Below are positions 1 through 36,917 of a stretch of 36,917 bases of DNA, piece after piece. Position 1 is the stretch's first letter. Every line of letters starts with the position of its first letter. The notes below the pieces were generated by a model that worked only from the letters and a program-made list of their open reading frames with translations, did not search any database and was not told the origin of the DNA. Source of the DNA: Sphingomonas sp. (GTDB lineage Bacteria > Pseudomonadota > Alphaproteobacteria > Sphingomonadales > Sphingomonadaceae); assembly GCF_019242355.1 (NCBI RefSeq), contig NZ_JAFAVR010000284.1:1-36917 (forward strand), in the 5' to 3' direction. The translations under genes and the position numbers were made by a program.

Positions 1-1
1 G

Positions 2-1030
2 GGCGGTAACGCCTATGACGAGGAAGATGCGGCGGGCATCCTGTACCACAAGTACGGCCCGCACATTTTCCATACGAACAGCGAGCAGGTCTGGGACTAT
101 TTGTCCCAGTTCACCGAGTGGCGGCCGTACGAGCACCGCGTCCGCGCGGTCGTGCGCGACAAGCTGGTGCCGATCCCGATCAACCGCACGACGCTCAACG
201 AGCTTTTTGACCTCGACCTCAAGACCGATGAGGAAGCGGCCGACTATCTCGCTTCCCGCGCCGAGCCGGTCGCCGACATCAAGACGTCCGAGGACGTTGT
301 CATCAACGCCGTCGGGCGCGAGCTCTACGAGCTGTTCTTCCGCGGCTACACGCGCAAGCAATGGGGACTGGACCCGAGCGAGCTCGACAAGCAGGTCACC
401 TCGCGCATTCCGACGCGGACCAACACCGACGACCGCTATTTCGGCGATACGTTCCAGGCAATGCCGCTGAACGGCTACACCAAGATGTTCGAGAAGATGC
501 TCGAGAGCCCGCTGATCGAGAAGCGGCTCGGCACCGACTTCGCGGACGTCAGGGACAGCGTCGACTACGACCACCTGATCTTCACCGGGCCGATAGACGA
601 ATATTTCGACTTTCGCTTCGGCAAGCTGCCCTACCGCAGCCTGAAGTTTGACCACCAGACGCATAGCCAAGAGCAGTTCCAGCCGGTCGCGGTCGTCAAT
701 TACCCCTCGCCGGACGTGCCCTACACACGCATCAGCGAGTACAAGCACCTGACCGGACAGGAGTCGCCGGTGACCACGATCACCTACGAATATCCCTCGG
801 CCGAGGGCGATCCCTACTATCCGATCCCGCGGCCGGAGAACCAGAAGCTGTTCAAGAAATACGAGGCCCTCGCCGACGCGACCGAAGGCGTGACCTTCGT
901 CGGCCGGCTCGCGACCTACCGCTATTACAACATGGACCAGATCGTCGGGCAGGCGCTCGCGACCTTCCGCCGGATGGACGAGAAGCGCGCCGGCGCCGAG
1001 GCTCAACGGTCGGCGGTCGCAGCCGAGTAG
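2..1030 (+). CDS. glf: UDP-galactopyranose mutase, 5' end cut by window
   Basis: Flavoenzyme that interconverts UDP-galactopyranose and UDP-galactofuranose, supplying galactofuranose for surface glycans in the cytoplasm. The reading frame is open from base 2, so the N-terminal FAD-binding region lies outside the window; about 342 codons are present. Family hallmarks seen are GGNAYD at the left edge, KYGPHIFHT, FTEWRPYEHR, GYTRKQWG, RIPTRTNTDDRYF and the C-terminal ATYRYYNMDQ. The listed ORF start at base 101 is internal, since the homologous sequence continues upstream in frame. The following glycosidase genes on the same strand suggest a polysaccharide locus that extends to the left. The family call is secure; which glycan it serves is inference. 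Confidence 0.95.
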   Translation, partial: GGNAYDEEDAAGILYHKYGPHIFHTNSEQVWDYLSQFTEWRPYEHRVRAVVRDKLVPIPINRTTLNELFDLDLKTDEEAADYLASRAEPVADIKTSEDVVINAVGRELYELFFRGYTRKQWGLDPSELDKQVTSRIPTRTNTDDRYFGDTFQAMPLNGYTKMFEKMLESPLIEKRLGTDFADVRDSVDYDHLIFTGPIDEYFDFRFGKLPYRSLKFDHQTHSQEQFQPVAVVNYPSPDVPYTRISEYKHLTGQESPVTTITYEYPSAEGDPYYPIPRPENQKLFKKYEALADATEGVTFVGRLATYRYYNMDQIVGQALATFRRMDEKRAGAEAQRSAVAAE

Positions 1031-1093
1031 GACTTCACCGCAATCGCAACCGCAGCGCTTTCGCGTGGTGCGCGAGCGCCATATGGATGTCGG

Positions 1094-2164
1094 ATGCACG
1101 ACATATTCGACTCTGCCAACGGAGCCGCCCCTCGCGGCGGCCACGCTTCGGCCGTCCCGGCAGCGGGTCCGGAGCTCAGCTACACCAATCCAATCCTCGA
1201 CTGGGACTTTCCCGACCCGGCCGTGATTCACGCGCCCGACGGCTATTATTATGCCTACGCGACGCAGACCCTCCGCGACGATAAGTGGGTCAACATCCAG
1301 GTCGCCCGCTCACGCGACCTCATTCACTGGGAGCATCTCGGCGACGCACTTCCCGACAAGCCGGATTGGGCGCTCGAGACGCAGGATTTCTGGGCGCCGA
1401 GCGTCATCTTCGACGGCACGACCTGGTTCATGTATTATTCGGCGACGCCCGACGTCTGCGCCCTGCACGAACGCGGCCATGCGCTTGCCGTCGCCACCTC
1501 AAACTCGCCGGAGGGGCCCTTTGTCGACATGGGCATGCCGATGCTGCTTGGCGCTGGCTTCGAATATATCGACCCGATGGCGTTCGATGATCCGGCGACG
1601 GGCAAGCGCCTGCTCTACTGGGGCTCGGGCTTCCAGCCGATCAAGGTGCAGCAGCTTAGCGAGGACCGCTTGTCCTTTGCTCCGGGCAGCGAGACGATCG
1701 ACCTCGTCTGGCCGAATGGGGAGCATGGCGGCTTTCCTCGACTGGTCGAGGCCGCCTGGGTCATCCATCACGACGACTTCTATTACCTGTTCTATTCGGG
1801 CGACAATTGCTGCGGGCCCGACGCCGAATATGGCGTGATGGTCGCCCGCTCAGCGAGCCCGACCGGTCCGTTCGAAACTCTGGAAGAGGCACGCGGCGTC
1901 CCCCACAGCCTGATCCTGACCAAGAGCGAGCACTGGCTCGCGCCCGGCCACAACTCGGTCGTCACCGACGCTGCCGGCGACAGCTGGATCATCTATCACG
2001 CGATCGACGTGAACCGGCCTCGCCAGCGGCAGGAAGATGAAATCAACAGCCGGCGCATCCTGATGATCGACCGAATCGAATGGCGCGACGGCTGGCCCCA
2101 CGTCGGCATCCCGTCCGAAGGGCCACGACCAGTGCCCGTTACTCTGACGGCTGAACAACAGTAG
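1094..2164 (+). CDS. GH43-like glycoside hydrolase
   Basis: Predicted five-bladed beta-propeller glycosidase of about 356 residues with no signal peptide, hence probably cytoplasmic. The sequence shows the GH43 opening NPILDWDFPDPAV with a candidate general base at D41, FEYIDPMAF with a candidate pKa-modulating D160, and RLVEAAW with a candidate general acid at E219. HNSVV and the WIIYHAID strand near residues 287-305 are also typical. GH43 members act on arabinofuranosides, xylosides, galactans and, in some cases, galactofuranosides. The adjacent glf makes a galactofuranose-related substrate possible, but this is inference. The ATG at 1094 is the only start in this frame close to the conserved region; its ribosome-binding site is weak. 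Confidence 0.8.
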   Translation: MHDIFDSANGAAPRGGHASAVPAAGPELSYTNPILDWDFPDPAVIHAPDGYYYAYATQTLRDDKWVNIQVARSRDLIHWEHLGDALPDKPDWALETQDFWAPSVIFDGTTWFMYYSATPDVCALHERGHALAVATSNSPEGPFVDMGMPMLLGAGFEYIDPMAFDDPATGKRLLYWGSGFQPIKVQQLSEDRLSFAPGSETIDLVWPNGEHGGFPRLVEAAWVIHHDDFYYLFYSGDNCCGPDAEYGVMVARSASPTGPFETLEEARGVPHSLILTKSEHWLAPGHNSVVTDAAGDSWIIYHAIDVNRPRQRQEDEINSRRILMIDRIEWRDGWPHVGIPSEGPRPVPVTLTAEQQ

Positions 2165-2185
2165 CTCGCGCGAGTTGTCCCCGCA

Positions 2186-2201
2186 TTGGCCCGTCGGCCA
2201 A
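2186..2201. repeat. Small perfect hairpin before the first GH1-like gene
   Basis: TTGGCC and GGCCAA form a perfect 6-bp stem around a 4-nt loop, just upstream of the ribosome-binding site GAGGA and the ATG at 2212. It has no T-tract, so it is not a standard terminator. It could lie in the leader of the gene, but no function can be shown. Confidence 0.35.
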
Positions 2202-2211
2202 GCGAGGACGA

Positions 2212-3480
2212 ATGCCCAAGGACCGAACAGACAACAGCAGCGCGATCTTCCCGACCTTCTTCATGACCGGCTTCGAATGCTCGACCTTCGTCTGGCAGGA
2301 CGGCCAGCGGAAGGATTACGTGAAGGCGACCGGCCATGAAATGCATTTGGCTGAGGATTATGCGGCGGCGATGGACCTCGGCTTCGGCGTCGCCCGCGAG
2401 GCGGTTCGCTGGCCCGAGGTCGACCGTGGCGGCGGCAATTACGATCTGTCGACCGTCAAGGCCGCCCAGGACGCCGCGACCGCGTGCAGGATCACGCCGA
2501 TCTGGGACCTCTGCCACTACGGCCTGCCGGACGGGTGCGACCCCTTCTCCGCTGGCTGCCTGGACCGCTTCGTCGCTTATTGCCGCGCCGTCGCCGAGTT
2601 CGTCACGACGACTGCTGAAGGCCCTTATTTCTTCACTCCGATCAACGAAATCACGTTCTTCTCAGCGGCCGCGAGCGACCTCGGCTGGATGTATCCCTTC
2701 GCGAAGGGCCGCGAGGACGAGCTTCGGCGCGCCCTCTGCCGAATGGCGATCGCCGGAGTCCGGGCAATCCGCGAGGTTTCGGCCGACACGCGCATGGTTC
2801 ATGTCGACCCGATCGTCCACGCAGTCCCTCCGCCCGACCGGCCCGATCTCGCCGAGCAGGCGCGCGAGGAAGAGTTCAAGCGCACCTATGAGGCCTGGGA
2901 CATGCTGTGCGGCCGCCTGGCGCCCGAGCTCGGGGGAAGCCCCGAGATCCTCGATATCGTCGGGGTCAATGTCTACCACTATAGCCAGGTGCAACTCGAT
3001 GCCGGCAAGAAGCGCGAGGTGCTCGGCCCTCGCGACCCTCGCCGAAAGCCGCTCAGCGATCTGTTGCAGACCGCCTGGGACCGTTACCGGCGCCCGGTCA
3101 TCATCGGCGAGACCAGCGGCTATCAGGACCATCGCGCCGAATGGCTGCAAATGACGATGGAGGAGTCGCTGAAGGCGCTCAACGCCGGCGTCGAGCTCCA
3201 CGGCGTCTGCCTGTTCCCGTTCGTCGACGTGCCGGACTGGTGGACCCAGCAATGGGCGAAGATCGGCATCTTTGACGTCGCCGACAAGGACCGGTTCGAA
3301 CGCGTACCCTGCGATCCCTACGTCGCCGAGCTGCGCAAGTGGCAGAAGGCCCTCGTCCAGCCCGAGAATGTCGAGCCCACCGCCTACGGCCGCGACTGGG
3401 GCCGGGTGAGCCTCGAGGACGTCCGCCGTTACGCTGCCAAGTGGGCGGGCGCACCCAGCACGCCTGCTGTCGCCTCCTGA
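2212..3480 (+). CDS. GH1-like / clan GH-A glycosidase (paralogue A)
   Basis: A 422-residue TIM-barrel glycosidase-like protein without a signal peptide. FFMTGFECST near the N-terminus, TPINEITFF (candidate acid/base E146) and PVIIGETSGY (candidate nucleophile E300) fit a retaining clan GH-A enzyme related to GH1. The canonical GH1 motifs TFNEP and TENG are altered, so substrate and exact family are uncertain. The start has a GAGGA ribosome-binding site about 3 nt upstream of the ATG. It follows the GH43-like gene by 47 bp on the same strand and converges, with a 7-bp gap, on a clear paralogue. It is probably used in glycan metabolism of this locus (inference). Confidence 0.75.
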   Translation: MPKDRTDNSSAIFPTFFMTGFECSTFVWQDGQRKDYVKATGHEMHLAEDYAAAMDLGFGVAREAVRWPEVDRGGGNYDLSTVKAAQDAATACRITPIWDLCHYGLPDGCDPFSAGCLDRFVAYCRAVAEFVTTTAEGPYFFTPINEITFFSAAASDLGWMYPFAKGREDELRRALCRMAIAGVRAIREVSADTRMVHVDPIVHAVPPPDRPDLAEQAREEEFKRTYEAWDMLCGRLAPELGGSPEILDIVGVNVYHYSQVQLDAGKKREVLGPRDPRRKPLSDLLQTAWDRYRRPVIIGETSGYQDHRAEWLQMTMEESLKALNAGVELHGVCLFPFVDVPDWWTQQWAKIGIFDVADKDRFERVPCDPYVAELRKWQKALVQPENVEPTAYGRDWGRVSLEDVRRYAAKWAGAPSTPAVAS

Positions 3481-3487
3481 CCGCGAT

Positions 3488-4642
3488 CTATCGCTGTACG
3501 GCGGCGGTCGTGCGGACCTCCGGTTGCGCGTCGAACCGCGACCTCTGCCCCTCCATCTCGGCAAACAGCCGCTGATCGACGTGGCGGCTCCCGTCGGCGG
3601 TCACCGTCGACAGCAATCCGGCCTCGGCATGCCGTGAATTGTCCCAGCCGGGATATGCAGTGATCGGATACCAGCAGATGCCCTCGACCCTCGCACCGCG
3701 ATCCATGGCCTCGCGCGCCTCGCTGCACACATAGTGGAACCAGGATGCGCGTCCGGAACCTTCCGCACCCGTTTCCGATAGGAAGATCGGCTTGCCGTAG
3801 CGGTCCCCGACCTCGACCAGCATGTCCGCCAGAGGCCGGTTCTCGTGATGGCCCATCGGGATCGTCGGACCCTCCAGATACCATTGGTTGTGCGGGTAGA
3901 AATTGAGGCCGATGAGGTCCGCCAGCGACGGGTCGCCACCCATCTCCGGCGCTGACCGGCCGGTGATCCAGTCATAGGCTTCGAACTGTCCCTGCCGCGC
4001 CGCCTCGGCGTCCCGCACGTCACGGCGGCGATGGCTGCGCGAGGCGATGTGCACCAGAGGCTCGGCCCAGGCGATCGTCGCATCGGGATAAGCGTCGCGG
4101 ATCGCGCGCGCCGAGCGGATTGCGGTGCCGACCAGCCGCCGCTTGAACCAGCCGCGCTCGTCCGGGCCGACCCTCGGGAAATATCCCACCTCGATCGCCC
4201 AGGACAGGAAGTTGATCTCGTTCAACGGGATGACCAGGGGCGCTCGTCCCGTCACCGATTGCTGCACCTCCAGCGCAGCAAGGGCGAAATCGGTGAAGCG
4301 CGCGCCGAAATCCGTCGCCGCGGCGTCGACATGGTCCGGATAGCCGTAGTGGAACAGGTCCCAGATCACCTGCATCCCGACTTCTTCTGCCGCCTCGAGC
4401 GCAGGTATCCAGCTCGACCAGTCGTACTGGCCCGGTGCTTTCTCGATCAAATGCCAGCGAAGACCGTCGCGGATCGTCGCGAAGCCCAGCTTCCGGCACA
4501 AGGCGTAATCGCCAAGCACGTGCTTGTCGTGACCGGTCGCCCGGATGAGATCGAGGCGTACGCCATCGCGCCGCCGATGCGACGAGCATTCGAAGCCAGC
4601 CTGGAAGAAGCTGGCGAACGTCCTGCCCCGGCCTTCACTCAT
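3488..4642 (-). CDS. GH1-like / clan GH-A glycosidase (paralogue B)
   Basis: A 384-residue paralogue of the gene it faces. Shared blocks include FFQAGFECSS, RATGHDKH, IWDLFHYGYPD, IPLNEINFLSW (candidate acid/base E142) and PIFLSETGAEG (candidate nucleophile E290). No signal peptide is seen. The track extends the ORF to 4726, but the first 28 residues are arginine-rich and lack homology to the partner. The ATG at 4642 aligns the N-termini of the two paralogues (MSEGRGRTFASFF against IFPTFFMTGFE), so it is preferred although its ribosome-binding site is poor. It is divergent from the histidine phosphatase gene. Substrate unknown. Confidence 0.75.
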   Translation of the reverse strand: MSEGRGRTFASFFQAGFECSSHRRRDGVRLDLIRATGHDKHVLGDYALCRKLGFATIRDGLRWHLIEKAPGQYDWSSWIPALEAAEEVGMQVIWDLFHYGYPDHVDAAATDFGARFTDFALAALEVQQSVTGRAPLVIPLNEINFLSWAIEVGYFPRVGPDERGWFKRRLVGTAIRSARAIRDAYPDATIAWAEPLVHIASRSHRRRDVRDAEAARQGQFEAYDWITGRSAPEMGGDPSLADLIGLNFYPHNQWYLEGPTIPMGHHENRPLADMLVEVGDRYGKPIFLSETGAEGSGRASWFHYVCSEAREAMDRGARVEGICWYPITAYPGWDNSRHAEAGLLSTVTADGSRHVDQRLFAEMEGQRSRFDAQPEVRTTAAVQR

Positions 4643-4770
4643 CCCGCCATGAATGCGCGAACGCCCGATTCGAGCCGAATCCGCCGCAATTCGCGCGCCT
4701 CTCCGAACCGGCCCTTCGTGGCACAATCCTTCCGCTCATGCTTTCTCAACGCGAAGGAGGACCATCGCCA

Positions 4771-5535
4771 ATGGGGCAGAGCTGGCCCAAGCGCCTGTGG
4801 CTTGTCCGTCACGGGCAAAGCCAGGGGAATGTCGCGCGCGACGCCGCCGACGAGTCCGGCGCGCACGAGATCGACATTCACATGCGCGATGTCGACGTGC
4901 CCTTGTCCGACCTGGGCCTGAAACAGGCCGCCGCGGCCGGCCGCTACTTCGCGTCGCTCCCGCCTGGCGACCGCCCCGAGATCATCCTCTCCTCTCCCTA
5001 CGTCCGCGCCCGCCAGACCGCCGAACTCATCTGCAAGGGCGGGGCGCTCGCCGGCGGTCCGGCTCAAACCATCATCGACGAGCGCCTGCGGGAGCGGGAG
5101 TTCGGAATCTTCGACCGGCTGACGACGGCCGGCATCCGCGCTCGCTTCCCGGAGGAAGCCGCGCATCGGCAGAGGCTCGGCAAATTCTATCATCGGCCGC
5201 CTGGTGGCGAGAGCTGGGCGGACGTGATCCTGCGCCTGCGGTCAGTGCTCAACACCATCAACCTGCAATATTGCGACCGCCGAGTGCTGGTCGTCTGCCA
5301 CCAGGTCGTGGTGCTGTGCATGCGCTACATCCTCGATCGGCTCGACGAGGCCGAGATCCTCGACATCGACCGCCAGGCCGAGATCCTCAATTGCGGCATC
5401 TGCGCCTACGATTTCGATACGTCGACCGACGGGCTTTGCGTGCCTGTGCTTGAACAGTGGAACCATGGCGCGCCGCTGGAAGAGGACGGTGCGCCCAAGA
5501 CCTCCGCCCCCGACACAATGGCGGGGACCCGGTGA
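4771..5535 (+). CDS. Histidine phosphatase family protein (phosphoglycerate mutase-like)
   Basis: Cytoplasmic 254-residue member of the histidine phosphatase superfamily. The phosphohistidine motif LVRHGQS is at residues 11-17. A second half-site includes LSSPYVRARQTAE, RLREREFGIF (candidate proton-donor glutamate) and VLVVCHQV, which carries the second catalytic histidine. The insert between RHG and the second motif, and the lack of classic phosphoglycerate mutase signatures, argue for a general phosphatase rather than a glycolytic mutase. The ATG at 4771 has AGGAGG ten bases upstream, whereas the upstream ATG at 4738 has none. The gene ends in a GTGA overlap with the NAD(P)HX dehydratase, so the two are translationally coupled. 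Confidence 0.85.
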   Translation: MGQSWPKRLWLVRHGQSQGNVARDAADESGAHEIDIHMRDVDVPLSDLGLKQAAAAGRYFASLPPGDRPEIILSSPYVRARQTAELICKGGALAGGPAQTIIDERLREREFGIFDRLTTAGIRARFPEEAAHRQRLGKFYHRPPGGESWADVILRLRSVLNTINLQYCDRRVLVVCHQVVVLCMRYILDRLDEAEILDIDRQAEILNCGICAYDFDTSTDGLCVPVLEQWNHGAPLEEDGAPKTSAPDTMAGTR

Positions 5536-6392
5536 CGGGAGGCACGCCCCTCGACCGGTCCGCCCTCGATGCCCATCCGGTGCCGCCCGTCACCGCCGGC
5601 GACAAGGACAGCAAGGGCCGGATTCTCGTGGTCGCTGGGAGCCGCGACGTCCCGGGCGCGGCCCTGCTCACGGCGACGGCGGCCATGCGCGCCGGCGCCG
5701 GCAAGCTGCAGATCGCCACGATCGAAAGCATTGCTCCGCACATCGGCATTGCAATGCCCGAAGCGATGGTGATCGGTCTTCCCGAAGAGGATGGCGGCTT
5801 CGCTGCCGCGGCCGTGGACCCGCTTGCCGAGCACGCCGCCAAGGCCGACGCTGTCATTGCCGGACCCGGCCTCTCTCAGGGCGAGGTCTGCCGGAGTATC
5901 GCCGGCGCGCTTCTCGACACCGATGGCGCGATTGCGCTGGATGCTGCCTTGCTTCACGCACTGCGGCCCGCGCGGGAAGCCAGACCTTCACTGCCAGTCC
6001 TTCTTCCCCACGCCGGCGAGATGGCGTCCCTTCTCGACTGCGAGCCTGACCAGATCGAGGCCGATCCCATCGGCTGCGGCCTGCGCGCCGCCGAGCTCTA
6101 CCGCTCGCTTGTCCTGGTGAAAGGTGTGGTCAGCCATGTCGTCACTCCAGACGGCCGCTGCTGGACCTATCGGGGCGGGTCCGCCGGGCTTGGCGTGTCC
6201 GGCAGCGGTGACGTCCTTGCCGGCATCGTTGGCGGCTTGCTGGCGCGCGGCGCAGACCCGCTCAATGCCTTGCTATGGTCGGTCTGGCTTCACGGCGAAG
6301 CCGGTGCCCGGCTCAGTCGTAGCGTCGGCCCGCTCGGTTTCCTCGCCCGCGAGATCGCCCGCCAGGTCCCGGCGCTACTCCGCGGCGCCTGA
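5532..6392 (+). CDS. nnrD: ADP/ATP-dependent NAD(P)H-hydrate dehydratase
   Basis: Repairs hydrated NADH and NADPH in the cytoplasm by nucleotide-dependent dehydration of the S-epimer. The 286-residue protein has a ribokinase-like fold signature: GDKDSKGRILVVAGS near residue 22, AGPGLSQ, and GVSGSGDVLAGIVGGLLARG with the catalytic aspartate near residue 227. Many bacterial homologues are fused to the NnrE epimerase. Here there is no epimerase domain, and the length fits the dehydratase alone. GTG at 5532 overlaps the preceding TGA as GTGA; the longer ORF in the track is read-through upstream. The 3' end overlaps that of convergent pyruvate kinase by 18 bp. Confidence 0.9.
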   Translation: MTGGTPLDRSALDAHPVPPVTAGDKDSKGRILVVAGSRDVPGAALLTATAAMRAGAGKLQIATIESIAPHIGIAMPEAMVIGLPEEDGGFAAAAVDPLAEHAAKADAVIAGPGLSQGEVCRSIAGALLDTDGAIALDAALLHALRPAREARPSLPVLLPHAGEMASLLDCEPDQIEADPIGCGLRAAELYRSLVLVKGVVSHVVTPDGRCWTYRGGSAGLGVSGSGDVLAGIVGGLLARGADPLNALLWSVWLHGEAGARLSRSVGPLGFLAREIARQVPALLRGA

Positions 6393-7877
6393 GCCCTTGC
6401 TCGCCTCGTAGCGCTCCAGTTCGTCGCCCGCGAGCCGCACCACGTGCAGCACATTGGTCGAACCCGCGGTTCCGAACGGGATCCCGGCCATCAGCACGAT
6501 TCTCTCCCCGCCCTTCGCGATCTGGTGCCGAAGCGCCATGCGCTTGCCCTTGGCGACCATCTCTTCGAAGCTGGAGACATCTCGGGTTTGCACCGCGTGC
6601 ACGCCCCACAAGAGGCCCAGCCGCCGTGCGGTCGTCAAAGACGCGCTCATCGCCAGTAGCGGCACCGGCGGGCGCTCGCGTGCGATCCTGCGCGCCGTGG
6701 CACCCGAGCTCGAATAGCAGACCATCGCCGTCGCCGAGACCGTGCTTGCGATCTGCCGCGCCGACCCGGCGAGCGCATCCGCGGTGGTCGGCTCGAGCTT
6801 GGTCTGGGTGAAGTGAATACGCGCGGTGTAGCTCGGGTCGCGCTCCACGCTGATCGCGATCCGGTCCATCATCTGCACGGCTTCGCACGGATACTGGCCA
6901 GCCGCGCTCTCGGCCGACAGCATCACCGCATCGGCGCCATCGTAGATCGCAGTCGCAACATCGCTCACCTCGGCCCGGGTCGGGGTGGGCGAGGTGATCA
7001 TCGATTCCAGCATCTGCGTCGCCACCACGACCGGCTTTCCGAACTGGCGCGCCGTCGCGACGATGCGGTTCTGCAAGGGCGGCACCTGCTCGGGCGGAAG
7101 CTCGACTCCCAGGTCCCCGCGCGCGACCATCACAGCGTCGGACAGCGCGACGATGTCGTTCAGCCGGTCGATCGCGGCCGGCTTCTCGATCTTCGCGAGC
7201 AGCGCCGCCCGGTCCCCGATCAGAGAGCGCGCTTCGGCCACGTCCTCCGGACGCTGCACGAACGACAGCGCCACCCAGTCGGCATTCTGCTCCAGCGCAA
7301 ACTGCAGGTCGGACCGGTCCTTCTCGGTCAGCGCCGGAATTGGAACGACGACGTCGGGCACATTGACGCCCTTGTTGTCCGATACCCGTCCGCCGACCTG
7401 GACCTGGGTGACGATCTGCTCCTCGCCGCTTTCCAGCACCTTCAGGCGGACCTTGCCGTCGTCGATCAGGATGTTGGTTCCCGGTTTCACCGCCTCGAAT
7501 AGCTCCGGATGCGGAAGCTCGACCCGGTGCGCATCGCCCGACGATGCCCGCCGGTCGAAGATGAAGCGCTCGCCCGTCTTCAGCTGGGTCGCGCCGCTGT
7601 CGAAATGACCGACGCGAAGCTTGGGACCCTGAAGGTCGAACAGGATCGTCGTCGGCCGCCGGAACTCCTCCTCCAGCGCCCGGATTGCATTGACCAGCGC
7701 CGCCTTGGCCTGCTGGTCGCCGTGGCTCATGTTGATCCGGAAGGCGTCGGCACCCGCAATCATCAACTGGCGGATCATCTCGGGCGTGCTCGACGCCGGG
7801 CCCAGCGTGGCCAGGATCTTCACCTTGCGCGCACGCGGCGGGAGAGTCTCGGTCAAGGGTGGGTCCTTCTTCGGCAA
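6375..7877 (-). CDS. pyk: Pyruvate kinase
   Basis: Final ATP-generating step of glycolysis, phosphoenolpyruvate plus ADP to pyruvate. The 500-residue length is slightly longer than usual because of a short N-terminal extension. Seen in order: KILATLGPASS with RINMSHG (residues 20-53), DLQGPKLRVG, the active-site signature LLAKIEKPAAIDRLN with K229 and metal-binding E231 and D255, VVATQMLESM (285-293), then the C-terminal domain with CYSSSGATARRIA. Its own strand has gapR diverging upstream. The gene converges on and overlaps nnrD. The ATG fits the conserved N-terminus. Confidence 0.97.
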   Translation of the reverse strand: MPKKDPPLTETLPPRARKVKILATLGPASSTPEMIRQLMIAGADAFRINMSHGDQQAKAALVNAIRALEEEFRRPTTILFDLQGPKLRVGHFDSGATQLKTGERFIFDRRASSGDAHRVELPHPELFEAVKPGTNILIDDGKVRLKVLESGEEQIVTQVQVGGRVSDNKGVNVPDVVVPIPALTEKDRSDLQFALEQNADWVALSFVQRPEDVAEARSLIGDRAALLAKIEKPAAIDRLNDIVALSDAVMVARGDLGVELPPEQVPPLQNRIVATARQFGKPVVVATQMLESMITSPTPTRAEVSDVATAIYDGADAVMLSAESAAGQYPCEAVQMMDRIAISVERDPSYTARIHFTQTKLEPTTADALAGSARQIASTVSATAMVCYSSSGATARRIARERPPVPLLAMSASLTTARRLGLLWGVHAVQTRDVSSFEEMVAKGKRMALRHQIAKGGERIVLMAGIPFGTAGSTNVLHVVRLAGDELERYEASKGSGAAE

Positions 7878-7917
7878 GCGCCCGCCAATAGTCGCTCCCG
7901 CCCAGCGTTCAAGCCGC

Positions 7918-7946
7918 TTGAGCAGTCGCGCAGCCTCGCCTAGACG
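7918..7946 (+). promoter_or_regulatory. Candidate gapR promoter
   Basis: TTGAGC and TAGACG are separated by 17 bp in the 105-bp divergent gap between pyk and gapR. A TARAC-type -10 recurs before ybgC and the dipeptidase gene in this window. Position and spacing fit a housekeeping sigma factor; the assignment is by eye. Confidence 0.4.
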
Positions 7947-7982
7947 GCGCCTTCACACACGCACATCGGAGTTCTTGATAGC

Positions 7983-8225
7983 ATGGCGGAGGGCAACGTC
8001 GCGGCCGATCAGCTGCGGCTATTCATCGAGCGCATCGAGCGCCTTGAGGAAGAGAAGAAGGGCATCGCCGACGACATCCGCGACGTCTATGCGGAATCCA
8101 AGTCGAACGGCTACGACACCAAGACGATGCGGGCCATCGTGCGGCTTCGGAAGATGGAAACCCATGCGCGGCAGGAAGCCGACGCGCTGATGGAAACCTA
8201 CCGCAACGCCCTCGGGCTCGCGTAA
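7983..8225 (+). CDS. gapR: GapR-like nucleoid-associated protein (DUF2312/UPF0335)
   Basis: An 80-residue alphaproteobacterial nucleoid protein. Family members bind overtwisted, AT-rich DNA ahead of replication and transcription machinery and help topoisomerases. The sequence is almost all helical, with the conserved core [31 protein letters not shown] and [14 protein letters not shown]. The start ATG is preceded by CGGAG about 11 bases upstream. It sits 9 bp upstream of yebC on the same strand, at the head of the ruv cluster, so a shared transcript is likely. The family call is strong; the DNA-topology role is carried over from characterised homologues. Confidence 0.9.
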
Positions 8226-8234
8226 GGACCGAGC

Positions 8235-8978
8235 ATGGCCGGCCATTCCAAATTCAAGAACATCATGTATCGGAAGGGTGCGCAGGACAAGAAACGGTCC
8301 GCGCTCTTCTCGAAGCTCAGCCGCGAGATCACCGTCGCGGCGAAGATGGGCCTGCCCGACCCGGAAGCGAACGCGCGCCTGCGCGCCGCGGTCATCGCCG
8401 CGCGCGCCCAGTCGATGCCAAAGGACAATATCCAGCGATCGATCGACAAGGCCTCGTCCGGCGACACCGAGAGCTATGAGGAGATCCGCTACGAGGGCTT
8501 CGGGCCCGGCGGCGTCGCGCTGATCGTCGAAGCGCTGACCGACAACCGCAACCGAACCGCCACTAACGTCCGCACCGCCTTCTCCAAGAACGGCGGCAAC
8601 CTCGGCACGGGCGGCAGCGTCAGCCACGGCTTCGAGCGGCTCGGCCTGATCGAATATCCGGCCAGCGCCGGGGACGCCGACAAGGTGCTGGAGGCCGCGA
8701 TCGAGGCGGGCGCTGACGACGTCGAGAGCGACGAGGGCGGCCACCGTATCTGGACCAGCATCGACAGCCTGCACGATGTTGCCCGCGCACTCGAGCCGCT
8801 GCTCGGCGAAGGGGAAGGCGCCAAGCTCGCGTGGAAGCCCTCGACCGAAGTCGAAGTCCGCGGCGACGAGGCCCAGACCCTGATGAAGCTCATCGACACG
8901 CTGGAAGAAGACGACGACGTCCAGACCGTCTGGGGCAATTACGACATCCCGGATGACGAGCTGGAGAAGCTGGGCTGA
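8235..8978 (+). CDS. yebC: YebC/PmpR family protein
   Basis: A 247-residue YebC family protein. Members have been described as DNA-binding regulators and more recently as ribosome-associated factors that help translation of proline-rich stretches, so the exact role here is open. The N-terminus [21 protein letters not shown] is diagnostic; the central [14 protein letters not shown] and [12 protein letters not shown] and the C-terminal ETLMKLID-type segment are also conserved. The neighbourhood with ruvC is conserved in many proteobacteria. Its stop TGA overlaps the proposed CTG start of ruvC, and its 3' end supplies the GGAG ribosome-binding site for that gene. Confidence 0.95.
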
Positions 8979-9466
8979 TCATTCTCGGCCTCGACCCTGG
9001 CCTGGGAACGACCGGCTGGGGATTGATCGAGGCTGAGGGGAATCGCCTGAGGCATGTCGCCAACGGCCAGCTCAAGACGGATCCAGCCGCGCCGCTTGCG
9101 CGTAGTCTCGCGCATCTCGCGGACCAGCTGGACGCGCTTCTCGCCGACCGCTGTCCCCACGCCGCCGCAGTCGAGGAAGTGTTCGTCAACACCAATCCGC
9201 AGTCGACACTGAAGCTCGGCCAGGCTCGCGGCGTCGCAATCATGACTGCCGCCCGTTCCGGTATCGACGTCGGCGAATATGCGCCGACGCTCGTCAAGAA
9301 AGCCGTGGTCGGCACCGGCAAGGCCGACAAGGCGCAGGTCCACGCCATGGTTGCGCGCCTGCTCCCTGGAGCGACGATCGCCGGCCCGGATGCCGCCGAC
9401 GCCCTCGCCGTCGCCATCACCCACGCCCACCACTTGGCGAGCAGGCGGGCTGGCATTACCCGTTGA
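8975..9466 (+). CDS. ruvC: Holliday junction endonuclease RuvC, proposed CTG start
   Basis: Resolves Holliday junctions as a dimer within the RuvABC complex. The predicted 163-residue protein begins [17 protein letters not shown] after the initiator and carries catalytic D7, a glutamate in [10 protein letters not shown], and the C-terminal acidic pair in [16 protein letters not shown]. The track starts at TTG 9023, which would remove D7 and the first beta strand. Upstream, the frame closes at a TGA at 8954, and the only non-rare candidates are CTG 8975 or an even less usual ATC 8978. CTG overlaps the yebC stop as CTGA and has GGAG with an 8-nt spacer, so it is chosen. Confidence 0.9.
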
Positions 9467-9470
9467 ACGG

Positions 9471-10061
9471 ATGATCGCGCGCCTCACCGGAAAGCTCGCC
9501 GAAACCACGGCCGACGGCGCGATCGTCGACGTCGCCGGCGTCGGCTACCAATTGCTGTGCAGCATCCGCACGCTCGAGGCGCTCGGCCCGGTCGGCGGCG
9601 ACGTGCTGATCCTCACCGAGCTGCAGGTGCGCGAGGACGCCTGGACCCTGTTCGGGTTCGGTTCGCGCGAGGAGCGCGACAGCTTCCGCGCGCTGACCAG
9701 CGTGCAGGGGGTCGGCGGCCGCGTCGCCCTCGCGATCCTTTCCGCCCTTTCGCCCGACGAGCTGTCGCGCGCGGTCAGCCAGGGCGACAAGGCGATGATC
9801 GGGCGGGCCAACGGCGTTGGACCCAAGCTCGCTGCGCGCATCGCCAACGAGCTTCAGGGCAAGCTCGGCGCGCCCGGCCTGGGCGGGTCGGCCCCGACGG
9901 CGCGCGGAGGCTTCGCGCAGGACGCCCTCTCGGCCCTCGCCAATCTCGGCTTCAGGTCGGCCGACGCCAGCGCTGCAGTCAACGCCGCGCAGGACGAGCT
10001 CGGGCCGGACGCCACACTGGACGCGCTGGTTCGCCTCGCCCTCCGAAAGGCGGCCAAGTGA
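9471..10061 (+). CDS. ruvA: Holliday junction branch migration protein RuvA
   Basis: DNA-binding subunit of the RuvAB branch-migration motor. The 196-residue length is typical. An N-terminal OB fold begins [11 protein letters not shown] and includes GVGYQLLC. Two helix-hairpin-helix motifs are seen at [15 protein letters not shown] and [13 protein letters not shown], and a C-terminal RuvB-contacting domain is present ([11 protein letters not shown]). The ATG at 9471 lies 4 bp after the ruvC stop; the longer ORF in the track is upstream read-through in the ruvC shadow frame. The stop overlaps the next gene as GTGA. Confidence 0.97.
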
Positions 10062-10462
10062 GCAGCCAGACTGCGTCGTGCCGTTGCGGCCAGCTGCGCG
10101 CGACCGTCACCGGCGAGCCCGTGCGCGTGTCCGTTTGCCATTGCCTCGACTGCAAGAAGCGGTCGGGAAGCTCCTTTGCCGTGCAGGCGCGCTGGCCAGC
10201 GAACCAGGTCACGATCGAAGGCCAGTCCAAAAGCTGGCTGACGACCGGCGACAGCGGCATTGAAACCAGCTTTCACTTCTGCCCCGACTGCGGGTCGGAG
10301 GTCTGTTATCGCCACGCCGGCGGCGAGATGGCCGACCTCATCGCCATCCCGCTCGGCACCTTCGACAATCCCTATTTCGTCCGCCCGAGCTTTTCCGTGT
10401 GGGAGGAGCGCAAGCACGACTGGCTTGAGATTGTCGGCGAACAGGTCGAACACTTCGACTGA
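10058..10462 (+). CDS. GFA family (glutathione-dependent formaldehyde-activating-like) zinc protein
   Basis: A 134-residue protein of the GFA/CENP-V fold that binds zinc through cysteine clusters. CRCGQ near the N-terminus, [14 protein letters not shown] and the later [11 protein letters not shown] are visible. Family members are often annotated as glutathione-dependent formaldehyde-activating enzymes, but most have no proven substrate. The GTG start at 10058 overlaps the ruvA stop as GTGA and yields the conserved N-terminus. It ends with TGATG into the DUF1622 gene. Its place between ruvA and ruvB points to co-translation rather than to a repair role. Confidence 0.85.
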
Positions 10463-10833
10463 TGCTCGAAGCGACCGCCACCCAAATTGCGCACATCATC
10501 GCCAAGATCGTCGAACTGTCGGGCATCGGCATCATCGCGATCGGCGCGTTCGGCACCCTCGTCATCTTCCTCATGGCCTTCACGCGGGGCGGCGACCGCG
10601 ACGAAGCTATCGCGAACTTCCGCTCAAGCCTCGGCCGAGCGATCCTGCTCGGCCTCGAATTCCTGGTTGCCGCGGACATCATCAACACGGTCGCGGTTAC
10701 GCCGACCCTGCTCAGCGTCGCGGTGCTCGCGGGCATTGTCATCATCCGGACCTTCCTCAGCTTCAGCCTGGAGGTGGAAATCGAGGGCCGCTGGCCGTGG
10801 CAGCGCCGCAAGGGCGAGCAGCGGCAGGTCTGA
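10462..10833 (+). CDS. DUF1622 family membrane protein
   Basis: A 123-residue inner-membrane protein of unknown function. Three hydrophobic segments are seen at about residues 18-40, 60-80 and 82-100, followed by a charged, basic C-terminus ending RRKGEQRQV. The features match DUF1622. It starts and stops in TGATG overlaps between the GFA gene and ruvB, so its translation is coupled to both neighbours. Confidence 0.75.
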
Positions 10834-11864
10834 TGGCCAGCGATCCCGCCCGAATCACCACGCCCGAGCGCACTGCGGAGGACGCCGACGCCGCTCTGCG
10901 TCCCAAGAGCCTCGACGAGTTCATCGGCCAGCAGGCCGCGCGCGAGAATCTGCGCGTGTTCGTCAATGCCGCTCGAAGCCGGAATGAGGCGCTCGATCAC
11001 GTCCTGCTTCACGGGCCGCCGGGCCTCGGCAAGACGACGTTGGCCGGCATCCTCGCCCGCGAGATGGGGGTTGGCTTCCGCGCCACTTCGGGTCCGGTCA
11101 TCGCCAAGTCCGGCGACCTCGCTGCTCTGCTGACCAACCTCGAGGACGGCGACGTCCTGTTCATCGACGAGATCCACCGCCTCAACCCGGCGGTCGAGGA
11201 GGTGCTTTACCCGGCGATGGAGGATCGCGCGCTCGACCTGATGATCGGCGAGGGACCGTCGGCGCGATCGGTCCGCATCGACCTGCCGCGCTTCACGTTG
11301 GTCGGGGCGACCACCCGGCAGGGGCTGCTGACCACGCCGCTCCGCGACCGCTTCGGAATTCCGATCCGCCTCAACTTCTACACCGTCGAGGAACTTGAGC
11401 AGGTCGTCCGCCGCGCCGCCCGCCTGCTCGGCGCCGACCTCACCAGCGACGGCGCACGCGAGATCGCCCGGCGGTCGCGCGGCACCCCCCGCATCGCCGG
11501 GCGCCTGCTGCGCCGAGTGCGCGACTTCGCCCATGCTGCGGGCAGCGAGACGATCGACGCCGACACCGCCGACCGCGCGCTGTCCCGGCTGGAGATCGAC
11601 GCGCTCGGCCTCGACGCGATGGACCGGCGATACCTGACCATGATCGCCGACCTCTACGGCGGCGGGCCGGTCGGCGTCGAAACCCTCGCCGCGGGCCTCA
11701 GCGAACCGCGCGACACGCTCGAGGACGTGATCGAGCCCTACCTCATCCAGCTCGGACTGATCGCCCGAACGGCCCGCGGTCGCTGCCTCAATGGCCGCGG
11801 ATATGCGCATCTCGGCCTTCCGCCGCCGCAGGGCAGCCAGAGCGGACTGTTCGAGGGCCAGTGA
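10833..11864 (+). CDS. ruvB: Holliday junction branch migration helicase RuvB
   Basis: AAA+ motor of RuvAB that drives branch migration. The 343-residue protein shows [12 protein letters not shown] near the N-terminus, Walker A GPPGLGKT at 61-68, Walker B with IDEIH at 111-115, sensor GATTR, the arginine-finger region LRDRFGI, and a winged-helix C-terminus with RTARGR. The ATG at 10833 overlaps the DUF1622 stop as TGATG; the track ORF from 10260 adds upstream shadow sequence. Downstream, the DUF3089 gene begins in a GTGA overlap. Confidence 0.97.
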
Positions 11865-13036
11865 AGCGTCTTGCCCTTGCCTTCAGCGCTGTTGCCCTGA
11901 CGCTGCCGGCGCCGGCGCTCAGCCAACCGTCCGCAGGCCCCGATTATTCAAAGGACTCCGCCTGGCTTTGCTTGCCCGGTCGTTCCGACTCCTGCTCGAC
12001 GCCGCTGCCGACCATCGAGCTCGCCGCTTCCGGGTACGGAGCCACTGGCGACCGACCGGTCGCCGCCGACCCGCCGATCGATTGCTTCTACGTCTACCCG
12101 ACCGTCTCCGCGGACGAGGGCCTCAACAGCGACATGGCCGCCGGCCGCGAAGAGCAGTTGATGACCGAAACCCAGTTTGCGCGCTTCGCGTCGGTGTGCC
12201 GGACCTTCGCACCGATCTACCGCCAGATGACGCTCGGCTCCGTCGCTGCCTATTCCGCGGGAATGGACATCACCGGGGCGGCGATGCTGGCCTACGGCGA
12301 CATCGCTGCCGCGTGGCGCAATTTTCTGGCCACTCGCAACAAGGGGCGCCCGTTTGTCCTGATCGGCCACAGCCAGGGCAGCCTGATGCTCCAGCAGCTG
12401 ATCACCCGCGAGATCGAGACCAACCCCGCCGTTGCGTCACGGATGCGGCTGGCGATCATCCCGGGCTTCAACGTCCTCGTGCCGCAAGGCCGGCTAGTCG
12501 GCGGCACCTTCAAGTCCACTCCCATCTGCAGCCGCTCCGGCCAGACCGGCTGCGTGATGGCCTGGAGCAGCTTTCGCGAGAAGAACGTGCCGCCGGACCA
12601 TGCGATGTTCGGCATTGCCGACCAACCCGGAATGACCGTCGCCTGCGTCAACCCGGCCCTGCCCGGAGCGACGGGATGGGTGCGGCTCGACAGTTACTGG
12701 TTCACGCGCTCCAGCCTGCCCGTGCCCGGCGGGCCAATCCAGTGGTCGACTGAAGGCCAGCCGAAGACGCCGTACGTTCACACCGCCGGTCTCGCTTCGG
12801 GCCGCTGCGTCAACGAGCGCCAGCGCGGCTATCTGTGGGTGCGGACCAACCACGCGCCCGGCGACAAGCGCACCGACCATATTGGCGGCGAGGTCGGCCT
12901 GTTCGGCATGTTCCTGCCTGCCTGGGGCATGCACCTGTCGGATCTCGCCCTGGTCCAGGGTGATCTCGTGCGAGCGGTCGCAGCGATCGCTGCGGCCGAG
13001 CCTACTCGTCGATCCAGAACAAGTGCTCGACGGTGA
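11861..13036 (+). CDS. DUF3089 secreted alpha/beta hydrolase-like protein
   Basis: A 391-residue protein with a classic signal peptide ([21 protein letters not shown]) and DUF3089 features: CFYVYPTVS near residue 70 and a nucleophile elbow GHSQGS near 168-173. Predicted periplasmic esterase or lipase-like hydrolase; substrate unknown. It starts with GTG overlapping the ruvB stop as GTGA, so it is translationally attached to the ruv operon although functionally unrelated. The last 35 bp overlap the end of the convergent XRE regulator, which makes the arginine-rich C-terminus unusual compared with the rest of the protein. Confidence 0.8.
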
Positions 13037-13208
13037 CGTCCAGCGCCTCAGCCAGCTTCAATGCGAGCAGCGTTGACGGCGTGAACACCCGGTTTTCGAC
13101 CGTGTTCACCGTTTTCCGGGTCACTCCGACCCGTTCGGCGAGCTCGGCCTGAGTCAGGCCCAGCTCGGCGCGCCGCTCCTTCAACCGGTTCGCGAGCAGT
13201 TCACCCAT
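13002..13208 (-). CDS. Small XRE-family transcriptional regulator
   Basis: A 68-residue stand-alone helix-turn-helix protein. LKERRAELGLTQAELAERVGVTRKTVNTVEN is a textbook HTH_3/Cro-type motif at about residues 9-39, followed by a helix with TVEHLFW. Its ATG lies inside the end of the upstream membrane protein gene (8-bp overlap), giving a two-gene operon common for small XRE regulators. It probably controls the promoter carrying GTAAC/GTTAC repeats upstream of that operon. The 3' end overlaps the convergent DUF3089 gene. Confidence 0.9.
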   Translation of the reverse strand: MGELLANRLKERRAELGLTQAELAERVGVTRKTVNTVENRVFTPSTLLALKLAEALDVTVEHLFWIDE

Positions 13209-13653
13209 CGCGACTGGCGCGCCGCTCGAGGAATGCGAACCACAGCAGGGTGACCGCGATTCCCGCCGTCATCACCATGTGGATCGCGTCGCGCCCTCCG
13301 AGGGGTTCGAACAGGCTGACAGAATAAAGCACGACGCACGCCGCCATGCTCGCAAGGAATCCGGCGCGGAAGGAGCTGTCGCGATGGGCGCGCGTCGCTT
13401 CGTCGTTGGCCAGTCGACGCACTTCTCGCGAGTAGAACCAGCCGCCGCCGTTGGCGAGGGCAACGAGAATGACGATCGACAGCACCAGCCATGCGGCGAT
13501 GTGGACGTGGTCGACCGTCCGGTCACCGGACTCCGCACCTCGATTGAAATAGGTCGCCTGCTGGAACAGGAACAGCAGCGTAAGCACCGGCAACATGCGC
13601 GTTCGCCGCTGGCTGAGTCTTTCCGCTTTCTCGGCGTCGCTCATCGAAGTCAT
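13201..13653 (-). CDS. Small multi-pass membrane protein paired with XRE regulator
   Basis: A 150-residue protein of unknown function. A charged N-terminus (residues 1-20) precedes four probable membrane segments, near 21-32, 52-70, 96-115 and 125-142, with WFYSREVRRLANDEATRAHRD as a cytoplasmic loop. Start ATG at 13653 with ACAGGA just upstream; ATG at 13644 is an alternative. It is the first gene of the operon whose second gene encodes the regulator. Such pairs often respond to membrane state, but nothing here proves it. Confidence 0.7.
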   Translation of the reverse strand: MTSMSDAEKAERLSQRRTRMLPVLTLLFLFQQATYFNRGAESGDRTVDHVHIAAWLVLSIVILVALANGGGWFYSREVRRLANDEATRAHRDSSFRAGFLASMAACVVLYSVSLFEPLGGRDAIHMVMTAGIAVTLLWFAFLERRASRDG

Positions 13654-13675
13654 GATCCTGTCGCCCCTGCTTGAT

Positions 13676-13729
13676 GTAACCTATAGGTAATAAGTAACCC
13701 AAGCGTTACACGATCGTCAAGTGGGTTAC
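13676..13729. promoter_or_regulatory. Candidate operator: cluster of GTAAC/GTTAC repeats
   Basis: GTAACCCA (13694-13701) and TGGGTTAC (13722-13729) are perfect 8-bp inverted arms. An inner GTTAC (13705-13709) makes GTAAC-N6-GTTAC, a spacing suited to a dimeric HTH protein. A further GTAACC at 13676 runs into the 10-bp palindrome ACCTATAGGT (13679-13688). The cluster sits in the divergent gap between the XRE operon and ybgC and could affect both. Confidence 0.5.
13692..13720 (-). promoter_or_regulatory. Candidate promoter of the membrane protein-XRE operon
   Basis: On the minus strand TTGACG (13720-13715) is followed after 17 bp by TTACTT (13697-13692). The -35 is strong and the -10 is weak. 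The -10 overlaps an arm of the GTAAC inverted repeat, a layout that would permit repression by the encoded XRE protein. Confidence 0.45.
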
Positions 13730-13760
13730 GATTTGGGCCGCGCGCGGCTAGACCCCACCG

Positions 13761-14219
13761 ATGCGGCAGGCCGAATTCGACCAACCTTATCGCGGCGGCT
13801 TCGTCGGTCCGGAGCACCATTATGCGCTCACCGTCCATTTCGAGGACACGGACGCTGCCGGCGTCGTCTATCACGCCAATTACATCAAGTTCCTGGAGCG
13901 GGCGCGGTCGGACATGCTGCGCGCCGCCGGGGCCGACCACCTCGCGAGCCACCGCGATGGGCTAGGCACCTATGTGGTCGCGGAGGTCCATATCCGCTAC
14001 CGCCGTCCGGCTCGGCTCGGCGACGATCTCCTGATCCTCAGCCGGATGGCCGGTCTCAACGCCGCCTCGATCGTGATTCAGCAACGAGTCATGCGCGGGG
14101 CAGAATTGTTGGCCGAGGCGAGCGTCACCGCCGCCTTCCTCGGACCCTCGGGGCGCCCGCAGCGCCAGCCGGCGGATTGGATCGAACGCTTCAGGGATCT
14201 CGACAGCTGCAGCCAATGA
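13761..14219 (+). CDS. ybgC: YbgC-type acyl-CoA thioesterase
   Basis: A hot-dog fold thioesterase of 152 residues, the usual first gene of Tol-Pal operons. The active-site stretch HFEDTDAAGVVYHANYIKF includes the catalytic aspartate (DTDAAG), and RARSDMLR follows. There is no signal peptide, so it is cytoplasmic. A TAGACC element ends only 6 nt before the ATG, so the transcript may be leaderless. The stop overlaps tolB as ATGA. Its neighbours ruvB (upstream) and tolB (downstream) match the usual alphaproteobacterial order, except that tolQ, tolR and tolA are missing. Confidence 0.9.
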   Translation: MRQAEFDQPYRGGFVGPEHHYALTVHFEDTDAAGVVYHANYIKFLERARSDMLRAAGADHLASHRDGLGTYVVAEVHIRYRRPARLGDDLLILSRMAGLNAASIVIQQRVMRGAELLAEASVTAAFLGPSGRPQRQPADWIERFRDLDSCSQ

Positions 14220-15508
14220 CTCTCCTTCGTTACCTTGTCGCCGGTGGGACCCTGCTCGCGGGTTCGGCCGCAATTGCGCAGGACGCCGCTCCCATCGTGG
14301 CCGTCCCGCCGCTGTCGACGCCGGCGGATAAGCCGACGCCGTCAGGGTCGACCGCCGCACTCGCCTGGCAAGCATCGAAGCTGATCGCCTCGGACCTCCA
14401 ATCGGCGACCGAGCTGATGCCCATCCCGCCGGATCAAAAGGATTTCTATTCCTATCCCGAAGTCACCGCGCCGACCTTTGCGAAGTGGCGCGGCCGGGCC
14501 GGGTTGCTCGTCACCGGATTCGTCCAGGCCCGCGCCGACGGCCGGGTCACGTTCGGCTGCTATGTCTATGACGTTCAGAAGGGACGAGAGCTCGATCGCA
14601 CCGGCTTCGCGGTCGATCCCCAGGATTGGCGTCGGGCCGCTCACAAATGTTCCGGCCTCGCCTACAAGGCGGCGACCGGCGCGCCCGGCATTTTCGACAC
14701 GCGCATCGCTTATGTCTCGGAGAGCGGAACCGGGGACGCCAGGGTTCGTCGAATCGCCCTCATGGACAGCGACGGTTACGACCATAGCTTCATAACTGCC
14801 GGCGAAACGATGGTCCTGACGCCTCGACTGTCGCCGAGCGCGGCGCGCGTCGCTTATGTGAGCTACATGACCGGAAGGCCTCAGGTGCGTGTCCGAGATG
14901 TCGGATCAGGCGCCGAGCACTCGCTAGTACCGGGCGACGCCATGACCTTCGCGCCGCGCTTCTCGCCCGACGGCAACCGGATCGCCTTCTCGATGACCAT
15001 TGCCGGCAACACCGACATCTATGTCGTCGATTCCAGCGGGGGGATGCCGCGGCGCTTGACCACGGCGCCGGGTGTCGACACCGATCCCAGCTTCTCCCCC
15101 GACGGGACCAGGATCTTGTTCGAAAGCGATCGCTCCGGTGACCAGCAGGTCTATGCGATGAACGCCGACGGTTCCGACCAGAGGAGGCTGAGCTTCGGCG
15201 CCGGCGCTCACGCCGCTCCCGATTGGAGCCCGGCAGGCGACCGCATCGCCTTCACCTGGCGCGGCGGCGGATCGCTTCGCGTCGGCGTCATGAATGCGGA
15301 CGGCAGCGACGAGCATGTCCTGACCTCCGGCCCCTCTGACGAAGGCGCGACCTGGGGTCCGAGCGGCCGCGACATGGTCTTCCAGCGCAGTGATGGCGCT
15401 GGCCGCCGCTCGCTGTACCGGATTTCGATCGCCGGCGGCGGCGACGCGCAGCAGATCGCGACTCCGCAGGATGCGTCGGACCCCGACTGGTCCGGACCAG
15501 TGGACTGA
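14216..15508 (+). CDS. tolB: Tol-Pal system beta-propeller protein TolB
   Basis: Periplasmic TolB-like protein of 430 residues with an N-terminal signal peptide (LLRYLVAGGTLLAGSAAIA). An N-terminal alpha/beta domain (about 30-180) includes LITSDL-like LIASDLQSATEL and SYPEVTAPTFAKW. The C-terminal propeller shows repeated blades such as LSPSAARVAYVS, FSPDGNRIAFS, FSPDGTRILFESDR and WSPAGDRIAFTW. TolB normally binds Pal, and TolA and outer-membrane proteins help keep the envelope constricted at division. It is flanked by ybgC and a Pal-like gene in overlapping frames, but no tolQRA are present here. The track ORF from 13721 includes shadow sequence; the ATG at 14216 is correct. Confidence 0.9.
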   Translation: MTLLRYLVAGGTLLAGSAAIAQDAAPIVAVPPLSTPADKPTPSGSTAALAWQASKLIASDLQSATELMPIPPDQKDFYSYPEVTAPTFAKWRGRAGLLVTGFVQARADGRVTFGCYVYDVQKGRELDRTGFAVDPQDWRRAAHKCSGLAYKAATGAPGIFDTRIAYVSESGTGDARVRRIALMDSDGYDHSFITAGETMVLTPRLSPSAARVAYVSYMTGRPQVRVRDVGSGAEHSLVPGDAMTFAPRFSPDGNRIAFSMTIAGNTDIYVVDSSGGMPRRLTTAPGVDTDPSFSPDGTRILFESDRSGDQQVYAMNADGSDQRRLSFGAGAHAAPDWSPAGDRIAFTWRGGGSLRVGVMNADGSDEHVLTSGPSDEGATWGPSGRDMVFQRSDGAGRRSLYRISIAGGGDAQQIATPQDASDPDWSGPVD

Positions 15509-16008
15509 TGGCGATGCGTAATATCTTCCTTGCTCTCGCGGCGGCCGCGGCCTTCCTGCCGACGAACGCCTCGGCGCAGTTCCCGCATTTCGTTCAGCGC
15601 GGCGCTCCTCCGCCGCAGCCTGGTCCGCTCGGGCGACCGCCTCTTCCCGGCCCGCCCGGGGCACCTCTGTTTGGGATCGACGCCGAACGCGCCGATTTCC
15701 TTGCGCGATCGGGAAGCGCGAACGTCTATTTCGGATCGGGCAGCACCATCCTCGGTGCGCCGGCCAAGGCGACCCTGGGGGCGCAAGCGCAATGGCTGCT
15801 TGCCCATCCCGATATCGTGGTTCGGATCGAAGGCTATGGCGATCCGCGCGACACGCGCGATCATGCCTTGGCGGTGGGCGCCGGCCGGGCCGACGCAGTG
15901 CGCGACTACCTGGTCTTGCTGGGGGTCCCTGCCCTTCAACTGAGCGATGTCAGCTTCGGCGAGGAACGCCCCGGACCAGGGCGCGCAGTCACGGTCCTGG
16001 TCCGCTAG
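15508..16008 (+). CDS. Pal/OmpA-like peptidoglycan-binding protein without lipobox
   Basis: A 166-residue exported protein. The signal peptide ends about ASA-Q near residue 24, followed by a proline-rich linker (about 30-55) and a C-terminal OmpA-like domain (about 60-166). The domain keeps VYFGSGS, VRIEGYGDPRDTRDHAL and GAGRADAVRDYL, including the aspartate and arginine that contact diaminopimelate in the family. SFGEERPGPGRAVTVLVR is Pal-like but lacks the usual insertion before RRAV. There is no cysteine in the whole protein, so it cannot be a Pal-type lipoprotein. It overlaps tolB as TGATG. It may be a periplasmic, soluble Pal derivative. Confidence 0.8.
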   Translation: MAMRNIFLALAAAAAFLPTNASAQFPHFVQRGAPPPQPGPLGRPPLPGPPGAPLFGIDAERADFLARSGSANVYFGSGSTILGAPAKATLGAQAQWLLAHPDIVVRIEGYGDPRDTRDHALAVGAGRADAVRDYLVLLGVPALQLSDVSFGEERPGPGRAVTVLVR

Positions 16009-16014
16009 AAAGGT

Positions 16015-16320
16015 TCAGGCGGCGCGGCGCTGGTAGCCGCAGCCACCGAGCCAGGAGCGAGCCTGGCGCTGGGCTTCGGCAATTTCGCGGGCGGTCATCT
16101 CGACCGAGATTTCGGCGCGGCACTGCTGGCCGCGGGTGCAGCCGGACAAAGCCGCGAGGTTGAACCACTTGTGCGCTTCGACCAGGTCGACCGGAACGCC
16201 CCCGCGGCCGGTCGAGTATACCACGCCGAGTTCGAACAACGCGTCGACATCGCCGCCTTCCGCATCCGCGATCCGGCTTCGGATCAGGAACTCTGCACTC
16301 TTCTCGCTAATCGCACCCAT
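16015..16320 (-). CDS. Short Sel1-repeat protein
   Basis: A 101-residue protein carrying one clear Sel1/TPR-like repeat (ALFELGVVYSTGRGGVPVDLVEAHKWFNLAA, about 28-58) and then a helical tail with two cysteine pairs (SGCTRGQQC and LGGCG). Role unknown; Sel1 repeats usually mediate protein contacts. The ATG at 16320 has AGGGGGA about 5 nt upstream; the longer GTG start in the track is not needed. A TTAACCAT sequence lies about 48 bp upstream on its strand. Convergent with the Pal-like gene (6-bp gap). Confidence 0.7.
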   Translation of the reverse strand: MGAISEKSAEFLIRSRIADAEGGDVDALFELGVVYSTGRGGVPVDLVEAHKWFNLAALSGCTRGQQCRAEISVEMTAREIAEAQRQARSWLGGCGYQRRAA

Positions 16321-16367
16321 GACATCCCCCTGTCTGTGCACTCAATTCAGCAGGGGATCACGAACAA

Positions 16368-16375
16368 ATGGTTAA
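16368..16375 (-). promoter_or_regulatory. TTAACCAT, possible CtrA-type site
   Basis: On the minus strand the sequence reads TTAACCAT, identical to a known CtrA recognition variant in alphaproteobacteria. It lies between panC and the Sel1 gene, upstream of the latter. Only one 8-mer is present, with no second TTAA at 7-bp spacing, so it may be chance. Confidence 0.25.
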
Positions 16376-16389
16376 CGCCGTAAACACCA

Positions 16390-17223
16390 TCAAATGCTGA
16401 GCGCGAGATTGTCGATCAGCCGCGTCGCGCCGAGGGTTGCGGCGGCGATCAGCCGCATCTCGCCAGCCGGCGCGTCGAGCGGCTCCAGGGTCGCAGCATC
16501 GACGAGCGCGAAATAGTCGATCGCGGAGAAGCCGGCGGAGCGAAGGGATTCCCTGGCGGCCGTCAGCGCCGGACCTACCGGCCTGCTTGCGAGGATCGCG
16601 TCCCGAGCCGCGCCTAGAGTTGCCGACAGGGCAACCGCCCGCCTCCGCTCCTCCGCTGACAGGTAGGCGTTGCGGGACGACAGCGCGAGGCCGTCGGGCT
16701 CTCGAACGGTCGGCACGCCGGCAATCTCGACTGGAAGCCCGAGGTCCACGACCATGCGCCGGATCACCGCCAGCTGCTGGAAATCCTTTTCGCCAAACAG
16801 CGCTATATCTGGCCGCACCGACAACAGCAGCCGCGCAACCACGGTCGCGACGCCATCAAAGTGGCCGGGCCGGGCCTCACCTTCCCATCGTTCCGACACC
16901 CCGCCGACGCTGATCCTGGTCGCAAAGCCGGCGGGATAGATGTCCTCGATGCCAGGCATCCAGAGGAGGTCGCAGCCCCGGTCTTCCAGCAGCCGGGCAT
17001 CTTCTTCCTCTCGCCGCGGATAGCGGGCGAGGTCTTCGTTCGGCCCGAATTGCGTCGGGTTGACGAAGATCGTCGCTGCAACCCGGTCGGCGCGCCGCTT
17101 GGCTTCGTCGATCAGCGCCAGGTGCCCGGCATGGAGCGCGCCCATGGTCGGCACCAGCGCCAGCTTGCCGTTGATTCCGGCGCGCGCTTTCGTCAATTCT
17201 TCACTGGAACGAACGATTTGCAC
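16390..17223 (-). CDS. panC: Pantothenate synthetase
   Basis: Joins pantoate and beta-alanine with ATP to form pantothenate for coenzyme A. The 277-residue protein shows the nucleotide-binding VPTMGALHAGHLALI (24-38), FVNPTQFGPNEDLARYPR, RPGHFDGVATVV, FGEKDFQQL and LALSSRNAYLS. Start is GTG at 17223 with GGAGG about 10 nt upstream. It diverges from mipZ with an 80-bp gap between start codons. Confidence 0.97.
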   Translation of the reverse strand: MQIVRSSEELTKARAGINGKLALVPTMGALHAGHLALIDEAKRRADRVAATIFVNPTQFGPNEDLARYPRREEEDARLLEDRGCDLLWMPGIEDIYPAGFATRISVGGVSERWEGEARPGHFDGVATVVARLLLSVRPDIALFGEKDFQQLAVIRRMVVDLGLPVEIAGVPTVREPDGLALSSRNAYLSAEERRRAVALSATLGAARDAILASRPVGPALTAARESLRSAGFSAIDYFALVDAATLEPLDAPAGEMRLIAAATLGATRLIDNLALSI

Positions 17224-17303
17224 GCCGGCGGAGCCTCCGGTAAAGTTTGATCGGGCGGCGCTTGCACATGCGCCGGGGGAAAGATCAAGCCAGAGGGGCG
17301 GGA

Positions 17304-18095
17304 ATGAGCCAGCCGCATTTCATCGTTTTCGCCAATGAAAAGGGCGGCACCGGCAAGTCGACGACAGCGGTCCATGCCGCGATTGCGCTCGCCTCCTCCG
17401 GTCACCGCGTCGCAGCGCTCGACCTCGACAGCCGTCAGCGCACGATGACCCGCTATCTCGAGAACCGGGACGCGACGATGCGCCGGCTCGACAAATATCT
17501 GCCGCAAGCCGCTTACGAGGTGCTGGAGGACCAGAGCGAGTCCGCGCTCGACGCCGCCCTCGCGCGCTTGGCCGCCGATACTGACGTGATCGTCGTCGAT
17601 ACGCCCGGCCGCGACGATGCGATCGCGCGCGCCGCCATCCTCAAGGCGGACACGCTGGTGACGCCGATGAACGACAGCTTCGTCGACCTCGACCTCATCG
17701 GTCAGGTTCATCCCGAGAACTACAAGATCACGCGCCCGAGCTTCTATGCCGAGCTCATCTGGAACAGCCGCACGCAGCGCGCCAAGACAACCGGCAAGAG
17801 CGTCGACTGGGTAGTGCTACGGAACCGCCTGCAGCACATCGAATCGCACAATCTGAAGCGCGTCGGCGCCGCGTTGGACGAGCTCGCCCGCCGCGTCGGC
17901 TTTCGCGTCATCCCGGGCCTTGGCGAGCGAGTCATCTACCGCGAGCTCTTCCCCAAAGGCCTGACCCTGCTCGATCTCAGCCAGCTCGGCGAGGTCGGAA
18001 TCGCCCATATCGCCGCCCGCCAGGAGCTTCGCGAGATGGTTGCGGGGCTTGCCGTTCCGGGACAGGAAGAACAGAAGCTCGCCGCCGCGGGTTGA
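17304..18095 (+). CDS. mipZ: Division-plane positioning ATPase MipZ
   Basis: ParA/MinD-type ATPase that forms a gradient from ParB at the poles and blocks FtsZ assembly away from midcell in alphaproteobacteria. The 263-residue protein has the deviant Walker A NEKGGTGKSTTA (11-22), LDLDSRQRT (39-47), VVDTPGRDD (98-105) and the MipZ-type insertion with HPENYKITRPSFYAELIWNSR. The ATG at 17304 is preceded by GAGGGGCGGG; the earlier TTG in the track adds a non-conserved leader. It is 32 bp upstream of the phosphohexomutase gene on the same strand. Confidence 0.93.
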   Translation: MSQPHFIVFANEKGGTGKSTTAVHAAIALASSGHRVAALDLDSRQRTMTRYLENRDATMRRLDKYLPQAAYEVLEDQSESALDAALARLAADTDVIVVDTPGRDDAIARAAILKADTLVTPMNDSFVDLDLIGQVHPENYKITRPSFYAELIWNSRTQRAKTTGKSVDWVVLRNRLQHIESHNLKRVGAALDELARRVGFRVIPGLGERVIYRELFPKGLTLLDLSQLGEVGIAHIAARQELREMVAGLAVPGQEEQKLAAAG

Positions 18096-18127
18096 ACCAA
18101 TTCCCGCCGCCCGCGTAAGGCAGCGGC

Positions 18128-19510
18128 ATGACCCACGCATTCAACCCCACCATCCTCCGCGAATATGACATCCGCGGGATCGTCGGCGACACGCTGACCG
18201 AGGCCGACGCCTACGGGCTCGGCCGCACCTACGCAGCTATCGCTCGGGAGGAGGGCGCGCGGCGGATCGCGGTCGGGCGCGACGGGAGGACCCACAGCGG
18301 AATGCTCCAGGCGTCGCTCGTGCGCGGGCTGACCGAAGGCGGCATCGACGCGGTCCTGATCGGCATGGGCCCTTCGCCCATGCTCTATTTCGCGACGTAT
18401 TACCTCGACGTCGATGGCGGCATCCAGGTGACCGGAAGCCACAACCCGGCCGATTATAACGGGTTCAAGCTCCTCCTGAAGGGCCGCTCTGTCTTCGGGC
18501 AGGAGATCCAGGGGATCGGCCAGCGCGCCCGAGCCGGCCAGTGGTCGACCGGCACCGGCACGACCGAGGAAGTCGATATCCGCGAGGCTTATGTCGACCG
18601 CCTGCTTGAGGGATATTCCGGCAAACCGTTCCACGTCGGCTGGGACGCCGGCAACGGCGCCGGCGGGCCGATCCTCGACATGCTGCTCGATCGCCTGCCC
18701 GGGCAGCACCACGCGATCTACACCGCGGTCGATGGCACCTTCCCCAACCATCATCCGGACCCCACGGTCGAAGCCAACTTGGAAGACCTGAAGCGCCTCG
18801 TCCTCGACCGCGAGCTCGACTTCGGAATCGCCTTCGACGGCGACGCCGATCGCATCGGCGCGGTCGACGGCAAGGGCCGGGTGATCTGGGGCGACCAGCT
18901 GCTCGCCATCCTCGCCGAGGCCGTCCTCAAGGATCAGCCCGGCGCCACGATCATCGCCGACGTCAAGGCCAGCCAGGTCCTGTTCGACCGGGTCGCCGAA
19001 CTCGGCGGCCAGCCGCTGATGTGGAAGACCGGCCACAGCCTCATCAAGTCGAAGATGAAAGAAACCGGCGCGCCGCTGGCCGGCGAGATGAGCGGCCACG
19101 TCTTCTTCAAGCACCGCTGGTACGGCTTCGACGATGCGCTTTACGCCGCAATCCGCCTGATCGAGGCGGTCTCGCAAAGCGGCAAGAGCCTGACCGAGAT
19201 CATGGACGCCATGCCCAAGACCATGGCGACGCCCGAAATGCGCTTCCAGGTCGACGAAGTCCGCAAGTTCGCCATCGTCGACGAAGTCCGCGACCGCCTG
19301 GGCGCGGAGGGCGCCAAGGTCGACGCCACCGACGGCGTCCGCGTCAACACGCCCGACGGCTGGTGGCTCCTTCGCGCGTCCAACACGCAGGACGTGCTGG
19401 TCGCGCGCGCCGAGGCCAAGGACGAAGCCGGCCGCGACCGCCTGGTGGCGCAGATCGACGAGCAGCTCGGCAAGTCGGGAATCACGCGCGGAGAGAGCGC
19501 GACTCACTAG
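18128..19510 (+). CDS. Phosphomannomutase/phosphoglucomutase
   Basis: Alpha-D-phosphohexomutase interconverting sugar 6- and 1-phosphates for nucleotide-sugar and polysaccharide synthesis. The 460 residues contain all four active-site parts: phosphoserine loop TGSHNP (102-107, S104), metal loop DGDADR (237-242), sugar-binding GEMSGH (319-324) and phosphate-binding RASNT (416-420). It resembles the dual-specificity AlgC/ManB type, so both activities are plausible. It is convergent with a sulfotransferase, gap 18 bp. Confidence 0.92.
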   Translation: MTHAFNPTILREYDIRGIVGDTLTEADAYGLGRTYAAIAREEGARRIAVGRDGRTHSGMLQASLVRGLTEGGIDAVLIGMGPSPMLYFATYYLDVDGGIQVTGSHNPADYNGFKLLLKGRSVFGQEIQGIGQRARAGQWSTGTGTTEEVDIREAYVDRLLEGYSGKPFHVGWDAGNGAGGPILDMLLDRLPGQHHAIYTAVDGTFPNHHPDPTVEANLEDLKRLVLDRELDFGIAFDGDADRIGAVDGKGRVIWGDQLLAILAEAVLKDQPGATIIADVKASQVLFDRVAELGGQPLMWKTGHSLIKSKMKETGAPLAGEMSGHVFFKHRWYGFDDALYAAIRLIEAVSQSGKSLTEIMDAMPKTMATPEMRFQVDEVRKFAIVDEVRDRLGAEGAKVDATDGVRVNTPDGWWLLRASNTQDVLVARAEAKDEAGRDRLVAQIDEQLGKSGITRGESATH

Positions 19511-19528
19511 CCTCAAGCGATCGCCCGG

Positions 19529-20422
19529 TCAGACGGTTCGCTGCTCGAGGCCGTATCGCGCGAGCCATTCACGCGGACGTGAGCCGCAGAGCTCGGCGAG
19601 CAGGCGCATCTGGTCCTGATGCAGATCGACCAGCCTCCGCCGCACTCGGTCCGGCAAGTCGAGATCGCGTCCCGCATTGCTCCTGTCCGACAGCCCCTCG
19701 AAGCTCGCGATCGGGTCGGTCGACAGACCGAGGAATGTGCAGACGTCGGCAATGACCGACGCGGGGTCAGCGATGATATCTTCAAAGAAGAGGAGCTTGA
19801 ACCTCTCGCCGAACAGCTGCCGCCACGTGATCAGGCTGCCCGCTCCCGGATAATAGGTCGCATATTCGGCGAAAAAATTTTCGAACTCGGATTCACTGAC
19901 GCCGGCCAGATCCCGGCCCTGGATCATCGACATCCTGGCGAACGACCAGCTCCATTCCACAGGATCGCGCAGCGTCAACAATATCTTCGTGACGGGAAAC
20001 GCCCTGGACAACCGCAGGATATCCCACGGCGGCAGATGCGACACCTGCGGGCTGAAATCCCCGGTCACGCTGGCCGCATCGCAATCGAACAGGCTCGCGA
20101 ACCAGTCGTCCGATCGCCGTCCGAACAGGAACTTCAGGTCCCACGCCAGGCGGCCTCGCGATCCAACGGCGCGAGCGGGGTGTGCGGAATAATATCGCAG
20201 GCGCTCGCGCAGGTAATCGCGGTAATCCTGGTTATGCCAGTCACGGCCGCGAAAGCGAGCGACGACTCCTTCCGTCGGAAAAGCGCTGGATTCCCAGAGA
20301 TATCGGACTTCCTTGACAGGGTTCAGCCGAACCTGCGGGTGCTGGGCCAGCATGTCGTACAGCCAGCTTGTGCCGGTCTTCTCCGGCCCGACGTGAAGGA
20401 AGTGGGGCCGCGCATGGGTCAC
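19529..20422 (-). CDS. Sulfotransferase family protein
   Basis: PAPS-dependent sulfotransferase-like protein of 297 residues. The 5'-phosphosulfate loop FLHVGPEKTGTSWLYDML is at about 8-25, and the 3'-phosphate-binding segment LLTLRDPVEWSWSF lies in the middle. The acceptor is unknown; a carbohydrate is plausible given the sugar-nucleotide genes nearby. The track start at GTG 20458 has no good ribosome-binding site. GTG 20422 has AAGGGA 6 nt upstream and brings the P-loop to the usual distance from the N-terminus, so it is chosen. Confidence 0.85.
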   Translation of the reverse strand: MTHARPHFLHVGPEKTGTSWLYDMLAQHPQVRLNPVKEVRYLWESSAFPTEGVVARFRGRDWHNQDYRDYLRERLRYYSAHPARAVGSRGRLAWDLKFLFGRRSDDWFASLFDCDAASVTGDFSPQVSHLPPWDILRLSRAFPVTKILLTLRDPVEWSWSFARMSMIQGRDLAGVSESEFENFFAEYATYYPGAGSLITWRQLFGERFKLLFFEDIIADPASVIADVCTFLGLSTDPIASFEGLSDRSNAGRDLDLPDRVRRRLVDLHQDQMRLLAELCGSRPREWLARYGLEQRTV

Positions 20423-20506
20423 GCCCGTTCCCTTAGCATTCTGGTCCGGCAAGGCCACGCCGCCGCATCACTGACCCAGCGTGCGCCTGGCGGTCACCAG
20501 CGCAGC

Positions 20507-21505
20507 TCAATCGTCCTCATCCTCGTAACCTACCAAATTCAGCTCACACGCCTTGATCTGGTGGGTCATGCACCAGTGCTTGAGCGCTTCCTCGCGGCCG
20601 TGGGTGATCCAGACTTCGCTTGGCGCGAGCTCGCGGATCGTCATGGTGAGCTCGTCCCAGTCGGCGTGATCGCTGATGACCAGCGGCAGCTCGACGTTGC
20701 GCTGGCGCGCGCGCTGGCGGATGCGCATCCAGCCTGAGGCCATCGCCGTCACCGGGTCCGGAAGCCGCCGCGACCAGCGGTCGTTGAGCGCTCCGGGCGG
20801 GCAGATGACGATGTGACCGGCCATCTCCTGCTTGCTCGCGCCGGCGGTGTGGCGAAGCTCGCCCAAGGCCACGCCGAAGCTCTCGTAGAGCTGGTTCAAC
20901 CGCTCCATCGCGCCGTGGAAATAGATCGGCGCGTCGTGCCCGCGGGCGCGCAATTCGGTGATGATGCGCTGCGCCTTACCGAGCGCATAGGCGCCGACCA
21001 GGACGCATCGGCTCGGGTCGGAATGCAGGCGGTGGAGTAGCCGGTCGATCTCGCTGCCCGTGTCCGGGTGGCGAAAGACCGGCAGGCCGAACGTCGCCTC
21101 GGTGATGAAGATGTCGCACGGCACCGGCACGAAGCACGGGCAGGTGGGGTCGGGACGGCGCTTGTAGTCGCCCGACACCACGACCCGCTCGCCCTTGTGC
21201 TCCATTACGATCTGGGCGGAACCGAGCACATGCCCTGCCGGAACGAAGCGCACATCGACATCGCCAACGCGAAGGCTCTCGTCATAGGCGATCGGCTGCC
21301 CCGACTGCGGTCCGTAGCGCACGCCCATGATCGCCAGCGTCTCGGTCGTGGCCAGCACCGCGCCATGCCCGCCACGCGCATGGTCGCCGTGGCCATGCGT
21401 GACCCAGGCTCGGTCCTTGGGCTGCGACGGATCGATCCACGCATCGGCGGGGCGCACATAGATGCCCTCCGGGTGGGACTCGATCCAGGAACCCAATCGC
21501 GCCAT
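20507..21505 (-). CDS. Ligase-associated DNA damage response exonuclease
   Basis: Metallo-beta-lactamase/beta-CASP-type nuclease of 332 residues, a marker of the four-gene ligase-associated repair set (exonuclease, ATP-dependent ligase, DEXH helicase, PdeM). The metal motif THGHGDHARGGH is at 36-47 (H37, H39, D41, H42). AGHVLGSAQ, VVSGDYKRRPDP, FITEATFG and SDHADWDEL follow in the usual order. It diverges from the small membrane protein and helicase genes. A TATAGC -10-like element ends 5 nt before the ATG, so its mRNA may be leaderless. The ligase gene usually found beside it is missing. Confidence 0.9.
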   Translation of the reverse strand: MARLGSWIESHPEGIYVRPADAWIDPSQPKDRAWVTHGHGDHARGGHGAVLATTETLAIMGVRYGPQSGQPIAYDESLRVGDVDVRFVPAGHVLGSAQIVMEHKGERVVVSGDYKRRPDPTCPCFVPVPCDIFITEATFGLPVFRHPDTGSEIDRLLHRLHSDPSRCVLVGAYALGKAQRIITELRARGHDAPIYFHGAMERLNQLYESFGVALGELRHTAGASKQEMAGHIVICPPGALNDRWSRRLPDPVTAMASGWMRIRQRARQRNVELPLVISDHADWDELTMTIRELAPSEVWITHGREEALKHWCMTHQIKACELNLVGYEDEDD

Positions 21506-21510
21506 CGCGA

Positions 21511-21521
21511 GCTATACTAGC
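21511..21521. promoter_or_regulatory. Candidate shared -10 element for divergent genes
   Basis: GCTATACTAGC reads TATACT on the plus strand (21513-21518, toward the small membrane protein) and TATAGC on the minus strand (21516-21511, toward the exonuclease). It is nearly symmetric (GCTA-tac-TAGC). No convincing -35 was seen for either direction. Confidence 0.35.
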
Positions 21522-21571
21522 CGAAAGCGGGACAGTTCCCGTGCAGCCAGATCAATTCGGGAGGCAAAAGC

Positions 21572-21751
21572 ATGGACGAAACCACCCTTGGCATTGTCGA
21601 AATTCTCGGACCGGCGATCCTCCTGATCGTCCTCGTCTGGCTGGTCATGCAGCGCCGGTCGACCGGCAAGACCGGCCGCACCGAACAAGCCACGCGCGAA
21701 GGCTATGCCGAGGAAGAGGCGCGCCGACGCGAGGGGACCGACGAGCTCTGA
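21572..21751 (+). CDS. Small single-pass membrane protein, 59 aa
   Basis: An ORF too short for the track. It encodes MDETTLGIVEILG, then one membrane helix (about 14-26, AILLIVLVWLVM) and a charged cytoplasmic tail rich in R and E ending GTDEL. GGGAGG lies 7-8 nt before the ATG, a strong ribosome-binding site. Its stop TGA overlaps the proposed CTG start of the helicase (CTGA), and its purine-rich end GAGGGG would serve as that gene's ribosome-binding site. Function unknown. Confidence 0.75.
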   Translation: MDETTLGIVEILGPAILLIVLVWLVMQRRSTGKTGRTEQATREGYAEEEARRREGTDEL

Positions 21752-24156
21752 GCAGACTTCCCGAAGCCGTTCAAAGCTGGTTCGACGCCAAGGGATGGCG
21801 GCCGCGCCGGCACCAGCTGGAGATGCTGGAGCGCGCGCGGGCCGGACGAAGCGCGCTACTGGTCGCCGCAACCGGCGCCGGCAAGACGCTCGCCGGGTTC
21901 CTGCCCACCATCTGCGACCTCGCCGAGCGGCCCGCCGATGGGCTCCACACGCTCTACGTCTCGCCGCTGAAGGCGCTGGCGGTCGACGTCCAGCGCAATT
22001 TGATCGGCCCGATCGAGGCGATGGGTCTGCCGATCCGGGTCGAGACGCGCACCGGCGACACGCCGTCCGACCGCAAGGCGCGGCAGCGGCTGAAGCCGCC
22101 GCAGGTGCTGCTGACGACGCCGGAATCCTTGAGCCTGCTGCTGAGCTATCCTGACTCCGTGACGATGTTCGAAAGCCTGCAATCGATCGTCGTCGACGAG
22201 CTTCACGGCTTCGCCAAGGAGAAGCGCGGCGATTTGCTGTCGCTGTCGATGGCGCGCCTTCAGAAGCTGGCGCCCGGACTTCGCCGGGTCGGGCTGTCGG
22301 CGACGATCAGCGACCCCGACGCCTATCGCGGCTGGCTCGCTCCCAACGCGGACATGGAGCTGGTCGATCTTGTCATCGGCGATCCGGGCGCGGACCCGGA
22401 CCTGTCGATCCTGATCCCCGAGAACCGCATCCCCTGGGCCGGCCACAGCGGCCGCCACGCCGCGCGCGAGGTGATGAAGCTGATCGAGGCGCACAAGACG
22501 ACCCTCGTCTTCTGCAACACGCGGAGCCTCGCCGAACTGATCTTCCAGGACCTGTGGGCCGTCAACGACAACGCCCTTCCCATCGGCATCCACCACGGCA
22601 GTCTCGCGGTCGAGGCACGGCGCCGGGTCGAGGGCGCGATGGCCATGGGCAAGCTCCGCGGCCTGGTCGCCACCGCCAGCCTCGACCTCGGCATCGACTG
22701 GGGCGATGTCGATCTCGTCGTTCAGATGGGCGCGCCGAAGGGGAGCTCGCGCCTGTTGCAGCGCATCGGCCGCGCCAACCACCGGCTCGACGAGCCGAGC
22801 AAGGGGATCATCGTCCCCGGCAACCGCTTCGAATATCTCGAGGCCCGGGCCGCGCTCGACGCGATCGACGACGGCGAGCTCGACCCCGAAGTCTTCCGCC
22901 CCGGCGCGCTCGACGTCCTCGCCCAGCACATCCTCGCCATGGCCGTCGCCGCACCATTCCAGCAAGACGAGATGCTCGCCGAGGTTCACTCGTCGGCGCC
23001 ATACGCCGGTCTTAAGCAGGAAACCTTCGAGGAAATCCTGAACTTCATCGCGACGGGCGGCTATGCTCTGAAAGCGTACGACCGCTTTCGGCGGCTGGTC
23101 CCGGAAGCCGGCGGCCTGTGGCGGATCACCCGGCCGCAGATCGCCCAGCAACATCGACTCAACGCCGGCGTCATCGTCGAGCAGCCGCTGCTCACCGTCC
23201 GCTTCCGCAACGGCCGCAGCCTCGGCACAATCGAGGAAGGCTACGCCTCGACCCTGGCGCCCGGCGATCACTTCTTCTTCTCGGGCCTCAGCCTCGAGGT
23301 CGAGCAGTTCAAGGACACGGACGTCATCGTCCATGCTTCGTCGAAGCAGGCGCGGATCGTCACCTACGGCGGCCAGCGCATGTCGATGTCGACCCATCTC
23401 GCCAACCGCGTCCGCCACATGCTGTGCGACCGCAACGACTGGAGCCGCTTCCCAGCCGACGTCAGTGAGTGGCTGGAGGTGCAGTCCGAACGCTCCGTCC
23501 TCCCGGAACCACACCAGCTTCTCGTCGAGACTTTCCCGCACGAGGGCAAGTTCTACATGGTCGCCTACAGCTTCGAAGGCTGGAACGCGCACCAGTCGCT
23601 GGGAATGCTGATCACGCGCCGGATGGAGACGGCCGGGCTAAAGCCGCTCGGCTTCGTCGCCAACGACTACGGCCTCGCCTGCTATGGGCTGGAGCCGATC
23701 ACCGATCCGCAATCGCTGTTCTCGCCCGATATCCTCGAGGACGAGTTCGTCACCTGGGTCGAAAGCTCGATGCTGCTCAAGAATGCCTTTCGCGAGGTCG
23801 CGGTGATCGGCGGACTCGTCGAGCGCCATCATCCCGGCAAGAAGAAGACAGGGCGGCAGGTCAGCTTCTCGACCGACCTCATCTACGACGTGCTCCGCCG
23901 ATACGAGCCCGAGCACTTGCTGCTACGCGCCGCCTGGGACGATGCGCGGCGCCGAATGACCGAGCTGGGCCGCCTCGTCCGCCTGGTCGATCGCGCCTCG
24001 GCGACCATGCTCCACGTCGAGGTCGATCGGATCACGCCGATGGCCGTGCCGCTGATGGTCATCGTCGGCCGCGAAGCCCTCCCGCCGGGAGCCGAGGCAG
24101 ACGAGACCCTGCTTAGCCAGGCCGAAGCGCTGGCCCAGGAAGCCATGCAATTATAG
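21748..24156 (+). CDS. Ligase-associated DNA damage response DEXH helicase, proposed CTG start
   Basis: Lhr-like superfamily 2 helicase of 802 residues. A Q-like HQLEML is at 22-27, followed by Walker A ATGAGKT at 41-47, VSPLKALAVD, TTPESLSLLL, DELH at 150-153, VGLSATISDP, VFCNTRSLAE, HHGSL and the arginine-finger region QRIGRANHR, then the Lhr winged-helix and C-terminal domains. It unwinds DNA or RNA-DNA substrates in the ligase-associated repair pathway (family knowledge). There is no ATG, GTG or TTG between the preceding stop and ATG 21823, which would remove the Q-like motif. CTG 21748 overlaps the upstream TGA as CTGA and gives a standard family N-terminus. Confidence 0.92.
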   Translation: MSRLPEAVQSWFDAKGWRPRRHQLEMLERARAGRSALLVAATGAGKTLAGFLPTICDLAERPADGLHTLYVSPLKALAVDVQRNLIGPIEAMGLPIRVETRTGDTPSDRKARQRLKPPQVLLTTPESLSLLLSYPDSVTMFESLQSIVVDELHGFAKEKRGDLLSLSMARLQKLAPGLRRVGLSATISDPDAYRGWLAPNADMELVDLVIGDPGADPDLSILIPENRIPWAGHSGRHAAREVMKLIEAHKTTLVFCNTRSLAELIFQDLWAVNDNALPIGIHHGSLAVEARRRVEGAMAMGKLRGLVATASLDLGIDWGDVDLVVQMGAPKGSSRLLQRIGRANHRLDEPSKGIIVPGNRFEYLEARAALDAIDDGELDPEVFRPGALDVLAQHILAMAVAAPFQQDEMLAEVHSSAPYAGLKQETFEEILNFIATGGYALKAYDRFRRLVPEAGGLWRITRPQIAQQHRLNAGVIVEQPLLTVRFRNGRSLGTIEEGYASTLAPGDHFFFSGLSLEVEQFKDTDVIVHASSKQARIVTYGGQRMSMSTHLANRVRHMLCDRNDWSRFPADVSEWLEVQSERSVLPEPHQLLVETFPHEGKFYMVAYSFEGWNAHQSLGMLITRRMETAGLKPLGFVANDYGLACYGLEPITDPQSLFSPDILEDEFVTWVESSMLLKNAFREVAVIGGLVERHHPGKKKTGRQVSFSTDLIYDVLRRYEPEHLLLRAAWDDARRRMTELGRLVRLVDRASATMLHVEVDRITPMAVPLMVIVGREALPPGAEADETLLSQAEALAQEAMQL

Positions 24157-24201
24157 CGAAGTCTCATTGCCCATTCTCCCCGCATCTGCGAGGCTTGGGC
24201 C

Positions 24202-24483
24202 ATGAAGCGCATCCTTATCCTGCTCGTTCCCGTGCTCCTCAGCGGCTGCGTCGTCGAGACGGTCGCGAAGACCGCCGTCACCGCCGTCACCCTGCCGGTG
24301 AAGGCCGCCTCCTATGGAGTCGACAAGCTCACCACCAGCCAGGCCGAGGCCGACCGCAACGCCGGCCGCAAGCTGCGCAAGGAGGACGAAGAGCGCGGCA
24401 AGCTCTATCGCGACGCAATGGCGCGCTGCCGCTCCGGCCGCCCGCTGCCGACCGACGATTGCACCGGCGGAGCGCAGCGCTGA
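24202..24483 (+). CDS. Small lipoprotein
   Basis: A 93-residue protein with a lipoprotein signal: MKRILILLVPVLLSGC with lipobox LSGC and Cys16 as the lipidated residue. The remainder is short, basic and helical (KLRKEDEERGKLYRDAMARC) with two further cysteines. Role unknown. It separates the helicase from the RNase AS-like gene inside the repair island, and its final codons provide GGAG for the CTG start of that gene, with a CTGA overlap. Confidence 0.8.
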   Translation: MKRILILLVPVLLSGCVVETVAKTAVTAVTLPVKAASYGVDKLTTSQAEADRNAGRKLRKEDEERGKLYRDAMARCRSGRPLPTDDCTGGAQR

Positions 24484-24929
24484 GATATTTCCTCGACACC
24501 GAATATAATGGTGTCGGTGGGGCGCTGCTTAGCCTTGCCCTGGTCCCGGACGACGGGGACGATTTCTACCTGACATTGAAAACCGACGAGCCCATCTCTG
24601 AATGGGTCGGGCAGCACGTCATCCCCTACATGGACATGGTCCCTGAGCCTTTGTCTTGCCCGCGCCTGTCCCGGGATGATGCCGCCAAGGAGCTCGAGCA
24701 CTATCTCCGTCATGACGAGGAGCCGCTGATCGTCGCCGACTGGCCGGAGGATGTCGCGCAGTTCTGCAACCTCCTGATCACCGGACCCGGCGACATGGTC
24801 GAACTTCGCCACCTGACCTTCCGCCTGACCCCGATGAGCAATTTCAGCACCGCGGCGAACAGCAAGGTGCCGCACAACGCCCTCCACGACGCCCGCGCGT
24901 TTCGCGACCACGTCCTGTCGATGGAATGA
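24480..24929 (+). CDS. RNase AS-like 3'-5' exoribonuclease, proposed CTG start
   Basis: DEDDh-type exonuclease of 149 residues. The first motif is RYFLDTEYNG (D6, E8), the internal aspartate lies around IVADWPEDVAQF (D87), and the terminal motif is PHNALHDARAFRDH (H136, D137). It resembles the mycobacterial RNase AS family, which degrades polyA-type RNA. RYFLDTE is the family N-terminus, and no ATG, GTG or TTG can encode it: the next ATG is near residue 51. CTG at 24480 overlaps the lipoprotein stop as CTGA and has GGAG with a 7-nt spacer. Confidence 0.82.
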   Translation: MRYFLDTEYNGVGGALLSLALVPDDGDDFYLTLKTDEPISEWVGQHVIPYMDMVPEPLSCPRLSRDDAAKELEHYLRHDEEPLIVADWPEDVAQFCNLLITGPGDMVELRHLTFRLTPMSNFSTAANSKVPHNALHDARAFRDHVLSME

Positions 24930-24974
24930 TTTTGCCGGTTGCCAAGGCGCTCCGCTGCTCGCATTGACCTGCTG

Positions 24975-25637
24975 ATGGTTCCCCTTTCGTTCGCAGGCGA
25001 AACGTTTCTCGCAACGGCAGAGGGCGCGCTGTTCTGGCCGGAGCAGAGCGCGCTGCTCGTCGCCGACCTGCACCTCGAGAAGGCGAGCTGGTTTGCGAGG
25101 CTCGGCCAGTTCCTGCCGCCCTACGATTCGCATGCGACCCTCGCGGCGCTGGCGGCGCAGGTGGAGCGCACCAAGGCGACGCGGCTCTACTGCCTCGGCG
25201 ACAGCTTCCACGATCGCTTCGGCTGCGACCGGCTTCCGACCAATGCGCGGGAGCTGCTCACCCGGCTGACGACGCAGCTCGACTGGATCTGGATCGTCGG
25301 CAATCACGATCCCGGCTTCGCCGATCATTGTGGCGGCCGGCTGGTGGATGAGGTCGAAATCGGCGGTATCATCCTCCGCCACGAAGCCGTTCGAGACGAC
25401 CCGGCTCCGGAAATCTCCGGCCATTTCCATCCGAAGCTCCGCCTCAACGTCCGCGGCCGCCATGTTTCCCGCCGCTGCTTCGTGAAGTCGGCGACCAAGA
25501 TCATCATGCCGGCGTTCGGTTCGTTGACCGGCGGGCTCGACGCGCATCATCCAGGCATCCTGGGCTCGGTCGGCAGCGGCGCTGCAGCGCTCGTTCCCGT
25601 GTCGGACCGGCTGTTGCGGTTTCCGCTCGCCGCCTAG
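24975..25637 (+). CDS. pdeM: Ligase-associated DNA damage response endonuclease PdeM
   Basis: Calcineurin-like metallophosphoesterase of 220 residues. Metal ligands are in ADLHLEK (D31, H33), CLGDSFHD (D76), GNHD (N110, H111), LRHEA (H136) and GHFHP (H150, H152). It belongs to the ligase-associated repair set with the exonuclease and helicase upstream. The ATG at 24975 begins with the conserved VPLSFAGE; the earlier TTG in the track adds an unrelated leader. The stop overlaps the convergent PabC-like fragment (CTAG, 4 bp). Confidence 0.92.
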   Translation: MVPLSFAGETFLATAEGALFWPEQSALLVADLHLEKASWFARLGQFLPPYDSHATLAALAAQVERTKATRLYCLGDSFHDRFGCDRLPTNARELLTRLTTQLDWIWIVGNHDPGFADHCGGRLVDEVEIGGIILRHEAVRDDPAPEISGHFHPKLRLNVRGRHVSRRCFVKSATKIIMPAFGSLTGGLDAHHPGILGSVGSGAAALVPVSDRLLRFPLAA

Positions 25638-25876
25638 TCGGCGGACGTCACCTCGATCGCCATCGCGCCGGTCGGGGACAGCAGAAGCCGCGCGGTCGCG
25701 GCTCGACGCTTGCCGAAGGTCGCGGCCTGGAGCTCGTTGCGGGCAGCGTGGCGGTCGAACTTGAAGCCCTGCGCCTCCGCCGCGTCCTTCAGCCGGTCGA
25801 GGTGCCGATCGAGGTCGGCGATCCCTTCGTCAGGGTCGAAGCGCATGATTTCCTCGAGGTCGGCGGCAGGCTCCAT
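25634..25876 (-). pseudogene. PabC-like (class IV aminotransferase) N-terminal fragment
   Basis: An 80-residue ORF that looks like the N-terminal domain of 4-amino-4-deoxychorismate lyase as found in PabB-PabC fusions. EEIMRFDPDEGIADLDRHLDRL and the FDRHAARNELQAATF segment match, and it ends SPTGAMAIEV. The rest of the fold, including the pyridoxal-phosphate lysine, is absent because the frame stops where the opposite-strand pdeM begins. ATG at 25876 or TTG at 25912 could start it. It is either a decayed remnant or a small protein of its own; no enzyme activity is expected from the residues seen. Confidence 0.55.
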
Positions 25877-25924
25877 CGGCCCATCATTCACGGTAGAAGC
25901 GCGCCGCGGCAAGCCCCCGTCGCA

Positions 25925-25952
25925 TTGCGTGCCTGCCGGCCGCTGCTAAACC
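25925..25952 (+). promoter_or_regulatory. Candidate promoter of the dipeptidase gene
   Basis: TTGCGT and TAAACC are separated by 16 bp. The -10 ends 8 nt before the ATG at 25961, which would give a nearly leaderless transcript. The -35 resembles that upstream of rpmF (TTGCGC). Confidence 0.4.
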
Positions 25953-25960
25953 CTTGGCCG

Positions 25961-27217
25961 ATGACGATGAAAAAGATGCTGCTGATTGCCGGGGCACTGG
26001 TCGCGAGCGCTCCCGCCGCCGCCCAGACGATTCCTCCGCACGTCCAGGCGCGGATCGACCGCATCCTCAAGGCCACACCGCTGATCGACGGGCACAACGA
26101 CCTGCCCGAGCAGCTGCGCGAGAATTATGGGCTCAGCGTCGAGGGTTTGGCTAGCGGCACCGCCCAGCGGGCGCATCCGTTGATGACCGACATGGCCCGC
26201 CTCCACGCCGGCCGCGTCGGGGCGCAATTCTGGTCGGTCTACATCTCGTCCGACGTCACCGGCGACGAGGCGATCCGCGAGACCCTGGAGCAGATCGACA
26301 CGGTGAAGCGGCTGGTAAAGGCCTATCCGAACGACCTCGCTCTCGCGCGCACCGCCGACCATATCGTTCGAATCCACCGGAGCGGGCGCGTCGCCTCGCT
26401 GATCGGGGTCGAGGGCGGGCACCAGATCGGCGGTAGTCTTGCCGCGCTGCGCGCCTATTATGACCTCGGCGCGCGCTACATGACGCTCAGCCACTTCAAG
26501 AACAACGAGTTCGCCGACAGCGCCACCGACGATCCCAAGTACCACGGCCTCAACGCCTTCGGCGTCGCCGTCGTCCACGAGATGAACCGCCTCGGCATGT
26601 TGGTCGATTTGAGCCACGTCAGCGATGACACCATGCGCGACGCGCTGAAGGAAAGCCGCGCCCCGGTCATCTTCTCGCACAGCAGCGCCCGGGCGCTCGA
26701 CGATCATCCGCGCAACGTCCCCGACGACATCCTGAGACTGACCGCGGCGAACGGCGGCGTGGTGATGGTCAATTTCTACAGCGCCTATGTCTCCAACGGC
26801 GTCCGGCTGTGGACCGCCGACCACGCGGGCGAGGAAGCGCGAGCCAAGGCGCTGTTTCCGAACGACCCGGCCAGGCGCAAGGCCGAGATCGCGTCTTGGG
26901 AACAAGCCCATACCGCACCGGTCGCGACGATCGCGCAGGTCGCCGACCACATCGATCATATCGCCAAGGTCGCCGGCTATGATCACGTCGGCATCGGCGG
27001 CGATCTCGACGGCATCGACGTTGCGCCGGAAGGCCTTGCCTCCGTCGCCGGCTATCCCCTGCTGTTCGCCGAACTGATCCGCCGTGGCTGGAGCGACGCC
27101 AACCTCGCCAAGCTCGCCGGCGGCAACCTGCTGCGCGTCCTCCGTCAGGCGGAAGCCATCTCCGCGTCGATGAAGAACGAAGCTCCGTCGATGGCGACCC
27201 TGGATCAGCCAAAATGA
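25961..27217 (+). CDS. Membrane dipeptidase (peptidase M19)
   Basis: Zinc-dependent renal-dipeptidase family enzyme of 418 residues, exported (signal peptide MKKMLLIAGALVASAPAAAQ). Metal ligands: DGHNDLP (H45, D47), the glutamate in LIGVEGGHQ, SHVSD, SHSSAR, and the conserved GIGGDLDG. It cleaves dipeptides, probably in the periplasm. The ATG at 25961 is used; ATG 25967 is an alternative, and the track start at 25748 includes the antisense PabC fragment. The stop overlaps the MBL gene as ATGA. Confidence 0.92.
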   Translation: MTMKKMLLIAGALVASAPAAAQTIPPHVQARIDRILKATPLIDGHNDLPEQLRENYGLSVEGLASGTAQRAHPLMTDMARLHAGRVGAQFWSVYISSDVTGDEAIRETLEQIDTVKRLVKAYPNDLALARTADHIVRIHRSGRVASLIGVEGGHQIGGSLAALRAYYDLGARYMTLSHFKNNEFADSATDDPKYHGLNAFGVAVVHEMNRLGMLVDLSHVSDDTMRDALKESRAPVIFSHSSARALDDHPRNVPDDILRLTAANGGVVMVNFYSAYVSNGVRLWTADHAGEEARAKALFPNDPARRKAEIASWEQAHTAPVATIAQVADHIDHIAKVAGYDHVGIGGDLDGIDVAPEGLASVAGYPLLFAELIRRGWSDANLAKLAGGNLLRVLRQAEAISASMKNEAPSMATLDQPK

Positions 27218-27876
27218 GCGATCATCCGCTTCGCCTCGCCATCCTCCCCGTCACCGCGTTCCAGCAGAATTGCAGCCTCGTCTGGTGCACGAAGACCATG
27301 CGCGGGGCCTTCGTCGATCCCGGCGGCGACCTGCCGCGCCTCAAGGCCGCTGCCGAACAAGCCGGCGTCACCATCGAGAAGATTCTCGTCACCCACGGCC
27401 ACATCGATCATTGCGGAGCCGCGGGAATCCTCGCCGACGAGCTTGGCGTGCCGATCGAGGGTCCCCATGAGGCCGACCTGTTCTGGATCGCCCGCCTTCA
27501 CGAGGATGGCGCCCAGTACAACATCCCCGGCCGGCCCTTTACGCCCGCACGCTGGCTGGTCGACGGCGACGAGGTGACCGTCGGCGACCTCACCTTCTCG
27601 GTCAGCCATTGCCCTGGCCACACGCCCGGCCATGTCGTTTTCCACCATGCGGAATCCAGGCTGGCGCTGGTCGGCGACGTCCTCTTCAAGGGCTCGGTTG
27701 GCCGTTGGGACTTCCCGATGGGCAACCAGCAGCACCTCCTCCGCTCGATCGTCGACAAGCTCTGGCCGATGGGCGACGACACCGCCTTCGTCCCGGGCCA
27801 TGGCGAGATATCGACCTTCGGCCACGAACGGCGGACTAACCCCTATGTCTCTGATCGGACGCTCGCTTCCGCCTGA
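27214..27876 (+). CDS. MBL-fold metallo-hydrolase (glyoxalase II-like, YcbL type)
   Basis: A 220-residue cytoplasmic metallo-beta-lactamase fold protein. THGHIDHCG is at 60-68 (H61, H63, D65, H66), CPGHTPGH near 144, LVGDVLFKGSVGR (bridging aspartate) and VPGHGE near the C-terminus. The fold and motif order match YcbL-type hydroxyacylglutathione hydrolases; the true substrate is uncertain. It is coupled to the dipeptidase gene by an ATGA overlap. Confidence 0.9.
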   Translation: MSDHPLRLAILPVTAFQQNCSLVWCTKTMRGAFVDPGGDLPRLKAAAEQAGVTIEKILVTHGHIDHCGAAGILADELGVPIEGPHEADLFWIARLHEDGAQYNIPGRPFTPARWLVDGDEVTVGDLTFSVSHCPGHTPGHVVFHHAESRLALVGDVLFKGSVGRWDFPMGNQQHLLRSIVDKLWPMGDDTAFVPGHGEISTFGHERRTNPYVSDRTLASA

Positions 27877-27883
27877 CAGCGGG

Positions 27884-27911
27884 TTGCGCTTGGCGACGCT
27901 TTCGCTATAGG
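27884..27911 (+). promoter_or_regulatory. Candidate promoter of the rpmF-plsX-fabH operon
   Basis: TTGCGC (27884-27889) and TATAGG (27906-27911) are separated by 16 bp and lie just after the MBL gene stop. The leader to the rpmF start would be about 100 nt and begins with a strong hairpin. Confidence 0.45.
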
Positions 27912-27943
27912 GGCGGCGGTTCGCGACGATCCGGCCGCCGCCC
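27911..27943 (+). repeat. Hairpin in the rpmF leader
   Basis: GGGCGGCGG and CCGCCGCCC form a perfect 9-bp stem around a 15-nt loop, right at the predicted transcription start of the rpmF operon. No T-run follows, so it is not an intrinsic terminator for the MBL gene. It may stabilise the transcript or act in control of ribosomal protein or lipid genes (inference). Confidence 0.5.
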
Positions 27944-28019
27944 GCGGGTGCTGACGCAAGGAAGCCCTGCTGTGATGAGGCGCAGATCGTCGCAATTTTT
28001 ATTGGAATAAGGTGCCGCA

Positions 28020-28199
28020 ATGGCTGTCCCGAAGAGAAAAACGTCGCCCTCGAAGCGGAACATGCGCCGCAGCCATCACGCGCTGACTGCGCCGTCGTTC
28101 CAGGAATGCCCGAACTGCGGCGAGCTCAAGCGCCCGCACAACCTCTGCAACGCTTGCGGCCACTACAACGGCCGCGAGATCGTCTCGTCCGAGGCCTGA
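28020..28199 (+). CDS. rpmF: 50S ribosomal protein bL32, zinc-binding form
   Basis: A 59-residue protein, not in the track because of length. [20 protein letters not shown] is the classic bL32 N-terminus. CPNC and CNAC (cysteines 30, 33, 43 and 46) form a zinc ribbon, so this is the C-plus type. A GGAATAAGG stretch lies before the ATG. It leads the rpmF-plsX-fabH cluster conserved across bacteria, which couples ribosome and fatty acid synthesis genes. Confidence 0.97.
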
Positions 28200-28227
28200 G
28201 CGAGCGCCAGGCGCGAAGGGGCGGTTA

Positions 28228-29277
28228 GTGGCTCACGGCCCACGCATCGCCATTGACGCAATGGGAGGGGACAGCGGCCCGGCGGCGATGATCGCCGGAG
28301 CTGCGAGCGCGCGCCGGCGCGATCCCGCGCTCTGCTTCATGTTCCACGGCGACGAGGCGCGGATCGGCGCGGAGCTCAAGCGGCACGACAATCTCCGCGA
28401 CAATATCGAGGTGGTCCATTCCGCCGAGGCAATCGCCGCGAGCGAGAAGCCGACCCAGGCCATCCGCCGTGCTCGCACGACCTCGATGGGCGTCGCGATC
28501 AATGCGGTGAAGGAAGGCCGGGCCGACGCCGCCTTGTCCGGAGGCAATACCGGCGCGCTGATGGCCATGTCGAAGCTCGCCCTTCGCACCATGCCCGGCA
28601 TAGACCGTCCGGCGCTCGCCGCGCTCCTGCCAACGCTCGGGGACACCGATCTCGTCATGCTCGACCTCGGCGCCAATACCGAGTGCGATGCTCAGAACCT
28701 CGTTCAGTTCGCGGTGATGGGCTCGGCCTATGCCCGCACCGTCATTGGCGTCGGTCAGCCGCGCGTGAAGCTTCTCAACATCGGTACCGAGGAGCTGAAG
28801 GGCACCGACGAGCTCAAGGAAGCTGCGGCCCTGCTGCGCGAAGCGGACTATCTGCCGATGCGGTTCGATGGCTTCACCGAAGGGGACCAGCTGTCGCGCG
28901 GCGAGGTCGACGTCGTCGTTACCGATGGGTTCTCGGGAAACATCGCGCTGAAGACCGCGGAGGGCACGGCGCGCTTCGTCACCGACCTGCTCCGCCGCGC
29001 GTTCAAGAGCTCGCTACGGTCGAAGGCGGGTTTCGCGCTGTCACAGCCGGCGCTCAACTTGCTCAAGGTCCATCTCGACCCGAACAACCATAATGGCGCG
29101 GTCTTCCTGGGTCTCAACGGCCTCGTCGTGAAGAGCCACGGCGGCGCGAACCCGAAGGGCGTCGCCAATGCCATCCGGGTCGCGGCGAGCATGGTAACGA
29201 GCGACATTATCCGGAAGATCGGCGACGACCTCGACAATTTCCGCGCCCACGCCTTCGCCGCGGAGAGCGCCAAGTGA
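28228..29277 (+). CDS. plsX: Phosphate acyltransferase PlsX
   Basis: Makes acyl-phosphate from acyl-ACP, the first step of phospholipid synthesis with PlsY. The 349-residue protein has [12 protein letters not shown] near the N-terminus, [42 protein letters not shown] and [12 protein letters not shown]. Start is GTG at 28228 with GAAGGGG upstream. Its stop overlaps fabH as GTGA. Confidence 0.97.
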
Positions 29278-30233
29278 GCGTGCGGTCCGTGATCGCCGGC
29301 ACAGGCTCGGCCCTGCCCAGGCGTCGGATCGACAATGCCGAGCTGGCCGAGACGGTCGACACGTCCGACGCCTGGATCGTCGAGCGAACGGGGATCCGCA
29401 GCCGCTATATCGCGGGCGACGGGGAGACGACGGCGAGCCTTGCGACCGAGGCGGCGCGAAATGCGCTCGAGGCGGCCGGGTTCCAGCCCTCGGACATCGA
29501 CCTTATCGTGCTTGCGACGGCGACACCCGACCAGACCTTTCCGTCGTCCGCGACCAAGGTCCAGGCGACCCTTGGGATCGCCGATTGCGTCGCGTTCGAC
29601 GTCCACGCGGTCTGCACGGGCTTCCTTTATGCGCTGACCGTCGCCGATTCGATGGTCCGTTCCGGCAATGCCCGAAAGGCGCTGGTCATCGGCGCTGAGA
29701 CCTTCAGCAGGCTGCTCGACTGGGAAGATCGAGCGACCTGCGTCCTGTTCGGCGACGGCGCCGGAGCGGTCGTTCTCAGCGCCGAGGACGGACCTAGCGG
29801 AATCCTTGCAACCAAGTTGCACGCCGATGGCCGTCACAACGACCTATTGTTCGTGGACGGCGGTCCATCGACGACCGGAACCGTCGGCAAGCTGCGGATG
29901 AAGGGCCGCGAAGTTTTTCGCCATGCAGTGGTCAATCTTGCCGATGTCCTGACCGAGGTGCTCGCCGACGCCGGCCTCAGCCCGGCCGATGTCGACTGGG
30001 TCGTTCCGCACCAGGCCAATGCCCGCATCCTGGACGCGACCGCGCGAAAACTCGGGCTTCCGGCGGAAAAAGTGGTCATGACCGTAGATCGGCACGCCAA
30101 TACATCGGCGGCCTCCGTGCCGCTCGCGCTAGACACAGCAGTCCGCGACGGGCGGATCAAACGCGGCGATCTTGTCGTGCTGGAAGCGATGGGCGGTGGA
30201 TTTACTTGGGGTGCGGCGGCGCTCCGCTATTGA
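29274..30233 (+). CDS. fabH: 3-oxoacyl-ACP synthase III
   Basis: Initiates fatty acid synthesis by condensing acetyl-CoA with malonyl-ACP. The 319-residue protein has the complete Cys-His-Asn triad: [10 protein letters not shown] (C114), VPHQANARI (H246) and [12 protein letters not shown] (N276). [13 protein letters not shown] is the standard C-terminus. The GTG start overlaps the plsX stop as GTGA, so synthesis is coupled. Confidence 0.97.
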
Positions 30234-30280
30234 TAAATATCAGCAATCCGGCGAATAGTCGATTTGCCGACACGGGGAAT

Positions 30281-30293
30281 TTCCGTTACGGAA
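30281..30293. promoter_or_regulatory. 13-bp inverted repeat upstream of ihfA
   Basis: TTCCGT-T-ACGGAA is a perfect palindrome about 46 bp before the ihfA ATG in the 106-bp gap after fabH. It may be an operator for ihfA-merR or part of a promoter (TGTAAT follows at 30295). No T-run makes it a terminator. Confidence 0.35.
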
Positions 30294-30339
30294 CTGTAAT
30301 TGCGCGGCGCGGGCATCGCCGTGAGGTCGGGAGACGATA

Positions 30340-30669
30340 ATGGCGGACTTGGGCATTGCAAGGATCAGCAAGGAGACGGCAGCGGATGGAACGCTGACCC
30401 GGGCCGACCTTGCCGATGTGGTGCACCGCAAGCTCGGCCTGTCGCGCGCCGAGTCGGCGGGCGTGGTCGAGCGGGTCCTTCACCACATGTGCCACGCGCT
30501 ATCGCAGGGAAAAAACGTCAAGATTTCCGGCTTCGGCACGTTCATCCTGCGCGACAAGGGCCAAAGGATCGGCCGCAACCCGAAGACCGGTGTCGAGGTT
30601 CCGATCGCTCCGCGGCGCGTGATGACCTTCCGCGCCAGCCAGATCATGCGCGACCGGATCGCCAAATAG
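30340..30669 (+). CDS. ihfA: Integration host factor subunit alpha
   Basis: DNA-bending nucleoid protein that pairs with IhfB. The 109-residue protein has an N-terminal extension of about 10 residues, then [35 protein letters not shown] and [20 protein letters not shown], in which the beta-arm with GRNPKTG marks the IHF type. Its place after fabH and before merR is the usual alphaproteobacterial order. A GGGAG ribosome-binding site lies upstream of the ATG. Confidence 0.95.
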
Positions 30670-30676
30670 GCATTCG

Positions 30677-31075
30677 GTGGCGACGGCGGAAAAGTCAGCC
30701 GGCGCGTTCAAGACGATCGGCGAATTGTCGCAGGAGCTGGGCGTCGCCCAGCACATCCTGCGCTATTGGGAGACCCGATTCCCGCAATTGAGGCCCATGC
30801 AGCGTGCGGGCAATCGCCGTTACTATCGCCCCGCGGATGTCGAGCTTGCTGGCCGGATCAACCGGCTCCTGAATGAAGAGGGCTACACCGTCCGCGGCGT
30901 CCAGAAGCTGCTCCGCGACAAGGCCAACCCTGTTGCAGCCGATGAGCCAAGCGCCGCTCCTCCAGCGATTGTCGACGCATTTCCAGGCGAAGAGGCGCCG
31001 GAAGACAGCTCCAACGTCGATGTCTTCCGTCTGATCGCCCTTCGCAACCGCCTCGCCGACGCGCTCGACGACTAA
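30677..31075 (+). CDS. MerR-family transcriptional regulator
   Basis: A 132-residue regulator. The N-terminal MerR HTH is seen in FKTIGELSQELGVAQHILRYWETRFPQLRPMQRAGNRRYYRP at about 11-52, with NEEGYTVRGVQKLL following. The C-terminal tail is acidic and unstructured and ends in a short helix. There are no metal-binding cysteines, so it does not resemble a metal sensor. It starts with GTG, 7 bp after ihfA, and overlaps the convergent helicase gene by 4 bp (CTAA). Target genes unknown. Confidence 0.88.
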   Translation: MATAEKSAGAFKTIGELSQELGVAQHILRYWETRFPQLRPMQRAGNRRYYRPADVELAGRINRLLNEEGYTVRGVQKLLRDKANPVAADEPSAAPPAIVDAFPGEEAPEDSSNVDVFRLIALRNRLADALDD

Positions 31076-33774
31076 GCGTCGGCCGGCGCGGCCACGGTCC
31101 CGGCGCGGGCCTCCGTCGAAAGCCTGTCGCGAACCCTGGCGATCGCTTCGTCGAGCGGGATTCGCCGCACCGCGACACCAGCCGGAAAGGCCGCCAGCAG
31201 CCGCGACGGCATCGCCGCCGACAGGATCACGAAGACGCCCCGGTCGCCCTGGCGCCGGATAAGCCGGCCGAACGCCTGCGCCAGCCGCGCCCGGACCACC
31301 CGGTCATCATAGACGCTGCCGCCGCCCACCATGCGCCGCGCCGCGTGGAGCACCGTCGGCCGCGGCCACGGCACCCGCTCCATGACGACCAGCCGGAGCG
31401 ATTCGCCCGGCACGTCGACTCCGTCCCGCAAGGCGTCTGTCCCGAGCAAGGATGAGCGGGGATCGTCGCGGAAGATATCGACGAGGGTCCCGGCGTCGAT
31501 CGGATCGACGTGCTGGGCGAGCAGCGGCAGTCCCGTCCGCGCCAGTCGGTCGGCAATGCGAGCGTGCACCGCCTTCAGCCGCTGCACTGCGGTGAACAGG
31601 CCGAGTGTCCCGCCGCCCGCCGCCTCGATCAGTCGTGCGTAGGCGCTGGCCAGCGCCGCGACGTCACCCTGCTTCACGTCGGTCACGATCAGAACTTCGG
31701 AGCAGCCGGCGTAGTCGAACGGACTATTCGCCTCGAACCGCTCGCCCGGCGACGCAAGGTGACGCGCGCCGGTCCGCGCTTCCGCTGCCAACCAGTCCTC
31801 GCCTCCACGGAGGGTCGCGGACGTTACAAGTACGCCATCCGCCGGCGCCAGAACCGCTCCGGCCAGCGGCTTGGTGGGATCGAGCCAGCGGCGATGGATG
31901 GCAATGTCGTATTCGCGTCCGTCGATCCGGTCGACGGCCAGCCAGTCGACGAATTCCGGGTCCGCCTCGCCGCCGATCCGGGCAAGCAGCGCGATCCAGG
32001 CCGCCAACGTCTCGCGCCGCCACCCTAGGCCGCGGATGGCGCCGTCGACGCGAGCGCGGGCCTGCGAATCGAGCCAGTCCGGCGCATCCTCGATCACGGC
32101 CTCGAGCCTACGTCCGAGCGCGGCCAAAGGCTTCTGCAACGACTCCAGCGATTGCATCGCCTCGCTCGCCCGAGTGACCATCGCGCCGTCGGGCTCCGCG
32201 AGCTCGGTCTCCAGCCCGCAGCCCGCTTCCTGTGCCTTGGCGCGCGCGTAGACGGTGCCGCGCACTTCTCCAAGCAACGCCTCGACGGGTCCGAACGGCG
32301 ATCCCTCGACCACGCGCTGCAACCATCCGTCCGACGGCAGCGCCCGCGCCGCCTCGAGCGCATCCTCCAGCGCAGCCGCCCCTTCCTCGTCATAGGAGGC
32401 AACGTCCATCAGCCTCGCCGCAAGACCGCGCCGCCGCCCGCGAGTGCGTCCTTCCGGCCCAACGATCCAGCGTCGGAGCTCGATCGCCTCCTGCCCGCCG
32501 AACGTCACCGCGAAGGTCGAATCGGCGGCATCGAACAGGTGATGGCCCTCGTCGAACAGGATTCGCCGCGGCGCGTCCTCCCGGGCGCGGGCCGCATTGA
32601 CCATGACCAGCGCATGGTTGGCGATGACGATGTCCGCTTCGCGGCTCGATCGCTCCGCGCGCTCGATGAAGCAGCGGCGGTAGTGCGGACAACCGGCATA
32701 GACGCATTCGCCGCGCCGGTCGGTGAGCGCAGTTGCGCCAGCGCGGCGGAACAGGCTCGGCAGCCAGCCCGGCAAGTCGCCCCCGACCATGTCGCCGTCC
32801 TTGGTATATGCCGCCCAGCGCCCGACCAGCTGCGCCAGGATTGCGGCCCTGCCAGCGAACGCGCCCTGCAGAGCGTCCTCCAGGTTCAGCAGGCAAAGGT
32901 AATTCTCGCGCCCCTTGCGCACGACGATCCGGCGTGCCCGCTCGTCCGGGTCGGCGAACAGCTTCGGTCCCTCGCCGTCCAGCTGCCGCTGCAACGCCTT
33001 CGTGAAAGTCGACACCCAGACCGTGCCACCCGACTGCTCCGCCCACAGGGACGCGGATGCGAGATAGGCCAGCGTCTTGCCGATGCCGGTGCCGGCTTCG
33101 GCGAGCAGCAGGTTGGGCGCCTCCTTGCGGCGCTTGGGTCCGAACAGCGTGCCGACAGCCTCCGCCATCGCACGCTGGCCCTCGCGCGTCTCCGCGCGCC
33201 CCGTGAGGCGCTCCAGCCGCGCCTGTGCTGCCTCTGGAGCGAGGGTCACCGCGAGCGGCGGAGGACGCTCGCCGGCCTCCTCCCAGGACTTCAGTCGCGA
33301 GAACAGCATCCGCTCCCGTTCCGGCCGCTCCAACCGCGCACCGATCAGCGCCGCCCAGGTCCAGCCAAGGCGATGCAGCGTCGCGTTGACCGTCCACGCG
33401 CCCTCGCGCTCACGCCAGTCCGGATTGGTGAGGATAGACAGGAGCCGTCCTGCGATCGTGCGCAGGGCTGCCGCCGCCTCTGCATCGCTGCCCGGCGGCT
33501 CGATCCCGACGGCGCGGCTCAATCCGGCCGCCGTCGGAACCGCGAAGCGGGCCGGATGGACGAACGCGAAGAGCTCCAGAAGGTCGGCGCCCGACAGCTC
33601 GGGATAGCCGAGCCTCTGCCCGACCAGCGGCGCGTTGAGGACGATGTGCGGTGTCTCCGCCGCGCGCGCGATCGCCTCGCCCCGGCTTGCCTCACGCACC
33701 TCGCCGTCAACGCCGGCCAGCCAGATGCCGGCGTGGGTTGCGTGCAGCGCGGGAAGCGGCAAAGGAGCGGCCAT
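31072..33774 (-). CDS. DinG/XPD-family ATP-dependent DNA helicase
   Basis: Superfamily 2 helicase of 900 residues, expected to unwind DNA with 5'-3' polarity as in DinG. Walker [10 protein letters not shown] is at 226-234, four cysteines at 294, 357, 362 and 368 fit an Fe-S cluster, and FDEGHHL (DEGH 408-411) is the Walker B box. The C-terminal motor domain has [15 protein letters not shown] and [14 protein letters not shown]. The first 200 residues may be a degenerate exonuclease-like domain (inference). The ATG at 33774 is preferred over the upstream 33855 start, which would overlap lysK leader sequence. Diverges from lysK by 40 bp. Confidence 0.9.
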
Positions 33775-33814
33775 CCCAGGACCCTGGCCCCAAGAGAACA
33801 GAAGAGCAACGGAT

Positions 33815-35392
33815 TTGGACGCCGAAACGCTTCGCACCGCCGCACTGGCGTCCAAGGCCTGGCCTTACGAGGAAGCGCGCAAGCTTCTGAAGCGGTGGCC
33901 GGATGGGAAGCCCGCCGGTCAACCGGTGATCTTTGAGACCGGATATGGTCCCTCCGGACTCCCTCACATCGGCACGTTCAACGAGGTCGCGCGGACCAGC
34001 TTCGTTCGCCACGCGTACGAGGAGCTTACGGGCGCGCCGACTCGTCTGATCGCCTTCAGCGACGACATGGACGGGCTGAGAAAGGTCCCCGATAACGTTC
34101 CGAACCAGGAAATGCTCGCGACGCATCTCGGCAAGCCGCTGACGCAGATCCCCGACCCCTTCGAGACGCACGAGAGCTTCGCGCATCACAATAACGCGAT
34201 GCTGCGGTCGTTCCTCGACCGGTTTGGGTTCGACTACGAGTTCGCGTCATCGACCGAATATTACATTGGCGGCCGTTTCGATGAGGCGATCCGCAACGTG
34301 CTGGCGAACTGGGACGCAATCATGGGCGTCATGCTTCCGACCTTGCGCGAGGATCGGCGTCGAACCTATTCGCCTTTGCTACCCGTGTCGCCGTCAACGG
34401 GCCGGGTGCTGCAGGTTCCGGTCGAGGTGATCGACGCCCAAGCCGGCCTCATCGCATTCGACGACGAGGACGGCGTCCGCATCCACCAATCGGCGTTCGG
34501 CGGATTGGGAAAGCTGCAATGGAAGGTCGACTGGGCGGCGCGCTGGGTCGCTCTCGGCGTTGACTATGAGATGGCTGGCAAGGACCTCATCGACAGCGTC
34601 ATCCAGTCCGGCAAGATTGCCCGCATCCTCGGTGGCCGGCCGCCCGAGGGCTTCAACTACGAGATGTTCCTCGACGAAAAGGGCGAGAAGATCTCCAAGT
34701 CGAAGGGCAATGGCCTGACCCTCGACGAATGGCTGCGCTATGGCAGCGAGCCAAGCCTCGCCTTCTACATCTACCGAGAGCCCAAGCGCGCCAAGAGCCT
34801 TCACATCGGCGTCATTCCGCGCGCCGTCGACGAGTACTGGCAGTTCCGCGGCAATTATCCCGGTCAGCCGATCGAGCAGAAGCTCGGCAATCCCGTGCAC
34901 CACATCCACGCCGGCAAGGTACCGACGGCGGCGCTGCCGCTGACCTACGGGCTGCTGCTGAACCTCGTCAGCCTGCCGGGCGTCGCGGACAAGGACACCG
35001 CCTGGCGCTTCGTCCAGCGCTACGCGCCGGGCACCTCGGCCGAGACCGACCCCGAGCTCGACGAGTTGATTGGCCTAGCGGTGAACTACGCCCGCGACTT
35101 CGTCGTGCCGACGCTGCACCGCCGGGTCCCCTCCGAGGTCGAGGCCGAAGCGCTGCGCGACCTCGATTCAGAATTGCAAAAGCTTCCGCCGGGCGCCGAT
35201 GGCGAGGCGATCCAGAACGCGGTCTTCGAAGTCGGCAAGCGCCACCCGTTCGACAGTCTCCGCGCCTGGTTCCAAGCGCTCTACGAGACGCTCCTCGGCT
35301 CCAGTCAGGGCCCCCGCATGGGTAGCTTCATCGCCCTCTATGGCATCGACAACAGCCGCAAGCTCATCGCCGAAGCTTTGGCAACGAACTGA
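33815..35392 (+). CDS. lysK: Class I lysyl-tRNA synthetase, TTG start
   Basis: Charges tRNA-Lys with lysine. The 525-residue class I enzyme is found in archaea, spirochaetes and alphaproteobacteria in place of the class II Lys[12 protein letters not shown] contains the HIGH-type motif at 51-54, and KISKSKG (292-298) is the KMSKS loop. The usual family N-terminus ([16 protein letters not shown]) begins after TTG 33815; no ATG or GTG close by gives it. The 3' end overlaps the convergent YkgJ gene by 29 bp. Confidence 0.94.
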
Positions 35393-36245
35393 CGACGGCT
35401 TGCCGCAACGCCTGCCGATAGTCCCTGCACATCTCCTGAAGCGTTTGCCAGTCCGCGGCGGAGCGCTCCCCGCGCTGAACCTCTCGCTCGATTGTCGCCA
35501 ATTGCTGCTGGATCAACCCCCTCGCCTTTTCCCTGCCGAGCAGTCCCGTGTCAGCGGCGATCTCCCACGCTGTCCGCATCGACGCCGTCATGGCCGCGAA
35601 GCCGGCGTTCGCCTCAATGTCTGCCAGGCTCGGAAGTGAGGAATCGCTTCCTCGCTTCATCGCCCGGACGATGGCCTCCTTCCACGGACGGTCAATTGTC
35701 GCGAGCTGCAGCGCGTCGCCGCGCGCCTGAAGCGTTGGGGCATCGACGATGCGGCCACCCTGCAGGAATGGCGCCCCCGCTTCGCTGGTGTCGCAGGCAT
35801 AGCCGGGCGTCGCCACGAACGCATCGAAGTCGGCCAGCGCGAGTCCGTGGGGACGGGAATAATGGAAGGGCACCGACCGACAACCAAGGGGGCGGCGGTC
35901 GTGGATGCTGCAGCGGCCCTCGTCCAGCGCGGCGCAGGCGCCCGGCAACGTGTCGAGCGCGAGCGCCGAGATCAACAGGTAGCTGGTGCTGTCGACGGGC
36001 TTGCTCTGCCGCATGAGCTTCACCGGAGATTTGCGCGCGGCGTGGGCGGCGAGCAGGCGCTTCTTCTGGTAAAAGACCTCGGCATCGGCCCCGCGCTCCG
36101 GCGCGCGCGGCAGACTGTAAACTCGGAACAGCAAGCGGAACACAAACACGTCCGCGAGGGACGCCGCTTCCGACAGCTCGACCTCCGGAGCGCGGTTGCA
36201 GCACTTGCCGCACTGGGTGCAGGCAAAGTGTCGAACGCCGCTCAT
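35364..36245 (-). CDS. YkgJ-type cysteine-cluster protein
   Basis: A 293-residue protein of the YkgJ/UPF0153 zinc- or iron-chelating family. The N-terminal cluster [10 protein letters not shown] (C9, C12, C15, C16) and the later [18 protein letters not shown] carry the metal-binding cysteines. The C-terminal half (about 170-293) is helical and not conserved in short homologues, so this is a longer variant. Function unknown. The ATG at 36245 is 10 bp after the stop of the DUF885 gene on the same strand, so the two may form an operon. Confidence 0.85.
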
Positions 36246-36255
36246 CGATCGGGCG

Positions 36256-36917
36256 TCACATTGCCTTCTTTGAAGCGATCCAGCGGTCGATCTTCTGCTC
36301 CAGGATCGCGAGCGGAAGAGCGCCGGTGTTCAGCACCTGGTCGTGGAATTCGCGGATGTCGAACTGGGCGCCCAGCTCCACTTTCGCCTTGTCGCGCAAC
36401 CGCTGGATGGTCAGCGCGCCGAGCTTATAGGCGAGTGCCTGGCTGGGAATGGCGATGTAGCGCTCGACCTCGGCAGTCGCGTCGGTCTGCGACTCTCCCG
36501 AATGGCTGAGCATGTAGGCAATCGCCTGGTCGCGGGTCCAACCCTTGGTGTGGATGCCAGTGTCCACCACTAGCCGCATCGCGCGCAGCATCTCGTCGTT
36601 AAGCGTGCCGAAGCGCTGGTAGGGATCCTTGTAGAAGCCCATCGGATAGCCGAGCGTTTCCGAATAGAGCGCCCAGCCTTCGACATAAGCGGTGTTGCCG
36701 CCGAAGCGCATGAAATTCGGCAGTGCCGGATTTTCCTGTGCCAGGCTGATCTGGAAGTGGTGGCCGGGCTCGCCCTCGTGGAGGAACAGCGTCGTTTCTT
36801 CCCAGATACTGCGCGACGGCAGGTCATAGGCGTTGAAATAGAAGGTGCCCGGCCGCGTGCCGTCGGCGCTGCCCTGCTCGTAGGAGCCGCCCGCCTCGAA
36901 CTTCTCGCGGAACGGGT
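36256..36917 (-). CDS. DUF885 family protein, 5' end cut by window
   Basis: C-terminal 219 residues of a DUF885 protein; homology continues in frame to the right edge, beyond the ATG used by the track at 36711. The zinc-peptidase-like HEGEPGHHFQ motif, preceded by FYFNAYDLPSR, and GGNTAYVEGWALYSE downstream are the family signatures. Most DUF885 proteins are exported metallopeptidase-like proteins of unknown substrate; the signal region is not visible here. Confidence 0.92.
   Translation of the reverse strand, partial: PFREKFEAGGSYEQGSADGTRPGTFYFNAYDLPSRSIWEETTLFLHEGEPGHHFQISLAQENPALPNFMRFGGNTAYVEGWALYSETLGYPMGFYKDPYQRFGTLNDEMLRAMRLVVDTGIHTKGWTRDQAIAYMLSHSGESQTDATAEVERYIAIPSQALAYKLGALTIQRLRDKAKVELGAQFDIREFHDQVLNTGALPLAILEQKIDRWIASKKAM

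Follow-up and report, generated by a model that had tools for sequence, protein, structure and literature searches.

Termination-reinitiation is an established process at the overlapping stop and start codons of other gene pairs (Huber et al., 2019, PMC6728339). Bacterial starts at CUG have also been described, this codon being quoted as 0.024% of bacterial starts and reaching 0.86% of AUG efficiency in E. coli (PMC11497404). CUG starts and stop/start overlaps are thus already known, each separately. Here we consider both in the window, i.e., the whole stretch of 36,917 nucleotides analyzed (Sphingomonas sp., contig NZ_JAFAVR010000284.1, assembly GCF_019242355.1). It carries the gene of a ligase-associated DEXH box helicase which, judging from comparison with its relatives, is very probably translated from a CTG codon at position 21748. 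For a CTG start reached by termination-reinitiation, from the gene of a 59-aa membrane protein just upstream, we consider the case to be fairly good.

The helicase and its neighbors

The predicted helicase matched the family profile TIGR04121 with 1048.1 bits for a cut-off of 850, its residues 7-790 covering positions 2-797 of the 804 of the profile, and alignment with the solved helicases 5v9x and 7lhl begins at its residue 3. By this full-profile score it is a member of the family, and the helicase protein itself appears ordinary. Known ligase-associated DEXH helicase/Lhr-Core systems have an exonuclease, the endonuclease PdeM and an ATP-dependent ligase as partners. The window resembles them by its full-length TIGR04121 match and by the adjacent exonuclease and PdeM genes (Table 1). 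It differs from them by its ATP-dependent ligase (TIGR04120), which lies away from the helicase on another contig of the same genome (G000:C56:2428-4017), and elsewhere in the genome in relatives. This ligase was detected in 17/17 genomes tested and never adjoined the helicase.

Table 1. Positions of the features of the window, with the observations attached to each.
Feature	Position	Strand	Observations
ruvC	8975..9466	+	putative CTG start overlapping the stop of a yebC-like gene (TGA 8976-8978)
Ligase-associated exonuclease (TIGR04122)	20507..21505	-	divergent neighbor; 451.5 bits, cut-off 325
GGAGG, Shine-Dalgarno of the 59-aa gene	21560..21564	+	7 nt before ATG 21572; read from sequence
59-aa protein	21572..21751	+	one hydrophobic segment and a charged tail; from translation
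GAGGGG, Shine-Dalgarno-like	21731..21736	+	11 nt to CTG; not conserved
CTGA stop/start overlap	21748..21751	+	CTG, putative helicase start; TGA, stop of the 59-aa gene; read from sequence
Ligase-associated DEXH box helicase (TIGR04121, Lhr-Core type)	21748..24156	+	802 aa from CTG
First in-frame ATG	21823..21825	+	M26, within HQLEM; rejected as start (codons before HQ constrained)
Exonuclease-like gene (LRYFLDTEYN...)	24480..24929	+	putative CTG start in a CTGA overlap (24480-24483)
Ligase-associated endonuclease PdeM (TIGR04123)	24975..25637	+	218.9 bits, cut-off 150; start approximate

The 59-aa one-helix protein found no match in Pfam or NCBIfam. A hidden Markov model (HMM) built from 34 relatives nevertheless finds the small gene, at varying distances, ahead of the helicase in numerous other genera of Sphingomonadaceae.

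A probable CTG start of the helicase

The CTG (21748-21750) overlaps the TGA (21749-21751) which closes the 59-aa ORF opened at ATG 21572. The two genes are co-directed and the helicase is read in the -1 frame relative to the small gene. A preliminary description of this DNA had placed the start at this CTG, in overlap with the stop of the membrane protein, and had given 21823 as the next in-frame ATG; overlap and coordinate are both confirmed in the sequence. Upstream, in the open part of the helicase frame, the sole in-frame ATG, GTG or TTG is GTG 21541, located before the own start of the 59-aa ORF. A start at this GTG was rejected, being closed off by in-frame stops in relatives.

A lone CTGA can arise by chance, as the correct frame together with C in a wobble position is enough. 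The present junction is not a chance one, because the CTGA and the same upstream small gene recur in 34 of 38 same-genus species (36 relatives first searched, one found later, and the window). The helicase was found in all 36 relatives first searched, and its identity within the 38-species set goes down to about 70%. The genus as grouped here could be GTDB Sphingomicrobium, the records of the relatives saying Sphingomonas. The HMM of the small protein was built from these same 34 sequences, so that their match to it describes one shared family and is no independent test. S. arenae, S. edaphi (strain DAC4), S. rubra and S. metalli are named isolates carrying the CTGA junction. In the more distant S. 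rubra (L267) and S. metalli (L281), at ~70% identity, the small gene overlaps at CTGA with no canonical start nearby. More generally, 22/38 species present no ATG, GTG or TTG from the nearest in-frame stop to the conserved HQ motif. For example, the helicase frame of relative G017 reads TGA-CGC-CTG-ACG-CCG-CTT-CCC, and with an in-frame TGA so close upstream the CTG is the only plausible start apart from ACG.

The same recurrence bears on a sequencing or assembly error, the true base being A or G or an indel distorting the frame. The preliminary description had named a false C as a possible refutation, and the window does come from a 287-contig draft assembly. However, the C is present in 34 genomes, the same CTGA standing in 33 genomes other than that of the window, several of them single-contig. 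Since the CTGA recurs in this way, such an error is already refuted, and we give it practically no weight.

Four species lacked the junction. In G013 no small gene was detected at the junction and the helicase would start at GTG or ATG; in G024 the small gene ends at TAA, with a TTG or ATT start; in G003 it ends at TAG, without a canonical start. In G007 (L018), where the small gene ends in CTC TGA, this end and the helicase frame are out of register, and the likely start is an in-frame ATG farther upstream, inside the small gene. Within the other 34 species the C of the junction is invariant, although it is preceded by seven different last codons. This could suggest selection holding C rather than A or G, and is no more than suggestive, because conservation is almost as high at some ordinary wobble positions: 3 of 29 four-fold-degenerate columns of the helicase also show C in 33/35.

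Could translation begin instead at ATG 21823, the codons upstream being an untranslated leader? This is the first in-frame ATG, and its M26 is nearly invariant in the aligned orthologues. However, the 18 codons before HQ gave, over 35 species, a pN/pS of 0.53 in the helicase frame, and either shift of the frame raised it (to 1.18 and 1.19), so that constraint is seen in the helicase frame only. An alignment of 12 orthologues, one of which comes from another family, shows no change at six residues upstream of M26 (L4, P5, W11, W17, H22 and Q23). Also, the TIGR04121 profile begins just before the LP motif, residue 7 of the protein falling on profile position 2, and canonical starts lie upstream of LP in other genera. 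From this constraint, the segment before ATG 21823 is taken to be part of the helicase protein, and ATG 21823 is therefore rejected as the start. A start there, the other refutation foreseen in the preliminary description, is contradicted by the constraint and the invariant residues and is extremely unlikely. The case for the CTG thus draws on the conserved codon and junction, on the in-frame stops just upstream in relatives and on the protein constraint from the CTG to ATG 21823.

The start codons of homologues, whose comparison had been proposed as a check, agree with this placement. The CTG sits three codons before the LP motif, and an ATG, GTG or TTG stands exactly three codons before LP in about 30 of 80 relatives (counted by eye in a table of named or metagenomic records, some of them genomes already in the other sets). 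Among 60 loci, taken with few exceptions from other genera of the family, the helicase has a canonical start in nearly all, G096 (L139) being without one. In the loci examined, a small gene that is missing at the junction or stops at a greater distance usually goes with a canonical helicase start. This association of CTG with the overlap would be the main support, of an indirect kind, for translational coupling.

Possible routes to the CTG

We propose that ribosomes load on the 59-aa gene through its GGAGG Shine-Dalgarno and its ATG. Having halted at the UGA, a ribosome would stay on the mRNA and step one base back, which would bring the CUG into the P site, and the helicase would then be begun in the -1 frame. 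As the ribosome would be already placed, a start codon as weak as CUG could be tolerated. The first residue of the helicase would presumably be formyl-methionine, and the likely effect would be that helicase output is low and follows translation of the small protein. The reinitiation route, the coupling and the low output are what we infer from sequence comparison. Co-directed genes with overlapping stop and start codons are what was found, as CTGA, in 34/38 species. The weakness of CUG leaves two readings: a low output may be intended, or CUG may be acceptable to a reinitiating ribosome.

The CTG might also be reached by fresh initiation, at the GAGGGG or at an unstructured site, the overlap merely saving space. 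The preliminary description had pointed to GAGGGG 11 nt upstream. The motif is indeed present in the window, and the anti-Shine-Dalgarno energy is -6 or better in about 13 of 35 species. However, it is not conserved in relatives, and the energies before the CTG (35 species) are no better than those of shuffled sequence (mean -4.59 vs -5.21 kcal/mol). The site thus probably does not owe its function to Shine-Dalgarno recognition. In E. coli, moreover, CUG performs very poorly when translation begins afresh (PMC11497404), and CTG occurs mainly where a stop overlaps. We consider fresh initiation to be unlikely. As GAGGGG is not conserved, termination explains the placement of the ribosome better than Shine-Dalgarno binding does, an argument of little weight because no enrichment of anti-Shine-Dalgarno energy was found before the small gene either.

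A -1 ribosomal frameshift near the stop, fusing the 59-aa membrane protein to the helicase, would fit the geometry, given the -1 position of the helicase frame relative to that of the small gene. However, reading by eye of the junctions of 35 species gave no X-XXY-YYZ slippery heptamer. In G017 the codon that follows the CTG has an in-frame stop two codons ahead of it, which leaves almost no room for a shift, and relatives elsewhere have separate canonical helicase starts. Such a fusion appears very improbable, and termination-reinitiation remains the route that we prefer.

An altered initiator tRNA was considered as a cause and rejected. The anticodon-arm sequence is the same in members of the genus and in outside genera, and therefore does not explain a habit of the genus. 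The arm gave no match in the draft genome of the window (G000), and a stricter pattern gave no match in any genome searched.

CTG starts in other genes and comparison with described systems

According to the preliminary description, the helicase was not alone in starting at CTG, and two more genes of the window bear this out (Table 1). For ruvC, the start codon across the genus is CTG, ATG, GTG or TTG at the same position, with CTG in other genera too. Of 23 loci of the genus, 21 have ATG or GTG at the start residue of the exonuclease-like gene at 24480, and the genome of the window and G015 have CTG there. This exchange of CTG with ATG, GTG or TTG at one residue is the best evidence for the use of CTG as a start codon in Sphingomonadaceae. 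Further CTGA starts were checked by hand in a gene of G021 and G029 (LS..RLP.H.E), in a short-chain dehydrogenase-like gene of G021 and in a methyltransferase-like gene of G007, the family names being given by eye. Also, an FtsE-like gene of G014 (L085, 15061-15796 of the joined 400 kb) apparently starts at CTG (CTGT) with no stop/start overlap, an in-frame stop lying five codons upstream of the CTG. From this gene, CTG starts may not necessarily be limited to overlaps.

Overlaps between homology-supported ORFs numbered 28 for ATGA, 16 for GTGA, 7 for TTGA and 24 for CTGA, in a screen that omitted ORFs below 100 aa and hence the helicase pair itself; in over half of these 24 CTGA overlaps a canonical codon lies at most three codons downstream. 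A tally of start columns gave 384 ATG, 102 GTG, 43 TTG and 13 CTG, visible miscalls included. The estimate of CTG starts from 4 x 400 kb of relatives is noisy, because alignments run into non-coding frames, and only the hand-checked cases were used. We tentatively hypothesize, as a possibility that we hold with more doubt than conviction, that reinitiating ribosomes of Sphingomonadaceae accept CUG regularly, CTGA being a standard overlap beside ATGA, GTGA and TTGA, and that selection keeps the CTG of the helicase for a low output tied to the small protein.

Prodigal is a gene finder limited to ATG, GTG and TTG. Gene finders that ignore CTG will truncate or misplace such starts, and in the window the HQ segment of the helicase would be lost. 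CUG is deemed nearly useless as a start in bacteria. In most species of a genus, however, a repair helicase appears to have it fixed as its start, and it returns in ruvC and other conserved genes, usually where start and stop overlap. These loci would offer a natural system for testing whether termination-reinitiation makes start-codon choice less strict.

In the open-access literature searched, we found no paper on CTGA overlaps, nor any CTGA overlap kept genus-wide and recurring in several gene families. Like the four-base overlaps of the ATGA type (Huber et al., 2019, PMC6728339), the helicase junction joins co-directed genes through four shared bases, with the downstream gene in the -1 frame. 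It differs from them in that its putative start is CTG and not ATG, GTG or TTG, and in that its coupling is putative; the text of that study contains no mention of CTGA or GTGA. Like the rare bacterial CUG starts (PMC11497404), it would have a CUG beginning a protein. In contrast to those cases, one gene keeps its CTG in most species of a genus, and other genes have such a start too, for the most part at overlaps.

Follow-up and report, generated by a model that had tools for sequence, protein, structure and literature searches.

Probable CTG start codons at stop-codon overlaps in a Sphingomonas genome and other Sphingomonadaceae

Can a bacterial gene begin at CTG when that codon shares bases with the TGA that ends the preceding gene? 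The question is raised by a gene for an RNase AS-like exoribonuclease in the window, the whole stretch of 36,917 nucleotides of Sphingomonas sp. DNA that was analysed. A sequence-only reading had counted three such CTGA junctions in the window, alongside geometrically identical ATGA and GTGA junctions, and had suggested that this genome uses CTG as a coupled start codon. On the evidence below, CTG is very likely a real start codon for a small set of genes, mostly where it overlaps the preceding TGA stop, and re-initiation by terminating ribosomes is proposed as the means. The use of CTG is borne out by homology and by recurrence in other genomes, and the trait is not peculiar to this one genome, extending to the family Sphingomonadaceae.

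The three junctions lie at 8975 (ruvC), 21748 (a helicase gene) and 24480 (the RNase AS-like gene), each supported by homology and by recurrence elsewhere; the helicase junction is the one that the earlier reading had left unnamed. The ATGA (14216, 27214) and GTGA (11861, 29274) junctions are likewise present. Table 1 lists the features concerned.

Table 1. Genes, start codons and related signals at the CTGA junctions of the window
Feature	Position	Strand	Basis and remarks
yebC	8235..8978	+	NF001030, E 9e-102; ends ...KLG-stop with GGC
GGAG before the ruvC CTG	8963-8966	+	7-8 nt from the CTG (range given jointly for RNase AS and ruvC)
CTGA junction yebC-ruvC, CTG start of ruvC	8975..8978	+	In-frame stop at -7 codons; first ordinary start codon thereafter at residue 17
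ruvC	8975..9466	+	TIGR00228, E 6e-41; PF02075, E 5e-44; profiles match from residue 2-3
Small upstream ORF, 59 aa	21572..21751	+	Hydrophobic N-terminal stretch; stop overlaps helicase start; last codon CTC
CTGA junction, helicase CTG start	21748..21751	+	Conserved in G089; TIGR04121 matches from residue 7
Ligase-associated DNA damage response DEXH box helicase	21748..24156	+	TIGR04121, 1048 bits against a cut-off of 850
Small lipoprotein gene	24202..24483	+	Stop TGA 24481-24483, last codon CGC; ORF list; lipoprotein signal MKRILILLVPVLLSGC; weak NCBIfam lipoprotein match
Rival RNase AS start TTG	24459..24461	+	In frame, 7 codons upstream; by-product of lipoprotein GAT-TGC codons; no Shine-Dalgarno (SD) sequence seen
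Candidate SD sequence GGAG	24469..24472	+	7-nt spacer to CTG 24480
RNase AS-like start codon CTG	24480..24482	+	CTGA overlap with lipoprotein stop; aligned to homologue starts and to residue 1 of solved RNase AS
RNase AS-like DEDD exoribonuclease gene	24480..24929	+	NF033638, E 6e-5 (below cut-off); alignment; PDB profile match, E 2e-8

Around 24480 the sequence reads ...ggcGGAGcgcagcgCTGAgatatttcctcgac, and both the overlap with the lipoprotein stop and the spaced GGAG that had been described are found there. The frame opened by this CTG has 149 codons and an N-terminus of LRYFLDTEYNG. Its first ATG is residue 51 (24630), close to where it had been placed; in-frame TTGs at residue 33 (24576) and at -7 (24459) and -95 (24195) codons had been overlooked. 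The protein resembles RNase AS (Rv2179c) in its N-terminal MRYFxDTE motif and conserved D6 and E8, but falls far under the family cut-offs (23.4 bits against 200 for the NCBIfam RNase AS model NF033638; E 0.024 and 14.8 bits against 27 for the Pfam Rv2179c-like model PF16473). A profile built from 15 relatives matches solved RNase AS chains in the PDB over residues 1-89 only, with profile position 1 falling on residue 1 of M. tuberculosis RNase AS. In the alignment of these 15 relatives, D6, E8, D87, H132 and D137 are invariant; the residues of a DEDD motif are present, D87, H132 and D137 presumably belonging to it.

Relatives place a start codon exactly at 24480, which takes the site beyond chance. 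Among 31 loci from named genomes, mostly of Sphingomonadaceae (one of them, L007, positioned through its alignment offset), the codon aligned to 24480 is always ATG or GTG, with one TTG. Among 29 genomes of the same genus, a set that partly overlaps the first, it is ATG in 15, GTG in 13 and CTG in one, giving a start-type codon at this very site in 60/60 compared loci. The single further CTG, in genome G075, has the same lipoprotein overlap; there the SD sequence is weak or absent, without GGAG. In a near relative (84%), a GTG start directly follows the lipoprotein stop. Judged from the overlap, the GGAG spacing and the starts of relatives, CTG 24480 appears confirmed as a genuine start-site feature.

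The best proof of CTG starts is, however, ruvC rather than the RNase AS-like gene, for which an ordinary alternative exists in the TTG at -7 codons. Going upstream from the CTG of the window ruvC, one meets an in-frame stop at -7 codons before any ATG, GTG or TTG; downstream, no ordinary start occurs until residue 17, past Asp7, the first catalytic residue of RuvC. The CTG is therefore forced. The wobble base of the last yebC codon, GGC, is at the same time the first base of the ruvC start.

A survey of ruvC starts extends this finding to the family. Pattern searches of 301 family genomes, which reach only ruvC genes with a matching N-terminus, yielded first codons for 81 genomes: ATG in 38, CTG in 21, GTG in 16 and TTG in 6. 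CTG starts occurred in 13/40 genera, several of which also have ATG, GTG or TTG. CTC, ATC and ATT were never found at the start place in this survey, which covered GTG and all codons with a first base other than G; the other codons seen there (ACC, ACG, ACA and AGA) fit genes that start one codon earlier. Within the window's genus, after removal of three matches resembling another gene, CTG was the commonest of 40 ruvC starts (CTG 15, ATG 13, GTG 12). An A follows the start codon in all 15 CTG cases, every one of them CTGA, vs 5/13 with ATG (p = 4e-4), and this A is what the stop overlap requires. In the window genome and in L042, L044, L049 and L055, the CTG overlaps a yebC that ends ...LG-stop. 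Coupling is not always needed, since two family genomes (L038 and L053) have CTG ruvC starts without a yebC overlap, and CTG starts may thus not be limited to coupled junctions. In these two, the start reads CTGATC after strong GGAGG-like sequences, and in-frame TTGs at -6 and -12 are alternatives.

At the helicase junction the SD sequence is weak or absent, and an in-frame GTG lies 69 codons upstream of the CTG. A family search with the 59-residue upstream ORF gave no match. The surrounding region (20507-25637) holds ligase-associated DNA damage response genes, namely an exonuclease (TIGR04122, minus strand), the helicase and PdeM (TIGR04123). Between helicase and PdeM sit the genes for the lipoprotein and the RNase AS-like protein. 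The helicase and RNase AS genes are near each other in G089 too.

G089, a genome of the same genus in one contig, shares with the window the CTGA at both the ruvC and the helicase junction. Three codons upstream of its helicase CTG lies an in-frame stop, and the gene offers no ordinary start ahead of residue 28. CTGA starts are forced there for the helicase, PcaF (3-oxoadipyl-CoA thiolase) and BirA (biotin ligase), and in all three the CTG aligns with homologue starts in family profiles. For these three genes and for the window ruvC, no ordinary start can substitute. The CTG of the G089 ruvC is likely rather than forced, with a GTG at -15, and rnhA (RNase HI) has a probable CTGA start, with an ATG at +8 as alternative; the window genome has GTG where the G089 rnhA has CTG.

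Junctions were counted in 0.58 Mb of the 2.62-Mb window genome (22%) and in 1.6 Mb of G089, with a gene finder trained on codon-position substitution patterns, as a version with plain base composition for its background had called numerous ORFs in the wrong frame. Of the remaining CTGA junctions in the genomes sampled, the majority read CTGATG, whose ATG at +1 is the ordinary start, so uninspected CTGA counts mislead. There was enrichment over control overlaps: coding began without any ATG, GTG or TTG within 20 codons at 4/55 CTGA junctions vs 6/460 control registers (p = 0.015), and three of the six control cases were the same CTGA junctions counted one codon on. Control overlaps were seldom without another start. 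Family profiles back three of the four CTGA cases, the fourth being a candidate near the start of the G089 contig. This test, spanning -20 to +20 codons, is conservative: all three window cases escape it, having TTGs close by or weak coding scores. When the span was narrowed to -20 to +8, CTGA junctions without another start (6/35 in G089) barely differed from one control register; the automatic count is then near noise, and it is homology that carries the case. When codon rescue was tested for every codon, CTG did not stand apart from CCG, GCG and GCC, owing to wrong-frame ORFs, and this result is not taken as evidence. The 0.58 Mb scanned in the window genome held no further verified CTG start.

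Inspected cases give CTG 3/67 of four-base overlaps in the window genome and 5/178 in G089, or 3-5%, while C stands before 42-43% of TGA stops. Corrected for the base before TGA, acceptance relative to ATG is 3-4% for CTG, 50-78% for GTG and 17-35% for TTG. CTG is still selected against at four-base overlaps.

How such starts might work is suggested by their geometry. The CTGA junctions are four-base, same-strand overlaps of stop and start, and a GGAG within the upstream gene precedes the CTG of both ruvC and the RNase AS-like gene; many coupled pairs, though not all, have such an internal SD sequence. A ribosome finishing the upstream gene would come to rest with CTG in or beside its P site and could re-initiate there with fMet-tRNA despite the C-U mismatch, often aided by the internal GGAG. 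The first base of the start doubles as the wobble base of the last upstream codon (yebC GGC, lipoprotein CGC, small ORF CTC), so that a synonymous change upstream switches the start between CTG, ATG, GTG and TTG. With a genomic GC content of 66% this base would tend toward C, the commonest wobble state in such GC-rich DNA, and genes of low output may put up with the weaker start.

A stronger proposal is tentative and rather unlikely: that the Sphingomonadaceae have relaxed initiation, with CTG serving as a fourth functional start codon that is efficient once a ribosome has terminated at an overlapping TGA. A possible contributor is the initiator tRNA, in which the first of the anticodon stem's three conserved G-C pairs is replaced by A29-U41 in G089; the adjoining 30-40 pair affects discrimination against CUG (PMC11497404). 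The pattern used to find this tRNA matched none in the window's own draft genome. As a family-specific cause the variant was rejected: it occurs class-wide, in 63/63 pattern-matched alphaproteobacterial genomes, and is therefore at most a background condition.

Three readings dispense with CTG. The RNase AS-like gene might initiate at TTG 24459 inside the lipoprotein gene, since TTG is an ordinary start codon and is present at -7 in G075/L074 too, which would make a CTG start unneeded there. This is improbable. The GGAG stands before CTG 24480 and is absent before the TTG; that TTG arises automatically from the lipoprotein Asp-Cys codons whenever the overlap is CTGA; and the starts of all relatives, like that of solved RNase AS, fall at the CTG position. 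Nor could it account for the ruvC of the window or the helicase, PcaF and BirA of G089. A draft in 287 contigs with 1.9% contamination might be suspected of showing CTG where the true codon is ATG or GTG, through faulty sequencing, binning or assembly. Independent genomes carry the same CTG junctions (ruvC and helicase in G089, RNase AS in G075, ruvC in 21/81 family genomes), and assembly error is excluded by the repetition of two of them in the single contig of G089, leaving this explanation next to no probability. It is equally hard to credit that the downstream proteins are fusions to the upstream gene, made by frameshifting at the four shared nucleotides with no new initiation: an unsystematic look noticed no slippery sequence at the overlaps, the three genes upstream (for a lipoprotein, YebC and a small ORF product) bear no relation to each other, a lipoprotein fusion would take a cytoplasmic RNase to the envelope, and relatives have separate ATG or GTG starts for the downstream genes.

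A milder account is compatible with CTG as a real start and has close to an even chance of being right. CTG would initiate only as a weak, nearly neutral site, from which the genes are barely expressed; they would persist because a small amount of product suffices, and neither the ribosome nor coupling would be specially adapted. The low share of CTG among four-base overlaps, despite the frequency of C before TGA, favours it, as does a published E. coli efficiency for CUG of 0.86% of AUG (PMC11497404). Set against these are the retention of CTG at ruvC in 15/40 genus genomes, above expectation if it were strongly harmful, and the fact that PcaF and BirA are metabolic enzymes.

Two further frames bear mention. 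On the minus strand at 6375-7952, a long coding-like frame runs from about 7940 with no ATG, GTG or TTG before TTG 7877; this may point to one more unusual start or to a frame called on the wrong strand. In contig L118 (about 590-840), the frame open from an overlap CTG reads KNLICRIICTAALLFAAPVGAQ, resembles a signal peptide and has no ATG, GTG or TTG for 82 codons; it is a possible further non-standard start in the window genome. Separately, the sampled G000 contigs L092-L151 have a mean GC of 0.63, vs 0.65-0.67 in long contigs and the window, and on this lower GC some short G000 contigs may be foreign.

Common bacterial gene finders allow only ATG, GTG and TTG, so such genes, including core repair genes like ruvC, are probably truncated, extended or missed in annotation. 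The ruvC junction also offers a natural, replicated test of CUG avoidance, in which dozens of related genomes carry ATG, GTG, TTG or CTG at one place according to a synonymous upstream base. Should CTG prove effective after termination, the start-codon efficiencies published for isolated genes would be inapplicable to overlapping genes.

A literature search, with subscription journals mostly outside its scope, turned up no account of CTG starts in Sphingomonadaceae, and CUG/CTG goes unmentioned in a 2025 review on coupling (PMC12548453). In PMC11497404, which takes this figure, like the efficiency above, from earlier work, CUG makes up 0.024% of bacterial starts, a figure dependent on annotations, which rarely allow CTG. 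The rare CUG starts treated there share with the present cases the codon and its presumed reading by fMet-tRNA; these differ in recurring within one family and in being concentrated at stop overlaps, with ruvC the example in over a third of genus genomes. The termination-reinitiation coupling at four-base overlaps studied in 720 genomes by Huber et al. 2019 (PMC6728339) has the same geometry, unidirectional pairs and many internal SD sequences, but concerns ATGA and TGATG, with CTGA absent from the text. For start-codon switching, Belinky et al. 2017 (PMC5622118) found 2 AUG-to-CUG switches among 61,358 ancestral AUG starts. ATG, GTG and TTG swap between close relatives in both studies, whereas here CTG joins them at ruvC in 13 genera, several of which have one of the ordinary codons as well.
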